Positions 1 to 64,000 of a stretch of 64,000 nucleotides of DNA are shown here, one piece after another. Each line of letters begins with the position of its first letter. The stretch's first letter is position 1. A program made the translations under genes and the position numbers. Source of the DNA: Norana najaformis (lineage: Eukaryota > Annelida > Clitellata > Crassiclitellata > Hormogastridae); contig OZ029915.1 of assembly GCA_964023275.1 (NCBI GenBank), positions 16,436,712-16,500,711 on the forward strand, written 5' to 3'. Under the pieces are notes generated by a model that saw only the letters and a list, made by a program, of their open reading frames with translations, searched no databases and was not told the DNA's origin.

Positions 1-405
1 GAATAGTCGTGGAACTATCAAATGAAAGGAAGAGATGGGTATCATCAGCATACAAATGGTAGTCAAAAGAGCTGTCGGTACCGAGTGCGGACCTGATGTA
101 GAACTGTAGAACCTTATGGAACACCGCAATTTTAAAAAGTGGGCGCAGAAGTGAATTGATTTATACGAATTGAGTACGGTAGGTGTAGGTAAGATGCAAA
201 CCAACTGAGAGCAGAACGAGAGAGACTGAACCAGTGTTCAAAACGGTGAAGGAGAATATTATGATCAACAGTATCAAGTGCAGCAAACAGGTCAACGAGA
301 ACGACAGCAGTTACTTTTTCTTTATCCATGGAGCTGATTAAGTGATTATGAATGGTAAGTAGTGCAGTTTCAGTGGAATGGTGTCTGCGGTAGGCAGGGC
401 AGGCA
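1..405 (-). mobile_element. L2/CR1-clade LINE fragment, reverse transcriptase
   Basis: Translating the minus strand from 405 downward gives RT sequence of the L2/CR1 type: HHSTETALLTIHNHL, then VVLVDLFAALDTVDHNIL (the conserved LLDLSAAFDTVDH block), then SALSWFASYL. The catalytic YADD motif follows at 52-41 in a shifted frame. The fragment has lost its frame between these blocks and is cut by the window edge, so it is a dead 5'-truncated or partial copy. It lies about 9.4 kb 3' of the Tbx2/3 stop codon. The clade is assigned by motif memory only. Confidence 0.85.
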
Positions 406-547
406 GATAGGGGAAGCAGCCTTCAGCGATTTCTGCAGATCTTGGCGAACATTCAACCACGCCTCAGATCTCAGATGTGTTGACTGTGCACTCGCAATAC
501 TTGATTAATGAATTTATATTTATTCCGATTGGTCCAAATATACGCAT

Positions 548-733
548 GTGAGGAGGAAAAAGAGCAGAGTTAAGAGTCTGAGGAAGAAACCCTATAAAGC
601 AAAGAAAATGATTGAAAGAAATGGGAGGAGAGATAAAGGAAGAGGTATAGACGATATGAAGGACGGCAGGCAGAGAGTGAGAATGAGAAGTGAGATGTTT
701 AGCTGCGAGGAGCAACACACAACAAACAAATAA
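548..733 (+). other. Purine-rich stretch, no convincing gene
   Basis: This stretch is AG-rich and an open frame crosses it, but its product is a compositionally biased Lys/Arg/Met-rich peptide with no recognisable domain. I treat it as non-coding. Confidence 0.4.
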
Positions 734-777
734 TACACCTGTATTTTGATAGTGCCCTTCTTCCGGAGCCCAGAAGA

Positions 778-937
778 GCACACGACCATACATCAGCGTA
801 TTGATGACTCTGAGCAATTGTGGGTGAAAGACTTGCTCAAGGTCTCTGCACAGTAACGGCCTCGGCTGATGCTCAAACCCCCGGTCTCCAGCGTTACAGA
901 CCGAGTGCTCTAACCAATCGGCTTCCTTGACCAATGT
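778..937 (-). repeat. tRNA-derived SINE, copy 1
   Basis: On the minus strand the element opens with a tRNA-like head. An A-box-like TGGTTAGAGCAC lies at 916-905 and a B-box-like GGTTTGAGCATC at about 880-869, with spacing typical of RNA polymerase III promoters. A non-tRNA body follows, containing CAAGTCTTTCACCCACAATTG. The same head and body recur at 21262-21391, so this is a dispersed family and not a tRNA gene. No intact tRNA fold is expected because the 3' half runs into the SINE body. Confidence 0.75.
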
Positions 938-969
938 CAGCCTAATACAGATTGGAAGGGGCAGGCAGA

Positions 970-989
970 GTCGTCGTCGTCGTCGTCGT
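970..989. repeat. (GTC)n microsatellite
   Basis: Short run of GTC/TCG triplets. Confidence 0.85.
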
Positions 990-1039
990 TATAGTTAGTT
1001 GATGTTTGTATATATCACTAAATTTGTAAAGCGGCTTTT

Positions 1040-1255
1040 AAGTAACTCACAAAGGCGCTGCAGCACGGCTACAGTACAATGAGATGACCATGTGTCGCCG
1101 ATCATAGTCGCTGTCGGCCAGGTTGATCAGCAACCGGCATGATGAGCTCATTGATATAATCCGGCGCTGAGCCAACGACCGAGGACCTGACCATGAGGAA
1201 TATTTTGAACTGTATCCTCTTCTCAACTGGAAGCCAGTGTAGGGTGTTTCGTATG
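1040..1255 (-). mobile_element. L2/CR1 LINE fragment, RT C-terminus
   Basis: Minus-strand translation gives TLHWLPVEKRIQFKIFLMV, then SAPDYINELIMPVA, then a PGRQRLRSA block. This is the conserved LHWLPV...FKI...APxYL...GRRxLRSA region near the C-terminus of L2-clade reverse transcriptases. It has the same orientation as the fragment at 1-405 but the order on the minus strand is wrong for one element, so it is a separate copy. A motif common to several tails in this window (CTTTTAAGTAACTCACAAAG) lies just 3' of it at about 1035-1054. Confidence 0.8.
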
Positions 1256-1290
1256 TAGGTAGAAATATGCGTTTATGTATCATTGTCTAC

Positions 1291-1306
1291 TGCTGCTCTG
1301 CTGCTG

Positions 1307-1367
<61 letters not shown>

Positions 1368-1480
1368 CACTTCTACCAATACTACTGCTTCTTTTTCTTC
1401 TTCTTCGTCGTCGTCGTTTAACCTTTTCTGTCTAAGTCATCATCAACGCGTCGTCGTCGTCGTCGTCGTCGTGTTGCTGG
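1291..1480. repeat. Trinucleotide-rich block, (CTA)n then (TCT/TCG)n
   Basis: About 20 CTA/ACT triplets fill 1307-1367, followed by TCT and TCG runs to about 1475. An open frame crosses the block as poly-Thr/poly-Ser/poly-Val, which is a product of the repeat. Confidence 0.9.
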
Positions 1481-2318
1481 ACGCATTCGAATGAAGAGGG
1501 AGAGGAAGATGAAGACGACGTTTGCGACGACGCTGCCGTCCGTCCTAATCGCCTTTTCTAGGACGTCGCATCATTAGAAGAACGTGGCGCCGGTCTTTGG
1601 CTTGCATCAGAGTCCGCCGCCGCCGCCGCCGCCTCTGCTTCCTGTTCAGGTCTTAAGCAGAGAAGCCGCCAAGGGAGGAGCAGGGGCTGAAGGTGACTGA
1701 GGTGTCGGCGTATTACCTCGTCCGCAGCTAATCTTCGCTCTCCCGAGTACGTTAACACCTAGACAATGGATGCCATCGTCACCGCAGACGTCAGCTTTTG
1801 TCTTTGTGGTCGTTTGGAAGGAGAAGGTGGAGAGGGAAGGAGAAGCTTGACGTCGCTTGATGCCATTGACACTTGGCCATCGAAAAATCCGATGAAATAT
1901 TGCTCCATTATATATGACGCCATTTCGTGCAAAGTACACATTATTAGATGCGAAACGAGGACGACAGAAAGCTTCGTCAAATGCAAACGCTGAAATCCAA
2001 AGTCGACCTTAATTTGTTCAATCGAGCTTCGTTCTTATTTGTCCAACTTATCACACGTGCACGAAGCTACAACTCGTACTCACTGCGAGGGGTTTTCTCC
2101 ACGTGCAGTAGGATATTCAGGTGGACAGAGGCCCATCTTGACCGAAGACTGAATTTCTTTTTGCGCAAAGTTTGCCTGCGCCAACTAAGCCTCGGCTTCG
2201 TGCTTATTTTTGCAGCGCAGGCAGTGTTAGCTTTCACTCGCTTTCGCCACGAATTACCAAGCGTGCAGCGTTCTGTATTTGAGTTTAAAATGCTTGCACT
2301 TCGACTCTCAAATTGATT
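1481..2318. other. Intergenic, no recognised gene
   Basis: This stretch holds a short (CCG)n run at about 1614-1632 and several overlapping open frames on both strands, none with a recognisable motif. I see nothing functional. Confidence 0.5.
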
Positions 2319-2377
2319 CTTAATCAATCAATCAATCAATCAATCAACCAATCAATCAATCGATCGATCGATCAATA
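2319..2377. repeat. (ATCA)n tetranucleotide microsatellite
   Basis: AATC units pass into GATC units near the end. Confidence 0.9.
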
Positions 2378-2571
2378 GTTGGTTAAATAGACCTAATGAA
2401 TTAAAACCCTGAACGAAGCAAGGAACTTGAGACTGAAACCCTTCTTCTAGATTTGAATCTTCTTCTGGCTAGGAACACTCCATGCACCGTTTATCAACGC
2501 TTGAAAAAGCTGTGTTGAGAACGGTTACGTGTTTATGACTTGATGAGGAGCTCTACAAATTTATTACGTGA

Positions 2572-2720
2572 CTCAATGAATGAACGAATGAATGAATGAG
2601 CGGGTGAACGAACGAATGAACGAACAAATGAAGTAATCAACCAATCAATCACTCTATTGATTGATTATTTAGTTCGTTAGTTTGTTTATTATTCGTACAT
2701 TCATTCGTTCGTTCGTTCAA
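2572..2720. repeat. Inverted tetranucleotide repeats, (GAAY)n facing (GTTC)n
   Basis: A degenerate GAAT/GAAC run at about 2575-2632 faces a CATT/GTTC run at about 2697-2718. Between them CAATCAATCA meets TTGATTGATT. The whole block can fold as an imperfect hairpin. Confidence 0.6.
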
Positions 2721-3124
2721 TTGTTACTGAATAACCGTCTTAACCACCTATGCTCCTGCTCCAACCGCCTAACATGGGCATTGGCTTGCAGCACGACAGG
2801 GCATCGTTCCAGCCATCATGGATCCTCTGCCAACGAAGCAAGAAACGTGGGGACTGACCGTTAGTAGAAAGGGATAAACAGTTCACATAACTGCTCTCCA
2901 GAAACTCTGTGAATGGAAAAGGCTGGCGGCCGCTTGCTACCCCCATTCTGGTGATTGAGTGACCGCTCTCTCGGTTCCATCTTGCGGCCTTTGCCCGAAT
3001 AATGAAACAATGCGAGTGTTGGTGGCTCTTTGCTTGGGCTTTGACCTGTTCCAGCCTCAAGACTGTAAATGTGAGATGATTTGGCTCATGAGAGCAGAAG
3101 AGCACCATAGAGTTATTTGCAGAT

Positions 3125-3457
3125 TAGCATTTGGGCGATTCACCAAATGAGGAGTTGTTGCATTTGGTACAAGAAGAAAGGACACTGGTCAGTACAATAG
3201 GGAGGAGACAAATGAACTGGATTTGTCACATACTGCGTGGAAATTCTCTCCTGAGGATAGTGACTGAAGGAAGAATTGAAGGAAAGAAGGTTCCAGGAAG
3301 ACCAAGGAATTTGTTGTTGGACTGGATGATGGATAAAGAAAGAATACGGGGCTAGAAAGAAGCTAAGGAGAGGAACATCGGGCCGGGAGCGCCTCGGATG
3401 AGTCTATATTGAAGTGGCGCTATATAAATTCCAAATTACAATTACAATTACCTCGGG
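3125..3457 (+). mobile_element. RTE-type LINE 3' end with (ATTACA)n tail
   Basis: The reading frame gives the C-terminal tail common in RTE-like LINE ORFs: NEELLHLVQEERTLVSTI, RRQMNWICHILRGNSLLR, then GKKVPGRPRNLLLDWMMD. It stops soon after and is followed by GGCGCTATATAAATTCC and three ATTACA units at about 3413-3450. That looks like an authentic 3' terminus with a simple-repeat tail. A second copy of the same coding tail lies at 43690-43960. The rest of the element is absent, so this is a 5'-truncated insertion. Confidence 0.8.
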
Positions 3458-3592
3458 TAAGAAAAACAAAGAAATAATAATAAATAATAACAATAATAAA
3501 TTAATTAGTTAATAAAATTTAATATTTTTTGTTTTTCATTATGCTTGAGGTTTATTAATAATTTAAATAAACAAATAAATAGACATAAATAA

Positions 3593-3593
<1 letters not shown>

Positions 3594-3657
<64 letters not shown>
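3594..3657. repeat. (GAT)n microsatellite
   Basis: About 20 uninterrupted GAT triplets, flanked by AT-rich sequence with AATAAT runs. Confidence 0.95.
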
Positions 3658-3675
3658 AAAAAATAATAATAATAA

Positions 3676-5290
3676 AGGGCCATATTCTGGGATGGCCCTT
3701 CGATCAAGATGGAGGCTTATTTACTATCTATGTCTGAATTGGTTTTAATTCTTCACTTTCTCGTAGCTTTTGCGTTTGGCTCACTGTTTATGTTTTTATG
3801 TTTGGTAAGTGCACTTTTTTAAAACTCCACTTAAACTTGAGCCAGTTTTCCTTCGCTTTTGTCACGCTTATTCTTGCAATTTTTGATCGGAATCGTGACA
3901 CACCAAATCGCTCCGATATTGTCGCCCAGGCACTCACATGGCCGGTTCTGTTTCTCAGCCATGGCCCTTCTCTCAGACCGTAAACAGGGCCAAGGGCATA
4001 TGCAGCGTTTGTCATTCCACTAGACGGCTGCATTTGGCTGACGTTAGGGTTCATAGACATGGCCTTCGGGGTGACCCATGTCCCGGTGCCAATAGGCCGC
4101 CCCTTTCTGTAGTTACAATGCAAGTCCACTCTGATTTAGTTCACGATGCCCCAGCTTCTCTACAAAACGCATTACCTATTGCCTTAAGTTCTGACCTGAC
4201 GCAGAATGATCCAGTTTTACCACATCGTAATATTGCCCACCCTAGCTTCCAGGGCGGCCTCATCAAACATATTCCAAGGGGGGCCCGACCGGCAGTTGCT
4301 AACGCTCTAATTGCAATTAACGAGGACAGTTGGGTCACACTTCTTCTTTTTGGGTCCAAACTATGCTGCCACAGAAGAGAGGAGGCAAACGACACAATAT
4401 TTCCCCCATAATAAAGAAAAGGGTAGAGACTTTACAATCAGAGATGGTAACAGGTGATCCTCTTTCTAATCCAGCTTTTGGGTCAGGTTCGACAAACATA
4501 CACAAAACCAAATGGTCGGAAACCAACAGTATAGCTCGGGCGGTCTCCTCAAAGTTAGAGGAAGGTAATATTCGCGCTGCATTTCGCATCCTCTGCTCAA
4601 ATGAAAGACCGGTCCCGGCTGACTCAGAGTCCCTGAAAGAGCTACGGGGTTGTCCTCTGTGCCCCACACAAATGCCCTTGCGGTGCGTTGGTCACTTCTG
4701 ATGGCTCTCATGGCCTTTCTTGTCACCTAGGCCATGGTCGGACAGCTAGACATGCCCTTGTAAACGACATCATTTGGCGTGGCCTCATCAAGGCCGGCTA
4801 TCCCTCAACAAAAGAGCCGGCGGGTCTTGCCAGGTCAGGTGGGAAGCATCCTGATGGGGTCACTCTGATCCCGTGGAAGAGTGGAAAATGCCTGGCCTGG
4901 GATGCCACTGTCATCGATACCTTGGCAGAATCCTATCGTACCAGGGCTGCCCAGACCGCAGGGGCTGCCGCTGAGATTGCGGCCGAAAGAAAAACAGCCA
5001 AATATTCTGCCATTTTACCCGCATATTGTTTTGTGCCCTTGGCCTCAGAAACTCTTGGCCCAATAAATCCTCAACAGCCTTGGCCGTCGCCTCGCCCAGG
5101 TAACAGACGACACAAGGGAAACCACTTTTCTCTTCCAACGCTTATCAATGGCCATCCAACATTTTATTGCTTTTCACAGCACTTTTGACATCGAGCAAGA
5201 TATCACTGAAGATTGGCCATCCCAGAACAATGCAGTCCCTAATTTCTGAAATCCTGAGGGATCATAAATACCTCGGGAAAATATATTAAT
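3676..5290 (+). mobile_element. Non-LTR retrotransposon with PD-(D/E)XK-like endonuclease, RT core absent
   Basis: Two coding blocks in plus-strand frames resemble the two ends of a LINE-type protein seen in many marine invertebrates. The N-terminal block includes GGLIKHIPRGARPAVANALI, KRGGKRHNISP and ARAVSSKLEEGNIRAAFRIL. The C-terminal block includes TSDGSHGLSCHLGHGRTARH, then HPDGVTLIPWKSGKCLAWDA. That second run has PD, a short gap, then W-D-x-T, as in a restriction-like endonuclease fold. It is followed by TAGAAAEIAAERKTAKYS, ETLGPIN and TRETTFLFQRLSMAIQ. The blocks abut near 4660-4700, where several hundred residues of reverse transcriptase would be expected, so the copy looks internally deleted, with frame changes. 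A related minus-strand fragment lies at 62040-62340. The clade name is uncertain. Confidence 0.65.
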
Positions 5291-5294
5291 AATG

Positions 5295-5931
5295 TAATGG
5301 CGTACCCTTTTTTGTCAGGTGTGTTGATGTTTTTGTAACTTTAGCCTACTTTCCGAGGTGTACCGTGCGATCCCTTCTCGCTGCCATGTATACTTTGCGG
5401 CAGTCAGCTTCCTCAGTAACCCCGGATGCCCAGCCTTGTCACTGCTATAAAAGGAGCGACGCCGATAGTCACAGAAAGAGACTCGGCCGGTGCCTTCAGT
5501 CCTTTAGTGCCAGTCCCAATGAGCCCGGATAAAGGAGAGGGCGACGCTAATCATCTTCTTTAAGACATAGCGTCGTTAAATAGACTACTAGGCCTACAAC
5601 TCACAGACAGACGACGGCGGAGACGCGAACTCGGGACAGCAAAGGCTTGCAACGAAGGCGATGATTTTGGAGGCATGCAAACGAGGACTGACGACTGCGA
5701 AGAGGAACCGCAGATTCAACTAATAGGCCTACTTTACATAGCTGATAGGCTTTATTTTAATTCTGCACATTTTAACGATTTTTCGCTTTTGCATTCTGTA
5801 CGCATTTGTTCTTGGTTGGCTTCGTGGCGTTCGGAGTGGCTCCCGCATTATTGCCCGGCATCGCATATGGCTCAACCATGGCCCCCTCTCTCTCGCTTTC
5901 TCGTTCTCCCTCTCCTCTCTGTCTTTCTTGT

Positions 5932-5964
<33 letters not shown>

Positions 5965-6110
5965 TTCAGACGGCCAGTAAGGCTAAGAACACATGCAGTG
6001 TGTGTCTCATATCGTTACATCTAGGCGACGGCTAAGTCAGTCGGCACTGTCCTTAACGAGAACCTTTGCCCCGGTGTGAAGAAAAGCAGCCCCACTGTCT
6101 ACAATCTAAC
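5295..6110 (+). promoter_or_regulatory. Non-coding block with a TATA-box-like promoter
   Basis: TATAAAAGG lies at 5446-5454 in locally GC-rich sequence. Downstream to about 5690 is GA/CG-rich sequence without a long frame, followed by a (CTGT)n run. The arrangement could be a retroelement promoter, for example a solitary LTR-like fossil, or an unrelated Pol II promoter. No paired terminal repeat was found in the window. Confidence 0.3.
5932..5966. repeat. (CTGT)n microsatellite
   Basis: About seven CTGT units followed by a CT run. Confidence 0.9.
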
Positions 6111-6201
6111 CTGAAGTGTGGAGACTTCTAAATATATGCTGGAAAGTCAATTCAACCTTTGTACTATGGTCCAACCTACGTTTGTAGGTCGATGTGGCAA
6201 A

Positions 6202-6274
6202 GTCATTCAGTGTCATGAAGTCATGTGGCTGGTCATTCAGTGTCATAAAGTCATGTGGCTAGTCATTCAGTGTA
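6202..6274. repeat. 30-bp tandem repeat, about 2.4 copies
   Basis: GTCATTCAGTGTCAT starts at 6202, 6232 and 6262 with few differences between copies. Confidence 0.85.
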
Positions 6275-6329
6275 GCCTACATTTGACTGTAAGTAAACTA
6301 CGGATGTCTTGCATTTAAGGTGTTTTATT

Positions 6330-7085
6330 AGCCTAAACAAACAAAAGTTTGCATTAGTGTACACAAAACTTCACGTTGAAAAGTTTTCAGTGTAATCAAA
6401 TAAAGTAAAGTTTAATTCAGCATTATACCCATGACTTCTGGTTGAGCTGTTCTTACTGTTCAACCAATGTGGATTAACTAAAGGACAAAGTGGATTATTA
6501 ATAGCATAAGACCATGTGGATTATCATAAGAGTATTTGGTAAGCAATATAGAATTTAACATTAAAGAAATTTTCATACATGGATTAAAAGTGTAAATACT
6601 GGTGAAAGGGATAAATATGTACACCAGAATAAGAATATATTGTTATGTTGTAAAAGACAAAGGGGTACATATGAGTAAATACACAGTAAATTCTAGTTGT
6701 ACTATTCATACTGTTCAAACAATGGGGATTAACATCAAGACAAAGCAGATTAACAATAATTACATAGCGCAGAAGACAACAATACGTTGTTCTCCTGGTT
6801 ATCCTCTAAAGTACAACAGATCTTATGAGAAGTGAGTTTGTGAAGTTGATAAGAAGTGGGTTTTGTGTGAACAAGTCTTGTTGTATCATGGCACAATCAG
6901 CTGGCAAGAGAGATCTAAAGCCCCATAAGTTCATCAATTCTCGGTCAAGACAGTGCTGGCTGGTCTTAGAAGTGATGCACGACGCCACATGCAACCAGCA
7001 TATTTTGCAATTATTCTTTCCAACACATTTTTCAACGAGTTAAGGAACGCAGCAATGTCAGCTTCTTCAATCTCTTGGTCAAAAC
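6330..7085. other. Intergenic, AT-rich, nothing recognised
   Basis: I see only short open frames and no motif or repeat that I can name. Confidence 0.5.
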
Positions 7086-7088
7086 CTG

Positions 7089-7252
7089 ATCAAAGATCTT
7101 ATTAAGGTATGATACCACCAAATAAACAAAGTTCTTATGATACCACCACATGAACAAAGTTCCTATGATAACATCACATAAGCAAAGTTCCTATGATAAC
7201 ACAACACAAACGAAGATCTTATGATACCACCACATAAACAACGTTCTGATAT
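7089..7252. repeat. 28-bp tandem repeat, about 5 diverged copies
   Basis: The unit is built on AAAGTTCTTATGATACCACC followed by ACATAAAC. Copies begin near 7089, 7129, 7157, 7185 and 7214, with substitutions and one longer first copy. Confidence 0.8.
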
Positions 7253-7254
7253 CC

Positions 7255-8300
7255 CTCTGAGGCTACCAATGCCTCAACTTATTCACAACAAATTATTACA
7301 GTGGCCATCCGACTTTGATTCTTTTTGCTCTTCAACATCTGCCAGCTGTGCAGCCACATGTTCTTTATACTTGTCTCTTTCTTGTCCTGCAGTCATAGAA
7401 ATTTAATTTTTAATAGCTTTTTAATTTGTGATACGTTATCCTTTCGAGTCTAGTCATTAGTTCTCAGTTTACTCATGCTCTCTTATCAAAGTCTAGTTTC
7501 TGGTTCTTCTTAAAGTTAATTTTTCAGTTCAAGCAAGGACCACATCCATTCTTCTTCAACTCCATCCTTAGACATCGCACTTGCTTAATTAGTTGCAGAA
7601 ATTTCTATCGTTTAAAGACAAGCATAACTTTTCTGTATCCTATTATTTTGAAAGACTGTGCTGTGAAGACGATCTTTCGAAGTTGTCAATGATCAAGTTT
7701 CGAACCGCCGAATTGCCCGATTCGTAACGTATCGTTAACTCAAGAAAAGACAGTCTTTGATTTTATTAATTACAAGCAAACGAACAGTTCAATCAACACA
7801 GCTCTTGAATCGTCACAGTTTCTAAATGCACGAATCTATCAACGACATTTGTAACTCAAACTTTCAACTTAGCACAGGACAGATTAGTGCTAAACGTCGT
7901 CGTGCTGTCTTAACAATGCACCCATAATCGCTTTGCATAGGCTGTTTCCCGCCAAGTCAGTAGACAAACCTTCCGTTATTACGCATTTGTAGAATAAAAA
8001 ACCGGTGACTCATCACAGCGCAAGAGAGTCGTTTCTTGGGCCATCGCTCACGTAATAGAATGTGCGTCGGCAAGAATCACTGCAGACGTGAGCCCACCTG
8101 CCCGCAGGACGCCATCAGTTAATCACACCACCTCCACCACGTGTTTGATGCGTGCCGGTCCTCGTGTGATCAGCGCGTGCACAAACAAATCAATAACCCG
8201 ATTACTCTTGAAAAGTTTATGCAATCTTTCGCTTTAAACTTGCTGACTAATCTGCGCAAAATTACGTTCACATGCTGTTAAAAAGATTTATAAAGGCTCA
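7255..8300. other. Intergenic, nothing recognised
   Basis: No coding motif, array or transposon end was recognised here. Confidence 0.5.
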
Positions 8301-8306
8301 ACATCA

Positions 8307-8352
8307 ATGTTCAGTTACATGCATGCATGTATGCATGCATGTAACTGAACAT
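8307..8352. repeat. Perfect 22-bp-arm palindrome
   Basis: Bases 8307-8328 are the exact reverse complement of 8331-8352, with only GT between the arms. The outer arm is ATGTTCAGTTAC and the inner part is ATGCATGCAT. It can extrude as a 22-bp stem cruciform. More CATG-rich sequence follows to about 8370. It lies about 1.4 kb 3' of the Tbx2/3 stop codon. Confidence 0.95.
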
Positions 8353-8479
8353 ACATGCATGTATACATGCATACACACTATCATACTTTCATATTTTACC
8401 ATTCAATATTTTGTTAATATTGTGTGTGCACGTAATTTTTTGCTATTGAGTCAGCAGGTTTTGAGCGCGCGTTGGTCAG

Positions 8480-8612
8480 GATTTTTTATGACGTCACGTC
8501 GATGAGTCACCGGGTTATTGACTTGTTTCTGATTGGCTGGAGGGTGTCCCGTGCTAAGGTGAGATTTTTCTGTGACGTCACGTCGATTAGTCATCGGGTT
8601 GTTGATTTGTTT
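8480..8612. promoter_or_regulatory. Tandem duplicate with CRE and AP-1 sites
   Basis: A block of about 50 bp occurs twice, starting near 8480 and 8563. Each copy has GATTTTTnTGTGACGTCACG-like sequence with a full palindromic CRE, TGACGTCA, at 8489-8496 and 8573-8580. The first copy also has a perfect AP-1 site, TGAGTCA, at 8503-8509; the second has the diverged TTAGTCA. A CCAAT box on the minus strand (GATTGGCTG) lies between them at about 8531. A third TGACGTCA is at 8889-8896. Regulatory action is inferred from motifs only. Confidence 0.5.
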
Positions 8613-8707
8613 GAGTATTTCTGTGCCACATGCTTGCTGTTACTGGGTGTGTCTAATTGTCACGGTATGATCACATGTCTTTCACTGTTGGATGCGTCTG
8701 TCTTGTA

Positions 8708-8708
8708 C

Positions 8709-8753
<45 letters not shown>

Positions 8754-8800
8754 CATCATCATCATCATCATCATCATCGTCATCATCATCATTTATTTAT
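8708..8800. repeat. (ATT)n-(ATC)n compound microsatellite
   Basis: ATT units pass into ATC units at about 8752, ending in TTTATTTATTTC. Confidence 0.95.
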
Positions 8801-9179
8801 TTCTATTTATTTGTTTAATTTAATTTTGCGCTTGGGTTGGTGTGATGTTGGCCGGCGCTCAGTTACTTACGCCAGCTTAGGCGCGCACTGACGTCAGCAA
8901 AGACTCATTGGCATGTCTAAACCTGTATGCTAACGTGACGGAAGAATTGCCTATGTAAAGCGGTCACAAATACATTGTTAGGGAAGCGCAAAAAAAAGAT
9001 TGTAGAGACAGTTCCTTGTGTACTCAGTTAATTGTTTGAGTTACAAAAGGTGCTAATTATTGCTTCTCAATGATGATTTATAGATTTTTTGTGTGTAGAC
9101 GAATTTATGCCTTTTATCGACATTGACCGTAATTAGAATGTCCCCCTAATCATAGGAGAAGAGGTTTCCGGCTATACAG

Positions 9180-9625
9180 TATGTGTCGAGCCCCACACGA
9201 ATAGGCCTGGAGAGTCTTTGGAATGACGTCGACCTTCAGTCACAGAAAGGTTCTAAGACTAATGGGGCGGCTGCCAACGAATACATATCCTGCAGAGATT
9301 CGGTAGACCGAGGGATATCCGGATGCTGTGTCTTCCGCTAACTAAGAGGGGTTCATGCCGTCGTTCATGGTCGGTGAAATAACCATCCACTGCCGTCGTT
9401 CCTTATTTTCGACACAACTCGACCCAGCAACTCTGAACATGTGTCAGCTGTCAGCTGTGGACAAAAAACCGTCGATTGGGCTCTGCGTGTGTGCGGGAGC
9501 CCGCCAGCGATGACTTTTCTTGTTCTTTGGGCACTGCCTGCTTGCTGATGAGCTTTTTGTTCTTAATGATTTCACATTATTTAGGCTAGCAAAGGCAGCG
9601 CTTTTGTCAGTTACTATGTAAAGTG
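9180..9625 (+). mobile_element. LINE 3' UTR-like repeat, copy 1
   Basis: The stretch from about 9375 to 9620 matches 18700-18960 in order. Both have GTCGTTCC, AACTCTGAACATG, then TTGGGCTNTGCGTGTG followed by GGAGC, then TTNGTTCTTAANGA. The second copy ends in an L2-type tail, so this is probably the non-coding 3' part of a LINE. It starts about 160 bp 3' of the Tbx2/3 stop codon and may overlap its 3' UTR. Confidence 0.55.
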
Positions 9626-9784
9626 TCTGGATAAAATATACAAATATACACATACATACACACGTACATAAATGAATAAATTTCTCATGCGTCTGCTAGT
9701 CCGTCTGTTAAAGGAGAGTAAAGGTGGAGACAGGAGACGAGTGAGAGGGACGGCTGCTGTTCGGAAGCATCGATCTCCCGTTGG

Positions 9785-11001
9785 TCAGTAACTGTCAGCG
9801 ACCTTTGATAGGTCGTCGACGGCGCTTCTGTTGTGTCGCAGGTCGTTGAGCATTCTCTCCATGTTCTTCAGTTCACTATTGTTGGGAGTTGCTTCGTTCG
9901 TGGCTGGCGATGGCTCCGAGGCCGACGATGCCTTAGCGGTCGTCGTCATGAGTAGCTGGTTCGTGGGGCATGAGGGACTCGACGGATAGACACGACCTCG
10001 ACGTAGCAGACAGACCTCTGCCGACATCGGACTCACCGATGCTCCTCCGAAACCGGTGGCAGAGCCGAGGACTTCCAGTGACGGAGAATCGTCGAGAAGA
10101 TTCGCCTTCAATGGGAGGCGATAAGGAACGAATCTTTGAGAGGCGCCGGAAGTTTGAGACAAGAGTGGCCCAAGACGAGAGACTGCTGGGTTACATGTGC
10201 CACCAGCAGATGGCAGGATGCGATCATCTCCTCGGAGACTGTTGATGTTACAAGCAGCCGTTGCTGCCGCTGCAGCCGCATAGCTCGCCTGCAGCCAGTT
10301 TCCAAAGTCCAAAGGGCCACCGAAGATGAGTCCGCCGCTACTTGGGTGGAGAGAAGCGGAACGTGATTCTAAGCTTTGCGATGCGTTACCTGGAAAGGAC
10401 AACGTGGATGAGTACTGACGCTGGAAAAGCATATGGAAGGGGAAAGAATGGGCTGATCCGAGATAAAGCCCAGACTGGTAGAAGTATGGGAGCAGTGGAT
10501 GGAACACAGGCGAATCGTGTAGTCGACCTAGCCGAGGACTTTCGGTGTCGTTACGTCGACTCTTGACTTCGGACTGTATATTATAGTGACGTCTGTCATC
10601 GAATCTCGTGGCTGGAGAACCATCATCGAAGACTGGTGGCTCTTTCATGACATCGCCGGCACCATCAACAGTGGAAATGCCATCTGGATGACTGTGGCTG
10701 ATAACAGACCAAGAAGAGGGGCTGAGGCGAATTGCACTGGCCTCATTCTTCCACAGCTCCATGTGCTTCTGGACGTGACGCTCGTCCGGTTGCGTCCAGT
10801 GGTCGTTGTCTGATTGTGTTGTTGGCGACGGATGCTCGACCTTGAGAGGAGCTTTGATCGAGTAGTCCCGTGGTAGCTCGTAGCCTCGTCCTCCTCCGAC
10901 TGGTTTTCTGAATCTGGCGGTCAATCCTAACTCTTTTTCGTCTTGTTGCTCATTTCCGCCGCCTTCATCCATTCCCGATTCATGCGCGTCCAAACAGTAG
11001 T
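9785..11001 (-). CDS. Tbx2/3: Tbx2/3 exon 6 (C-terminal repression region and stop)
   Basis: This last exon encodes about 405 residues after the DNA-binding domain and ends at a TGA at 9787-9785. It holds ESGMDEGGGNEQQDEKELGL near its start, then YSIKAPLKVEHP. A hydrophobic block, HPLLPYFYQSGLYLGSAHSF, matches the LPYFYQ/GLY block of the TBX2/TBX3 repression domain. The end, NNSELKNMERMLNDLR, resembles the SELxxIxRLVxGL C-terminus of vertebrate TBX3. An Ala run (AAAAAATAA) lies midway. The acceptor is uncertain. CCGCTTAG/AC at 11003-11002 and TATGAG/TA at 11036-11035 both keep the phase left by exon 5; I prefer the first because the second sits in AT repeats. No AATAAA was found close downstream. 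Confidence 0.88.
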
Positions 11002-11036
11002 CTAAGCGGACCACAACCATCTCATTACACAATACT

Positions 11037-11130
11037 CATAAATAATAATAATAATAATTATTATTATTATTACTATTGTTGTTGTTTTTGTTGTTGTTTT
11101 TGTTGTTGATATTGTGTTGTTTCTCCATTA
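11037..11130. repeat. (AAT)n and (GTT)n microsatellites in Tbx2/3 intron 5
   Basis: AAT/ATT units fill 11041-11074 and GTT/GTTTTT units run to about 11108. They occupy the place of the polypyrimidine tract for the upstream candidate acceptor of exon 6. Confidence 0.9.
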
Positions 11131-11421
11131 TATTCTTATTGTATATTATTATATACTTGCGGATAGCTTAGTAGGCCTATGCCATTCAGACTGCAGCCAG
11201 TAAAGCTGAATAAGCAGTCGAATGCATTTGATGACGCGGAAGCACACGCCACAGACCTAGCAAGAGAGTCTTGTTAAATTCCAATAATTTTGTTGCTTCT
11301 GATGTCATTCGATCGGTTTGCTTGCACAATTTCTCCTACGTTTGGCTGCTGATATCTTAAATTAAGACGCAGAAACACGTCGCCAAATGTACAGACAAAA
11401 ATAGTGTATCTGCATACTTAC

Positions 11422-11807
11422 TGAGGAACGAATGTTTCACGCCAACTGAGCAACGACGACAGTCATCGTCTTCGTCGTCATCATTTTCGTCGTTGTTGTT
11501 TGGGTTTCGTTTCCCGTCGTCTGACTTATTCAGTAGCTCTTGACGTCTTCTGCTGTTCTGCTGCTGTTGCTGAAGGTGTTGGTCATATTCCGTTGACCCA
11601 CTTTCGAGCCCTCCTCCTTCTGCCTTCAGATCAAGAACATCTTCACACGCGGCGTCTTTTTTTCGGTAGTTATCGTTATCGTTGTCACTGTCATGGTAAC
11701 GGGAGCCGTCGTCGGTCTGTTGACTAAATTTGTCGTTGCGATGAACAGTGTCGTTGTTGTGTGTTGCTTGATTCGAAGCGACGATGTTGCATTGCCTCTG
11801 GGCACGT
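11422..11807 (-). CDS. Tbx2/3: Tbx2/3 exon 5 (acidic, low-complexity linker)
   Basis: The acceptor TGTCTGTAG/ACG at 11810-11808 supplies the single base that completes the codon split after exon 4, giving K-R-A-Q-R-Q-C-N. The exon encodes about 129 residues that follow the T-box. Most are polar and repetitive: DSDNDNDNYRKKD, a run QQQQQ, then NNNDENDDDEDDD. The exon ends CSVGVKHSFL at a consensus donor, A/GTAAGT, at 11421. An acidic, Asp/Glu-rich linker between the T-box and the repression region is normal for the family, but its sequence is not conserved, so support here comes from phase and splice sites. Confidence 0.85.
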
Positions 11808-11839
11808 CTACAGACAACATAACACAACAAGTCACGTGG

Positions 11840-14285
11840 ATTTATAGCATATGTGTATATGTTATTCGTGTGAACTGCTCAGTTTTAAGAATGGCAACAC
11901 ATTTTATATGGCATATGTGAAAAAGCAAAAATTAAAGTACTTTCAAACCGTAATGCTGTAGCAGGTGACCAGCAGGAAGGTTTACAAAGTACTCCTGAAC
12001 TGAGATAGTGCTGGATTGGATTTAAAAAGGTAACATATATTTTTCGTGCTTAATTACAACTTATTGTAAGAGTGAGCTCTTCGATAAAAATATGATTTAT
12101 TTTAGAAATTTAAAAATGCGTGTAATTGGATAATTTTATAGCGCCTCATAATACCTCACATAAGCTTTTCTCCGTTGCCTGTCTGAGATCTGTGAACATG
12201 ACAAGTTCACCTGTAGGCCTATACCAATGGTGCTCATACTGTAACTCTAACTGGTAATGTATTTGAATTGCAAATTGGTATAGTGGCTCTTTAAGAGAAA
12301 TTTCTCAGACGCGTTCCCGACCTGACAACATAAAACCACGATCGAATAGAATGGTTTTCAAGCGCTTAGATAAAAGGCAGAGAAAGGCAAAGAAGCTTAT
12401 GTCCTGGGTCGGAAGGATACTTATTCCAGAAAGACTGACTGACCACAGCGAAACTTCTAGGCTGGATCGTAAACGTTCAGGCCTGAAGGACAACAAAGTC
12501 TCCCTGCGCAGCAGAACGAAGAAATATGCGGCAAGGTGTGAATGAAACCGAGATACATAGCTTGTTGAGATTAATTAGATAGCTTCGTGCTAAGTGCTTT
12601 TAAAAGGCCCTTAAAAGGCTCTATATTAAGTGCTACAAACATACAGAAACGGATCTTGGAAGAAATCCTGTCATATGCCCCGATTTGTCAGCAGGGGCCA
12701 TGCCATTAAGTTGTCCTTTCAAACCGGTTGGGGTGTGGGTTGCCATTGAATTTGTACAGCAAAAATCAAGCAATGGCCAGCAAGTCTGGTGACTTAAAAA
12801 TCTGTCACAAAAAGTTTAAGAATGGTCCTCAGAAATGTCTGAGAGTTGAAAGTAGTTTTGGGTCATTAAAAGTCACAAAGACTAAATAAGGCAGTCAAAT
12901 CTTAAACTCGCAAAATCTAAACCACTCAACAGTGTTGTAATTTGCCCCTATCAACGTTTGGATACGTCACGGCATGCATAAAACAACCAGTGGCAGTATT
13001 TCAAACAAAGGAAAGGTATTGCTGAATGCGGCAACGCTAATGCAATTGCTGACCGCTGGAAAAGATTGCTTTTCCCGAGTCACCGGAAATGCGGTCAGTG
13101 TGAAATATTAGGTTACTGGTTTTGTTGTTGATTACTATTGTATAATGTGTTATAACAGTCGTGGTTTCTGGCTAGGACTACCGTTTCTGGAAAAGCCGAT
13201 TCCGGGAGAAACGACATTAATCACTGTCTTAACGAAACCTTTGACATCTAGCTGTGGTTGAGGGAGCGTGGTGCTCCCAGAAGCCCAGCCACAATTTCAT
13301 TCCGACAGGATAATTATCTCTTAAACTATGAAAGGTATGTCATTTGTATTCAAAGCAGAATGCAGTAAATTTATAACGTTTATTTCTTCCAAAATGTTTA
13401 TTTCTGTATTTTCTGGCTAGACTACTCTTAGGCCATAAAATCTGTGACAGCGCGCGACTCATTCGCTCTCACTGCTCCTATCTGCGTGCAGCCTGATACT
13501 GCGTTGGCCGCTCTCTTAAGTTCGGCCTTGGTGGCTTGGCCTATTCTTGATTACTTTCGATTGCTATGCCTCGTAGATTTATTTATTTTCACAGGCAGCA
13601 ACTTTTAGGGCTTAAGAACTTTGTCTGGTCAATTTTTGAGTAGTTTATTTGTAGGAAATCAACTCAAATACGACGTAAAATGACTTAGGTCCACCGCCTG
13701 CTTCTTAACCGTCTTTCCGTCGAGACACAGACTGACTACGAAAAGCAAGCCTCAACTACAAAGCAATGTACATAGGCCTAGATACACAGATATTGTACGT
13801 CTGCGCACTACTTTCAGCAGAGCATCACGTTTCACCGGCTTAGGGCGACACACAACTTCATCAACATACGTACGAAAAAAGCATATAAAAATATACATGC
13901 AACTCGCCCATACGATTAGGTCTAGGGCCTATATATGTGATAAATATATTTATAATTTAATTAATTTAACCAGTCATTATCCGTTAATTTGCATATTTGA
14001 CAGAGACTTTATGAAATTATTTCGCTTGTTCTTAATTAAAATTGTGTATTTTGGCTATCGGACATACTCCAACAGCTTATGAGATTTGAGCAGATGTGCA
14101 TAGCATTCCCCACAGATTACTGACAATTAATAATGACTTGCATTTCGGCTCTTATTAGCATAGTTCTTGGGCATAGTTCTTATCTTCTGTTCACAACTGC
14201 CCCATGCATGCTCTTAAAATTTCACTCACAAGTTGCACTGAAAATAGGAATTGACAGTATAATAACAAAGTATGTTCAACAATTC
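11840..14285. other. Tbx2/3 intron 4, no recognised element in most of it
   Basis: Intron 4 spans 11808-15359. This part has several TAGGCCTA words (12214, 13774) and short open frames, including a Lys/Arg-rich one at 12351-12545, but nothing that I recognise as coding. Confidence 0.6.
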
Positions 14286-14289
14286 TTTT

Positions 14290-14859
14290 CCAACGTTTCT
14301 CTTTTTCTATGAAAAAAAATTCTCTTTTTCTGGTTGGAATTAATCCCTCCTAGGGAGGAATCAGCCACATGGATCCTTCTTTTCCATTTGTTTCTATCTC
14401 CACTATCTTTTTTCTTCAGTCTGAGGAGCTTCAGGTCTTGCTGAATCATGTCTCCCATCTCTTCTTCTGTTATCTCCGACTGCGTCGTTCGTAAACATCT
14501 GCTCTCATAATTCTTTTAATGCAGCTTTCCTCCTCCCTCCTCATCACATGACCGTACCATCTCAACCTGGCTTCTCGTACCTTGTCAGATATACATGCCA
14601 CTCCCAATATCTGTCTGATATACTCATTCTTTATCTTGTCTTTCAGTGAGATTCCAAGTATCCATCGAGGCATTCTCATTTCTGTTCTCTCCAGCAGCTT
14701 CTCCTCCTCTTTCATCAATGTCCAGGCTTCTGCTCCATGTAGCATCACTGGTCTTATCACTGTTTTGTACACCTTTCCTTTGAGTTGAACCGGCACTTTG
14801 ACATCGCATAATACACCCGATAGGACTTTCCATTTTCTTTTACGAAAAATTCCATCCAC
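14290..14859 (-). mobile_element. RTE-type LINE fragment, ORF C-terminus
   Basis: The minus strand encodes a continuous 129-residue frame typical of the post-RT region of RTE-like LINEs: KGKVYKTVIRPVMLHGAEAW, then RTEMRMPRWILGISLKDKIK, NEYIRQILGV and ARLRWYGHVMRREEES. A second frame continues the similarity to about 14290 with QQDLKLLRLKKKDSGDRNKW. The copy is 5'-truncated and has at least one frame change. It lies in Tbx2/3 intron 4 in the same orientation as the gene. It differs from the type at 3125-3457 and 43690-43960. Confidence 0.85.
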
Positions 14860-15359
14860 TTAATATATCAATTCTGTCACTTAGATATGTTAGCTGTTCT
14901 TGTGCTTCATAAAGAATACAGAAATCTTCACAAGGCTTTTCCATATCTAAATTGACATTAAAATTCTCCCTTGCTGCATGTGTTTATTGTTTTCATTCCT
15001 TTTGCTTTGATAGGAAAAATATTGCAAGATAAGTTAAAATTTCATGAAAACTGTAATAGATTTTGTCTGTCAAATTTCAAAATTTAACAAGAGTTGTAAA
15101 AACATGAAATATTGAAAGCGGGAGATTTCTATCTTAAGATGATTTTGGGAGACTCTCAAGGAAAATGGGACGGTTGGTGACCATACACAACAGTTTGCTG
15201 ACCTACTTTGCTAGGCAGTGGCTGACGACTCATCACTTACTGTTTACACGGCTATGTTTTGCAAGATAAGCAGTGTAGGCGTATCATAAATTCAGGTATA
15301 TCATTGGTGATTGAAAAACGTCTGGCGATGATGTTGATAGAAAACCAATATTAGCTTAC

Positions 15360-15436
15360 TTTTTCTCTCTTTTTCCTCCACCGCAGTCGCGAAAGCCTTT
15401 AGCAAATGGATTGCTGTCGATCTTCAGCTGTGTGAT
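15360..15436 (-). CDS. Tbx2/3: Tbx2/3 exon 4 (end of T-box)
   Basis: This 77-bp exon encodes [20 protein letters not shown], followed by GKREKK, the C-terminal part of the T-box. [17 protein letters not shown] is nearly invariant in the Tbx2/3 group; here one Asn is Ser and the usual Thr after RD is Cys. The acceptor is TTTCTGCAG/ATC at 15439-15437 and the donor AAAA/GTAAGC at 15359. It starts in phase 0 and ends with two bases of a Lys codon, matching exons 3 and 5. The boundaries match the vertebrate TBX2/3 exon as I recall it. Confidence 0.95.
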
Positions 15437-15554
15437 CTGCAGAAACATTTGTCAGTTTCTTCAGCCGGTTTTTATACTTAATGACAAGAAGACACTGGTT
15501 CAGATTATAATAATGGCGGCCTATAAGGATACAACTTATTGCAATAATGTAACT

Positions 15555-15870
15555 GTAATGGTAGCTAAAAGCCTATATAGCGCCGTTTTAAGAGGAGCAG
15601 GCGCCTTCGACGCTAACCTAAAAGATGATAATGTTATTAAGGACAGAAAATTTATCAGCTAGTAAACAGTGCTCAGGTAACTAGAAAAAGTCACCGATGG
15701 TGGGCTTTCGCACATTCGCAGAACCCATCCAACGGATCCCATCTACAGAATTTTGACAGATGACACCATGCTCAAGATTCCTAGACCGCGTTGCAACGAG
15801 GACGAAGAGCGACGTCAGGCGATGTGGTCGGCTACCAAGGGCGCACCGTCCAGCAGCCGCTTGCATTTGG
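15555..15870 (+). repeat. Dispersed repeat of unknown class, copy A
   Basis: This matches 60835-61095 in order. Both have TATAGCxCCxTTTTAAG, then an AC/TAAxxTxxTAAxGA-like middle, GTAACTxxxxxAGTxACC, CxGACGGATCC-like CCAACGGATCCC, GACACCATG, then TCCTxGACC and GCGTxGCAAC. It sits in Tbx2/3 intron 3, immediately 5' of exon 4 on the minus strand. It encodes nothing that I recognise and may be a LINE 3' region or a SINE-like element. Confidence 0.5.
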
Positions 15871-15899
15871 TATTTGTAATTGTTACTTAAAGTAGCCGA

Positions 15900-18460
15900 T
15901 TATAAGAAAATTAGTTTAATTAATATAGTATACTGACGAATACCCACCACATCTAAAGATTGGGCACAACCTGAAGACTCAAGCGACTTTCATAGACTTG
16001 CTGTAGTCGTGTTCCTTAGTCTTGCTTGTGTCAGAATAATGTGCTACAACACACTGGTCAGCAACTAGCAAGCCTCTAAATAATGCCATGACCCGCATGC
16101 AAAGGCTTTTGCAGTCTAAGTCCACGAGGTCTAGTCTGGACTAACTACTTCGGCCTTCAGCCAATATAGAAGGAGGAATACTTATCAGGAAGACTGTTTA
16201 AGTCTCTTGCAAGCGCAAGTGACAAAATGACAGACGCTGAAACGTCATGAAGACAAATTGCCTCCCGAAATTCATCTAGAGAAGCGATCCAAACAGAAGT
16301 TGAAATTCAGACGAGAGTGGAGGATCCCGTTGTTACAAATGTTGAAAGAGAAGAGAAAAAACTAACTGCGATGGCAGAAGATTTCCGCCATAAAAGGACA
16401 TCTGCGCCAATGGATGCAGATTACACAGTTTGTCAAGTCGGATGTTCTAGACTAATCCTTGACATTTTAGAACAACGATTCTAATCCGGACTCTATTCCG
16501 ATTCCAAAATAGAATTGGTTCCACGTGAGTGAGGAGATCGAGCATAAGGATGTCAGCTACCAGGCGAAACTTTGGCTTCTGTTCGACACTTCGCTTTTCC
16601 TGTAAGCTGACAGCTTTGGAAGAAGAGGGAGGCCTACGTTATCTTAGGATGAAAAGATAGACGTATTGGCAATGGCCCCGCCTCCCATAATCGCGACTTA
16701 GATTAAGGCGAGTAAAAATCGAATACATTGGAAAGGGATGTTTAAGAAACTGACAGTTAGGTCTACACCCAAAGAAAAGTCCACGAGGACTTTCACGAAA
16801 ACAAAAATGTCTACTTACACGCAATTCTAATATCATTAAAAGGCTTTAATTACTCGTAAATCCTAAGATAATTAAACGCGACATACTCTTAACGCTAGGC
16901 CTACATTTAGGCCTAAAGCCCTGGATGAAGCGGGCAAAGTACGTGAGACTCAATATCAATCTGGAGTAACACCAAAATATCTTAAAGGCAGAAAAATGAC
17001 ATAAAGCGGGAAAGAATACAGTCAGTGGCATGGAGATTGAATTCGTGGATGACCTTTGGTATATCGGTAGCTTAGTAGCTGCAGATAGCAGTTGCAAAGG
17101 GAGGTAGGCCAAAGATACGCATAAGAAAAGAGAGTTCTGTTTTTGGAGACTTGCAAAAACACGAAAGAACAAATGTTGCAGTGTGAAGACAAAGAAGCGT
17201 CTATATAACGCCACACTATTAAGCATAGGAAAGAATGGCCTGCATTGGGTCATGTCCTGCATTTGGTCAGTAATGGTTTCTAAGCCGTAGGCCTACTTAC
17301 ATGTTAATGCTTGTAGCGCCACCTAATAAGTGCAATGGATACTAGAACTCACCAGGCTTCTCAGGTCGAAGAAAATTAAAGCTTCAATTATTCAAAATCT
17401 ATTTAGGTCATTGTATTGCAAAGCAGATGGTGAAAATTTGGAGGTCATCTGGAGCATACGTTTTTAATATTGTATGACAGAATAGGTGACTAGTCACTGA
17501 TGGCCCTCATTGGGACAGCCATGTTTGGCTTGCTTTGGGTGTGTCCAAATGTGAATGTATTTCGTGAATACAGGTGTGTTGTAACAGCTACTAAAACAGC
17601 CCACCAAAAGAAAGTGGGTTCGATCTACCGTGTATATCCAGATACTGTGTACACCAGAAATGCACTGAGGGAAATAAATTTTGCGTAATTATGTCATAAT
17701 TGCAATTCTGATGACTCAAACCGATAAAAATTAATTGTTTAAAAGACGTGTCTGCGTTTTTAGCATGTATTGTAGGCCTATGGTTTCATATTTTTCAGCT
17801 GACAGTGTTTTGTTAGTTTGATTACAATATCGTCCTTTGCATTCGATAAAATTAGAGTAGAACACTCATCTGTTGTCTGACCCAATGCTCTACAAACGTT
17901 GTCCCAATGTACTGGGACGATTTTTACCAGTTTCCATTTTCATATTTTACTACTGAGATAATATTGCAATATACTCATAGGAGATTCCTAAAATATTGCT
18001 TTTTCAGATAATAAAAACAAAATATATTTAAGAAAACTAAATCCTAATTTATGAGAAAAAATCTAAAATTTTGCCCAATGCAGGCCAGTCTCTCCTAGTT
18101 GTGGCGCTTGTGTCAGGTACTTAAAATGCGCTACATTAAGAATCCTGATATAGAGGTAGCTTAGTAGCTGCAGACAGCATTAAGGGGACGCGTCGTATGT
18201 TGACGCGGTTAGTCGTATTCGCAGAGCTTGTGTGTTTTTTTCGTTTTAATTTATTACTTAGCTTATATTCAGTAGTACGAAAATGGTTTTGTATTTTTGA
18301 CACTCGTCGAACTGTAAAGTTTTGGATTATTTTTCGTCATATTTCGTATGATATTTCATCGTGTTTTACAAGGGTGTTATGGAGATAAGCGTTGATTTCA
18401 GACGTACAATATAATCACGTGACTAGCTGCTGAGTCTGCGAAGAGGGCTTAAGGCCTTCG
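15900..18460. other. Tbx2/3 intron 3, mostly unannotated
   Basis: Two copies of a 25-bp word, GGTAGCTTAGTAGCTGCAGA followed by YAGCA, lie at about 17067 and 18153. Four TAGGCCTA words fall between 16895 and 17780. A Lys/Arg-rich stretch at 16250-16450 is weakly like a LINE C-terminus, but I do not call it. There is no host exon. Confidence 0.5.
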
Positions 18461-18689
18461 CTGACCCCTAGTGTCTGCGTACGCACCAAGTCATCAACAG
18501 CTGCCAGAACGAGCGCAAGCTAGTGCAGGGGTGGCCAGCGTCGTCGCTCGGCACAGACGTGGACTGAGATCGAAGGCACTGACATTGCCGTTATCTCTGG
18601 TGATCGTCCTGTACACCGTCCACCCGCCGACTGCCTTCGAACATCAGACGTCGTCGAACATCGCTTCACCCGTCAGAGTCCTGGCCCTC

Positions 18690-18965
18690 GTGCGAACACA
18701 GCCTCATGTCGTTCCTCATCCACGATGCTACGTGCATCAGAAGCTCTGAACATGCTGTCATCATTCAACTCTGGATGGGAGCCTATTGGTTGGGCTTTGC
18801 GTGTGGGCAGGAGCTTGCCACTTTTCACCCTTCTAGTCATCTGAGCAATGTTTACTAATGGATGAATGTTTCGTTCTTAACGACATTTAACATCGTTAGC
18901 GCAGCGAGCGCCTCTGATGCGTTTATCTTGAAGAGGCGCTATACAAATTTCAAATTACAATTACA
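18690..18965 (+). mobile_element. LINE 3' UTR-like repeat, copy 2, with L2 tail
   Basis: Related to 9375-9620 (see that entry). It ends in GAGGCGCTATACAAATTTC followed by ATTACA units at about 18948-18966, the same terminus seen at 3413-3450. The GCGCTATATAAAT plus short-repeat ending is typical of L2-group LINEs as known from fish and marine invertebrates. Coding LINE sequence in the same orientation begins directly after it, so two insertions abut. Confidence 0.6.
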
Positions 18966-18984
18966 ATTCGTTACTAGTCCTTTA

Positions 18985-20480
18985 CCTCTCTGCCCACAGT
19001 CTTCATCATACTTGGATATTCCTGTTCTGTGTTTGGCAGAGACGTGGCTAGACGAGAACTCTGCCGACCCCAGACGACTAAAGACACAGGGCTATCAGGT
19101 AGCCTACTGGAGCACGCTAGACCTAAACAGCCTGAGAAGAACCTTAGAAGGACCCCATACGACTAAAGACACAGGGCTACCAGGTAGCCTACTGGAGCAC
19201 GCTAGACCTAAACAGCCTGAGAAGAACCTTAGAAGGACTCCAGACGACTAAAGACACAGGGCTACCAGGTAGCCTACTGGAGCACGCTAGACCTAAACAG
19301 CCTGAGAAGAACCTTAGAAGGACCCCATACGACTAAAGACACAGGGCTACCAGGTAGCCTACTGGAGCACGCTAGACCTAAACAGCCTGAGAAGAACCTT
19401 AGAAGGACTCCAGACGACTAAAGACACAGGGCTACCAGGTAGCCTACTGGAGCACGCTAGACCTAAACAGCCTGAGAAGAACCTTAGAAGGACCCCATAC
19501 GACTAAAGACACAGGGCTACCAGGTAGCCTACTGGAGCACGCTAGACCTAAACAGCCTGAGAAGAACCTTAGAAGGACTCCAGACGACTAAAGACACAGG
19601 GCTACCAGGTAGCCTACTGGAGCACGCTAGACCTAAACAGCCTGAGAAGAACCTTATAAGGACAAGGAACGTGGCTAACGAAACTTAGCATCAACAGCCC
19701 GCAGTCCTTTGAACATCTTTGTGACGCGTCATGACTGAGGGTTCGTCATTTATCACCCTATTGCTCTATTGTTATGGGTCTACCGCTGACACTCTGGACT
19801 TCTTTAACAAACTGCTCTAAGGTCTGGCGGTACTGAAGAACCCTGTGGTCGTGACGGGCGAGATATCAACATCGCTTTGATCGCCCGTCCGATCCACTGT
19901 GCACACAGGTCATTGACTTCGTAGATTCGTTCGGTTTCACGAAACACACGTCAGTGAAGCAACTCATGAGTCGCGGGAGGCATCCTAGACGCTATCGCAA
20001 CTAGGAGCGACCTTCTAGCTCGGACTACTGATATGACTGATACCGGTCTGTCAGACCATCGGCTGATCAAATGGTACACAGACCGACGATTACGACCTTC
20101 ATTGCTCCCGGCCATGGAATCTTGCCGCTCTTCGGAGCATTTTCAAGTCGACGAATTCCGCCCAGATTTCCAGAAGTCGCCTCTATGCGACATGGATTAG
20201 ATTAAATCTCTGGACGTCAACCAACTGGTCTGTGTCTACAGCAACGTCATGGCCAACATTCTTGATAGGTTGGTTCCTCTTCGCGAGGTCACCATCCATA
20301 AGAGATCATCCGATCCATGGTTTGATGTCGTCTGCCGAGACCAGAAGAAGCGAGCGCGACACCTAGAGCGACATTTTCTCAGTGCTCAGATTCAGAAGAC
20401 AGATTCCTGTGACGTGCAAAATTGCTTGAAGAGCTTTGGCAGTATCCCAGCAGCATCAGCGCAAGCACTAAGAGTAACAT
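18985..20480 (+). mobile_element. L2/CR1 LINE fragment, endonuclease and pre-RT region
   Basis: The plus strand reads LDIPVLCLAETWLDE, an APE-type endonuclease motif, then RLKTQGYQVAYWST. An 85-bp tandem array (19076-19663) interrupts the coding sequence. Beyond it come QVIDFVDSFGFTKHTSVKQL, matching the DFVDSFGLTQH block, and ANILDRLVPLREVTI with SSDPWFDVVCRDQKKRARHL, matching the pre-RT PWFDEECRxAKRRxRxLER block. The RT itself is absent. The frame shifts several times. It lies in Tbx2/3 intron 3, antisense to the gene. Confidence 0.85.
19076..19663. repeat. 85-bp tandem array, seven copies, alternating pairs
   Basis: Units starting GACTAAAGACACAGGG begin at 19076, 19161, 19246, 19331, 19416, 19501 and 19586, exactly 85 bp apart. 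The joint between units alternates between CCCCATACGAC and CTCCAGACGAC from the second unit on, giving a 170-bp higher-order unit. Copies are almost identical elsewhere, so growth was recent. The unit derives from LINE endonuclease coding sequence. Confidence 0.97.
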
Positions 20481-20599
20481 AATAGACGGATTTTCGTTTG
20501 TTTTTGAAGGCCTCAACACTTTTGATGACACTGTAAAGCACCCAAGAAGTAGCTCGCTACTTATGATACTGTATAGGTTGTCATTACAATTACAATTAC

Positions 20600-20995
20600 A
20601 CTGTAGTATGGATCTGAAACCTGGCCAGTGACCATGGTAAACAGGAAATAGAGGCAGCACGTCATATATGGCTAAGAGAGACATGTAGTAAGAGGGACTC
20701 TCAACCTATCACGACATGTCGTAAAGTATCAACAAAACTATAAGAGAAAAGACAGGCAGGAAGAAATAGAGAACATCGCCAGGAAGCGAAGACTGACATT
20801 TATGGGACATGTAGTTCGTATGTACAAAGACAGAAGAGCCAACAAAATTACAAACTGGATCTCAGAACAGATAAGAAGCAGAGGAAAACCAAGAAAGAGC
20901 TGACCGAAGACCATTAGGAACGATATGAGATGTCTGGAGATTTCCAGAAATGAGGCAAGAAGACTGGCGGTGAGCAGAGATGAACCGAGGTGCTG
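20600..20995 (+). mobile_element. LINE fragment, ORF C-terminus
   Basis: The plus strand reads YGSETWPV-like sequence at about 20605, then RRLTFMGHVVRMYKDRRANK, then ITNWISEQIRSRGKPRKS. This is the post-RT region of a LINE ORF, of a different type from the RTE fragments in this window. The frame is broken. It lies in Tbx2/3 intron 3, downstream of the L2 fragment and separated from it by a short ATTACA run at about 20583-20600. Confidence 0.65.
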
Positions 20996-21261
20996 CGTTG
21001 CTAGTAGTTCCCTGCACGAGATGGATTAAATAAGTAAGTAAGTTTTGTGGTTATCATTACTTAGAACTGACAAACTTAAGCAAAAAATCAACATTCCGAC
21101 GATTGTCTTACTTTCATCGGCAAATATCGATAAAATAAATGAATAATAGCAAAAATAAATGACAGTAGTAGAATTACGCAAGCGTCAAATTTGTAGCATA
21201 AAGCAAGTCTCTTTAAGTCGACCTTATTATTTTGTTGCAATTATAATTTACAATGTCGATT

Positions 21262-21391
21262 AACTAAGCATCAAGGATGGCGCTGAACAATTGTGAGTGA
21301 AGGACTTGCTAAAGGTTCCTACACAGTAATCTCGAACCCCTAGTCTCCGCGTTACAAGCCGAGCGCTCTATGCAGTCGGCTACGTTCCAAT
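21262..21391 (-). repeat. tRNA-derived SINE, copy 2
   Basis: Same family as 778-937. On the minus strand an A-box-like TGCATAGAGCGC lies at about 21374-21363 and a B-box GGTTCGAGATTAC at about 21341-21329, followed by CAAGTCCTTCACTCACAATTG split as in copy 1. The B-box is closer to consensus than in copy 1. It sits in Tbx2/3 intron 3, about 310 bp from exon 3. Confidence 0.75.
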
Positions 21392-21702
21392 AAAATCGGC
21401 TACCGACCTGTGCTTCAATTAGGCTCATCGGGAACCTTTTTCGTCTCAAATTTTTCCAGTCATTTTACGACTCTCAACAATTCTTCCGCCATCTTTCTTT
21501 CAGAAAACAATGACGATTTCGTGAATTAATTAGATGTTGCTTAAGACTTAGGCCGAAATTGGGTAAAACTGGCTGATTTGTAGAATGTGGTGTAAGTATA
21601 AACAAAGTTTATAAAAAGCTACATTCTTCAAGTAACGATGGTGTAACCAGATCTTAGTCAGCCTAGTTTTTGTTTCTAATAGCAACAATTCTGTGTTTTG
21701 AC

Positions 21703-21849
21703 CTTCTCGTTTTGATAAGCGGTCACTGCGATGAACTCCGTTTCCTTGAACACATAGGTTCTGAACGAACTGTATGGCAGCCGGTAGAGATCACTAGCTT
21801 GCACAAGGTGGAAACGAGGTTGATATTTATGCATGGAATTGAGGATCGT
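21703..21849 (-). CDS. Tbx2/3: Tbx2/3 exon 3 (T-box core)
   Basis: This 147-bp, 49-codon exon encodes [20 protein letters not shown], then [20 protein letters not shown], then AVTAYQNEK. That is the central T-box, with the TAYQNxK motif that contacts DNA and lines the dimer interface. [12 protein letters not shown] and [15 protein letters not shown] are close to invariant in the Tbx2 subfamily. The acceptor is TTTGTTTCAG/ACG at 21852-21850. The donor is AAG/GTCAAA at 21702, with C at +3 and AAA at +4 to +6, a poor match to consensus. Both ends are phase 0, matching exons 2 and 4. Confidence 0.95.
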
Positions 21850-21889
21850 CTGAAACAAAATTACAACCAAATTCAAAACTTTAAAATAT

Positions 21890-22470
21890 GCTCGCTTTAG
21901 TTGTTTTACTTAAGGCGGTGTAGACAGTATCTCTAGGGTATTGGGTAGGCCTATACGTATATTGGGTATCTATAGGAAGGAAAGGAATAGAGCAAGAACG
22001 TGTTACTAAGGTCCTAGAACCTTGATTGCGTGATAGCCTTGTGTGCGTGCGTGCATGGTGCACCAGTATGTATATAATGATGAATGCTGGCGCTATCTGG
22101 CGAATTACATGAGGAAAAAGCTTGTTTAGAAAAAGCTGTATGTTGAGATAAGTTCGCAGAATTACGAAAGTTTTAAACAATTGTTTTCATTGCCCGTAGT
22201 TAACAGGGAACAACAGAGGATTTTTCTGAACTAGCGCGCGGACGCGGAGAGGCTAATATATATAAATTAAATTATTACATTCTGGACATCGCATGCACTT
22301 TTGAACCCAATAGAACCTAGTGTGATTTGTTAAACGTTAGGCCTTAAGTAGAACTATTCGAACAAGTTACTTCGTTTTTAATTAACGAAAGTAGCAAGAA
22401 ACCTGGTGGCAGCCGTATACGTGGCTCTTTTCTAATCTGCAAATGAATTTCTACACTCGAGTTATTTCAC
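21890..22470. other. Tbx2/3 intron 2, distal end, nothing recognised
   Basis: One TAGGCCTA word lies at 21943 and a TATATAAATTAAATTATT stretch near 22258. I recognise no coding or transposon motif. Confidence 0.5.
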
Positions 22471-22476
22471 CTGGTG

Positions 22477-22490
22477 TGACGTCACGTGAC
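22477..22490. promoter_or_regulatory. Overlapping CRE and E-box in Tbx2/3 intron 2
   Basis: TGACGTCACGTGAC joins a full CRE (TGACGTCA) to a palindromic E-box (GTCACGTGAC). GGTGTGA, a T-box half-site core, overlaps its left edge at 22473-22479. Function is inferred from motifs only. Confidence 0.35.
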
Positions 22491-22699
22491 TAAAATTCTA
22501 CCTAAGAAAACTTGTCTGGAAATCAACGCTCCTTCAACAGAAGTGGAAACTATGCCATCATCACCAACCTGACCCATTGAAGCAAACAGTGCCAAAGTGT
22601 CTTGCTCCGAACGCTCGGAAAACGATATCCTAAAGAAATTCTACGAATTTGCATTTTAAAAAATTAAGCATACTAACGATTTTTTCAACAAGCGAGAAC

Positions 22700-23610
22700 C
22701 TGTACGTCTAATAGATGATGATGCCAAACGGGCATCACTACCACTAGCAAAGGTTTAAAGCTAAACACTGAATTGGAAAGGTTTACAACTCTTGGTATAA
22801 TCACACCGGCCGAGGAACAAACTTCATACTTGAAGAAGATCGTAATCAGCCACAATAAGAATGGTGATCTCAAAGTCTGTATTGACCTGAAAGAACTGAA
22901 CCACACACCGAAAACAAGAACATTGTTTTCATCCTGCCCAACCTGGAAAACACTCTTCATGAACTAGATCGGTCCAGATTCTTCTCAAAAGCCGAGCTTT
23001 CTTGGGGTTTCTGGCACGTTCATCTTCATCATAAGTCTAGCCTACCTTTCGGACGTACTTCGGAGACGACATTATGGTTATGTTTGTACTCACTAACACC
23101 TCAATTTCATCTGAGATCTTAGGAAAGAAATTACAAGAAGCACTCGATAATTTGCCTGGTGTAGTTTGTAGTCTGTATTACAGAAGATTGTTGTCAATGA
23201 CGAGCGCACTGGACAGGAACATAACTTTGATCACGACCAGTTTCTGACCAGTTACTATGAATGTGACATCAAGCTGAATAAAAACAAGTTCGAACTGAAA
23301 CTCAGTGAATTCATGTTCAGAGGGTACAGATTAGCCTCTGCTGGTCTTCAGACTGACCTTGAGAAAATAATCAATGAATCACATTCCTACCAAGTTAGTC
23401 TATCATTTCCGAAACGCTGAGAAAGCTCTCTAGAAAGACATTTCCTAGAGCTGGAGTGGCTTACCTCGAAACAGAGGTACACTTCCACAAGCTGTGGCAC
23501 CCTACTGCAGCTACAGCGTTGAGCTCTCACTTTAAGATGGCATTTTACTGCGTGAAGGAGTCGTTGTACTGTACATGAGTGTGTGCGCGCCAATATGAAG
23601 AAAAATCTCA
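22700..23610 (+). mobile_element. Ty3/gypsy LTR-retrotransposon fossil (pol fragment)
   Basis: The plus strand has the Ty3/gypsy reverse transcriptase signature: TTLGIITPAEEQTSYLKKIV, then NGDLKVCIDLKELN. Parts further on resemble RT, RNase H and the start of integrase. The fragment is broken, with several disruptions, and looks old. No long terminal repeats were found around it. It lies in Tbx2/3 intron 2. Related remains lie at 30960-31297 and 56840-58700. Confidence 0.8.
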
Positions 23611-23754
23611 AAGTTTAGCCAAAAGTTAATGTCGCTTATAGCCTATTTAGTTACTTCTCTAGCGCTGATCGCCTGTGACTTGAAAAACAGTCGACGACTT
23701 CAAAACGATTTCTCCACCCTTCAGTGAAATTGCAGAGTTAACCGTCCTGTGCTG

Positions 23755-24210
23755 ATGATGACTACCTGGGCCATTTGGCAAAGAAATTCGACGATTTTTA
23801 TCCAGGTACTGAAAGCTCAGCTCAACCAACAAACTCCACAACGCAGTGTCGCAAGAACCGGTCTAACGTCGAGCTGACTGACGCCGAGAGCTGATGTCTC
23901 ATCACTTCTGTCCTCGCCGTCAAAAACACGCTCTCGCTGGACTCCATTCCGACATTTCTTATCCAAGAAGTTGTCGATCTCAGGCTGCTTCCTTTTCTGG
24001 TACGGCTGTCATCGCTGGCTTCCCAAAGTTTCTAATTCTTCGGCTTCAGTCCGTTCTTAACTGAACTGAAGAACGGGTCGTGGCTAACATGTCAGAATTC
24101 TCGCTTGTTTCAAAAATACATACGACAGACTGCACTAGCTCCCGTCAGAGGATAGAATTACATGCGAGATCCTCCTATTCGGCAGAACATCGATTTTTAG
24201 TTCGACCACA
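23755..24210 (+). mobile_element. L2/CR1 LINE fragment, region before RT
   Basis: Plus-strand frames give LAKKFDDFYPGTESSAQ, then ELTDAES, then LSLDSIPTFLIQEVVDL. The last matches the (C/S)xLDPIPTxLLKE block that opens the RT domain in L2-type LINEs. It directly follows the gypsy fossil. The frame shifts more than once, and the catalytic blocks are absent. Confidence 0.7.
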
Positions 24211-24214
24211 GAAC

Positions 24215-25095
24215 TCTGTGTGCCTGTATTGAGCTAATCGGGTCGACGCAGATTGGCCTCTTCACCACATTTTTTGTCTTGGAGGTACTTCACCTGCAAT
24301 AAATGTCTCGATCATGACTTGACCGAAGCCTTATTTCTTCCGTGATTTTGCAACGGGTTTTTGGAATGTGGAGCGAACTTTTTGAACTGGGCGCGCAAAG
24401 GCTGTGTCCAGCCTTCCACGGCGCTGCATATATTAGGAGGTCTATCGTTTTCTATTGCAGAAGAACCATTCGAAATTTTGCATAGAATTAAAGATACTGT
24501 TCTTTGCCTTCTTTGTTTACGTGTTCTTCACCAGTGAAAGTCGCTTCAGTGTAGACACGCAATGGTCACTCTTCAGGAAAGCAATCTACATATATAATTT
24601 CTAAGTATGCTTTGGCTCTGTCTTCTGTTAGCTATAGTGATGTGCTCTGAGAATTCCGTATCGTTATTAAACAGACTAGCATATCAGTACTCCTGCATTC
24701 TGTGCCAGACACATCGCTCAAAATGGATATGTTAACCATGAATTTGAGATTAAAGTTCGATGAAAGGGAATTCATTGCTGCCTTCTTATAATAAGTAATT
24801 TCAATACGTGGATGTATTTCCGGTTTAAAATTGCGTAACTTAGAATTGTTCTGCAGTAAGCAGAAGCGCATAAACGCATAGCTGAATGATGTGATCATAA
24901 GACACAATGAATCGTGTAGAGTTGCTGGAATTGTTGGTGACTTACTTTAAATGTCGGTCGTGAGCAAATGAAAATGCAACGCAAGTTGAAGCTGTTCTTT
25001 AAAATGGGCAGCTAAAGGATGCATTCGCCAACATGCAAAATCTGCGCTCCATGATGCACTGGTCTCAAGCCCAATAAAAGTTAACTTGGACCTTC
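24215..25095. other. Tbx2/3 intron 2, nothing recognised
   Basis: Only short frames on either strand. No array or transposon motif seen. Confidence 0.5.
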
Positions 25096-25099
25096 TCAG

Positions 25100-25335
25100 A
25101 TATACAAGCCAGAAGATTCGTCGGTGGAGGGAGAGAATGCTACAAGGAGCTCCTCAACCGAACCTCGTCATCGGTGTCAGAGGATCCCAACTTTCGAGCC
25201 TCGGAGCCGGATCCGTTAGTAAATTGCTTTCAACCACAAAACATAGTGACGGCGGAGGTGCGCCAGCTGAAGAACGGGAAGGCATCAGGTATTTGCCACA
25301 TATCAGCCGCTTTACTCAAAGCCGGGAGAGGTAGG
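25100..25335 (+). mobile_element. LINE RT fragment
   Basis: The frame reads PDPLVNCFQPQNIVTAEVRQ, then LKNGKASGICHISAALLKAG, matching the EVRxAIxxLKNGKAPGxxGIPAELLKAG block before the RT fingers in several LINE clades. Only about 80 codons remain. Confidence 0.75.
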
Positions 25336-25544
25336 TACAAAATGACTTATCCGTGTAATAACAGGCCTCTCTAATTCGATCTCCCTGCCGAGTGACTGGG
25401 CTGTAGAATCTAATCTGATCTGATCTAATCTTATCTAATGACCCATAAAGAGCCGTTATCGTAATGCCCAAGGCATCAATCGATGGTCGCTTCAAGTAAA
25501 ATCATCATCAAAATCATGATCCTTTGGAGAGGCCAGGTCGAATT

Positions 25545-26270
25545 TCAAAAGGTTTTAAGAAGTTAAGCTACGGTGGGTTAGCAATCTGAAACAGATGAGT
25601 CTTAAGTTTAGACCCGAATGACATAAAAGAACTGACTGAACAAACAGAACAGAACTTTACACCAAATTTGAAAGCCGTGACCAGCAACCGAGAATGCTCT
25701 AGAAGCCAACACTGTTCTGGTACGAGGACAGTAACAGTCCACTGGACTCTAATCTTAATCTAATGACCCATAATGACCCATAACGTCCACTGATCGAGTG
25801 AAATATTTGTTGGTGTATATGACGGTTGAGCATGGAACAGAGATAGGTTGGCTGATTTAAATTTAAATATAGTACTTGATGAACTATAAGACAGATTTTA
25901 AACTGGATTACTGGCAACCAGTGTAACGAATGCAATATTTGTGTAACATGCTGCTACTTAAGTGTTTTTGTTATGGCTCTGGCCAGAGAGTTTGAACCAT
26001 TTGTAGTTTGTGCAGATCTCTCTTATTGATGCCAGTAAGAAGTGAATTACAATAATCAAGTCTGCTTGAAACAGATGCATTAGCTAGTGGAATCAAGACA
26101 GTATGAGGCAAAGAGGTCTGATTCTGCAAATATCCCTAAGTGAATTTACATATTGCACCAACATGATTAGAAAATGATATAGTGGAGTCGAATATCTAGA
26201 CTGGGTGTATATTCGGTACGAATGACAAACCAGCTGCCCAAAGTTAGTAAATTTTACAGAGTTGTTGATC
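25545..26270 (-). mobile_element. L2 LINE fragment, RT thumb to C-terminus
   Basis: The minus strand from 26270 downward reads FDSTISFSNHVGAI, then SVSSRLDYCNSLLTGINKRD (the SRLDYCNSLL block), LHKLQMVQT, LHWLPVIQFKICLIVHQVLY, PTYLCSML and finally GLKLKTHLF-like sequence near 25600. This is the ordered C-terminal half of an L2 RT ORF with frame shifts. It belongs with 26630-27714 on the same strand, but the segment between them reads on the other strand. Confidence 0.85.
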
Positions 26271-26610
26271 TTTTTCTCATCCTCTGCCTTGGACCTCATT
26301 CCTTTCGCTCTTCTAAACAAACATTTTGACGTTTTGGGCCCAATTATTACATTCATAGTCAACTCTCTCTCGCTGAAGGCTGCTACCCGCCAGTTTTACT
26401 CATGCCATACTGTACCTTTTCTTATAATCTGCCTACCACAAATACCAATCCACTGAAACCGCACTACTTGCCGTTGACAATCACATAATCAACTCCATGG
26501 ACCAAGGAGAAGTAACTCTGCTCTTATTCTCCTTGCCCTATCTGCCGCATTCGATACTGTCGATCACACGGCAATTTCCTTCGCCGATAAGAGCTTAGTA
26601 ATATATTGCA
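26268..26610 (+). mobile_element. L2 LINE RT segment in opposite orientation
   Basis: The plus strand reads SALDLIPFALLNKHFDVLGP, then IITFIVNSLS, and after a frame change ALILLALSAAFDTVDHTAI, the LLDLSAAFDTVDH block of L2 RTs. It sits exactly between two minus-strand L2 segments, in the place where this part of the ORF belongs. It may be an in-place inversion, or a separate insertion of a related copy. Confidence 0.8.
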
Positions 26611-26629
26611 CTTGTCACGACGTAGGATC

Positions 26630-27714
26630 CTGCTACAGCCTGCCACAACAACTTAGGAGAGGAGGAGCATAGAGAGATCAAATGAGACAAGTAGGTTGAT
26701 TTCGCAGCTGAGACCAGTCTACGAACTTTACGACACTGATGCCTAAATTTGAGGAGATGAGAAGGTAAATGGGAGAATGGCCAACATCTCTCAAGCCGAT
26801 TGTGCAGCCTCCTAACAGCAGTTCTACGAGGGCTGAGAAGGGCGTGCAATCCTCTTAGAATTGGCAGGAATGAGCTTATTCAGGATTTCAGATAAAGTCG
26901 AACTAAGTTTGACTGCAAGTTCGGTAGACGTCTGTCTCGGGCACAGCCACAAAGGGGAGGCACGGATGTTAGCTTTGAAGGTGGGAACATTGAGCATTTT
27001 CCAAGGGCGGTAACTGATGACTGAATAAGCAGGAGGCGGCTTATGGTGGAAAGAAACCTGAGCAGTAATAGCAATATGGTCAGTATGACTTATTCGTAAT
27101 TGTGGAACAGCTGGACCGGGTTATAAGGAGATCAGGTGTATGGCCGATGTCATGAGTTGGGCAGGAGACGTGATGCGTAAGATAAAAAAATCACAAAGAT
27201 GTAGGAATTTTGTGTTTTTTAAAATCGTCCGTTATTACAAGTTCGGAAGGAGAAGAAACCAGGAATTTAAGGAGTGATTGGAATTCAGAGAAAAAGTAAG
27301 AAAGTAAAGGAAAGGGCGAAGGATAGCTCTTAACGAAAATAAGGCGCCGATTTCCAGAGTTCGGGAAGCAGTAAGGCTTTCCAGTGACTTTGAAGTCATA
27401 ATAGGTGAAGAGAAGCTAGCAAGTTTCAGGTGTGATTTGTGAAGAAAGACAACTTATCCTCAAAGTCAAATCAGCCGAGGTTCATTTAGGAGAGAAAAGG
27501 ACGGAGGAATCATGTTCGAATTGAAGAAAGGTGTGCCAGACTGTTGGAACCAAGTTTCGTCGTGTGCAAGAGTATCTACCAGATTATCCGATATATGATT
27601 TTGAAGAGAGGGGAACTTATTCCGGACAGAATGGATATTAAGGTGGAAAAACTTAGAAAAATTAATAGTTTTAATGTCAGCAGAAAGAAGCAACAGAAGG
27701 TAAACTAGCAACAA
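26630..27714 (-). mobile_element. L2 LINE fragment, endonuclease to pre-RT
   Basis: The minus strand from 27714 downward reads FHLNIHSVRNKFPSLQNHIS with DETWFQQSG (the start of the APE endonuclease), a diverged middle, and RRLHNRLERCWPF, then RRLVSAAKSTYLSHLISL, SSPKLLWQAV near 26700. That is the standard L2 order from endonuclease to pre-RT linker. Frame shifts and stops make it dead. It is sense to Tbx2/3. Confidence 0.8.
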
Positions 27715-27719
27715 GAAAT

Positions 27720-28045
27720 TCCGGTGTGCTTTTGATCGAGGTATGGAATTGGAAAAATGGCCGACTCATAAGCTCGATGCAATTATAGGGTGCCAGGCCT
27801 GGATTAGTTGTGGACTTATGTTAGAATTTTGCTAAAGAAAAGGAGTGGTTCGCTCTACGCAAAGGAGTTTGAGAAAGTAAACAAGTCGGCGGGGTGAATA
27901 AACGGACAATAATAAGGGAAACAGGATGATTGCCGAACTAGTTAATTTAAATACAAATATATTAGACCAAATGGTGTAAAAATAAAATACTTCCTCGATG
28001 AAAGACTAGACTAACTACTAAATTGTGAGTTTGTAGAATTTAAAC
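27720..28045. other. Tbx2/3 intron 2, nothing recognised
   Basis: AT-rich. The L2 5' UTR may extend into it. Confidence 0.4.
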
Positions 28046-28049
28046 TAAA

Positions 28050-28443
28050 GCAACTGGAGCCGAAGCTCGATGTCTTTCAACAGTGCTGCCTGAAGAAAAT
28101 ACATCTCGTTCCGTTTGTGGTTCGCATGATTAGCGCGCAGGTCTATCGACTCACGATGCACATCAGACTGTCGGAGATGATCGAAACGAGGAGGCTGTTT
28201 GAAGATGTCGCTCATTACGATAGCGAGCAGGACCATGCTACAGCGCTGCGAGCTATGACATCCGGCCTTCCAAGAGGTTGTAAGAGACAAGCTGGACGCC
28301 CTCGCCACACTTGAACAAGATTGGTGGAGTCCGTCCTATGTCCGCTGAATTTCAGACTACAGACGACCTGCAGATGAGCCCCGAATAGAGACGGCTTGCG
28401 ACATGTTGTGGAAACGGCAAAGCTCCAGAGTGAGGCACACCAT

Positions 28444-28492
<49 letters not shown>

Positions 28493-28495
28493 AGG
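28050..28495 (+). mobile_element. LINE 3' end with (GAT)n tail
   Basis: The plus strand reads LPRGCKRQAGRPRHT, then VESVLCPLNFRLQTTCR-like and RDGLRHVVETAKLQSEAHH, a C-terminal tail shared by a common invertebrate LINE type. It ends CACACCATTGATGATG, followed by about 16 GAT units at 28444-28490. A simple-repeat tail right after the last coding motif marks this as a true 3' terminus of a 5'-truncated insertion. Confidence 0.75.
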
Positions 28496-28499
28496 ATGA

Positions 28500-28990
28500 T
28501 GAGACGAATTATCCTGCAGCGAAATGTTTCTGCGACGAATTGACCTTGCGCCAATTTTGCTCTAGAACTCGTCCTCCTTATCTTCTGTTCTCTGCGAAGA
28601 ATTGTCCAATGACGAATTGTTCTAGAACCATTCATTTGTCTTCCTTAGCTTCGTTGCGAAGAATTGTCCTGCGATAAATTGTCCTTTCGACGAATTGTCC
28701 CTGAGAGGAATTGCTCTGCGACGAACTGACTTCCGACGAATTGGAATAATTCATTCGTCTTCCTTGGATTCTGTTGTCTGCGACGAATTGTCCTGCGATA
28801 AATTGTCCTGCGATAAATTATCCTGCGACGAATTGTCCTACGATGAGTTGTCTTGCGATGAATTGTCCTAGAACCATACGTTCGTCCTCCTTAGATTTTA
28901 ATGTGTACGACGAACTGTCCTGCGCCGTATTGTCCCTGCAGTAAATTATCCTAAAACCACCCATTTGTTCTCCTGTGATTCTAATGTCTG
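28500..28990. repeat. 15-bp core minisatellite with longer spacer units
   Basis: The core TGCGACGAATTGTCC, with variants GCGATAAATTGTCC and GCGAAGAATTGTCC, recurs about 20-25 times. Runs of cores are broken by a spacer of about 45 bp (TAGAACCATTCGTTCGTCYT-like, then CCTTAGATTCTGTTG) at about 28560, 28619, 28743, 28867 and 28950. The copies are diverged, so the array is old. The core is 5 codons long (C-D-E-L-S in one frame), but stops and frame changes make coding unlikely. Confidence 0.9.
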
Positions 28991-28999
28991 CCTTCTTTC

Positions 29000-30330
29000 A
29001 TGTCAAGACTAATGTTGGCTAACAGCCGATGCCTTCAACATTGCAAACTGAATTGCTTAACAGAGACTAATCGCTTTGTTTAGTCGCTAAGTAACTATAG
29101 TTCTAACAATGCGACCGAACGCAAAAGAGCAGTCGATTTTGACACACAGACAGGAGAGCGAGGACAGAAACCTCGCGTAGAGCAAAAGGGCAAAAGCTCA
29201 CTTGATTTTCGCTGTGTTCAAACAGCTGACTGTTGCTACATACTACAGAGATATTGATTCATACCCAGTGAAACTTTGGTTGAGCTCTGTTGATCCAATC
29301 AAGAAATCCATCCTGAAGCTAAATAAATAAACCCATACATATTTGATTAATCATATACCATGACACAAATATTCGCACTTAAATATTCAATACGCTATAT
29401 AAGAAACATCTCAAGAGAATGACTGAATGGGTACAGAAGTGAGCATTGAGCTCTTGAGCACTGGCATTTGTTATTGTTACAGTTCATCGCAAATTTGGAT
29501 AATGTGGATTCAGGCGTCACCGTTCGGCCGAGTTCCTTTCTAATATTTCCTATGAGAGATAGCATCTCATAGGTTTCTCTAACGATGATATTGAATAACA
29601 CATTTGAAACGAAATTTATCTTGAGTCCCATATGAGCCGGTCAGTAAAAAGCATTGTATAATCTATCTGCCGGTTAGCGTCTTCATTTTGGCTGGGTTCA
29701 GTTTCGTGTTGATCGCAAACAGCCAGATAGAGAATCCAGCTAACGATCCATTTCCTCTTTTGACGCCGCATTCAAGGTTGCACATGGTCTCAGCGCGAAG
29801 CACACGCAGCGCACGTCAGCGATCATCGACGGCACCTTTAAGAAAGTCTTGTACTGCATAACTTATCCAGAACGTGAAAACCGAAAGTCTGAATTAGTGG
29901 TAAGTTTATGCACAGAAGTCGAGTTAAGAAATTCTTGTCATATGTAGGCCTAGACACTTGAAATAAACTTCGTCAAGTGCCATTGATCAATAAATGATGT
30001 AAGAGTTCGTTAAGAATACTGTGTGCTTAAGGTGTTGAACCAGGCCATCCAAATCATCACAGGTGACACCTGACGCCGTATATAAAATTCGTGTATGTAG
30101 AATTATTGCCTTGAAGATGACGCATGACGAAAGATGAACAAAGCGTTCTTAGCATCCACGTTACGATAGTCACCTGTCACATCCAAGATTCGCGACCCGT
30201 TAAAAGCCCCAAGGGCGAAGTGCCCTGATAATAGCTCCTAACGAATATGTCCAACAATACTCTTGACAAATGTACCACAAATTCCAAAACATATGTGCTC
30301 ATATAGAAATAAGTTTCAGCATTGAAACAT
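29000..30330. other. Tbx2/3 intron 2, nothing recognised
   Basis: One TAGGCCTA at 29946 and short frames only. Confidence 0.5.
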
Positions 30331-30334
30331 GCAT

Positions 30335-30690
30335 CGTAATCGTAATCATAATAATTATAGTCTTAAAGCGCTACTTGAAAGCTGTAATAAATCGCAGGAT
30401 TTGTCCAGTGGCACCGAAAGAAGTACAAGATTCGGTTGCAAGAAGACAAAAGAGGGAAGAAGACAGAGCAGCTGTTGCCGTTGGCTTATTTAAACTGACA
30501 GAAACTGGAGGGTTGCGGATGCTTGAATCAAAGTTAGATTTCTAGGAAAGGTGAGATTTAAGGTTTGGCAGGAAAGTCTGAAGAGTGATAGATAGCGGGA
30601 TTTGAGGTGACTGATACTGAATTGCCAGCAGATGAGGTGGAGGATCAGAGAGTTTACGAAATTCAAAGGAGGTGCACAGATATGGATTTG
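30335..30690 (-). mobile_element. Probable L2 LINE 3' end
   Basis: On the minus strand, LxxFLPNLKSHLS-like sequence near 30560 resembles the FKSxLKTHLF end of L2 ORFs. Downstream, AGCGCTTTAAGACTATAATT and three ATTACG/ATTATG units at about 30335-30355 resemble the L2 tail. Coding support is short and weak. Confidence 0.4.
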
Positions 30691-30959
30691 TTAGAAAGCT
30701 TCATATGAGTAACAACTGAGTAGTTGCTGGCAAGAGTGAGCTACAAGGACCGATCGGGTAGAGCGGGATGGCTGGACAGTTAAGAGTTTACAAAAATGAG
30801 TGGACTGGGAATATTGCAGAGAGTTATAGGAAGAAGTTTTTGCCATGCGATATTTTCAAGAATCTTGAGTTCTCCTCAGCTGACAACCTTCAGAACCCGT
30901 CTTGGTTAGCTCGGGTGGACAGGCGGTTGTCGTCGGCAAATTGACGACACTTGTTCTTT

Positions 30960-31297
30960 TAGACAGAATTCAATCTTTTCTCCGCTTGTCCGGAAAGTTT
31001 CACCTGGAACGGATGAATGTGCAAGGTCGAACTTACTGAATCGTGCGGCCACGGTAAAACTGAGAGTAACTCAGAGAATTGAAGATGTTGATATCGTGGA
31101 ACGATGCACCTATCGGTAATTGCGACAACTTAAGACAGCGCCAGTGACCATTCTATTGAAAGAACACAACGTTCCTTATGCTGTTCCGGTCTCAATAAGA
31201 AGCCCATTTTCAATTATCCCAAAAGTGGAGCAACGGTTGAAAAGAATTCACGAAATGGATGTAATAGACCAATGTTTCAGCAGATGGAGCCCAGTCG
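30960..31297 (+). mobile_element. Ty3/gypsy fossil fragment (start of RT)
   Basis: The plus strand reads TAPVTILLKEHNVPYAVPVS, then RSPFSIIPKVEQRLKRIHEM. These match the region before and into the RT fingers of Ty3/gypsy pol. The fragment is short and broken and ends where the 13-bp array begins. Confidence 0.7.
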
Positions 31298-31765
31298 TCT
31301 ACGGAGGATGTCTACGGAGGATGTCTACGGAGGATGTCTACGGAGGATGTCTACGGAGGATGTCTACGGAGGATGTCTACGGAGGTTGTCTACGGAGGAT
31401 GTCTACGGAGGATGTCTACGGAGGATGTCTACGGAGGTTGTCTACGGAGGATGTCTACGGAGGATGTCTACGGAGGATGTCTACGGAGGATGTCTACGGA
31501 GGATGTCTACGGAGGATGTCTACGGAGGTTGTCTACGGAGGATGTCTACGGAGGATGTCTACGGAGGATGTCTACGGAGGTTGTCTACGGAGGTTGTCTA
31601 CGGAGGATGTCTACGAAGGATGTCTACGGAGGATGTCTACGGAGGATGTCTACGGAGGATGTCTACGGAGGATGTCTACGAAAGATGTCTACGGAGGATG
31701 TCTACGGAGGATGTCTACGGAGGTTGTCTACGGAGGATGTCTACGGAGGATGTCTACGGAGGATG
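31298..31765. repeat. 13-bp minisatellite, exactly 36 copies
   Basis: TCTACGGAGGATG is repeated 36 times without an indel (468 bp). Six units (7, 11, 18, 22, 23, 33) carry GGTTG in place of GGATG, and units 25 and 30 have GAAGG or GAAAG. Pairs 7/18, 11/22 and 22/33 are 11 units apart, suggesting a 143-bp duplication step. Since 13 is not a multiple of 3 and the unit lacks stops, all three plus-strand frames stay open and read a 13-residue repeat. The long frames are therefore not evidence for a gene. Confidence 0.98.
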
Positions 31766-32009
31766 ACTGGAGTCAGACGGTACCGATGGAAGAAGGCGGC
31801 GAAACATCGGCTTTAAAGAAAAGTTTCAGACAAAGAAGAACTGTGGAAAATTATCAGCTGGCTTTTCATGAAGAACGATTCCCCACTTATTTCTTGTTTT
31901 AAAGTGGAAAGATCAGGCAGGGAGGGTGGGGACAGGCTACCCGCTTTCATGTGCCAAGGCTAAGAAAAATGAAGTCGCTGGCACTTGATATCCAATGCTG
32001 CTTAATGGC

Positions 32010-32147
32010 TAGCTTCTTCTTTTTCCCCTTCTCCTTCTCCTCCTCCTTCACTTTTTTCCTTTTCTTCGTCTCTGTCTTCTTCTTTTTTGTCTTCGTCTTC
32101 TTCTTTTTCTTTCTTTCTTTCTTTCTTTCTTCTTCTTCTTCTTCATC
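32010..32147. repeat. Polypyrimidine tract
   Basis: Almost pure C/T on the plus strand for about 135 bp, ending in (TTTC)n and (TTC)n. It has the composition of triplex-forming (H-DNA) sequence. The open frames across it are low-complexity Lys/Glu or Phe/Ser and are not called. Confidence 0.9.
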
Positions 32148-32399
32148 AAACATATACTGGAATTCATATAATAGCTACTTTTCCGAGCAGCAACGTCACA
32201 TGGAGGGCACATTAAGCTCATATGACAAGCCTATGCCAATATGGGCTTCACATATCCTAATGTGATGTTGCTGCTGGGGTTTAGGTATGAATATTCGGCA
32301 TATCCGGCATCTGCACAGAGGGGAAGATAACATGTAATAGACCGGGGATGGGTTGTTGGGAGGTCCTACTGTCTCAGTGTTTGCGGGACTCACTCCAAT

Positions 32400-33130
32400 A
32401 AGCACGCATGACAGTTATGAACATAATTTGTTGGTGAATTTGAGCCGATGAAGTGATACAAAGACTGGAAAGGATTAATGATTCTTTGGCATCTGATGAA
32501 TTCGGGGTCAAGTAATAGGCACGTGCAGTTAAAAACCTTTGGTTGAATTATGAAGGTAGCATTGGTGGAGGCAAAAACACAGATCAGATACGGCGAAGTC
32601 ACGAAAGTGAATAAACAGGTGCGAGGCAGTTTTGAACTTCCCAAGTTGCAAACAGGTGCATCAGAGGCAAAACTGACTTATGTATCAGTAGTTAGCTGGA
32701 TGGAGGTGTAAGCGATATTTTTTAATCAGCTCAGGCAAACCTAGAATAATAATTCAACTTCGGCGGGGTTGAGGCAGAGCAGATTCGAATGTAATTGTTT
32801 TGAGATTTGGGAGGCAACATTAGGCCGTTGAGTGAAAGATAAAAGTAGTTTGGAGAGAAGGGTATGAAGAGTTTAACGTCACCTGCATAAAGATGGTGGT
32901 AGAGTGAAGAGAATTTAATGAGATGGCTAAGCGGGAATGAAAACACCCCAGAGCATGGAACCTTCAGAAAAACTTGATGAGTGGGACTGTGCAGAATGCC
33001 CTGCAGCTTTTTACAGAGAAGAAGCGGGAACTGAAATAGGACAATGTCAGAAATGCCCAAATCATGGGGCGCTTGAGTAAGACGTGATTGATGGTGTCAA
33101 AGGAGCAGAATTGTCGAGAACACAGAGGAC
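32400..33130 (-). mobile_element. L2 LINE fragment, RT
   Basis: The minus strand from 33130 downward reads FCSFDTINHVLLKRP (FDTIDHxxLL block), then LYHHLYAGDVKLFIPFSPNY (the YADD box, here YAGD), LNGLMLPPKSQN. The catalytic second Asp pair is altered (YAGD), and frames shift. A weaker continuation may reach 32400. It is sense to Tbx2/3 in intron 2. Confidence 0.75.
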
Positions 33131-33254
33131 GGAGACTTGCTGCTGACTAATGGAAGAGTTTTTTGTACGGAGAGAAGCCCTGAGTTTTAATAGAGAGATG
33201 TTTGTTAATCTAGTTTAGTTGATGAGTTACTGAGAAGAATGACGTATTCTGGTG

Positions 33255-33605
33255 CCGATGCCTGCATGCCTGGCCAGTTGTGCTCCATAGTTTCTTAGGG
33301 AGCTACGTATTTCAGTGTCATCCGTACCTTAGTGCAGATCTCTTCGCTGTGCAACACAGGACGACCTGATTGTTTCATCGTCCCGTTCTTCCACAGTGCA
33401 ACACGGTAGCTGTCGGCCCCTAATTCTGGAAAAGACTGTCATACAACCTCTGACACTAGCTCCGTGTCCTTTTCTGCTTCTATTTCAACAGAAGACCAAT
33501 CTATTTGGTGGTCGTCTTGTGTTGCCAGATTTGGGGCACCTCTAACTTAGGAGTTTGCTTGGATAGGCGCTATATAAATGTGAACTTACAATTACGGTTA
33601 CGTTC
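33255..33605 (+). mobile_element. L2 LINE 3' end, copy A
   Basis: Aligns with 44130-44480: GCCTGGCC, then GCAGATCTCTT, CTGTGCA, GxGCGATCTGGTTGTTTC-like CGACCTGATTGTTTCATCG, ACTGTCAxxCAACC, then GGCGCTATATAAATGTG, ACTTACAATTACG. In translation it resembles the last L2 codons (WxxLPxxLR...FK..L.TxLF). The pair defines one L2 subfamily tail. Confidence 0.7.
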
Positions 33606-33609
33606 ACTA

Positions 33610-35850
33610 AAGTAATCTACTTATCACATTACTACTGGTCACTTTCGTCTAGTTTTTAAATATTTTTGTCACTCCCCTTCCAAAAACGTAAATCTGGATA
33701 AAAACCCCTCAAATTGTAGCCCTACATAAAATCTTTCTTTGATATTGAAACTAATCGAACGCTTGTCCTTGCTTGCTTCCACGAATATTTCTTTCTTCTT
33801 GCTCATTTTATTCAAGAACAGCTTGTGCAATGGTTCTATGACCGCGCTGTTATACAGTATTAAAAGAATTTTATTCTAAATATATTAAAACAAATAATAA
33901 AATAAATATCATAACCATCCAACAGGCTAACGATTATAATTAAATGTGCGGTTACTCTATTTTTGGCAGTTGAGTCTGAGAAGTCTGTTTCAACCGATCT
34001 TTCTCGTTTCCTCTGGATTGGGTCTCGATAACTCGAACCCTTCATGCGGCCTTTCGCTCCTACGTGGTGGAGGTTAACGACTGGCTCTAGTCTCTACTTC
34101 TCTTTATTCTTCGACATTCCAATTCTTTTTTGGTCATCCTCATCAGAGTAGCTGTTCTTGCTATACAGCTAGCCTTTCCTTAGCTAACATTCTCTTAGGC
34201 TTTCTAAAAGTCCTCACCATACACTATAGCCAGTTTTATCTCAGTAACCTGGTCTAGTCAAATCTCCTGGGTACCTTTACCCAAGTCTCCAGTGAATAAA
34301 ATAGTCTCAGCGTAATAAACTAAACGTCATGCCGATCTGTTTGCTGTTTTTCTGGTTTTACCAAACATTCAATCTATCGCTGCATTGCCTAAATTCAGTG
34401 AACGCCCTTGACTTCATCGCTTGCTAATTCCAGAATTTGCTCAGACTGTCTATGATAGCATCCTATAATCTGTTATAGCAATCTATCATTAACACTGTTA
34501 GTAGATAAGAAGCGAACGTGAAAATGATTCGAGCGAATAAAAAGATCGAAACTTGTGACGACAGAAGTCAAAGACGACAGCCGCTTCATCGATGCCATAT
34601 TGGCACCGAGTAATTTTTAAGAATTAAAAGAGTTAGTTGAGCGTCGCGCGCGCGCTATGCAGAAAGCAGGAGAAGGAAGGAGCGCATATAGAGAGACGGG
34701 CTTTAGTAGATGAAATAGAGATTCAACAGATGAAGTAAGCATCCATGTATTAGTTAGGGCGCGAGATTAGAGAGAGACAAGTTCTCTTACGATGACTCAA
34801 CTCTAGGGTTCAGAAGGGACCACATGTTAAGTAAGTAAGACCAAAATTATTTCAGGCTAGGTAGACTGTAGAAAAATAAGTTGGTTCAGGTGTGAATTCA
34901 CGCTTTTTTGGCCTCGCAAGCCAAGTTTGGAATAAATATTCCCACTAAGTAAAATGACTTAGAATGCTGTTAGTGATTAAGGGAGTCAATAACTGATGCT
35001 TGCATCAATGGTAGGCAAGTGAGCAGTGATAACACAAGAGGGATAGTGTGAGATGGCTATAAATTAAAGTGCAGCGGTGGTGAGTGCGTAGCTGGGAAAT
35101 AAATGTAGTTGTAATGGTGTGAAGGCATCGAGTACACAGCGGTTGAGTAGGGGGTCAGTTTAACCGGGGGCGACAAGATCACTGTTTAATCGAGAAGGCG
35201 TGAGCAACATGGCGGCTGGACACGCAACGCAGATGCAACAATGGGAGCTAATACGGCTGAGCTTGGGAATGTAGAGGAGCTTAAAGGTTGGCCCAAAAAA
35301 GAAATGATAGATATTATACATTTTAGGTAATTTTTGATTAAAATAAAAATAAAAAACTTAAAAGAAAACTAAATTTATAACTTTATCAATTATTTCAAAA
35401 ACATTGGGTTTTTTGGTGGTCGCTTTTGTTGGGTCGATTTTATCTGGGAACCTGAATAGTTGGTCGTAAATCGCTCGCTATTAGGAAATTCTTCATGCTA
35501 TCAAGTTTATATGTATCTGGCCTTTCTTCAATAACTGAAAGTCACAAAATACTCTGTATTAAACAGTTTTTTACAAGTCGAAGGTTCTCCGTCATCAAAC
35601 CCATGATTTGCCGGCTAGATGCGAAATGCTTAACGAGACAATAAGCGCCAAGTGCATCATATCTGGATCAACTAGTCTCCATGAAGTCAGACACATACAA
35701 AATGGCGGTAGAGCTTCAAAATGTGGACTCGTACACAGAAGCATTTGAATGTATGAAAATCGAAATGGTCAGACTAACGGAAAAATGCATTAATGCAGGA
35801 TGTATGCACGTGTGTCTAGCGGTGTAGGCCACAAGGCTTGAGATAACATT
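33610..35850. other. Tbx2/3 intron 2, nothing recognised
   Basis: AT-rich intronic sequence. A short CGCGCGCG run lies near 34650. I recognise no coding or transposon motif. Confidence 0.5.
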
Positions 35851-35854
35851 ATAT

Positions 35855-35856
<2 letters not shown>

Positions 35857-35901
<45 letters not shown>
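35857..35901. repeat. (GA)n microsatellite
   Basis: About 22 GA units. Confidence 0.97.
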
Positions 35902-35904
<3 letters not shown>

Positions 35905-35908
<4 letters not shown>

Positions 35909-37200
35909 GAACAAAGATAATCCGTGAGTGGGCTTGTAGTCCAACATATGAGTAACCGCTGAATGTTACGCCTGACCAAAAAGGCAATACTGGAACAGAA
36001 AAATTATTGTGAGCACTAGCCATATACGCCTAGATTATGACCATGTATAAGGTAATGAATTTAGTATATTATTAGGCTAAGCTAGTTGTAGGTCGCCTGT
36101 AGATAGAGACTACGAAGTATATAAGCGGTGATATTAAGTCTAAAAAGTAGAATCGTTTGCCTTGCTCTACTATTAGAATTTGGCGGAGAAACAGGCGACG
36201 ATTCCTTGTTTGTCGGTACAGCCTCATCTACATCTGAGCATTGTCGAGACTGTCTCCTCGGGAAGACCTTTCGCACAACTAGACACAGCCAATGAGCCAA
36301 CCCGACAATCGAACTACTGGGCGCTAACCTCGTAGTGGCAGGCAAACTTCTCCTGCCATTACACCTGCGAACGCTGCGCACTCTTCGGGATCAGCACTGT
36401 TGCCACGTCACCGTCACTTTATTATCAGCTTTGTCTTTCCATCCTCTCTCAGGGACCCTAACTTCTAAAGGCCGATGATTCTCACACCTCATCTTTCAGC
36501 CACTCCGTCGCTCACCGCATACAATTTTTCAAGGACCTCTCCTTCCCCAGTGCTTGCGCAAGGTGCAGCCTCTGCTGGTTTGGACTCAGGCGCCGTCATG
36601 GCTGGAAATCCTACTACCTTCTACCCAGCACCATTCGCCGGGTGCAAACTAAAGGTCGTGCTAAAGTTATTTAAAATCTCTGGACTCTGATATACGTTGC
36701 GCAAGATGGATCAGGAAGCGAAGCTAGCCGCCTGCTGCTGGAAGACTGACCACGATACCACAGGCCATTTCGCCACTGTTCTGATAATCTGCCGGAAACC
36801 CTCGTGGACTATTACGGCTCCACGGCGTCCAGCGCCTAATGGGGTGCAGCTGAAATATGGCAAATGAAGCAACTCTAAATAAGAGAATGAATTAGTAAAT
36901 CCTGAAGCATTTGCCATCCGAAAATTATTGCCCCGTCGGACACGATATGCGTCAGTTGAGCAGAAATGCTTGACAATCGTGTAAAGAATTGAGACTCGAG
37001 AAATGTTTGCATGGTAAAGAATTTATTCGAAAACAAGACATCAGCCAGTACAGCATTTAGGACAATGCAACCCCAAAGTGGTACAATAATGAGATGAGTT
37101 TTGGCGATGCAACCGTATCAATTTGTGGTGCGGTCTGCTTACGAGAAGGATGCTGTTCAGGCTGACTTCTTTAGTATAAATTCATGTTAAGAGGCGCAGT
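35905..37200. other. Tbx2/3 intron 2, nothing recognised
   Basis: Several frames of 60-100 codons on both strands (for example 36082-36381 minus and 36475-36690 plus) show no domain. The 36.2-36.9 kb part is GC-richer than its surroundings. Confidence 0.45.
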
Positions 37201-37202
37201 AT

Positions 37203-37696
37203 GTGCAATATGATTGGTTATGTGTAATATGATTGGTTATGTGTAATATGATTGGTTATGTGTAATATGATTGGTTATGTGTAATATGATTGGTTATGTG
37301 TAATATGATTGGTTATGTGCAATATGATTGGTCATGTGTAATATGATTGGTTATGTGTAATATGATTGGTTATGTGCAATATGATTGGTTATGTGTAATA
37401 TGATTGGTTATGTGTAATATGATTGGATATGTGTAATCTGATTGGTTATGTGTAATATGATTGGTTATGTGTAATATGATTGGTTATGTGTAATATGATT
37501 GGTTATGTGCAATATGATTGGTCATGTGTAATATGATTGGTTATGTGTAATATGATTGGTTATGTGCAATATGATTGGTTATGTGTAATATGATTGGTTA
37601 TGTGTAATATGATTGGATATGTGTAATCTGATTGGTTATGTGTAATATGATTGGTTATGTGTAATATGATTGGTTATGTGTAATATGATTGGTTAC
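37203..37696. repeat. 19-bp minisatellite, 26 copies, with 190-bp higher-order repeat
   Basis: GTGTAATATGATTGGTTAT is repeated 26 times without an indel. Variant units (GTGC..., GGTCAT, GGATAT, AATCTG) recur in the same order: the ten-unit block at 37317-37506 is repeated at 37507-37696 and differs only at the last base. Each unit has GATTGGTT, a CCAAT box on the minus strand, which is the strand of Tbx2/3. It lies 1 kb 3' of exon 2 in intron 2. Confidence 0.98.
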
Positions 37697-37699
37697 GTG

Positions 37700-39645
<1,946 letters not shown>

Positions 39646-39649
39646 CAAA

Positions 39650-40140
39650 TTTTCACCTCCTATTTTAGACCACTTTCTGCCAGCAAATCTTGCAGAGGTT
39701 CGCAGACTCATATTTTCTTCTCCTAACAATAGCTCTCTCTCCTTGACACCATTCACACGTCTTTTCTGAAAGAATGCTTTGATGCCCTCGATCCAACCAT
39801 TACATAAATTATCAATTCCCATCTGCTTTTGCTCATGCCATCGTTCATCTTCAGCTAAAGAAACCTTCTATCTGCCCCAGCGACCTGTCTAATTACAGAC
39901 CAATTTCAATTTAAATTTTGCATCTAAAATTCTTTAACGGGTTATGAATCCAATGCAGACTCATCAATCTTTCAGTTCACCAATCTCCCATTTCAGTCTG
40001 AATACCGTAATTTTTTTATTCAACAAAATCCGCCCTTCTGGCTGTTCTTAATGACGTCATGTGCTGTCTGGTTAATCGTAGGGCGACAGCAGCACTTGTT
40101 CTTCTTGACTTGTCTGCTGCTTTATTTACTGTTTAATTAT
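39650..40140 (+). mobile_element. L2 LINE fragment, RT fingers
   Basis: Plus-strand frames give FLKECFDALDPTIT, then LKKPSICPSDLSNYRPIS (the LLKKPxLDPxxLxNYRPIS block), NFASKIL, and STKSALLAVLNDVMCCLVNR with ATAALVLLDLSAAL. The order is right for L2 RT, with shifts between blocks. It ends within a few bases of the exon-1 duplicate. Confidence 0.8.
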
Positions 40141-40400
40141 TCTCGTATACATCTGAGGTAACTCTCTGTTAACAAGTTCAGACCTTTACAATAGGGTAAC
40201 CGTCTGCAAGAGCTTTAATTCTGCGAATATCTTACTGATTTAGTGATGACCATTTCAGTTTCCATTACATGGAATTTCCATATCGGATAAAATGTAATAA
40301 TAATAATAATAATAACAACAACGACAACATTACTAGTAGTAGTTATTGTTGTCCCATTGTTCCTTGGACTCAAGTTCAACCTCTTCTGTCTCATCATCTC
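40137..40400 (-). pseudogene. Decayed partial duplicate of Tbx2/3 exon 1 and its donor
   Basis: This aligns with 40777-40960, which covers the 3' end of exon 1 and the start of intron 1. Shared stretches include GTATACATCTGAGGTA, GACCTTTACA, TGATTTAGTGATGACCATTT and TCCTTGGACTCAAGTTC. On the minus strand it still reads [11 protein letters not shown] (TAA/CAA)n microsatellite of about 60 bp has grown inside it at about 40293-40352 and breaks homology with the upstream KELWEKFH codons. In place of the functional donor it has TCA/GTAAGA, five bases earlier and in phase 0, so splicing to exon 2 would be out of frame. It is probably inert. Confidence 0.85.
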
Positions 40401-40404
40401 TTAA

Positions 40405-40775
40405 GCACTGGCTCGGGGTTTTTAGTCCCTTCATGCATTGGTTTGTTACTTATCTCAACCCACGAGCTCAATCGCTATATCCAAATAATAATTATTTGTC
40501 TATTGCTTTGTTGACACAGTTACACAGTCACTACTATTGTAACGATTACTTTAATCGCAGGGGGGGGGGCATTCTTTTAAAAAGCGTTGTGCGAAAGTGT
40601 TACAACTTGTTTATGCTATTTTGCGATGTGCTTCGAGTGTGTTTACAAATATCTCGGGCAAAAAGTAAAGCAAACCTACTAAATATCAGTGCCTTTTTTA
40701 AAGCCCCGCGTAGAAGTTATTAACCTAATTAAAGTTGACAAGCATAGTGTGCGAAAGAAGTAGGCTAAAAATAAA
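40405..40775. other. Tbx2/3 intron 1 between the duplicate and exon 1
   Basis: Contains a run of ten G near 40561 and no recognised motif. Homology to exon 1 upstream of 40960 was not convincing here. Confidence 0.5.
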
Positions 40776-40872
40776 ATTCTGTATACATCTGAGGTAGGCC
40801 TAACTCTCTTTTAACAAGTTTAGACCTTTACAGCAGGATAACCGCGTAAAAAACTTCGATTCTGCGACATAC

Positions 40873-41312
40873 CTTCCTGATTTAGTGATGACCATTTCCG
40901 TTTCCATTTCATGGAATTTTTCCCATAGCTCCTTGGACTCAAGTTCCACCTTTGGATCATCATCCGCTTCTTCGTCGTTGGCTTCCAGCGGTGGCGCCAT
41001 TCCTCCCAGACCTCGAAATCCCGACCCAGACAGTCCGAATGGTAAGAACATCTCAGTAGAACCGGCGAATGGCCGAACCCCGCCAAAATCTCCAGTCGAA
41101 GAGTCGAAGGCCGAAGGAGTGGCCGTAGACGAGAGGGTGCCTGCTCCAGCAGCTGTGGCTGCGGCGGCGACTGCGATCGCTCGATGAAAGACGGCTCCGA
41201 CTGAATGGCCTAGAAAAGCCGACGCATTCAGGCGGTGGTGAAAATCAGTCGACCGAGCGGGGAGTGGCGGAGGAGGAGGAGGAGGCAGTAGAAATGGATT
41301 GTACGCAGCCAT
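40873..41312 (-). CDS. Tbx2/3: Tbx2/3 exon 1 (start codon, N-terminus, beginning of T-box)
   Basis: The first ATG at 41312-41310 opens a 146-codon frame: [20 protein letters not shown], with an eight-Pro run. A short Ala-rich region ([12 protein letters not shown]) follows, then an acidic stretch [19 protein letters not shown] that leads into the T-box with [19 protein letters not shown]-xPF near the start and DDPKVxLExKELW before the T-box are typical of TBX2/TBX3. The donor is GGAAG/GTATGT at 40872, leaving two bases of the Arg codon that exon 2 completes. The ATG is chosen because it is the first in frame and gives the family N-terminus. Upstream untranslated exons cannot be excluded. Confidence 0.95.
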
Positions 41313-41438
41313 CTACATAAGGGAGAAACCGCGTTCAGAGACAATTATATACACATAGTCAGCAAATGTCTTTCAATATATTCATATTTCCTACGGCGCT
41401 ATATAAATCGTCTTGTTATTATGAGCACTAGTAAACGA

Positions 41439-41440
<2 letters not shown>

Positions 41441-41477
<37 letters not shown>
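41441..41477. repeat. (TA)n microsatellite
   Basis: About 18 TA units, 130 bp upstream of the Tbx2/3 start codon. Confidence 0.95.
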
Positions 41478-41479
<2 letters not shown>

Positions 41480-41481
<2 letters not shown>

Positions 41482-42475
41482 GCTGCCAGTTGTCAGAATG
41501 TTGTTGGTACATAAAGTGCACGTTCGTCTTCTCTTGAGTAAAACCTTTAGACATTGGCTACTTGTTGGTCTTATTGCTCTTGTTTCTGTTTTACATCTTG
41601 CTCATTTATTATTGTGTTTGTACCCTTAGATGTTATGCACTCAATGGCTGTGTAAAATCAGTCTAGAGAAGAAAAATTATTACTGCTGCTATTGTTGCTA
41701 CAACAACTACTACCATTACTACAACAATAACTACTGCTAGCAGTGTTGTTGTTTTTATTATCACTATTATATTTTATTCCAAGGTAAGATCCCCAGGATT
41801 TAAAAAATTTTAAACTAAGAGCAAAAGAGAAATGCCTGGAAAATTAGGCCTCACCCTCAGGAGTGTCTGAGAAGGTCCGTTTAAATGCGACAGATATTAT
41901 TATTATTATTATTATTATTTATTATTATTATTATTATTATCATCATCATCATCATTCTTTCGCTAGTATTAAAGCATGAAATTCATAACTTTCATTACTT
42001 TGAAGAAATTAAATTTTCGATGTTAAAATACAACTTACTTTTGCTTCTTTTGAGTTTAAATTCCTTCTTTTAGCGCTGCTGTTATTAGATGGCGTGATGT
42101 AACTTAGTAATCGACGAAATTTCTCAGCGCCACACAAAGGATGTATCAAGGAGACTACAGCATCCACCAGTTCTTAGTCAAATCCGTTTGAGTTAGGAGG
42201 TTGTTGATTCAGTTTCAATGCAGACGAATGTAAGCCAAGAAAGAGTGTGCAGCTAAGTCGGGAAGCGTTTGTGGTGTCGTGGCAGGATGGTATCGTCAAA
42301 GAAATCGTCAGGCCACGTCGCATGGTATTCGTTCTGAATTTTGATTTCGTTCTCTGATTTCGTTCTGAGTTGTCGTTGCTGAGGTCTGTTGTGCTATTTC
42401 CCAGCGAGTGTAGTTTCTTAGCGAAACGGATTCATACGCCTGTAGAGGAATTATTACATCCGCTAAGTGACTGGT
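41480..42475. other. Upstream of Tbx2/3, no gene recognised
   Basis: Contains an ATT/ATC microsatellite at about 41893-41955 and mixed AT-rich sequence. It is probably 5' UTR, 5' intron or promoter-proximal DNA. Confidence 0.5.
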
Positions 42476-42479
42476 TACG

Positions 42480-42780
42480 GATGCTGCTGCTGCTACTCCA
42501 TCTGATGGCAATAGCGTTGCTGTAAGAAATTGCCAGGTTGCTTTTCCTCGTCTATCTTAGCGAATTCGCAACGCCTTGTCCAGTCCGTTTCAACTGGAGC
42601 AGCGTCTGTCGACCAATGACAGACAAGCGCCAAATGACGACGTCGGCGCTTCTCCACAAGCGAATGGGTCGGAAAGGGGCGGAGACTCGATGGATTGGAG
42701 GCAGGTATAGGCGGAGACAGGGACGGATCGACGGAAGAAATTGGCCAACGCCATTGTAGCATACAGCAAACGTACGAGAC
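42480..42780 (-). promoter_or_regulatory. Candidate Tbx2/3 promoter region
   Basis: A locally GC- and CpG-richer 300-bp stretch about 1.2 kb upstream of the ATG. It has CCAATGAC near 42612, a GACGACGTCGGCGC palindrome near 42636, a GC box GGGGCGGAG near 42676, and TTGGCCAACGCCATTG near 42742. No TATA box is evident. The same stretch supports an open minus-strand frame to 42992 with no recognisable domain. The assignment rests on composition and motifs. Confidence 0.35.
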
Positions 42781-42784
42781 GGTA

Positions 42785-43685
42785 GTTTTCTAGCGCAGCT
42801 ACATTTTAATGCAATGACTAAAAGGCTTCTGCCTGTAACGTATAATTTACCATAACCACCAAACTCCAAAGATTCAGAAATATCTGAATTTGAATTCTGA
42901 CGATGAGGTTTATTACGTCTTAAGCTTTTTAATCCAGTATGTTTGGCTATTTTCTGGCTGACCATACTAATTAAAGATTCTGCTAGCTTCATTGGCCTAC
43001 GCTCTTGTTCTGTTTAACATGCTGCCCAAGAATCTATACGATCTGTCCCGTTAATGCCTTATTCGGCTAATCTTAAACACGGTTTTCTCAGTGCTATGTC
43101 TTCTTTTTTTGCCTTACAGTAACTAGCCGACTTTGTCCGAAATCTGGATGTAGTGTTTAATTTCTTATATGTCGTTTTATGATAACACAAAAACCGCATA
43201 AAAATCCTCTCAATTTCATATTTTTTATATTCATAATATTAGACCGTATGTAGACGTCATGTACCGAAGTCTACACGAGTTTTATTAGGAAAAGAGTTAA
43301 TTTCTAGCCGTCTTATATATTGCATTCATGCTCGTATTCTACAAAAACAATTTGGCCAATATTGTAAAGATTTCGGAATTCCTTAATAATGGCTGTCATC
43401 ATTTGATTTTTTTTGCATTGCTCCCAGTGCCGCACAGACCAGTGGCAAACTCAACTGAGCAGAGCAGTATCAACGAGGTGGCGCCAAACTGTTATATCCT
43501 TGACCTTGCTCCACGCTGCATAAAAGCTGATGTTCAGCGTTGTCAAGTCCTTCTTCACAACTCTAGATTATATGGTCTTAGGTTGATCCTTTGGTCTTCT
43601 CCAGCCAGTCACCCGTCTTCGAATCCTTACTTCTCTCTTTCCAGTCAGTATGAGAAAGTAGGACATCAAGTGATTGGAACCCTTT
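42785..43685. other. Upstream region, nothing recognised
   Basis: AT-rich, with short frames only. Confidence 0.5.
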
Positions 43686-43689
43686 AAAA

Positions 43690-43960
43690 TGAGGATTTGG
43701 TGGAGGATGGAAAAAGTTTATTGGGTGGAGCACATAACAAACGAGGAGGTGTTAAAAAGAGTTGGGGAAGAAAGATCCACGATAGCTACAATAAGGGATG
43801 ACAGAGAAAATGGATTGGTTATGTACTGAGAGGGAACTCAATCTTGAGAACTGTCATTGAGGGCAGAATGGAGGAGAGGAGGACAAGAGGAAGACCGAGA
43901 CATATGCTGCTGGACTGGATGATGATGGAGACAGCGGGCGGAAAGAAGAAGTTCAGCACC
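43690..43960 (+). mobile_element. RTE-type LINE fragment, ORF C-terminus
   Basis: Plus-strand frames give VEHITNEEVLKRVGEERSTI, then QRKWIGYVLRGNSILRTVIE, GRMEERRTRGRPRHMLLDWM. This is the same C-terminal type as 3125-3457, with a frame change between the two blocks. Confidence 0.8.
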
Positions 43961-44104
43961 GAGCACTTCTGCTTCTTCCTTCATGCATGTAGGCCTATTC
44001 ACTTGCTCTATAGGGTTACTATGGTAACGCCATTTATCCGGGCATCACTGTTTTTCGCATTAACTAACTTCAATCCGTTTTAAACGCAACAGCTCAGCAC
44101 CCTG

Positions 44105-44490
44105 GTCGAATTCCACAGTTTGAAGCCACCTTTACATATGGCACGATGTAAATGCCTGGCCTGGCCGTTTGTTGGCCTACCTGGCTGTAGATCTCTTGAC
44201 TGTGCAGCACCGGGCGATCTGGTTGTTTCCCGTCCCATGATTCCACAAAGCAACAACGCTTAGCTCAGGTTTAGCCGTCGTCAGCTCCCCTCATTCTCTC
44301 GAACAGACTGTCACGCAACCCATGCAACATGGGCTTCTCTCCTTCCTCGGTCTATCTTTTGCCAGAGGTTGAAGATTATCCTTTCTACCGTGGTCTTGTG
44401 TGTTTAGGTCGGAAACACCTCTGATATGTTCTTTAAGAGGCGCTATATAAATGTGGACTTGCGTTTACGTCTACGATTATGATGCACAGA
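44105..44490 (+). mobile_element. L2 LINE 3' end, copy B
   Basis: Partner of 33255-33605. It ends TTTAAGAGGCGCTATATAAA, then TGTGGACTTGCGTTTACG at about 44425-44475. Confidence 0.7.
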
Positions 44491-44499
44491 TAGACTGAT

Positions 44500-46195
44500 C
44501 ACATGCATACAGGTATACATGCATACATACGTATTTACATACATACAAACATATATACACACGCACGCGTCTCTAATCTAGTTTAAACTAATCACAGGCT
44601 GCCGCGAAAGTGAAATCTGTGTTAATGGCAATTTCTTAACTAGCCTCTAGGGAACGGCGTATTTTGCCCCTTTATACAGCTAAAACCTCAAAACCAATTG
44701 CCTTGAAAGTTGATAGAGATGAATTTGCAACGAATGGTTTACTGTTACAACCCATTCCAGGTTTAAAACGAAGATAATTTTTTCGTCTCCAGCGACACCC
44801 AACATATGCAACACATAAATGGTTGTTACTTTTCCAGACCATTTGTTTGCCAAACATAGCTTACAGCTTATACACCTTGATTGATATACCCTGTGCAAGA
44901 TGGTACTTTAGACATGGATCTGTCGTAGATTATGTCATTTCTTACCGAGAGCTTTATTATTTTAAAATATCATCTGATCATCCTAAAATGTAAGAAATTC
45001 ATAATGTTTGCACGATTTTCACCTTGGTCAATGCATAAACAAAATGAGCAATTAGCAATTAGCAGAAACAAAATGATCAATTAGCAAATATTGCAAAATT
45101 TGATTACATTTTAAGTTTTGTCATAACCATGTGCTCCAAATTTGACCTAAAATGTTGCAATTTGGCTATCTATTTCAGTGGTTTTATTTTTAATAGCTCA
45201 GAATATGCCTAATACCGACGCAAATACGAACCATTAAACACAAAAACAAAATAACTCATTCGTAAATCGAAATAAAAACATCGCCTTAGCCGATTTTACC
45301 GTAGTTCGTACAGTAGGAAATGCAAAAGTTCTATAAGCTTGACTGATCATATTCTATTATTTAGAAAAACATTTCTGCAGAAAGTAGTTCGCTGTTCTTA
45401 GTCTTGAGTCCATGTGCTCGAGTTCAACAAATTGACCGAGCATACAGTTTGTGAGATTAAATTTACTTGAGCCGTATAGATTGGGCATTACATTAGGTCG
45501 TAATCGTAATCTGTTGTGTTAAGTAACCTAGTGTGCTTCCCTCCTTCCTACCCTTTCTACCTAGCTTCCTTTTGTTGTCCTTAACTTTCATTCTCTTCAC
45601 TCTTTGTCTCTATATCATGGTATCTATCCCTCTATCCGCCTTTCTCTGTTTTCTTCAGAATGTACCAGTAGCCTATAGGAAATGTGCCTCGAAAGTAGCG
45701 CAGTGGCGTTACAATTCATTAACAAAGGCGTTACATATGGCGTCTGCTTCGACCAAGGTTATACGACTCGCTGTCGGCCAAGACCTCCTAGTCTGCTTAT
45801 CAGGTCTCAGCACAAGTGAACAACGCGCTAACGCATTTGCGACGTGTCTTTACGTTTGTCTCTAGGTCTGCCCCTGTGTCTACAGTATCTTTGCCTTTGT
45901 ATGTGCTTTTGTTGTGTCTGCCAATGCCTATGTTTCTCTTTGTCTCTGTCTTGGCCACTGCCTGTCTCTAGCACTGTCTCTTTCTCTCTCTGCTTGTGCT
46001 TTATCACCCTATATAACTGCATCTAACTGTGCCTATGTATATATGTATGTAAGTATATATGTATGTATATATTTATGCAGCGCATTTTTAACTTTCCAAC
46101 GGCGCTTAATGACTGTGTGTTGAAGGAGTTTAGTCGTTTCATTTAGTTTCATTTATTTATTTTGGTTTCTATTAGTCTATTTTCTGGGGTATCTA
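44500..46195. other. Intergenic, nothing recognised
   Basis: CATACATA-type simple sequence at 44505-44570; repeated GCAATTAGCAATTAGCA homeodomain-like words near 45050; and a CTGT/TCTCT-rich stretch at 45850-45990 whose open frames are Cys/Leu/Ser-rich low complexity. Confidence 0.5.
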
Positions 46196-46196
46196 A

Positions 46197-46198
<2 letters not shown>

Positions 46199-46277
<79 letters not shown>
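46199..46277. repeat. (AT)n microsatellite
   Basis: About 39 AT units. Confidence 0.98.
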
Positions 46278-46278
<1 letters not shown>

Positions 46279-46317
46279 TACTCAGTTACACGAATCTAAC
46301 AACTATTCCAGAAGTGT

Positions 46318-46505
46318 GCTGGAGATCTGAACTTGCAGCGCCTTATCATTTAGCATGGTTTCCTCTGTTGTATTCACTATATTGGCTGCCCATTTGCAGA
46401 GAATCCACTTCCAGTTTAAAATCTGTCGTACAATTCACAAGGTATTATATTTAAATCAGACGACATATCTCTGCTCATTGCTCAACCATCATGCCAGTAA
46501 TTATT
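46318..46505 (+). mobile_element. L2 LINE fragment, RT C-terminus
   Basis: Plus-strand frames read LYWLP, then IHFQFKICRTIHKVLYLNQT, TYLCSLLNHHAS. This is the same subfamily as 25700-25930 (FKICLIVHQVLY...PTYLCSMLN). Confidence 0.75.
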
Positions 46506-46799
46506 GCATTTGATCAATATACATGATAGGAACAAATTTAAACAAAAGTCATTAATGATCTGCATTATATATGCACACACAATCTACAAATACTACATAC
46601 ATAGACACTAGATAAACTTCAAAAAGTTCAATTTCAAGTTCAACTGCACATGTAACACACATAAGTATAACTAAGTAGATTACGCATAATACACAGTTCG
46701 ACTAATATATATATATATATAACAAATATATATATATATATACATACACAATATTCAGAAAGAGCAAGCTAATAGAGACTGCTTGAATGAAATAGAACC

Positions 46800-47170
46800 C
46801 AAAGCTTAAATGAAATGTGAACTGAAAAGACATAGATTGGTTGAAAGTGAAGCAAGCGATTCGTGTGAAAAACTCAAAGTCATGTTGAAGAGAACAAGTT
46901 TACAACATACTGGAGTGGAAATTGCAAGTCACACAGAAAAGGAATTAAGGTTCAGACACTTGAAGATTCCGGTACGGAAATCTCTGTAGTCGATGAAGAA
47001 CTCATTCAAAATATGAAACTATAGGAGGTAGGGAAAGTACGGTAAACATCCGGTGTGCAGAAAAGCCAATGCCAGCAAAATTGGTCAAACTTAATGTGAG
47101 ATTATATGATGTTGAAGTAGTGAAGGAATCAACTTTGGTTAATATTGGTCCTTATTTATATTTGTTGTGT
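46800..47170 (+). mobile_element. LTR-retroelement fossil, protease-like fragment
   Basis: LEDSGTEISVVDEELIQNM resembles the retropepsin active-site region (D-S/T-G followed by small and hydrophobic residues). The fragment is short and broken. Its family is uncertain, most likely Ty3/gypsy given the other fossils here. Confidence 0.4.
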
Positions 47171-47229
47171 GCTGTTTTTGAACATATGGGTATTAATAAA
47201 TATATATTGTAACACTCTAAAACAACTAA

Positions 47230-49640
47230 GAATTAAGGTTATTGTCTTATCTTGTCTTCAACCGACCTCGAGCCGAGGGTTGGTTACACCATGTACAATT
47301 TTATGCCATCTTGTCCTTTGTGATAACTGGTCGAAAGATAATTCAGTCCCCGACTTGATGTTGTTTATCCATGTAATGTTTTGGGTCTTCCCCGAACTCA
47401 GACACCAGGAATTGTGCATTGGATAATCTCCACTGATCTCAGTGGAGATTGGCAGTCTACACTCTTTCATAACATATGCCCAAAGTATGAAAGCTTCCTC
47501 TTTTTGATTAACCCGAGCAGACTCCTCTCTACTTCTTCAATCTCAAGAACTCTCTCAATTGTCTTCTTGGCAGTCCACGGTACTCTAAGAATCTGCCTCA
47601 GACATTTTATTTCAAATGCATTGATTCTTGTCTCTTCATCTTACTTTGTGGTTTATCTCTCTCAGCCATACTGTCCCAATGGCCATATGAGAGCTTTCAG
47701 TAGCCCTATCTTTGTTGCAAGCAATAGGTTGTGACTTTTCCATACATTTTTAATGCTGCCCCATCACATTGTCCTCTTTGCCAGTCTTGATCGAATCTCT
47801 ACTGCAGTCAGTCTTCCGTTATAAGTGAAACAAGATATGGAAATGTGTCAACCTGCTCCAGTTGATTACCTTGTTGTAGCACCTGTCCAGATGAGGTTGT
47901 ACCATTTGTTGCCAGTATCTTGATTTTGTTCACTTTAATCAACAGACCCAGTTTGTTGCTTGCCCGGTCAAGACGATCATCTATCTCCTGCGGCCCTGCT
48001 TCCGAGTTTGCCAATAGAACGTCATCAGCATATCGGAGATTTGTAACTATTCTCCCTCCAATTTAAACTCCATCATCATAACCGTCCAGTGCTACCCTCG
48101 TGACCATTTCTGCCAGGATGTTGAATAGGTATAGCGAGATCAAACAGCCCTGTCGTGCCCCTTTCTTGACAGGGAGCCCTCTTGATAGTACAGTGGCTGC
48201 CGTCACTTCAGCTTGCTGTTTACAGGTAAGTCCAGAAAGCAGGTTGACGATGTGAATAGGGTAACCCATGTCTATCATGACCAGCCAGAGCTTCTCATGT
48301 GAGACACAATCAAAAGCCTTCTTAAAATTAACAAAGCACATATAGAGGGGCTGCTGATGCTCTCAAGTATTCTACATGATGATTTTTCAGATTTGTGACT
48401 TGATCTTGTGTTTTTCTTCCTCTGCTAAATCCAGCTTGTTCATCTGCCACCTCAGATTCAGTTTTCGTCCTAAGCCTTCCCAAGATGATCTTTAGGATGA
48501 TTTTATCGGTATACGAGACCAAGGCTTTGGTCCGAAAATTCTTGCATTTCCTCCTATCGCCTTTCTTTGAAAGGGGAGTGAAAATTGAGTTTATCCAATC
48601 TGCTGGCCATTCCCAGTCTACCATAATGCCTCAGATATTCAGTGCATCCTTTCCACTGTTGTTTCTCCACCATGCTTGAACAACTCGACTGGAAAATCAA
48701 CTGGACCAGTGCTCTGGCCACTGGATGTCTCACCAATTGCACTGCCAACCTCAGATTTTAGTGGAGCTGGTTGACATGTAAACTGCCTGTCGATGTCTTT
48801 TACCTCATAGTCAAGCCATCGTAAAATGTTTCATGATACCCACTTCAATGCTCCTCAGTTTTAGAATTCTCCAAGATCATTTCACCTGATGCTGTTTGGA
48901 TGTTTTAGTTTGGTTACTCTTTTCGTCTTGATTAACGCTAAGCTTACATCAGATATCCATGGTTTCCGATTCTAACCTTTCTTGTATCCCAATGTATTCT
49001 TTGTTACATCCAGTAGAATAGTCTTGGTCTTTTGCCAGAGCTCATCTGGTGTTCTCTCCCCTTCACCCAGTTCTAGTGCCTCAAAATGAGTTTTAACTTC
49101 CACTGTGTAAGCCTCTGCCTTCTCATTCTTTAGCTCTTTCAGAGTTAACCTTTTGGCTGTTCCAGTTTTTCATTTTTAGCCTTCATCCTTCATCCTTCAT
49201 CCTTACAACTAACAGATGATAGTCAGAATCACAATCGGTCCTGGATAGGAGCTACTGTTCTTAACGCTAGATCTTCAACGCTGTGCTAATGCAATGTAAT
49301 CAATTTGGTTCCGTGTTTGTCCATCTTGTGTCATCCACGTGCACAAGCGCTGCGGGTGATGTTCAAACCATTTGTTGCACAGACTCATTTCGTTATCTAA
49401 TCAAAAATCCAGTAGTCACTCACCTGCTTCATTGTCCACTCTCAAACTACCTGTTCCAATTACAGCTGCGATTGCGTCCAATGTACGTTTCCCGACTTTC
49501 GCGTTGAAATCCCCCATCAACAACAGGACGTTTCGTTTTGGAACTTGCTTCACTGCTACGTCCAGCTCCTCATAGAACTGACATATATGTCCTCCTCAGT
49601 AGGACATCGAGGTTGGTTCCTACACCTGAACCACAGCGAG
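47230..49640 (-). mobile_element. RTE/BovB-like LINE, endonuclease to C-terminus, nearly full length
   Basis: The minus strand from about 49640 downward holds, in order: endonuclease block WMTQDGQTRNQIDYIALAQR (TW.SPDGQxRNQIDYIL), near 49300; NSIFTPLSKKGDRRKCKNFR; KIILGRLRTKTESEVADEQA with GFSRGRKTQDQV; RT block MCFVNFKKAFDCVSHEKLW; VKKGARQGCLISLYLFNILA; KLGLLIKVNKIKILATNGTT; and the end NITWINNIKSGTELSFDQLS, RTRWHKIVHGVTNPRL. Motifs match RTE/BovB LINEs throughout. Frame shifts separate the blocks and the catalytic A/FxDD region is incomplete, so it is inactive. It is the most complete LINE in the window. Confidence 0.88.
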
Positions 49641-49649
49641 GCAGTTCGA

Positions 49650-50280
49650 CTTTGCATTAATCTTTACAACCAGGATTCTGTCGTCCACGCCGGAGTGAAT
49701 TCTGCTGTGTTATCTTATCCATGATGCTAACCAGGAGATGAGGTGGTAGGTTCCCACGTCTTTGCACCTCGCAGTAGGTAAATGTACACAACAGATAGAC
49801 CTTCCTATTTTCACAGGTCAGCCTTTGCCGCAATGCTTGTTTACCACAAGTATGTAGTCCTCCTCCGCCCAACTCGTGATGCCAGACCCGCTGCTGCCCA
49901 GGACTTAGCCACCCACGTTAGCCAACTGTTTCAGGGTTCCGGCAGGGCTTGGTCACTCTCGTAGCACCCTTGGTGGCACTTACTGAACTTGTTTTGCAAT
50001 CTACCTCGTGACAACAATTTGTTGTTCGTATTAAATAGTTAGCAAAATAGCTTGAAAGTTTATATTTTGTTTATTTTATGTTACTTTGGTGTCCTTTTTG
50101 GTAAGGATCTATAACGGTTGCTAATGTTACCAATGAGCTGGTTTAATTGCGATTTCAAAGTATTTAAACTGCAGCATTTGTTCTATGTGAGTGACATTAG
50201 ATGGAACTTGAATTACATTGTAATATTAATACCATAGTAGCCCTCACTGTGATTTCAACTGCTTTTTAAGTGAATCACAG
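49650..50280. other. Intergenic, nothing recognised
   Basis: Possibly the 5' flank of the RTE element; its first endonuclease codons may lie here but were not recognised. Confidence 0.4.
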
Positions 50281-50282
50281 AG

Positions 50283-50700
50283 CTGGCCATGGTTTGTGGA
50301 AAGAAGCTAATAACAGAAAGTGTGCAGAAATATTCGTCTCATATACGCAGAAGATATCCGTTAGAGAGACTGGAAAGCAGCTGAACGTGGCTCAAGCAAC
50401 TGTGGTTGTCAAAAATGGTAACTGAACTGCGGAACTTCAAATCACGGCATCGCTGTGGGTGACCAAAGGTGACCACCAAGGGAGTTGACAACGCGATTGT
50501 GAAGATTGCCAAATTCTCGCCACAGGTATCTTCTAGTATCATCAGATCCAGGTCATCTGACTATAAACCCAGCAGCAGAATAAGACGAAGAAGATTGTTC
50601 CTTGCTAATCTATAGTTATATTGTCCTGACAAAAAGCCTAAGCTGTCGCCGAAGAACTTTAACGATTACCAGCCTTTTGTCGCAATTACAAACAATGACC
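50283..50700 (+). mobile_element. Tc1/mariner-like transposase remnant, N-terminal part
   Basis: Plus-strand frames read VSYTQKISVRETGKQLNVAQ, the helix-turn-helix of Tc1 transposases (YxxGxSxRxIAxxLxVSxxTV). They continue KGVDNAIVKIAKFSPQVSSS, IIRSRSSDYKPSSRIRRRRL and FLANL, matching the second paired-like domain (D..I......P..SS..I......VS..TIRRRL...GL). Several stops and shifts. The DDE catalytic domain was not seen, and no terminal inverted repeats were found. Confidence 0.7.
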
Positions 50701-50704
50701 TCTG

Positions 50705-53050
50705 ACCAGTGGTAGCGTTTAATGTTTTCTGATTAGAGCACTCTCGCCATTTTACAGTTTCTGCAGACATGTGAGGAGACCGCCAGCTTGATGTCAGTTA
50801 TGTCATACCTCTGTGAAGCAGACGCGAAAGGTCACGTTTTGGCGAGCCTTGTGATTTGCTGGAGGGGCTGGGATGTGGATAATGATAAAGAACACCACAA
50901 TAAATGGAACTGCGTGTCTGAACATTCTAAAAGAGAAACTGCCAAACTTTATCAACTTCCACAATACACAGTCATAAGCCACTCCCAACAGGATAGTGCA
51001 CTGTAACCCCCCTTTGTCTTATACTCTCTTGTCTACTTCTGGTGACTATTGATTGCAGTCACTTTACATTACACTATGGTACCTACAAGCTTGTTTAGCC
51101 AGTAAGTAGATACACATGTTAATTTGGGTTTAGTCTCCTGATATGATAATTATAGGTCAGACTCAAATCAACATGTGATATCTAGCGGAAATTGTATTAC
51201 ATTAGCTCGTATTTTTCCACTACCATCTTGTATCATAATGTATGATTGAATAAAAATGAACAGTCACCTGTTGTAAATCAATCAATGTATTATATATAGT
51301 TCAATGTCTTAATTAATTCTTAATTAAGGCCAGCTTCTTATGAAGCCTATATCTATGATTCTACCCACCCACAAGCTTTGATGGCCATTTTACCCCTGTA
51401 TACTGACTCTTTGATAAAGTCTGAAACAGTTTCACTGTGAGTTGTAGTGAGTTTGTATCGACGTAGAACGGTTAGATTGTCACTCACCACTTGTTGTCTC
51501 TGCGCAAACTATTCTATTCACCACGCCGACATACCTTGTAGACCATCGATTAAATGTCTCTCGTAGTAGGTACTTTAAGCGAGTTCCTTGCAGTTCAAGG
51601 AATGGAATTCACACGACTCAATCGTAACCGTCCAAAGGAATGGTTCCTTGACGAGATGGAGTTGCACTGTAGAGTCGAAGACTAGGTATCTTTGCTGCCT
51701 TTCGACTCACGCCACTAAGCCTGTATCGACGCACTTAATGGACTTAATCCATGACTTCCTGACGTTAGTTTCTCGACGAAAACTTTGTCATTTCACAACG
51801 GAAACACAGGTTAATTACCTGTAAAAACATGAGCCTTTACACGCTCATCATTCGAGAATGCAGTTCGACTTGACAAAGTCTGCAACTGACCACTTATTTC
51901 TCGGAGTCACGTTGGATCGCAACGAAGACCTTTACTGTCCAAAATCCAGCCGTGAACTAACTACTTCAATGGTTTTCACAGCGAATCTTCCATCGTCATA
52001 AGGTTTCCTATTGGCCGAAATTATCGTCTGCCTCTTTCACCAATACTTGTAGCAGTTTCATAGTCCTATGAAATCTTCGTCTGCTCATTCCCCGTATATT
52101 GAATATATTTTTAGAACCTATGCTGGCCTTGCTATTTTGATTAGTTTGAACATCCTAAGCCGGTCAAGTATTTTAAGTGAGTAATTACGATAGTCAACAC
52201 AAACGCTTATTCTAATACACGCATAACTATGTCAATAATACGCACAATTCATACAATAGTAAAACCAATTGGAATTGATAAACATGGCGAGAATATATAT
52301 ATATATATATATAGATTCAGTCTATATGCACCATGTCAGGGTAGAAAGGCTGTCAAATCCTGGCTGATGCAGAAGCGCTTTCTACTGCTGAACTCATGAC
52401 CTTGAAACAGTTCGGACTTTGAGAACATCTTTGAGAAAGTGTGGATTGGATGGTGATGAATCAGAAGATCTCTGTCCACAACGAAACTTTTGAGGCACCC
52501 TTGCTCAAATCAATCAAAGCCGTATGGGTGCGCGAGATAACATCAGAGTTCTGCAGAAAACTGACTTGATCGATGCTTCGCTGTCATTAGGAACAAAGGA
52601 TGTCATTGCAAATATTGACTGTTGATTCTAATGTCGGTTCTAATGCTGTTTGGCGACATTGAACAATACACACACTTGATAGTGTAAATAATGTTTATAG
52701 TTTAAGGTTGCTTGCTCTTTCAGTGAATTTGTTCATTAGCATATGTTAGCCGCAAACTTTTGACTGTGACTGTAGACCGTAGACATCCTAGAACAGAGTC
52801 ACTATTATTTATGCAACAACAGAAGGAAGAAATTGTAGAAAACGATAATGAGAAAATTTCTGAATTTTGTGTTGTTGATGGTCTATATATTATGTATGCG
52901 TATTTATTTCTAACGGGAGAGGCGTCTTCTGCGTCTCTGTCTGTCGTCACTGCACAAGTGAATCTGTCTCTTTTTTGTCAGTACGACGCAATTGTGTCAT
53001 CACAAAATTAGTTTGTCTGCTGAAGAGGAAACTGACACCTTTTGTTTCTA
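50705..53050. other. Intergenic, little recognised
   Basis: FLGVTLDRN near 51900 is weakly like the YLGVTLDR motif of jockey-type LINEs but is too short to call. There is an AT run at 52292-52313. The other frames show no motif. Confidence 0.4.
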
Positions 53051-53059
53051 AAAAAGTTC

Positions 53060-53290
53060 TGGGGCGCTCAGGTAGGGGATCTTAGGGCGGCAGCGCGGGC
53101 AGAGGCTTCTGTGTCCCACATGCGAAGCTAGAGTAAACCTAGCTGATTCAAACCACCGGCCGCTGACCCGGGCCGCGGGCCCCTCATGTGGGATGTGTAT
53201 AAACAGGCGTGGTACCAGACTGGGGCTGGAGCTGCGGTGGGGCGGCCGCAGCTCCTACAGATTTGGCGCGAGAAACAGCAAAGCGACCTT
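53060..53290. other. GC-rich island with hairpins and TATA-like motif
   Basis: Strikingly GC- and CpG-rich against AT-rich surroundings. TCCCACATG at 53114-53122 pairs with CATGTGGGA at 53185-53193, and GAGCTGCGG at 53229-53237 pairs with CCGCAGCTC at 53246-53254. GTGTATAAACAGG lies between at about 53197. It could be a promoter, or the end of an unclassified mobile element. Confidence 0.5.
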
Positions 53291-53319
53291 AAACCCCTAT
53301 TTTTCAGTTATTAAATTGG

Positions 53320-54010
53320 TGGGACGAAAAGGAACTCTGGCTCCAGTTGTGCACCTGAGGCCATGACCTCCTTCTTCTCTATCAATGCCCTGGCTAAAAG
53401 TTATCATATTTATGGGCCAAAATAATCAGAGGCCATCGGCTGCTCCGACCCTTTCTACAGGTATATAGTATATAATTGCTCAATTATTCCTATCTATGAC
53501 TGGAAATTACAATCAAAAGGGCTTCTATGTGTACTTGTATACTCGGGGTTGGTTAAGACATTAGTTTTGCTCTCCGAAATTGAAATCTTTAGGGTCAAAA
53601 GTGTGCACCAAAGGGACCTCTGCACCAGGTTTCAAAGTGCGGGCTCATAGTCCATGCTTCCCCTGCCGGCATCCATTGCTCCTCTGTCCTATTTTAACGG
53701 ACGCACATTGGTTAAACTGACCCCCTCTAGCTTGCAGTTTGCTGTTAGAAGCCTTCGCCTCTTTCCGGTGTCAATGCCCTTGCTTCAGGCTGTGACAATT
53801 CCTGCGGTTAGGCTATAAAATGACAATTAAAATTAAGTGACGTCGTAAGGGCATTTGTGTACTCATGGGTACTACATTAGTTTTCTGCACCTAAAGTAGG
53901 GGGATAAAAAGTACCTTTGCTCCAGGTTAACGAGCGCGGTTCATGACCCGAGCTGTCCCAATGCCGATTTCCGTGACTACAAAACAGTCTCCCATCATCG
54001 GCATGTAAAT
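53320..54010. repeat. Three diverged copies of a long non-coding module
   Basis: Similar blocks recur near 53335, 53605 and 53905: GGAACTCTGGCTCCAGTT, GGACCTCTGCACCAGGTT and GTACCTTTGCTCCAGGTT, each followed by a CATGACC- or CATAGTCC-like word and TCAATGCC or CCAATGCC. The intervening stretches (TGTGTACTxGTATACTC...ACATTAGTTTT versus TGTGTACTCATGGGTA...ACATTAGTTTT) also align. This is an old tandem triplication. Confidence 0.55.
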
Positions 54011-54115
54011 GGGAATAAGCAATGGGACTAAATATCACCAGGCGGATTGGTAGGTTAAAACCGACACGAAGACCGTTCTTCGTCACAGCCGAGGAGTGAC
54101 TGTTGGGGAATGAAC

Positions 54116-54235
54116 CCTGTCTTACCCTAGCAAATCCTGTCTTACCCCAGCAGATCCTGTTTTACCCCAGCAGATCCTGTCTTACCCCGGCAGATCCTGT
54201 CTTACCCCAGCAGATCCTGTCTTACCCCAGCAGAT
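54116..54235. repeat. 20-bp tandem repeat, six copies
   Basis: CCTGTCTTACCCCAGCAGAT repeats six times without an indel. Confidence 0.97.
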
Positions 54236-54317
54236 CCAACTCTGCAATCACCAATTGGTGGTCTGCAAACATGCATCATGTGAAACGCAAACAATGAAAA
54301 CAATCGAACGAGCGGAT

Positions 54318-54822
54318 TGAGCTTATGTTGCTTATATATTGACTGAGCTTATGTTGCTTATATATTGACTGAGCTTATGTTGCTTATATATTGACTGAGC
54401 TTATGTTGCTTATATATTGACTGAGCTTATGTTGCTTATATATTGACTGAGCTTATGTTGCTTATATATTGACTGAGCTTATGTTGCTTATATATTGACT
54501 GAGCTTATGTTGCTTATATATTGACTGAGCTTATGTTGCTTATATATTGACTGAGCTTATGTTGCTTATATATTGACTGAGCTTATGTTGCTTATATATT
54601 GACTGAGCTTATGTTGCTTATATATTGACTGAGCTTATGTTGCTTATATATTGACTGAGCTTATGTTGCTTATATATTGACTGAGCTTATGTTGCTTATA
54701 TATTGACTGAGCTTATGTTGCTTATATATTGACTGAGCTTATGTTGCTTATATATTGACTGAGCTTATGTTGCTTATATATTGACTGAGCTTATGTTGCT
54801 TATATACTGACTGAGCTTATGT
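54318..54822. repeat. 26-bp tandem repeat, 19 nearly identical copies
   Basis: The unit begins TGAGCTTATGTTGCTTATAT and ends ATTGAC. Nineteen full copies plus a partial one show a single substitution (ATACTGAC) in the last unit. No spacers separate the units, so this is a young minisatellite and not a CRISPR array. Confidence 0.98.
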
Positions 54823-54829
54823 AGCTGCT

Positions 54830-56335
54830 CGCTGCATCCACTGAAAATGAGGCGTTTGCTTGTTGCATTCGTCATTCATTCTCTGCGAAACTGGTTATCG
54901 TGACTTTCCGTTCTAGCTGCGCCTCGTCTCTTCCAGAAACTCCCAACGCTTGCGTTAGCATTGCACGTGATACGATAAACACGAATGGCTTCATCCAATA
55001 ACTCCTCTCTCCACTCCCTGTCTTTCTACCTCCCAGCGCTGATTCCTGGATGCCAATCCCTGTGCCGGGGGATGGATGTTGCGTGCCGCAGTCTGTCCGG
55101 TGGCGGTGGACACAGTGCGTCGCGGTTGCAGTCTCGCTTAGAACGTGAATTTTATCGATAAATGCCGCTTAATTCCCGGTGGACAGCTGTGTCCGAGCTC
55201 TCGGTGCCCGCCAGGGGGCCATACGTTCCTCTCGGCGCGACGCCCTGTCCGTCGGGAGAGCTGTGCTCTCGACGGAACAGCCGCCGTATCTCGACAGCGC
55301 ACGCCTCTTGAAGGACGCCGTGGATCTGTGCGTCATCAAAGAATCGGCGACATTTACTAGTGACATCTGCTGACGTAGAAATCGCATAAAGTGAATCGTC
55401 GTCGGTCGCTCAGTGATAACATCTTTATGGCACTTCTGTCATTCATTAGCTCTGGATCTGCTTCCATTCCGTTTGGATTGAGTATCGGTTCGTCTTTGCC
55501 TTGTTTTCTCTTCTTTCGTCGGCTCGTTTTCATCTTAATATCTTCGTCCATTTCAGCTGCAAAAGTTCGACTTTGAGCGGCATTTTAGGTGGCAAAATTT
55601 ATGAAGACGGATTCGAAATTGCATGGCACAGAAGTAACGGACATGTGATCGGAATCAGGCCATGGAATAGAAATCAGTCTGCGTTGCACATTTTCGATAA
55701 CATACGATTGGACATCAATGTAGGGCTGGACATAGGAGTCAGAGTTACAAACGGTCGAAAGAAGGCCATCTGACAAACTGCTTCATATGATTCAACTCAT
55801 CTGGCATTCTCTGCTTACTTTAAATGGCACTTAATTAAGTCAGTTAGATAGCCGTGTAAGCAGCGCTTTTGTGATGTTCTTGAAAGGCGTTATATAAATG
55901 CATTGGTATTTCAGTGATACAAAGACGACATACGCTCCTACACATGCATGTGTGCATGTATGTATGGAGGGCCTATGTGTGTATGCATGTATGTATCAAG
56001 ACACTTAACATAGCGTATTTAAGTGCCGCATGAAAGCTCTGTACTCCTAACTATCCACCTGATCTGAACATGTCAGTTTAAAGGAAGTTTGAAAATGTTT
56101 GCTGACAGAATCAAATACAACAGTACGTATGCGCCCCGATGACCGCGGATGAGATGAATTAGAGTGCATAGAAACTTATTGCAAATGGCGGTTGGACTTC
56201 AGCCTGCTCCACTACTGCAATGCTGCCCCAAAACCACTCGAAGTCAAAAGGCATGAACTTTTAAATTTAATTTGTGACTTTTATCGTCAAGAGCAGTTCT
56301 AGTCTTAGGTATAATAGAGTCATATCTCTCTTCCC
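54830..56335. other. Intergenic, no gene recognised
   Basis: The 54900-55380 part is GC-richer and has frames on both strands without domains. An L2-type terminus, GTTCTTGAAAGGCGTTATAT followed by AAATGCATTGG, lies at about 55878-55908 and marks a small LINE tail. Confidence 0.5.
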
Positions 56336-56339
56336 GCTC

Positions 56340-56810
56340 TTTATCCCAATCTTTCCCTCTCACTTGCGGAGTTCCCCAAGGCTCCTTTCTTGGACCTCTT
56401 CTGTTTATTCTCTACACTACTCCACTCAGTTCACTCATTAAAGAATACTCAGTTGATCACCACCTGTATCCTAACGACGCTCACGACAACCAGTTATTCA
56501 TCTCTTTCTCTCCGAATTGATTCAAAGAGTTTATAGATCATCTTCTTTGTGTAGTTAAACAAATCTCCTCCTCTTTTGTGCCTGAACCCATCTAAAACTG
56601 AATTCATACTTATTGGCCTACGCAACCAGCTCAAGAAAATTCCTGATCCTCTATCTTCCTCGGCCTAGACTCTGCCTCCACCAACACGTTTAATACTAAT
56701 TCTCCTGTCCGCAATTTAGGTGTAATATTCGACGAAAACCTCACCTGTTCTGATCATACCACCCGTCTTTCCCGCTCTTGTTGGGCTCTGCACTGAAGCA
56801 AGAAGGCTGA
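56340..56810 (+). mobile_element. L2 LINE fragment, RT palm
   Basis: Plus-strand frames give CGVPQGSFLGPLLFILYTTP, then DHHLYPNDAHDNQLFISFSP (the YADD box region, altered to YPND), and NLGVIFDENLTCSDH. The order is right and frames shift. Confidence 0.82.
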
Positions 56811-56839
56811 CTAGTTGCTCCTGCTAGTCGCTCATTATT

Positions 56840-58045
56840 GAAAATAGAAAGGCGGTGTCTTTAGATCGAGGAAGAGATGCTCGTAGTAGTGTTCGTCCTG
56901 AAGAATTTCGACTATTTTACCTTCAATCGACGTGTGACTGTCATCTGGGATCACAAGCCACTGACGGCTATCATCGGAAAACACTATCAAGAGCTCCTAA
57001 GCGACATCCAGTCATTCCTAATAAGAACTCCAAAGTATGACTTCTTACTGGAATATAGACCCAAAAGATCCTTATCTGTTGCTGATACACACTCTCTTGA
57101 GCACCACTGGAAAGACATTCGGAACAGGATGTTCAGCCAGTGAGGAACCTGACCGTCAGTGCTATGCAAAGCAAACGATATTCAGAAATAAGAGATGCCA
57201 AAGCACTCCGTGATGTCATTATAAAGTCATGAAGGGCTGGCTTTAGAACAAAAGTCATACTGTCCAAGCAATAACAGCCTACTATAGCTACCACTATAAG
57301 CTCTCATTGCAAGATGACACTATACTGCCCGGAGAACGAGTCGTCATACCTCAGTCAATGCATCCTGACATGACGAAAAGGGTCTATAGGGGTCACTTGG
57401 GGGTACATTTCTGTTTATAGAGAGCAGGCGACGTCATATTCTGGCCTGGTATGTGCAAGAAACAAGGTAGCATGTCGAAAGTTCTCCGTCCGTGCCACGT
57501 TAAGCGACAGACAAGCTCCCGAACCACCATCCATGCATTAAGATTCAGCCGACGATGGAAGAAAGTAGATACTGACATCTTTACCGTAACAGTAGACTAC
57601 TGCAGCAATTTCTTTGAGGTCGATTATCTTACCCGACATCCTGTCTGAGACGCTAATTATAAACCTGAAGCGTCACTTTGCACGAATACCCAACCACAAT
57701 GTACTTCAATCTCATTCAAGAAGTTAAGCAAGAAATGACATTTCCAACACGAGATCATTTTCCTGGTAAGAGCAAGGCTGAAGGGCAGCCGAGGTCGCAA
57801 AGTCGCAGAGAGCCTGAGGCGAAAATGTCATGCTGCCCACTAAGTTCTATATCTCAGACTATTGAACCCGAGGAACACTTCCACAGAAGGCTGGGCATCA
57901 GCCTTACACAGCGCCGATTTGGTAGAAGCAGTAAAACCATCATACCTACCACGTTCAATAACTTGAGACCTTTCTATGACGAAACAGCTTCTAAAGAACT
58001 GGGAGAATACAAACGCACAGGGTCCCATGCTTTTGAGGAGGTGCA
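56840..58045 (+). mobile_element. Ty3/gypsy LTR-retrotransposon fossil (RNase H to integrase)
   Basis: RNase H signature RRVTVIWDHKPLTAIIGKHY with KYDFLLEYRPKRSLSVADTH, then the zinc-binding start and core of integrase to about 57660, and later integrase sequence to about 58045. It is broken, with several disruptions, and old. No LTRs were recognised. Its integrase start resembles that in the fossil at 22700-23610, so both may be one family. Confidence 0.82.
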
Positions 58046-58049
58046 GTTT

Positions 58050-58290
58050 TGAATGGCGGCTAATAGACTTCTTCTTTACTCATCGAAAACTGAATTTATA
58101 CTACTTGGTACTCCACAGCAGCTTAGGAAGTTTGAATAGCTTAAATCCTTACAGCTGGGCGACTCATTTGTTGAGTTGACTGATGCTGCTCGCAACATGG
58201 GCGTTGTTTTTGATTCTACTATGTCTCTCACCGACTAGGTAAATGGCATTTGTCGTCATACATGTATAATCGTGACTCATGTAGAATTTT
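58050..58290 (+). mobile_element. L2 LINE fragment inserted in the gypsy fossil
   Basis: One frame reads MAANRLLLYSSKTEFILLGT, then PQQLRKFE, LGDSFVELTDAARNMGVVFD, STMSLTD. This is the L2 block after YADD (W..ANxLxLNxxKTEFLLxGT ... NLGVxFDxxLS). It is flanked on both sides by gypsy sequence in the same orientation. Confidence 0.82.
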
Positions 58291-58419
58291 ATTCTCATCT
58301 TAATACTTATCTTTTTCAAATTGCTTATCCACCAAAGGCTGCATCTCTGTCTTAGTGGACTGACCTTTTGAATATTGACCTGATTGCGGTTTGGCCTTGG
58401 TGCGCCATCGGATGATGCT

Positions 58420-58700
58420 TTGTGCATTAGACACCGGCGCGTTCGAAGTTATTAAGTAAAAATTACAGGCGAGAGCTGACACACTCCATTCTCGACTCTG
58501 AAAGATAACGAAAACTCAGACAATTTGCCAAAAATGCAAGATACGCCAGGCAGATACCCCTCCGACATCGACTGCACAACAACAGGTAATGTCTCCATCG
58601 GTATCTATGTCCAGCACGCTGCTGTAACTGCGTCCACAGGTGAATATCCTCGTACCAGATCTAGAGGAGTCTTAAAACTTCCACTTACGCTAAACTTACA
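58420..58700 (+). mobile_element. Ty3/gypsy fossil, end of pol
   Basis: A Y-x-x-TRSxR-x-x-K-P-like motif (EYPRTRSRGVLKLPL) is typical of the C-terminus of Ty3/gypsy pol. It continues the fossil at 56840-58045 beyond the L2 insertion. It is broken. Confidence 0.55.
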
Positions 58701-58713
58701 GGTCTCTTCTGTA

Positions 58714-58768
58714 TCTGTCTGTCTGTCTGTCTGTCTGTCTGCCAGTCTGTCTGTCTGTCTGTCTCTTT
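58714..58768. repeat. (CTGT)n microsatellite
   Basis: About twelve CTGT units with one interruption. Confidence 0.95.
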
Positions 58769-58799
58769 CTCTCAAGTCCTTCTAAAAGAGGAGATGTTG

Positions 58800-60479
58800 C
58801 ATAATAAGACTGTTGACCCATCTATATAGTTAACATCCCATGAGAACTTTAGAAAACCCGGATTGAACGGAGTGAGGACAACTCTAGAGAAATTTGGTTG
58901 ATGGAACTTGCTCTTATACTTTGTGTAGTCTGGTAGTTAATAAAACGTAGCATGCAACAATTAGCCCTACAAAGCGAACACCGTCTACAACAAATTAAAA
59001 GCCCAGGTCGGACGAGATGTACGTTTGCAGCTAACCGCAATCATAGCAGGTGGTGGTTACTGCGCGAACAGATCGCCGACAGGTAAGCAGTTCAGCAGAT
59101 ACTGTGAGCTGTTGCAATATCTTGTAAGCAACTGTTCACAGCTACACGCAGGCAGTCTTAGTTTACTGCAGCTCATCACCCAACTCACAAGCACTCTACA
59201 AATAATATTAGACTCCTTGACTTTTGTCGTATACCCCTGAGAAAGACTGTGCTTTTCAATGGCTCTACCTGCTCTTTAATGTCATTCAAGTCCCGACTCA
59301 AAATTCGTCTGCGTGAACTCGAGTATCCAGCAAAGCGTACGTTTTCGTCTCTCGCATCTCGACTGGCTGCGGTGCGAGTTGGTTTGCACAGTTGTTTAGC
59401 TCATTTGGCAGCTAACCCGATTTTGGTCGAATGTTAATAAAATAATTATCTTTCGAAAAGAAGAGTTTCTTCATTGTTAAAAAATGTTTCACCCGAACGC
59501 ACACGCGAGAATAAGCCTTGTGACCTATCGAAACGTAAATATTTCCATGCGTTACATAGACGTGCAGGTTTTGTACACGCATAGGCCAGTATGGTTGTGG
59601 ACCCAACAGGTGGGCCAAGTGCATACGTCGTGTGAGCTCAAGTCGATGCATATTGTTTATATACAGACGGCCGCCGTATATAGATCAATCCATTGCTACC
59701 GGCGTAAGTAGAACTATAAGCAATTCTAAGGCAGATATAGTAGGCCTATATGCACGCACTGTATTCGTGCCGAGCAGCGCCCGGTGCAGTATACATATAG
59801 AGTTCTATAAATAGTCACCTAGGCCTACACGAGAGAACATATTATCGGCGAACAGGAACGAAATTCGTTTTAAAAATCGATTATACCGCAGAACATAAAT
59901 TAACCCAGCATTTGTTTAACTATTTTAAGTAGATAGAACAGAATTTATATAGAATTTAAGTTTATTTTGGTCGTACGTTAAGCGTTGACCCTGCATTCGA
60001 CCTATACTCGCGGATATTGACTTTCAGGTGACTTATGACAGGACAGATCCAGATTCGACCTAATTCTTAAGACCAATAATTTACCTTCACTGACCTCGAC
60101 TGCGCTCGGATTACGAAAACGTAGAAGAATAATTCATCAGGTAAGAATAATACATTGTCTCACAGCAAATAAGGTAAGAGTAAGAGACATGCCTTCGCGC
60201 CTCTATAGAATTCCACGGAGGGACAGTGGGTTGATTTGGCTCAAATGGCCTGCTTACCGCCCATCTAAGTAGGCCTACTGATTTCAGGGTGGCTTAACAT
60301 CAATGTGCTTCTGAACGTCGACCCTAACGCGCAAAGCCGCCAAATAGTATGTAATATGCCTCAAACTGTCCATCTAATAGGTAAAAAACTGAATGGTTCT
60401 GCTACATTAGTGGGGTATACACCTCCACTTTTTCGTGAATTAGAAAGAAAACTTAGCGGTTCTGCTGCATTAGTTCTCT
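58800..60479. other. Intergenic, nothing recognised
   Basis: Three TAGGCCTA words (59741, 59819, 60268). GGTTCTGCTxCATTAGT occurs twice near 60393 and 60458. Frames are short and without motifs. Confidence 0.5.
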
Positions 60480-60487
60480 CTCTATAC

Positions 60488-60790
60488 CAGCTGTCCTCAA
60501 ACGTTTTGGTCTGAGGACCCTTTACACTCTTAAAAATTATTGAGGACCCTAGAGAGCTTTTGTTTATGTGAGCTATACCTATCGATATTTACCGTAACAG
60601 AAATTAAAACTGAGAAATTAATGTAATTAATTCATAACAAAATAATAATAACATACCCGTTATATGTTAACATAAATAATACAGTTTTGGTGAAAAGTAA
60701 CTATATTCTTATGAAAATAGTTTAGACCTCGTGGGCCCCTGAAATGGTCTCGGGGACCGCCAGCGGACGCCACTTTGAGAACCACTGCTG
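60488..60790. mobile_element. hAT-type MITE with mammalian Charlie-like ends
   Basis: A 303-bp non-coding element. The left end is CAGCTGTCCTCAAACGTTTT. The right end, read on the minus strand, is CAGCAGTGGTTCTCAAAGTG. Together they give the CAG(N)GGTTCTCAAA terminal inverted repeat typical of hAT elements. Flanks CTCTATAC (60480-60487) and GTGTATAC (60790-60797) agree at six of eight bases, fitting an aged 8-bp target duplication, with one base of end uncertainty. The interior includes CTTTACACTCTTAAAAATTA and TATCGATATTTACCGTAA, which from memory closely follow the mammalian non-autonomous Charlie family MER30. No transposase is present. Confidence 0.8.
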
Positions 60791-60834
60791 TGTATACATG
60801 TGTATGTATATGTGTATTTGTATGTGTGGACATT

Positions 60835-61095
60835 TACTATAGCACCTTTTAAGTACCTCACAAAAGTGCTACTCCCTTTGCTATCCTAAATGATGCTAGA
60901 GTCATTAATAAGAACAAAACGTTCGCAATAAGCGAATAGTGCTGAGATAACTGAGTTACCAGTGGCATAGCTCCCGCAGAAACGCAGAGCCCGACCGACG
61001 GATCCCCCCCCCCATTCATAGTTGATTTAGACACCATGTTCCCCGGTTCCTGGACCCCTTTGCGTCGACAAAGAGAAGCGAGGACACTTGCAGCA
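60835..61095 (+). repeat. Dispersed repeat of unknown class, copy B
   Basis: Partner of 15555-15870 (see that entry). It contains TATAGCACCTTTTAAGTACC, GAGTTACCAG, CCGACGGATCCC (followed by a C run), GACACCATGTTCC and GTTCCTGGACC. Confidence 0.5.
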
Positions 61096-61099
61096 TACG

Positions 61100-62035
61100 A
61101 ACCCTAACACCAAGTAGTCCTTCGCCGATGTCTGGACAGCCCTTCGCACTTTAAAAATAAGGGTTGACGCCAATACCTGTCAACACTGAGTAGAGGACCA
61201 GTGGTAAGAGTTTTCTGTTTTTCGTGTGTAATTTCAATGGCATAGCCGTTGACTGTTATTTTAATATATAACTGCAAAGTTTTTGCATTAATATTCTGCA
61301 TTGCATTAATATTTCCTCTTACCTACTATAAACTTGGGTTGGCCATCTGAATATGTTGTATAGATGTATAATGCAGATGTCCGCTGATATAGTTACTATA
61401 GGTGGCAAGCTACGAGTCTCGATAACCAGTGGGACAAAATTAAGAAGTTATATAATTAGATAAAATTAGTTAGTCAACCGATGGAAGGTTTAGAGTAACT
61501 GAATGTGCTTAGTATTTTACTGGTTGCCGCCAATTCCACCACATCTCCAGGCAGAGTAGAGGTTGCAAACAACCAAAGAGAATGACGGTAGCAATCACTC
61601 TGACGACTCAAATCAAGTTACGGCCTGAGTGCTAAAATACCAACATGTCACTCCTTGCAATCTCTGTGCAGGTCTTTCACTCAAAACTGAAAATACTCCT
61701 CCTCCACATCCTCCTCATCCTCCTCATCCTCATTGCTCTTCTACTTATCTGTCTCGCCGCTCCAGTTCTAAAAGCATTCATCGTAGCCGTCTGACTGTCT
61801 ACCTGCCTGACCTTTGCCTGACCTTTGGATCGACGTGGAACCGAATCTGACCTGACATGCCTAACAGTTTTCTTTTGACTGAGCGCCTGTTAGTTAGCTG
61901 ATTTCCACGGTTTCTTTTCTTGAGAGCTGTAGAAATATCGAGTTTACTATTACGGTATTATCCGAGTCAGACCATCAGGTCTTATATCGACGGTTCTGGC
62001 CAGTTCTTTAGGCTCCTTGCTTGCAGCGAAGCCTG
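61100..62035. other. Intergenic, nothing recognised
   Basis: A (CTCCTCAT)n-like stretch at 61697-61730 underlies a Pro/His-rich frame. No motif seen. Confidence 0.5.
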
Positions 62036-62039
62036 CACG

Positions 62040-62340
62040 AGTGATGCTTCTTCACATAAGGTCATTTAAGGCTGCAAGTTGCGCAACTCGGTCACGGCCG
62101 AGGGTACAAGGAAGTTCATGTGAACAGTCGGCGGCTACGACTGACCCGCTGACAGTCATTTGGCTGACATGTGACCCCCTCAAGGCGATAGCCCACCGCA
62201 GTTCGTACAGCCGATAGCCGACCGCAGTTCGTACAGCCTTGTCAGCTAATCTAAGGCCACCTGTACCTGTGTTTGTCGGTACAACGAACATCCAATCACC
62301 TGCATGTTGTGCGGAGACTGCTTTATGACGTGTCTGATGG
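62040..62340 (-). mobile_element. Fragment of endonuclease-type LINE (related to 3676-5290)
   Basis: The minus strand reads KAVSAQHAGDWMFVVPTNTG, then GGLRLADKAVRTAVGYRL, and RDRVAQLAALNDLM. These match the end of the RT region of the LINE type whose C-terminus is seen at 4690-5200 (HSGDWLxALP...GLRLxDxAVRxAVGLRLG...GRxxRHxALNDL). GRTARHALVNDIIW in the other copy overlaps this block. Confidence 0.75.
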
Positions 62341-62344
62341 TAGT

Positions 62345-63055
62345 CATCAGTGTATGGGGGTGCTCAGCCTGATTGCAACCCTTTGAATCTGCTTATTCCA
62401 ATATGACTGTGTTTGAATAAGTTTACTATCACACTTTCTGCCCACCGGTGCTCAGTCATGGATTCAACCTGTGTGTAGATGTCTACTAGTGCATGTCCGG
62501 CATAGAAGACTGGAGAACTTGAATGCCTGCAGCGGAAACAAAAAAGGCAGAGTGTGCAAGCGAAGTCACCCGACGATGATCAATCCGCCAGCTTTAACCG
62601 GGAGGGAAACCAGGAGTCACTGATCATCTGACAAGGAAGGGATTAAGCAGAAACCATCGCGCAGGAGATAATTTTACCTTTAAATGAGAAAGAATTTAGT
62701 GCCAGATTACAACGCAAAGTGTGCAGCAGTTTTGGAGAGCTCCTAGCAAGAATGAAGGCATCATACTGAGCAACAGCTGCTAATCTAGAAAGCTCTGAAA
62801 GCCCACCAACACAGCCAGTTTCGAGCCAGAACAAGAGGGCTTCTGAGGTGAATAATGGTAGCTGTTTCTGCCTTGGCGAGTGAGAACTGACTCAGGGATT
62901 TCTGAGTGGCAAACAGAGAAGAATGCGTGATAACATCGTTATTGGTGCGATTAAGTCGCAGGCCTAGAGACTCACATTCACGTGGATGCTTCATCCCTGC
63001 GTGAAATCAATCAAAACTAGCGGAGACAGTAAGTTCTTTAGTACTATTTGAAGCT
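62345..63055. other. Intergenic, nothing firmly recognised
   Basis: The minus strand at 62640-62994 has frames that are weakly like an L2 pre-RT linker. I do not call them. Confidence 0.35.
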
Positions 63056-63059
63056 GGTG

Positions 63060-63240
63060 TCAAAAAAGAAGAGGACCGAACAAGTATCCTTGCTGTAGAC
63101 TGCCTCCAGATAAAATAGTAAACTGAACAAACTTAACTGAAGAAGCCTTAGCGTAGACCAGATTGCAAAACGACATGAGTTTTTGTAAATGTCTCCAACA
63201 CGTATAATTATAGGCACCTACTCGCTTCTAAAAGTGATAA
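63060..63240 (-). mobile_element. Probable L2 LINE fragment, left arm of an inverted repeat
   Basis: The minus strand reads HLQKLMSFCNLVYAKASSVK, then LSGGSLQQGYLFGPLLF, which resembles the SGVPQGSVLGPLLF box. Bases 63147-63222 are nearly the reverse complement of 63424-63496. Confidence 0.5.
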
Positions 63241-63423
63241 TATGCAAGCGGTCATAAGTGTTGCGACATATTTTTGGCCCATGCAAGTCGGGTTTGGTGA
63301 ACACAAGGAAGTAAGGCAGCTATAGTACGTTTGTGGCTAGATGTTCTTTGACAAAATGCATCAAGGGTCAGTTATAAGTAACACTTGATTTCTTGAATGC
63401 ATTCAACAGTTTATATAGAGGCC

Positions 63424-63900
63424 ATATATTCTTCTCTGTTGGAGACATTTACAAAAACTTCTGTTCTTTTGCAATCTGGTCTACGCTGAGGAAAGAGTCA
63501 CTGCGACTGCGCGCCTCATCTTCGGCGGTTTGAAAATGAGGCACAGTGATGTTTTAGGGTGTTATTGGTTGACCAGGAAAGTGCTTTTGGTGTTTAATGT
63601 GCAATGTTTTAAGAATATCCAGGTTTATCGGTACTGACTTATCCTCAGGCCACAGGATTATGATAGCTGCCCTGATACTATCTCCATGAGTTTAGGAGAT
63701 ACTGTTGTAGCCATTGCTTCATCAGTGTGGCCCCGAGACCCACTCACTTGAGTTGATGTTTCAGAGCAGTTTGTGAAGTTCAGCTGCCTTAAGAGATCGG
63801 GTGGCAGAGAAGCTCTCGACTCAACTTTTAAGAAGCGACATGAGTTTATGACACCTGCCTTTTCTTACTGATTACTCTAAAATGATAGTTCCAAATGGCC
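63424..63900 (+). mobile_element. L2 LINE fragment, right arm and C-terminus
   Basis: The plus strand reads HLQKLLFFCNLVYAEERVTA, then TARLIFGGLKMRHSDV, matching the LxKLQxVQNxAARLIFGGRKxDH block of L2 RTs. Coding similarity fades after about 63600. Confidence 0.7.
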
Positions 63901-64000
63901 TTTAAGGTCATTGCAGATGGTCTTTCAAGGAACGGGACTGAGAGGGGTGCCAGAATTTTGACATCCTACCCCTAAGTGGCCTATCTGCTTTTGAAATGTG

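What the first reader, a model, noticed from the sequence alone, without database searches (positions are those of the whole stretch)
60480..60797. hAT MITE resembling mammalian Charlie/MER30 elements: possible horizontal transfer
The terminal repeats (CAG..GGTTCTCAAA) and interior words such as CTTTACACTCTTAAAAATTA and GAGGACCC..AGAGCTTTTGT match, from memory, a mammalian non-autonomous hAT family. Vertical inheritance of a non-coding MITE between an invertebrate and mammals should have erased this. Cross-phylum hAT transfers (SPIN, OC1 and related families, involving mammals, a triatomine bug and a pond snail) are established, so this may be another case. Contamination is unlikely if the flanks are host-like.
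Basis: partly seen in the sequence, partly recalled or inferred. Interest (0 to 1): 0.78.

Follow-up and report, generated by a model that had tools for sequence, protein, structure and literature searches.

The report
Mammal-like jumping gene in an annelid
A short non-coding piece of DNA in what is probably an annelid worm's genome is one of a few hundred old copies of a cut-and-paste jumping gene whose rebuilt sequence looks almost the same as one known, from memory, in mammals; if a database check confirms this, the jumping gene crossed between distant animal groups.

Summary
The element is real: window 60488-60787, 300 bp, imperfect CAG...CTG inverted ends, a decayed 8-bp target duplication. 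It belongs to a family of roughly 250 or more dispersed copies, seen on all 17 contigs of a 608-Mb genome. The host is most likely an annelid (haemoglobin-linker genes found; arthropod cuticle and mollusc haemocyanin families gave no hit). Copies lie on average 10-13% from their consensus, are star-like, and target nnnTAnnn. Longer copies (about 440-825 bp) and a decayed longer one show that the window element is an internal-deletion derivative of a hAT transposon. By my working the interior was recalled before any host interior was seen, but no call records that: it was first typed, after. No vertebrate sequence could be reached, so the cross-phylum step is unverified. Vertical descent, contamination and chance fit badly. 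Best reading: a non-autonomous Charlie1-like hAT family that entered this lineage by horizontal transfer, a new case of a known kind. MER30 is probably the wrong relative.

The parts
60488..60787 (+). non-autonomous hAT element (MITE), 300 bp; its + strand begins at the end that lies behind the transposase coding part in longer copies
60488..60501 (+). terminal inverted repeat at the transposase-3' end (CAGCTGTCCTCAAA; family consensus CAGCGGTTCTCAAA)
60774..60787 (-). terminal inverted repeat at the other end (reverse complement CAGTGGTTCTCAAA)
60480..60487 (.). left target-site duplication CTCTATAC (fits nnnTAnnn)
60788..60795 (.). right target-site duplication CTGTGTAT (5 of 8 match the left one)
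60488..60707 (+). part that aligns with the first ~220 bp of the longer host copies (non-coding end, perhaps with the last ~20 codons of the transposase, antisense)
60708..60787 (+). part that aligns with the last ~80-100 bp of the longer copies; the junction at about 60707 is the internal deletion

Best explanation
The element is a dead, 300-bp internal-deletion derivative (MITE) of a hAT transposon of the Charlie/Buster type. It was once cut and pasted in trans by the transposase of full-length relatives, into sites of the form nnnTAnnn. Shown here: a family of roughly 250 or more copies, star-like and on average 10-13% from consensus, with duplicated 8-bp targets. Also shown: longer members that carry a hAT-like C-terminal coding stretch, and one decayed copy that reaches further into the coding part. 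Inferred: mobilisation in trans, and that the family entered this (probably annelid) lineage by horizontal transfer, because its consensus, non-coding end included, is about 94-96% identical to the mammalian Charlie1 family as I recall it. Donor, direction and route are unknown; both hosts may have been infected from a third source.
For: Copies on all 17 contigs among the 100 of 114 places listed; reversed control word 0. A fit to the mismatch classes gives p = 0.108 and about 249 copies. Mean K2P to consensus 0.110 for 30 of 40 fetched copies (0.120 for the same 30 by another alignment) and 0.125 for 20 further copies. Pairwise/consensus ratio 1.85, star-like. TSD match 6.1 of 8 in the 26 of 68 loci where both ends were placed, shuffled 3.5, maximum 4.5 in 2000 shuffles. 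The host-only consensus of 9 long copies holds [66 protein letters not shown] on the reverse strand; a query of nearly these letters has its best PDB matches in transposase chains, among them Hermes, weakly (E 0.024-0.087). Recalled Charlie1 text against host consensus: 528/564, and 98/102 at the other end. Gaps apart, 160/167 for positions 1-170 (non-coding in both), 69/70 for 171-240, 303/311 beyond. The host's T-box exon is 82/90 identical at the protein level to TBX3 of the PDB.
Against: The mammalian side rests on memory, not on a database. The recalled text was typed in a call only, after the window copy and host interiors had been shown; that its interior was set down earlier stands in my working alone and cannot be audited. 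The protein query was drawn up with that memory in mind. Pfam's hAT dimerisation model scores 19.2 bits, below its cut-off of 21.4. Five pieces of the upstream frames of the decayed long copy match no hAT family in Pfam, and one of them nothing in the PDB. The consensus frame is broken on both sides of the stretch quoted. Distribution in other animals could not be tested. The copies' age (10-13%) looks younger than mammalian Charlie1 is recalled to be, which needs a long-lived intermediate source or a slow host rate.
Confidence: 0.73

Rival explanations
1. An ordinary annelid hAT MITE family, vertically inherited; the likeness to mammals is limited to short hAT-typical motifs and the rest is false memory.
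For: The host holds many other hATs and many transposase relatives at about 30-55% protein identity, some of which may be decayed members of this family (150 of 290 candidates scored).
Against: By my working (no call records it) the interior of the recalled text was written before any host interior was fetched; it matches the later host consensus at 303/311 aligned bases. The host consensus is closer to the recalled text (217/229) than the window copy is (186/218), as expected if both descend from one source.
Confidence: 0.18
2. The family is the OC1 (OposCharlie1) element, already known to have jumped among tetrapods, a triatomine bug and a planarian, here in one more host.
For: OC1 reached 12 lineages including planaria, with copies on average 2.2-10.5% from consensus (PMC3621081). 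Its transposase ends 201 bp from the terminus (2370 of 2571); here the stop lies at 175 in the host consensus and 243 in the recalled text, so spacing does not separate them.
Against: The recalled match is a human repeat, and human is not among the OC1 hosts in the table. The OC1 sequence itself could not be read.
Confidence: 0.08
3. Contaminating mammalian DNA in the assembly.
For: None found.
Against: Copies on all 17 contigs of 19-64 Mb, each differently decayed, with their own flanks and target duplications. The consensus has its own block that the recalled text lacks (AATTAATGTATTAATTCATAAC).
Confidence: 0.01

Closest known systems
Charlie1 / Charlie1a (human hAT families named in Table 5 of PMC5753468; sequence recalled only)
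   Same: Recalled text 94% over 564 columns and 98/102 at the other end; same order of non-coding end and C-terminal coding part
   Different: Host consensus has its own block at about 130-165 (AATTAATGTATTAATTCATAAC) and CAGC in place of CAGG at the end; its last frame runs on to a stop at 175 instead of 243; host copies average 10-13% from consensus; only a few hundred copies
OC1 (OposCharlie1), PMC3621081
   Same: hAT with MITEs by internal deletion; horizontal transfer among mammals, lizard, frog, bug and planarian; similar copy ages
Buster1/Buster2, PMC4298943
   Same: hAT, Buster-type insertion bias, MITEs by internal deletion; the paper's title reports transfers in invertebrates and bats; TIR CAGGGCTTCTTAAAC of similar type
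   Different: TIR differs; their subterminal words TGGGTCGCG and TGCGGCTC do not occur in either host consensus
MER30
   Same: human non-autonomous hAT
   Different: derivative of Charlie12 (PMC5753468, passage); the start of MER30 that I recall does not match

Membership tests
hAT superfamily | 8-bp target-site duplication | tested here: met
   26 of 68 loci had both ends placed (the window copy was not among them); mean 6.1 of 8 matching, shuffled 3.5, maximum 4.5
hAT superfamily | short terminal inverted repeats CAG...CTG | tested here: met
   family consensus 14 of 14, window copy 11 of 14
hAT superfamily | transposase with C-terminal hAT dimerisation region | tested here: inconclusive
   Pfam PF05699 19.2 bits, below cut-off 21.4; phmmer to transposase chains E 0.024-0.087, Hermes among them. 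The query was partly guided by recall, though the host-only consensus gives nearly the same letters
hAT superfamily | catalytic core of the transposase | tested here: inconclusive
   L102 holds decayed upstream frames that look right by eye; five pieces match no hAT model in Pfam, one of them nothing in the PDB
Buster-type hAT | target consensus nnnTAnnn (definition recalled) | tested here: met
   T at position 4 in 20 (left) and 25 (right) of 26, A at position 5 in 22 and 23 of 26
Charlie1 family | at least 80% identity over 80% of length to the Dfam/Repbase consensus | not testable with these tools
   no vertebrate repeat library; recalled text gives 94% over 564 columns
horizontally transferred family | identity higher than that of host genes of the two hosts | tested here: inconclusive
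   recalled-text non-coding DNA 160/167 against 82/90 protein identity of one T-box exon to PDB TBX3; one side is memory
horizontally transferred family | patchy distribution among hosts | not testable with these tools
   I found no other animal genome among the collections offered; whole-genome search says G000 has no relatives here
OC1 | 90-95% identity to published OC1 consensus | not testable with these tools
   sequence is in a supplement, and the cap for supplements is 0

The most novel reading that the evidence does not exclude
Charlie1, a hAT family known as an ancient mammalian repeat, also invaded an annelid lineage by horizontal transfer. That would make annelids, or an unseen partner shared by both, part of the source from which mammals were infected.
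Probability: 0.6. Interest if true: 0.68.

Novelty: new member of a known kind. Interest (0 to 1): 0.55.

Why it matters
The OC1 paper dates the transfers of DNA transposons among vertebrates and invertebrates that it reviews to about 15-45 My. A Charlie1-type family in an annelid would carry such traffic to one of the older mammalian families (age recalled), and would offer countable copies in both hosts to test donor, direction and timing. In the listings of nine paper searches I saw no title or abstract start that reports Charlie1 outside vertebrates (three of them, 65, 94 and 95, list only 20 of 114, 10 of 42 and 15 of 26 papers).

Tried and rejected
Rfam on 60440-60840: only weak matches to the GT-rich stretch behind the element. 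Plasmid and phage collections, distant blastn: no match. Exact words: 0 in viral contigs and 0 in prokaryote contigs. By transposase C-terminus: 11 and 57 pattern matches, none confirmed. Looking for the sequence printed in papers: 0 papers. The 30 hAT loci fetched of the 150 places of the Pfam search carry none of this family's DNA (empty output). A fully open autonomous copy was not found: a deep interior stretch gave 2 places, but that search missed L102, which also carries it (78% over 82 bases), so it is not exhaustive; L102 is broken by many stops. One search was a mistake of orientation (it searched the wrong part of L077); it gave 3 places, one of which led to L101/L102. L063 first looked autonomous; its 2.2-kb middle is another transposon nested inside. 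A spacing argument against OC1 was dropped. Phylum: mollusc haemocyanin domain 0 and arthropod cuticle domain 0, both with the tool's warning that nothing rang anywhere; annelid haemoglobin linker domain 29 matches, controls 0, best piece E 1.4e-54 to haemoglobin linker chain L1.

Rows left out: one search dropped 10 of 40 copies (4 too long, 6 truncated or interrupted). One search used 9 of the 25 places (L063 and eight others). One search took 20 of the listed places with 0-1 mismatches that had not been fetched, which may lean slightly to low divergence; several matches are partial (50-302 bases counted). The copy-number fit counts the 14 unlisted places as two-mismatch places and takes sites as independent, but some two-mismatch words recur, so subfamilies exist. 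L004 and L041 share flanks and are probably one insertion duplicated.

Full report
What is there. Window 60488-60787 is a 300-bp element with imperfect inverted ends (11 of 14 bases), flanked by CTCTATAC and CTGTGTAT. The genome (G000, 608 Mb, 17 contigs) holds many relatives: 40 places, the window copy included, were scored out of 353 first-look candidates, and the main matches of the other 39 have 75-86% identity to the window copy. A 26-base word gives 60 forward and 54 reverse matches with up to 2 mismatches, against 0 for the same word read backwards; the 100 places listed touch all 17 contigs. The classes of 0, 1 and 2 mismatches (15, 36 and, counting the unlisted ones, 63) fit a per-site divergence of 0.108 and about 249 copies. 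The fit takes sites as independent, though a few two-mismatch words recur; copies that lost the word are not counted.

Copies. I aligned 30 of 40 fetched copies; the others were too long, truncated or interrupted. Their majority consensus is 328 bp, with ends CAGCGGTTCTCAAA matching 14 of 14. Mean identity of copies to it is 89.9%, K2P 0.110 (range 0.074-0.187), and 0.097 for the window copy; the multiple alignment itself gives 0.120. These copies were picked by similarity to the window. Twenty others, picked by a short word that was then left out of the count, give 0.125. Pairwise distances are 1.85 times the distance to consensus, close to the 2 of a star, so one burst followed by decay is likely. 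In 26 of 68 loci both ends could be placed (the window copy was not among them); the 8-bp flanks match at 6.1 of 8 on average against 3.5 when shuffled, and the target reads nnnTAnnn. I recall this as the target type of the Buster branch of hAT transposons; the defining paper is not held.

Where it comes from. Longer copies of about 440-825 bp (L060, L071, L077, L078 and L094 among others) have both ends and contain additional middle sequence. The consensus of nine long copies, read on the reverse strand, holds [66 protein letters not shown], with frame breaks on both sides. A query of nearly these letters has its best PDB matches in transposase chains, Hermes among them, at E 0.024-0.087, and reaches Pfam PF05699 weakly (19.2 bits, cut-off 21.4). 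The window's + strand therefore starts at the end behind the transposase coding part, and the MITE is what remains after loss of the middle (junction near 60707). One copy, L102 (C1:59250900-59254900), matches the consensus over 657 aligned bases at 88.9%. It continues upstream, to about 1.7 kb from its end, with frames that look by eye like the rest of such a transposase, broken by many stops; Pfam does not recognise five pieces of it as hAT. A deep interior stretch gave 2 places and L102 is a third. No working source was found, without an exhaustive search. The host also has many more distant transposases of this type, about 30-55% alike in the C-terminus, some with long open frames.

The mammalian likeness. 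I found no vertebrate genome or repeat library within reach, so I used a lead: the mammalian Charlie1 text as I remember it. Against the host consensus it gives 528 of 564 aligned columns (93.6%) at one end and 98 of 102 at the other; against the window copy 186 of 218 and 75 of 92. Leaving gaps aside, positions 1-170, non-coding in both, match at 160 of 167; 171-240, where the host frame runs on to a stop at 175 while the recalled one stops at 243, at 69 of 70; the rest at 303 of 311. The best of 200 shuffles scores 16 against 945. By my working, the interior was set down before any host interior was fetched, but no call shows that: the text was first typed, after searches had displayed host interiors, and after the window copy had been read. 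This is memory, not a test. The nearest human relative by this lead is Charlie1/Charlie1a; MER30 is a derivative of Charlie12 according to a passage of PMC5753468.

Host. The window carries exons of a T-box gene of the TBX2/3 type; 82 of 90 residues of one exon agree with TBX3 of PDB entry 1h6f. The genome has 29 matches to the annelid haemoglobin-linker family, the best one closest to linker L1 chains in the PDB (recalled as earthworm). The arthropod cuticle family and the mollusc haemocyanin domain gave none, with the tool's caution that nothing rang anywhere. So an annelid is most likely; the species is unknown.

Reading. Chance and contamination fail on the copy pattern. Strict vertical descent would need non-coding DNA to stay about 95% alike since the split of annelids and mammals, while one T-box exon differs at 8 of 90 residues. 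If the memory is right, horizontal transfer is the only ordinary explanation, as for OC1 (parts 1 and 2 of 3 of PMC3621081 read) and Buster1/2 (passages of PMC4298943). OC1 itself remains possible, since its sequence could not be read. Direction is open. At assumed neutral rates of 2 to 5 per billion years, which I did not measure, 11-12.5% means roughly 20-60 My. That is younger than Charlie1 activity in mammals as I recall it and would call for a third, longer-lived carrier.

Literature. Passages only were seen of PMC5753468, PMC11614815, PMC4298943, PMC9004415, PMC2689173 and PMC6006921. PMC7070016, a screen of 307 vertebrate genomes (start of abstract), has no word beginning with hAT or Charlie in its main text.

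Noticed in passing
L063:2460-4640: A second DNA transposon is nested inside a long copy of this family: ends made of repeated TATGAGCGAT-like words and a FLYWCH-like zinc-finger frame (both named by eye), flanked by a repeat of GGATTCTC.
   Followed up: partly
L011-L021 (11 loci): Eleven dispersed copies of another hAT share an open frame of exactly 81 aa with the same score over the dimerisation region, apparently a recently multiplied, frame-broken derivative of the element with 620-627 aa frames at L010 and L023.
   Followed up: no
window 31297-31765, 37200-37702, 54318-54826, 19066-19663: Long, very even tandem arrays: 13-bp unit x 36, 19-bp x 26.5, 26-bp x 19.6, 85-bp x 7; the 13-bp array is open in all three + frames and so gives long ORFs that are probably not genes.
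   Followed up: no
window 38563-38940 and 40800-41312, minus strand: Exons of a T-box gene of the TBX2/3 type; 9785-11032 (-) is a further long open frame that may belong to it, without a Pfam match.
   Followed up: partly
window 60788-60830: A degenerate TGTA/TGTG microsatellite begins right behind the element, and its first bases form the right target duplication.
   Followed up: no
L004 and L041: Two copies share flanks and are the closest pair (K2P 0.075), so they sit in a larger duplicated repeat and are probably one insertion.
   Followed up: partly
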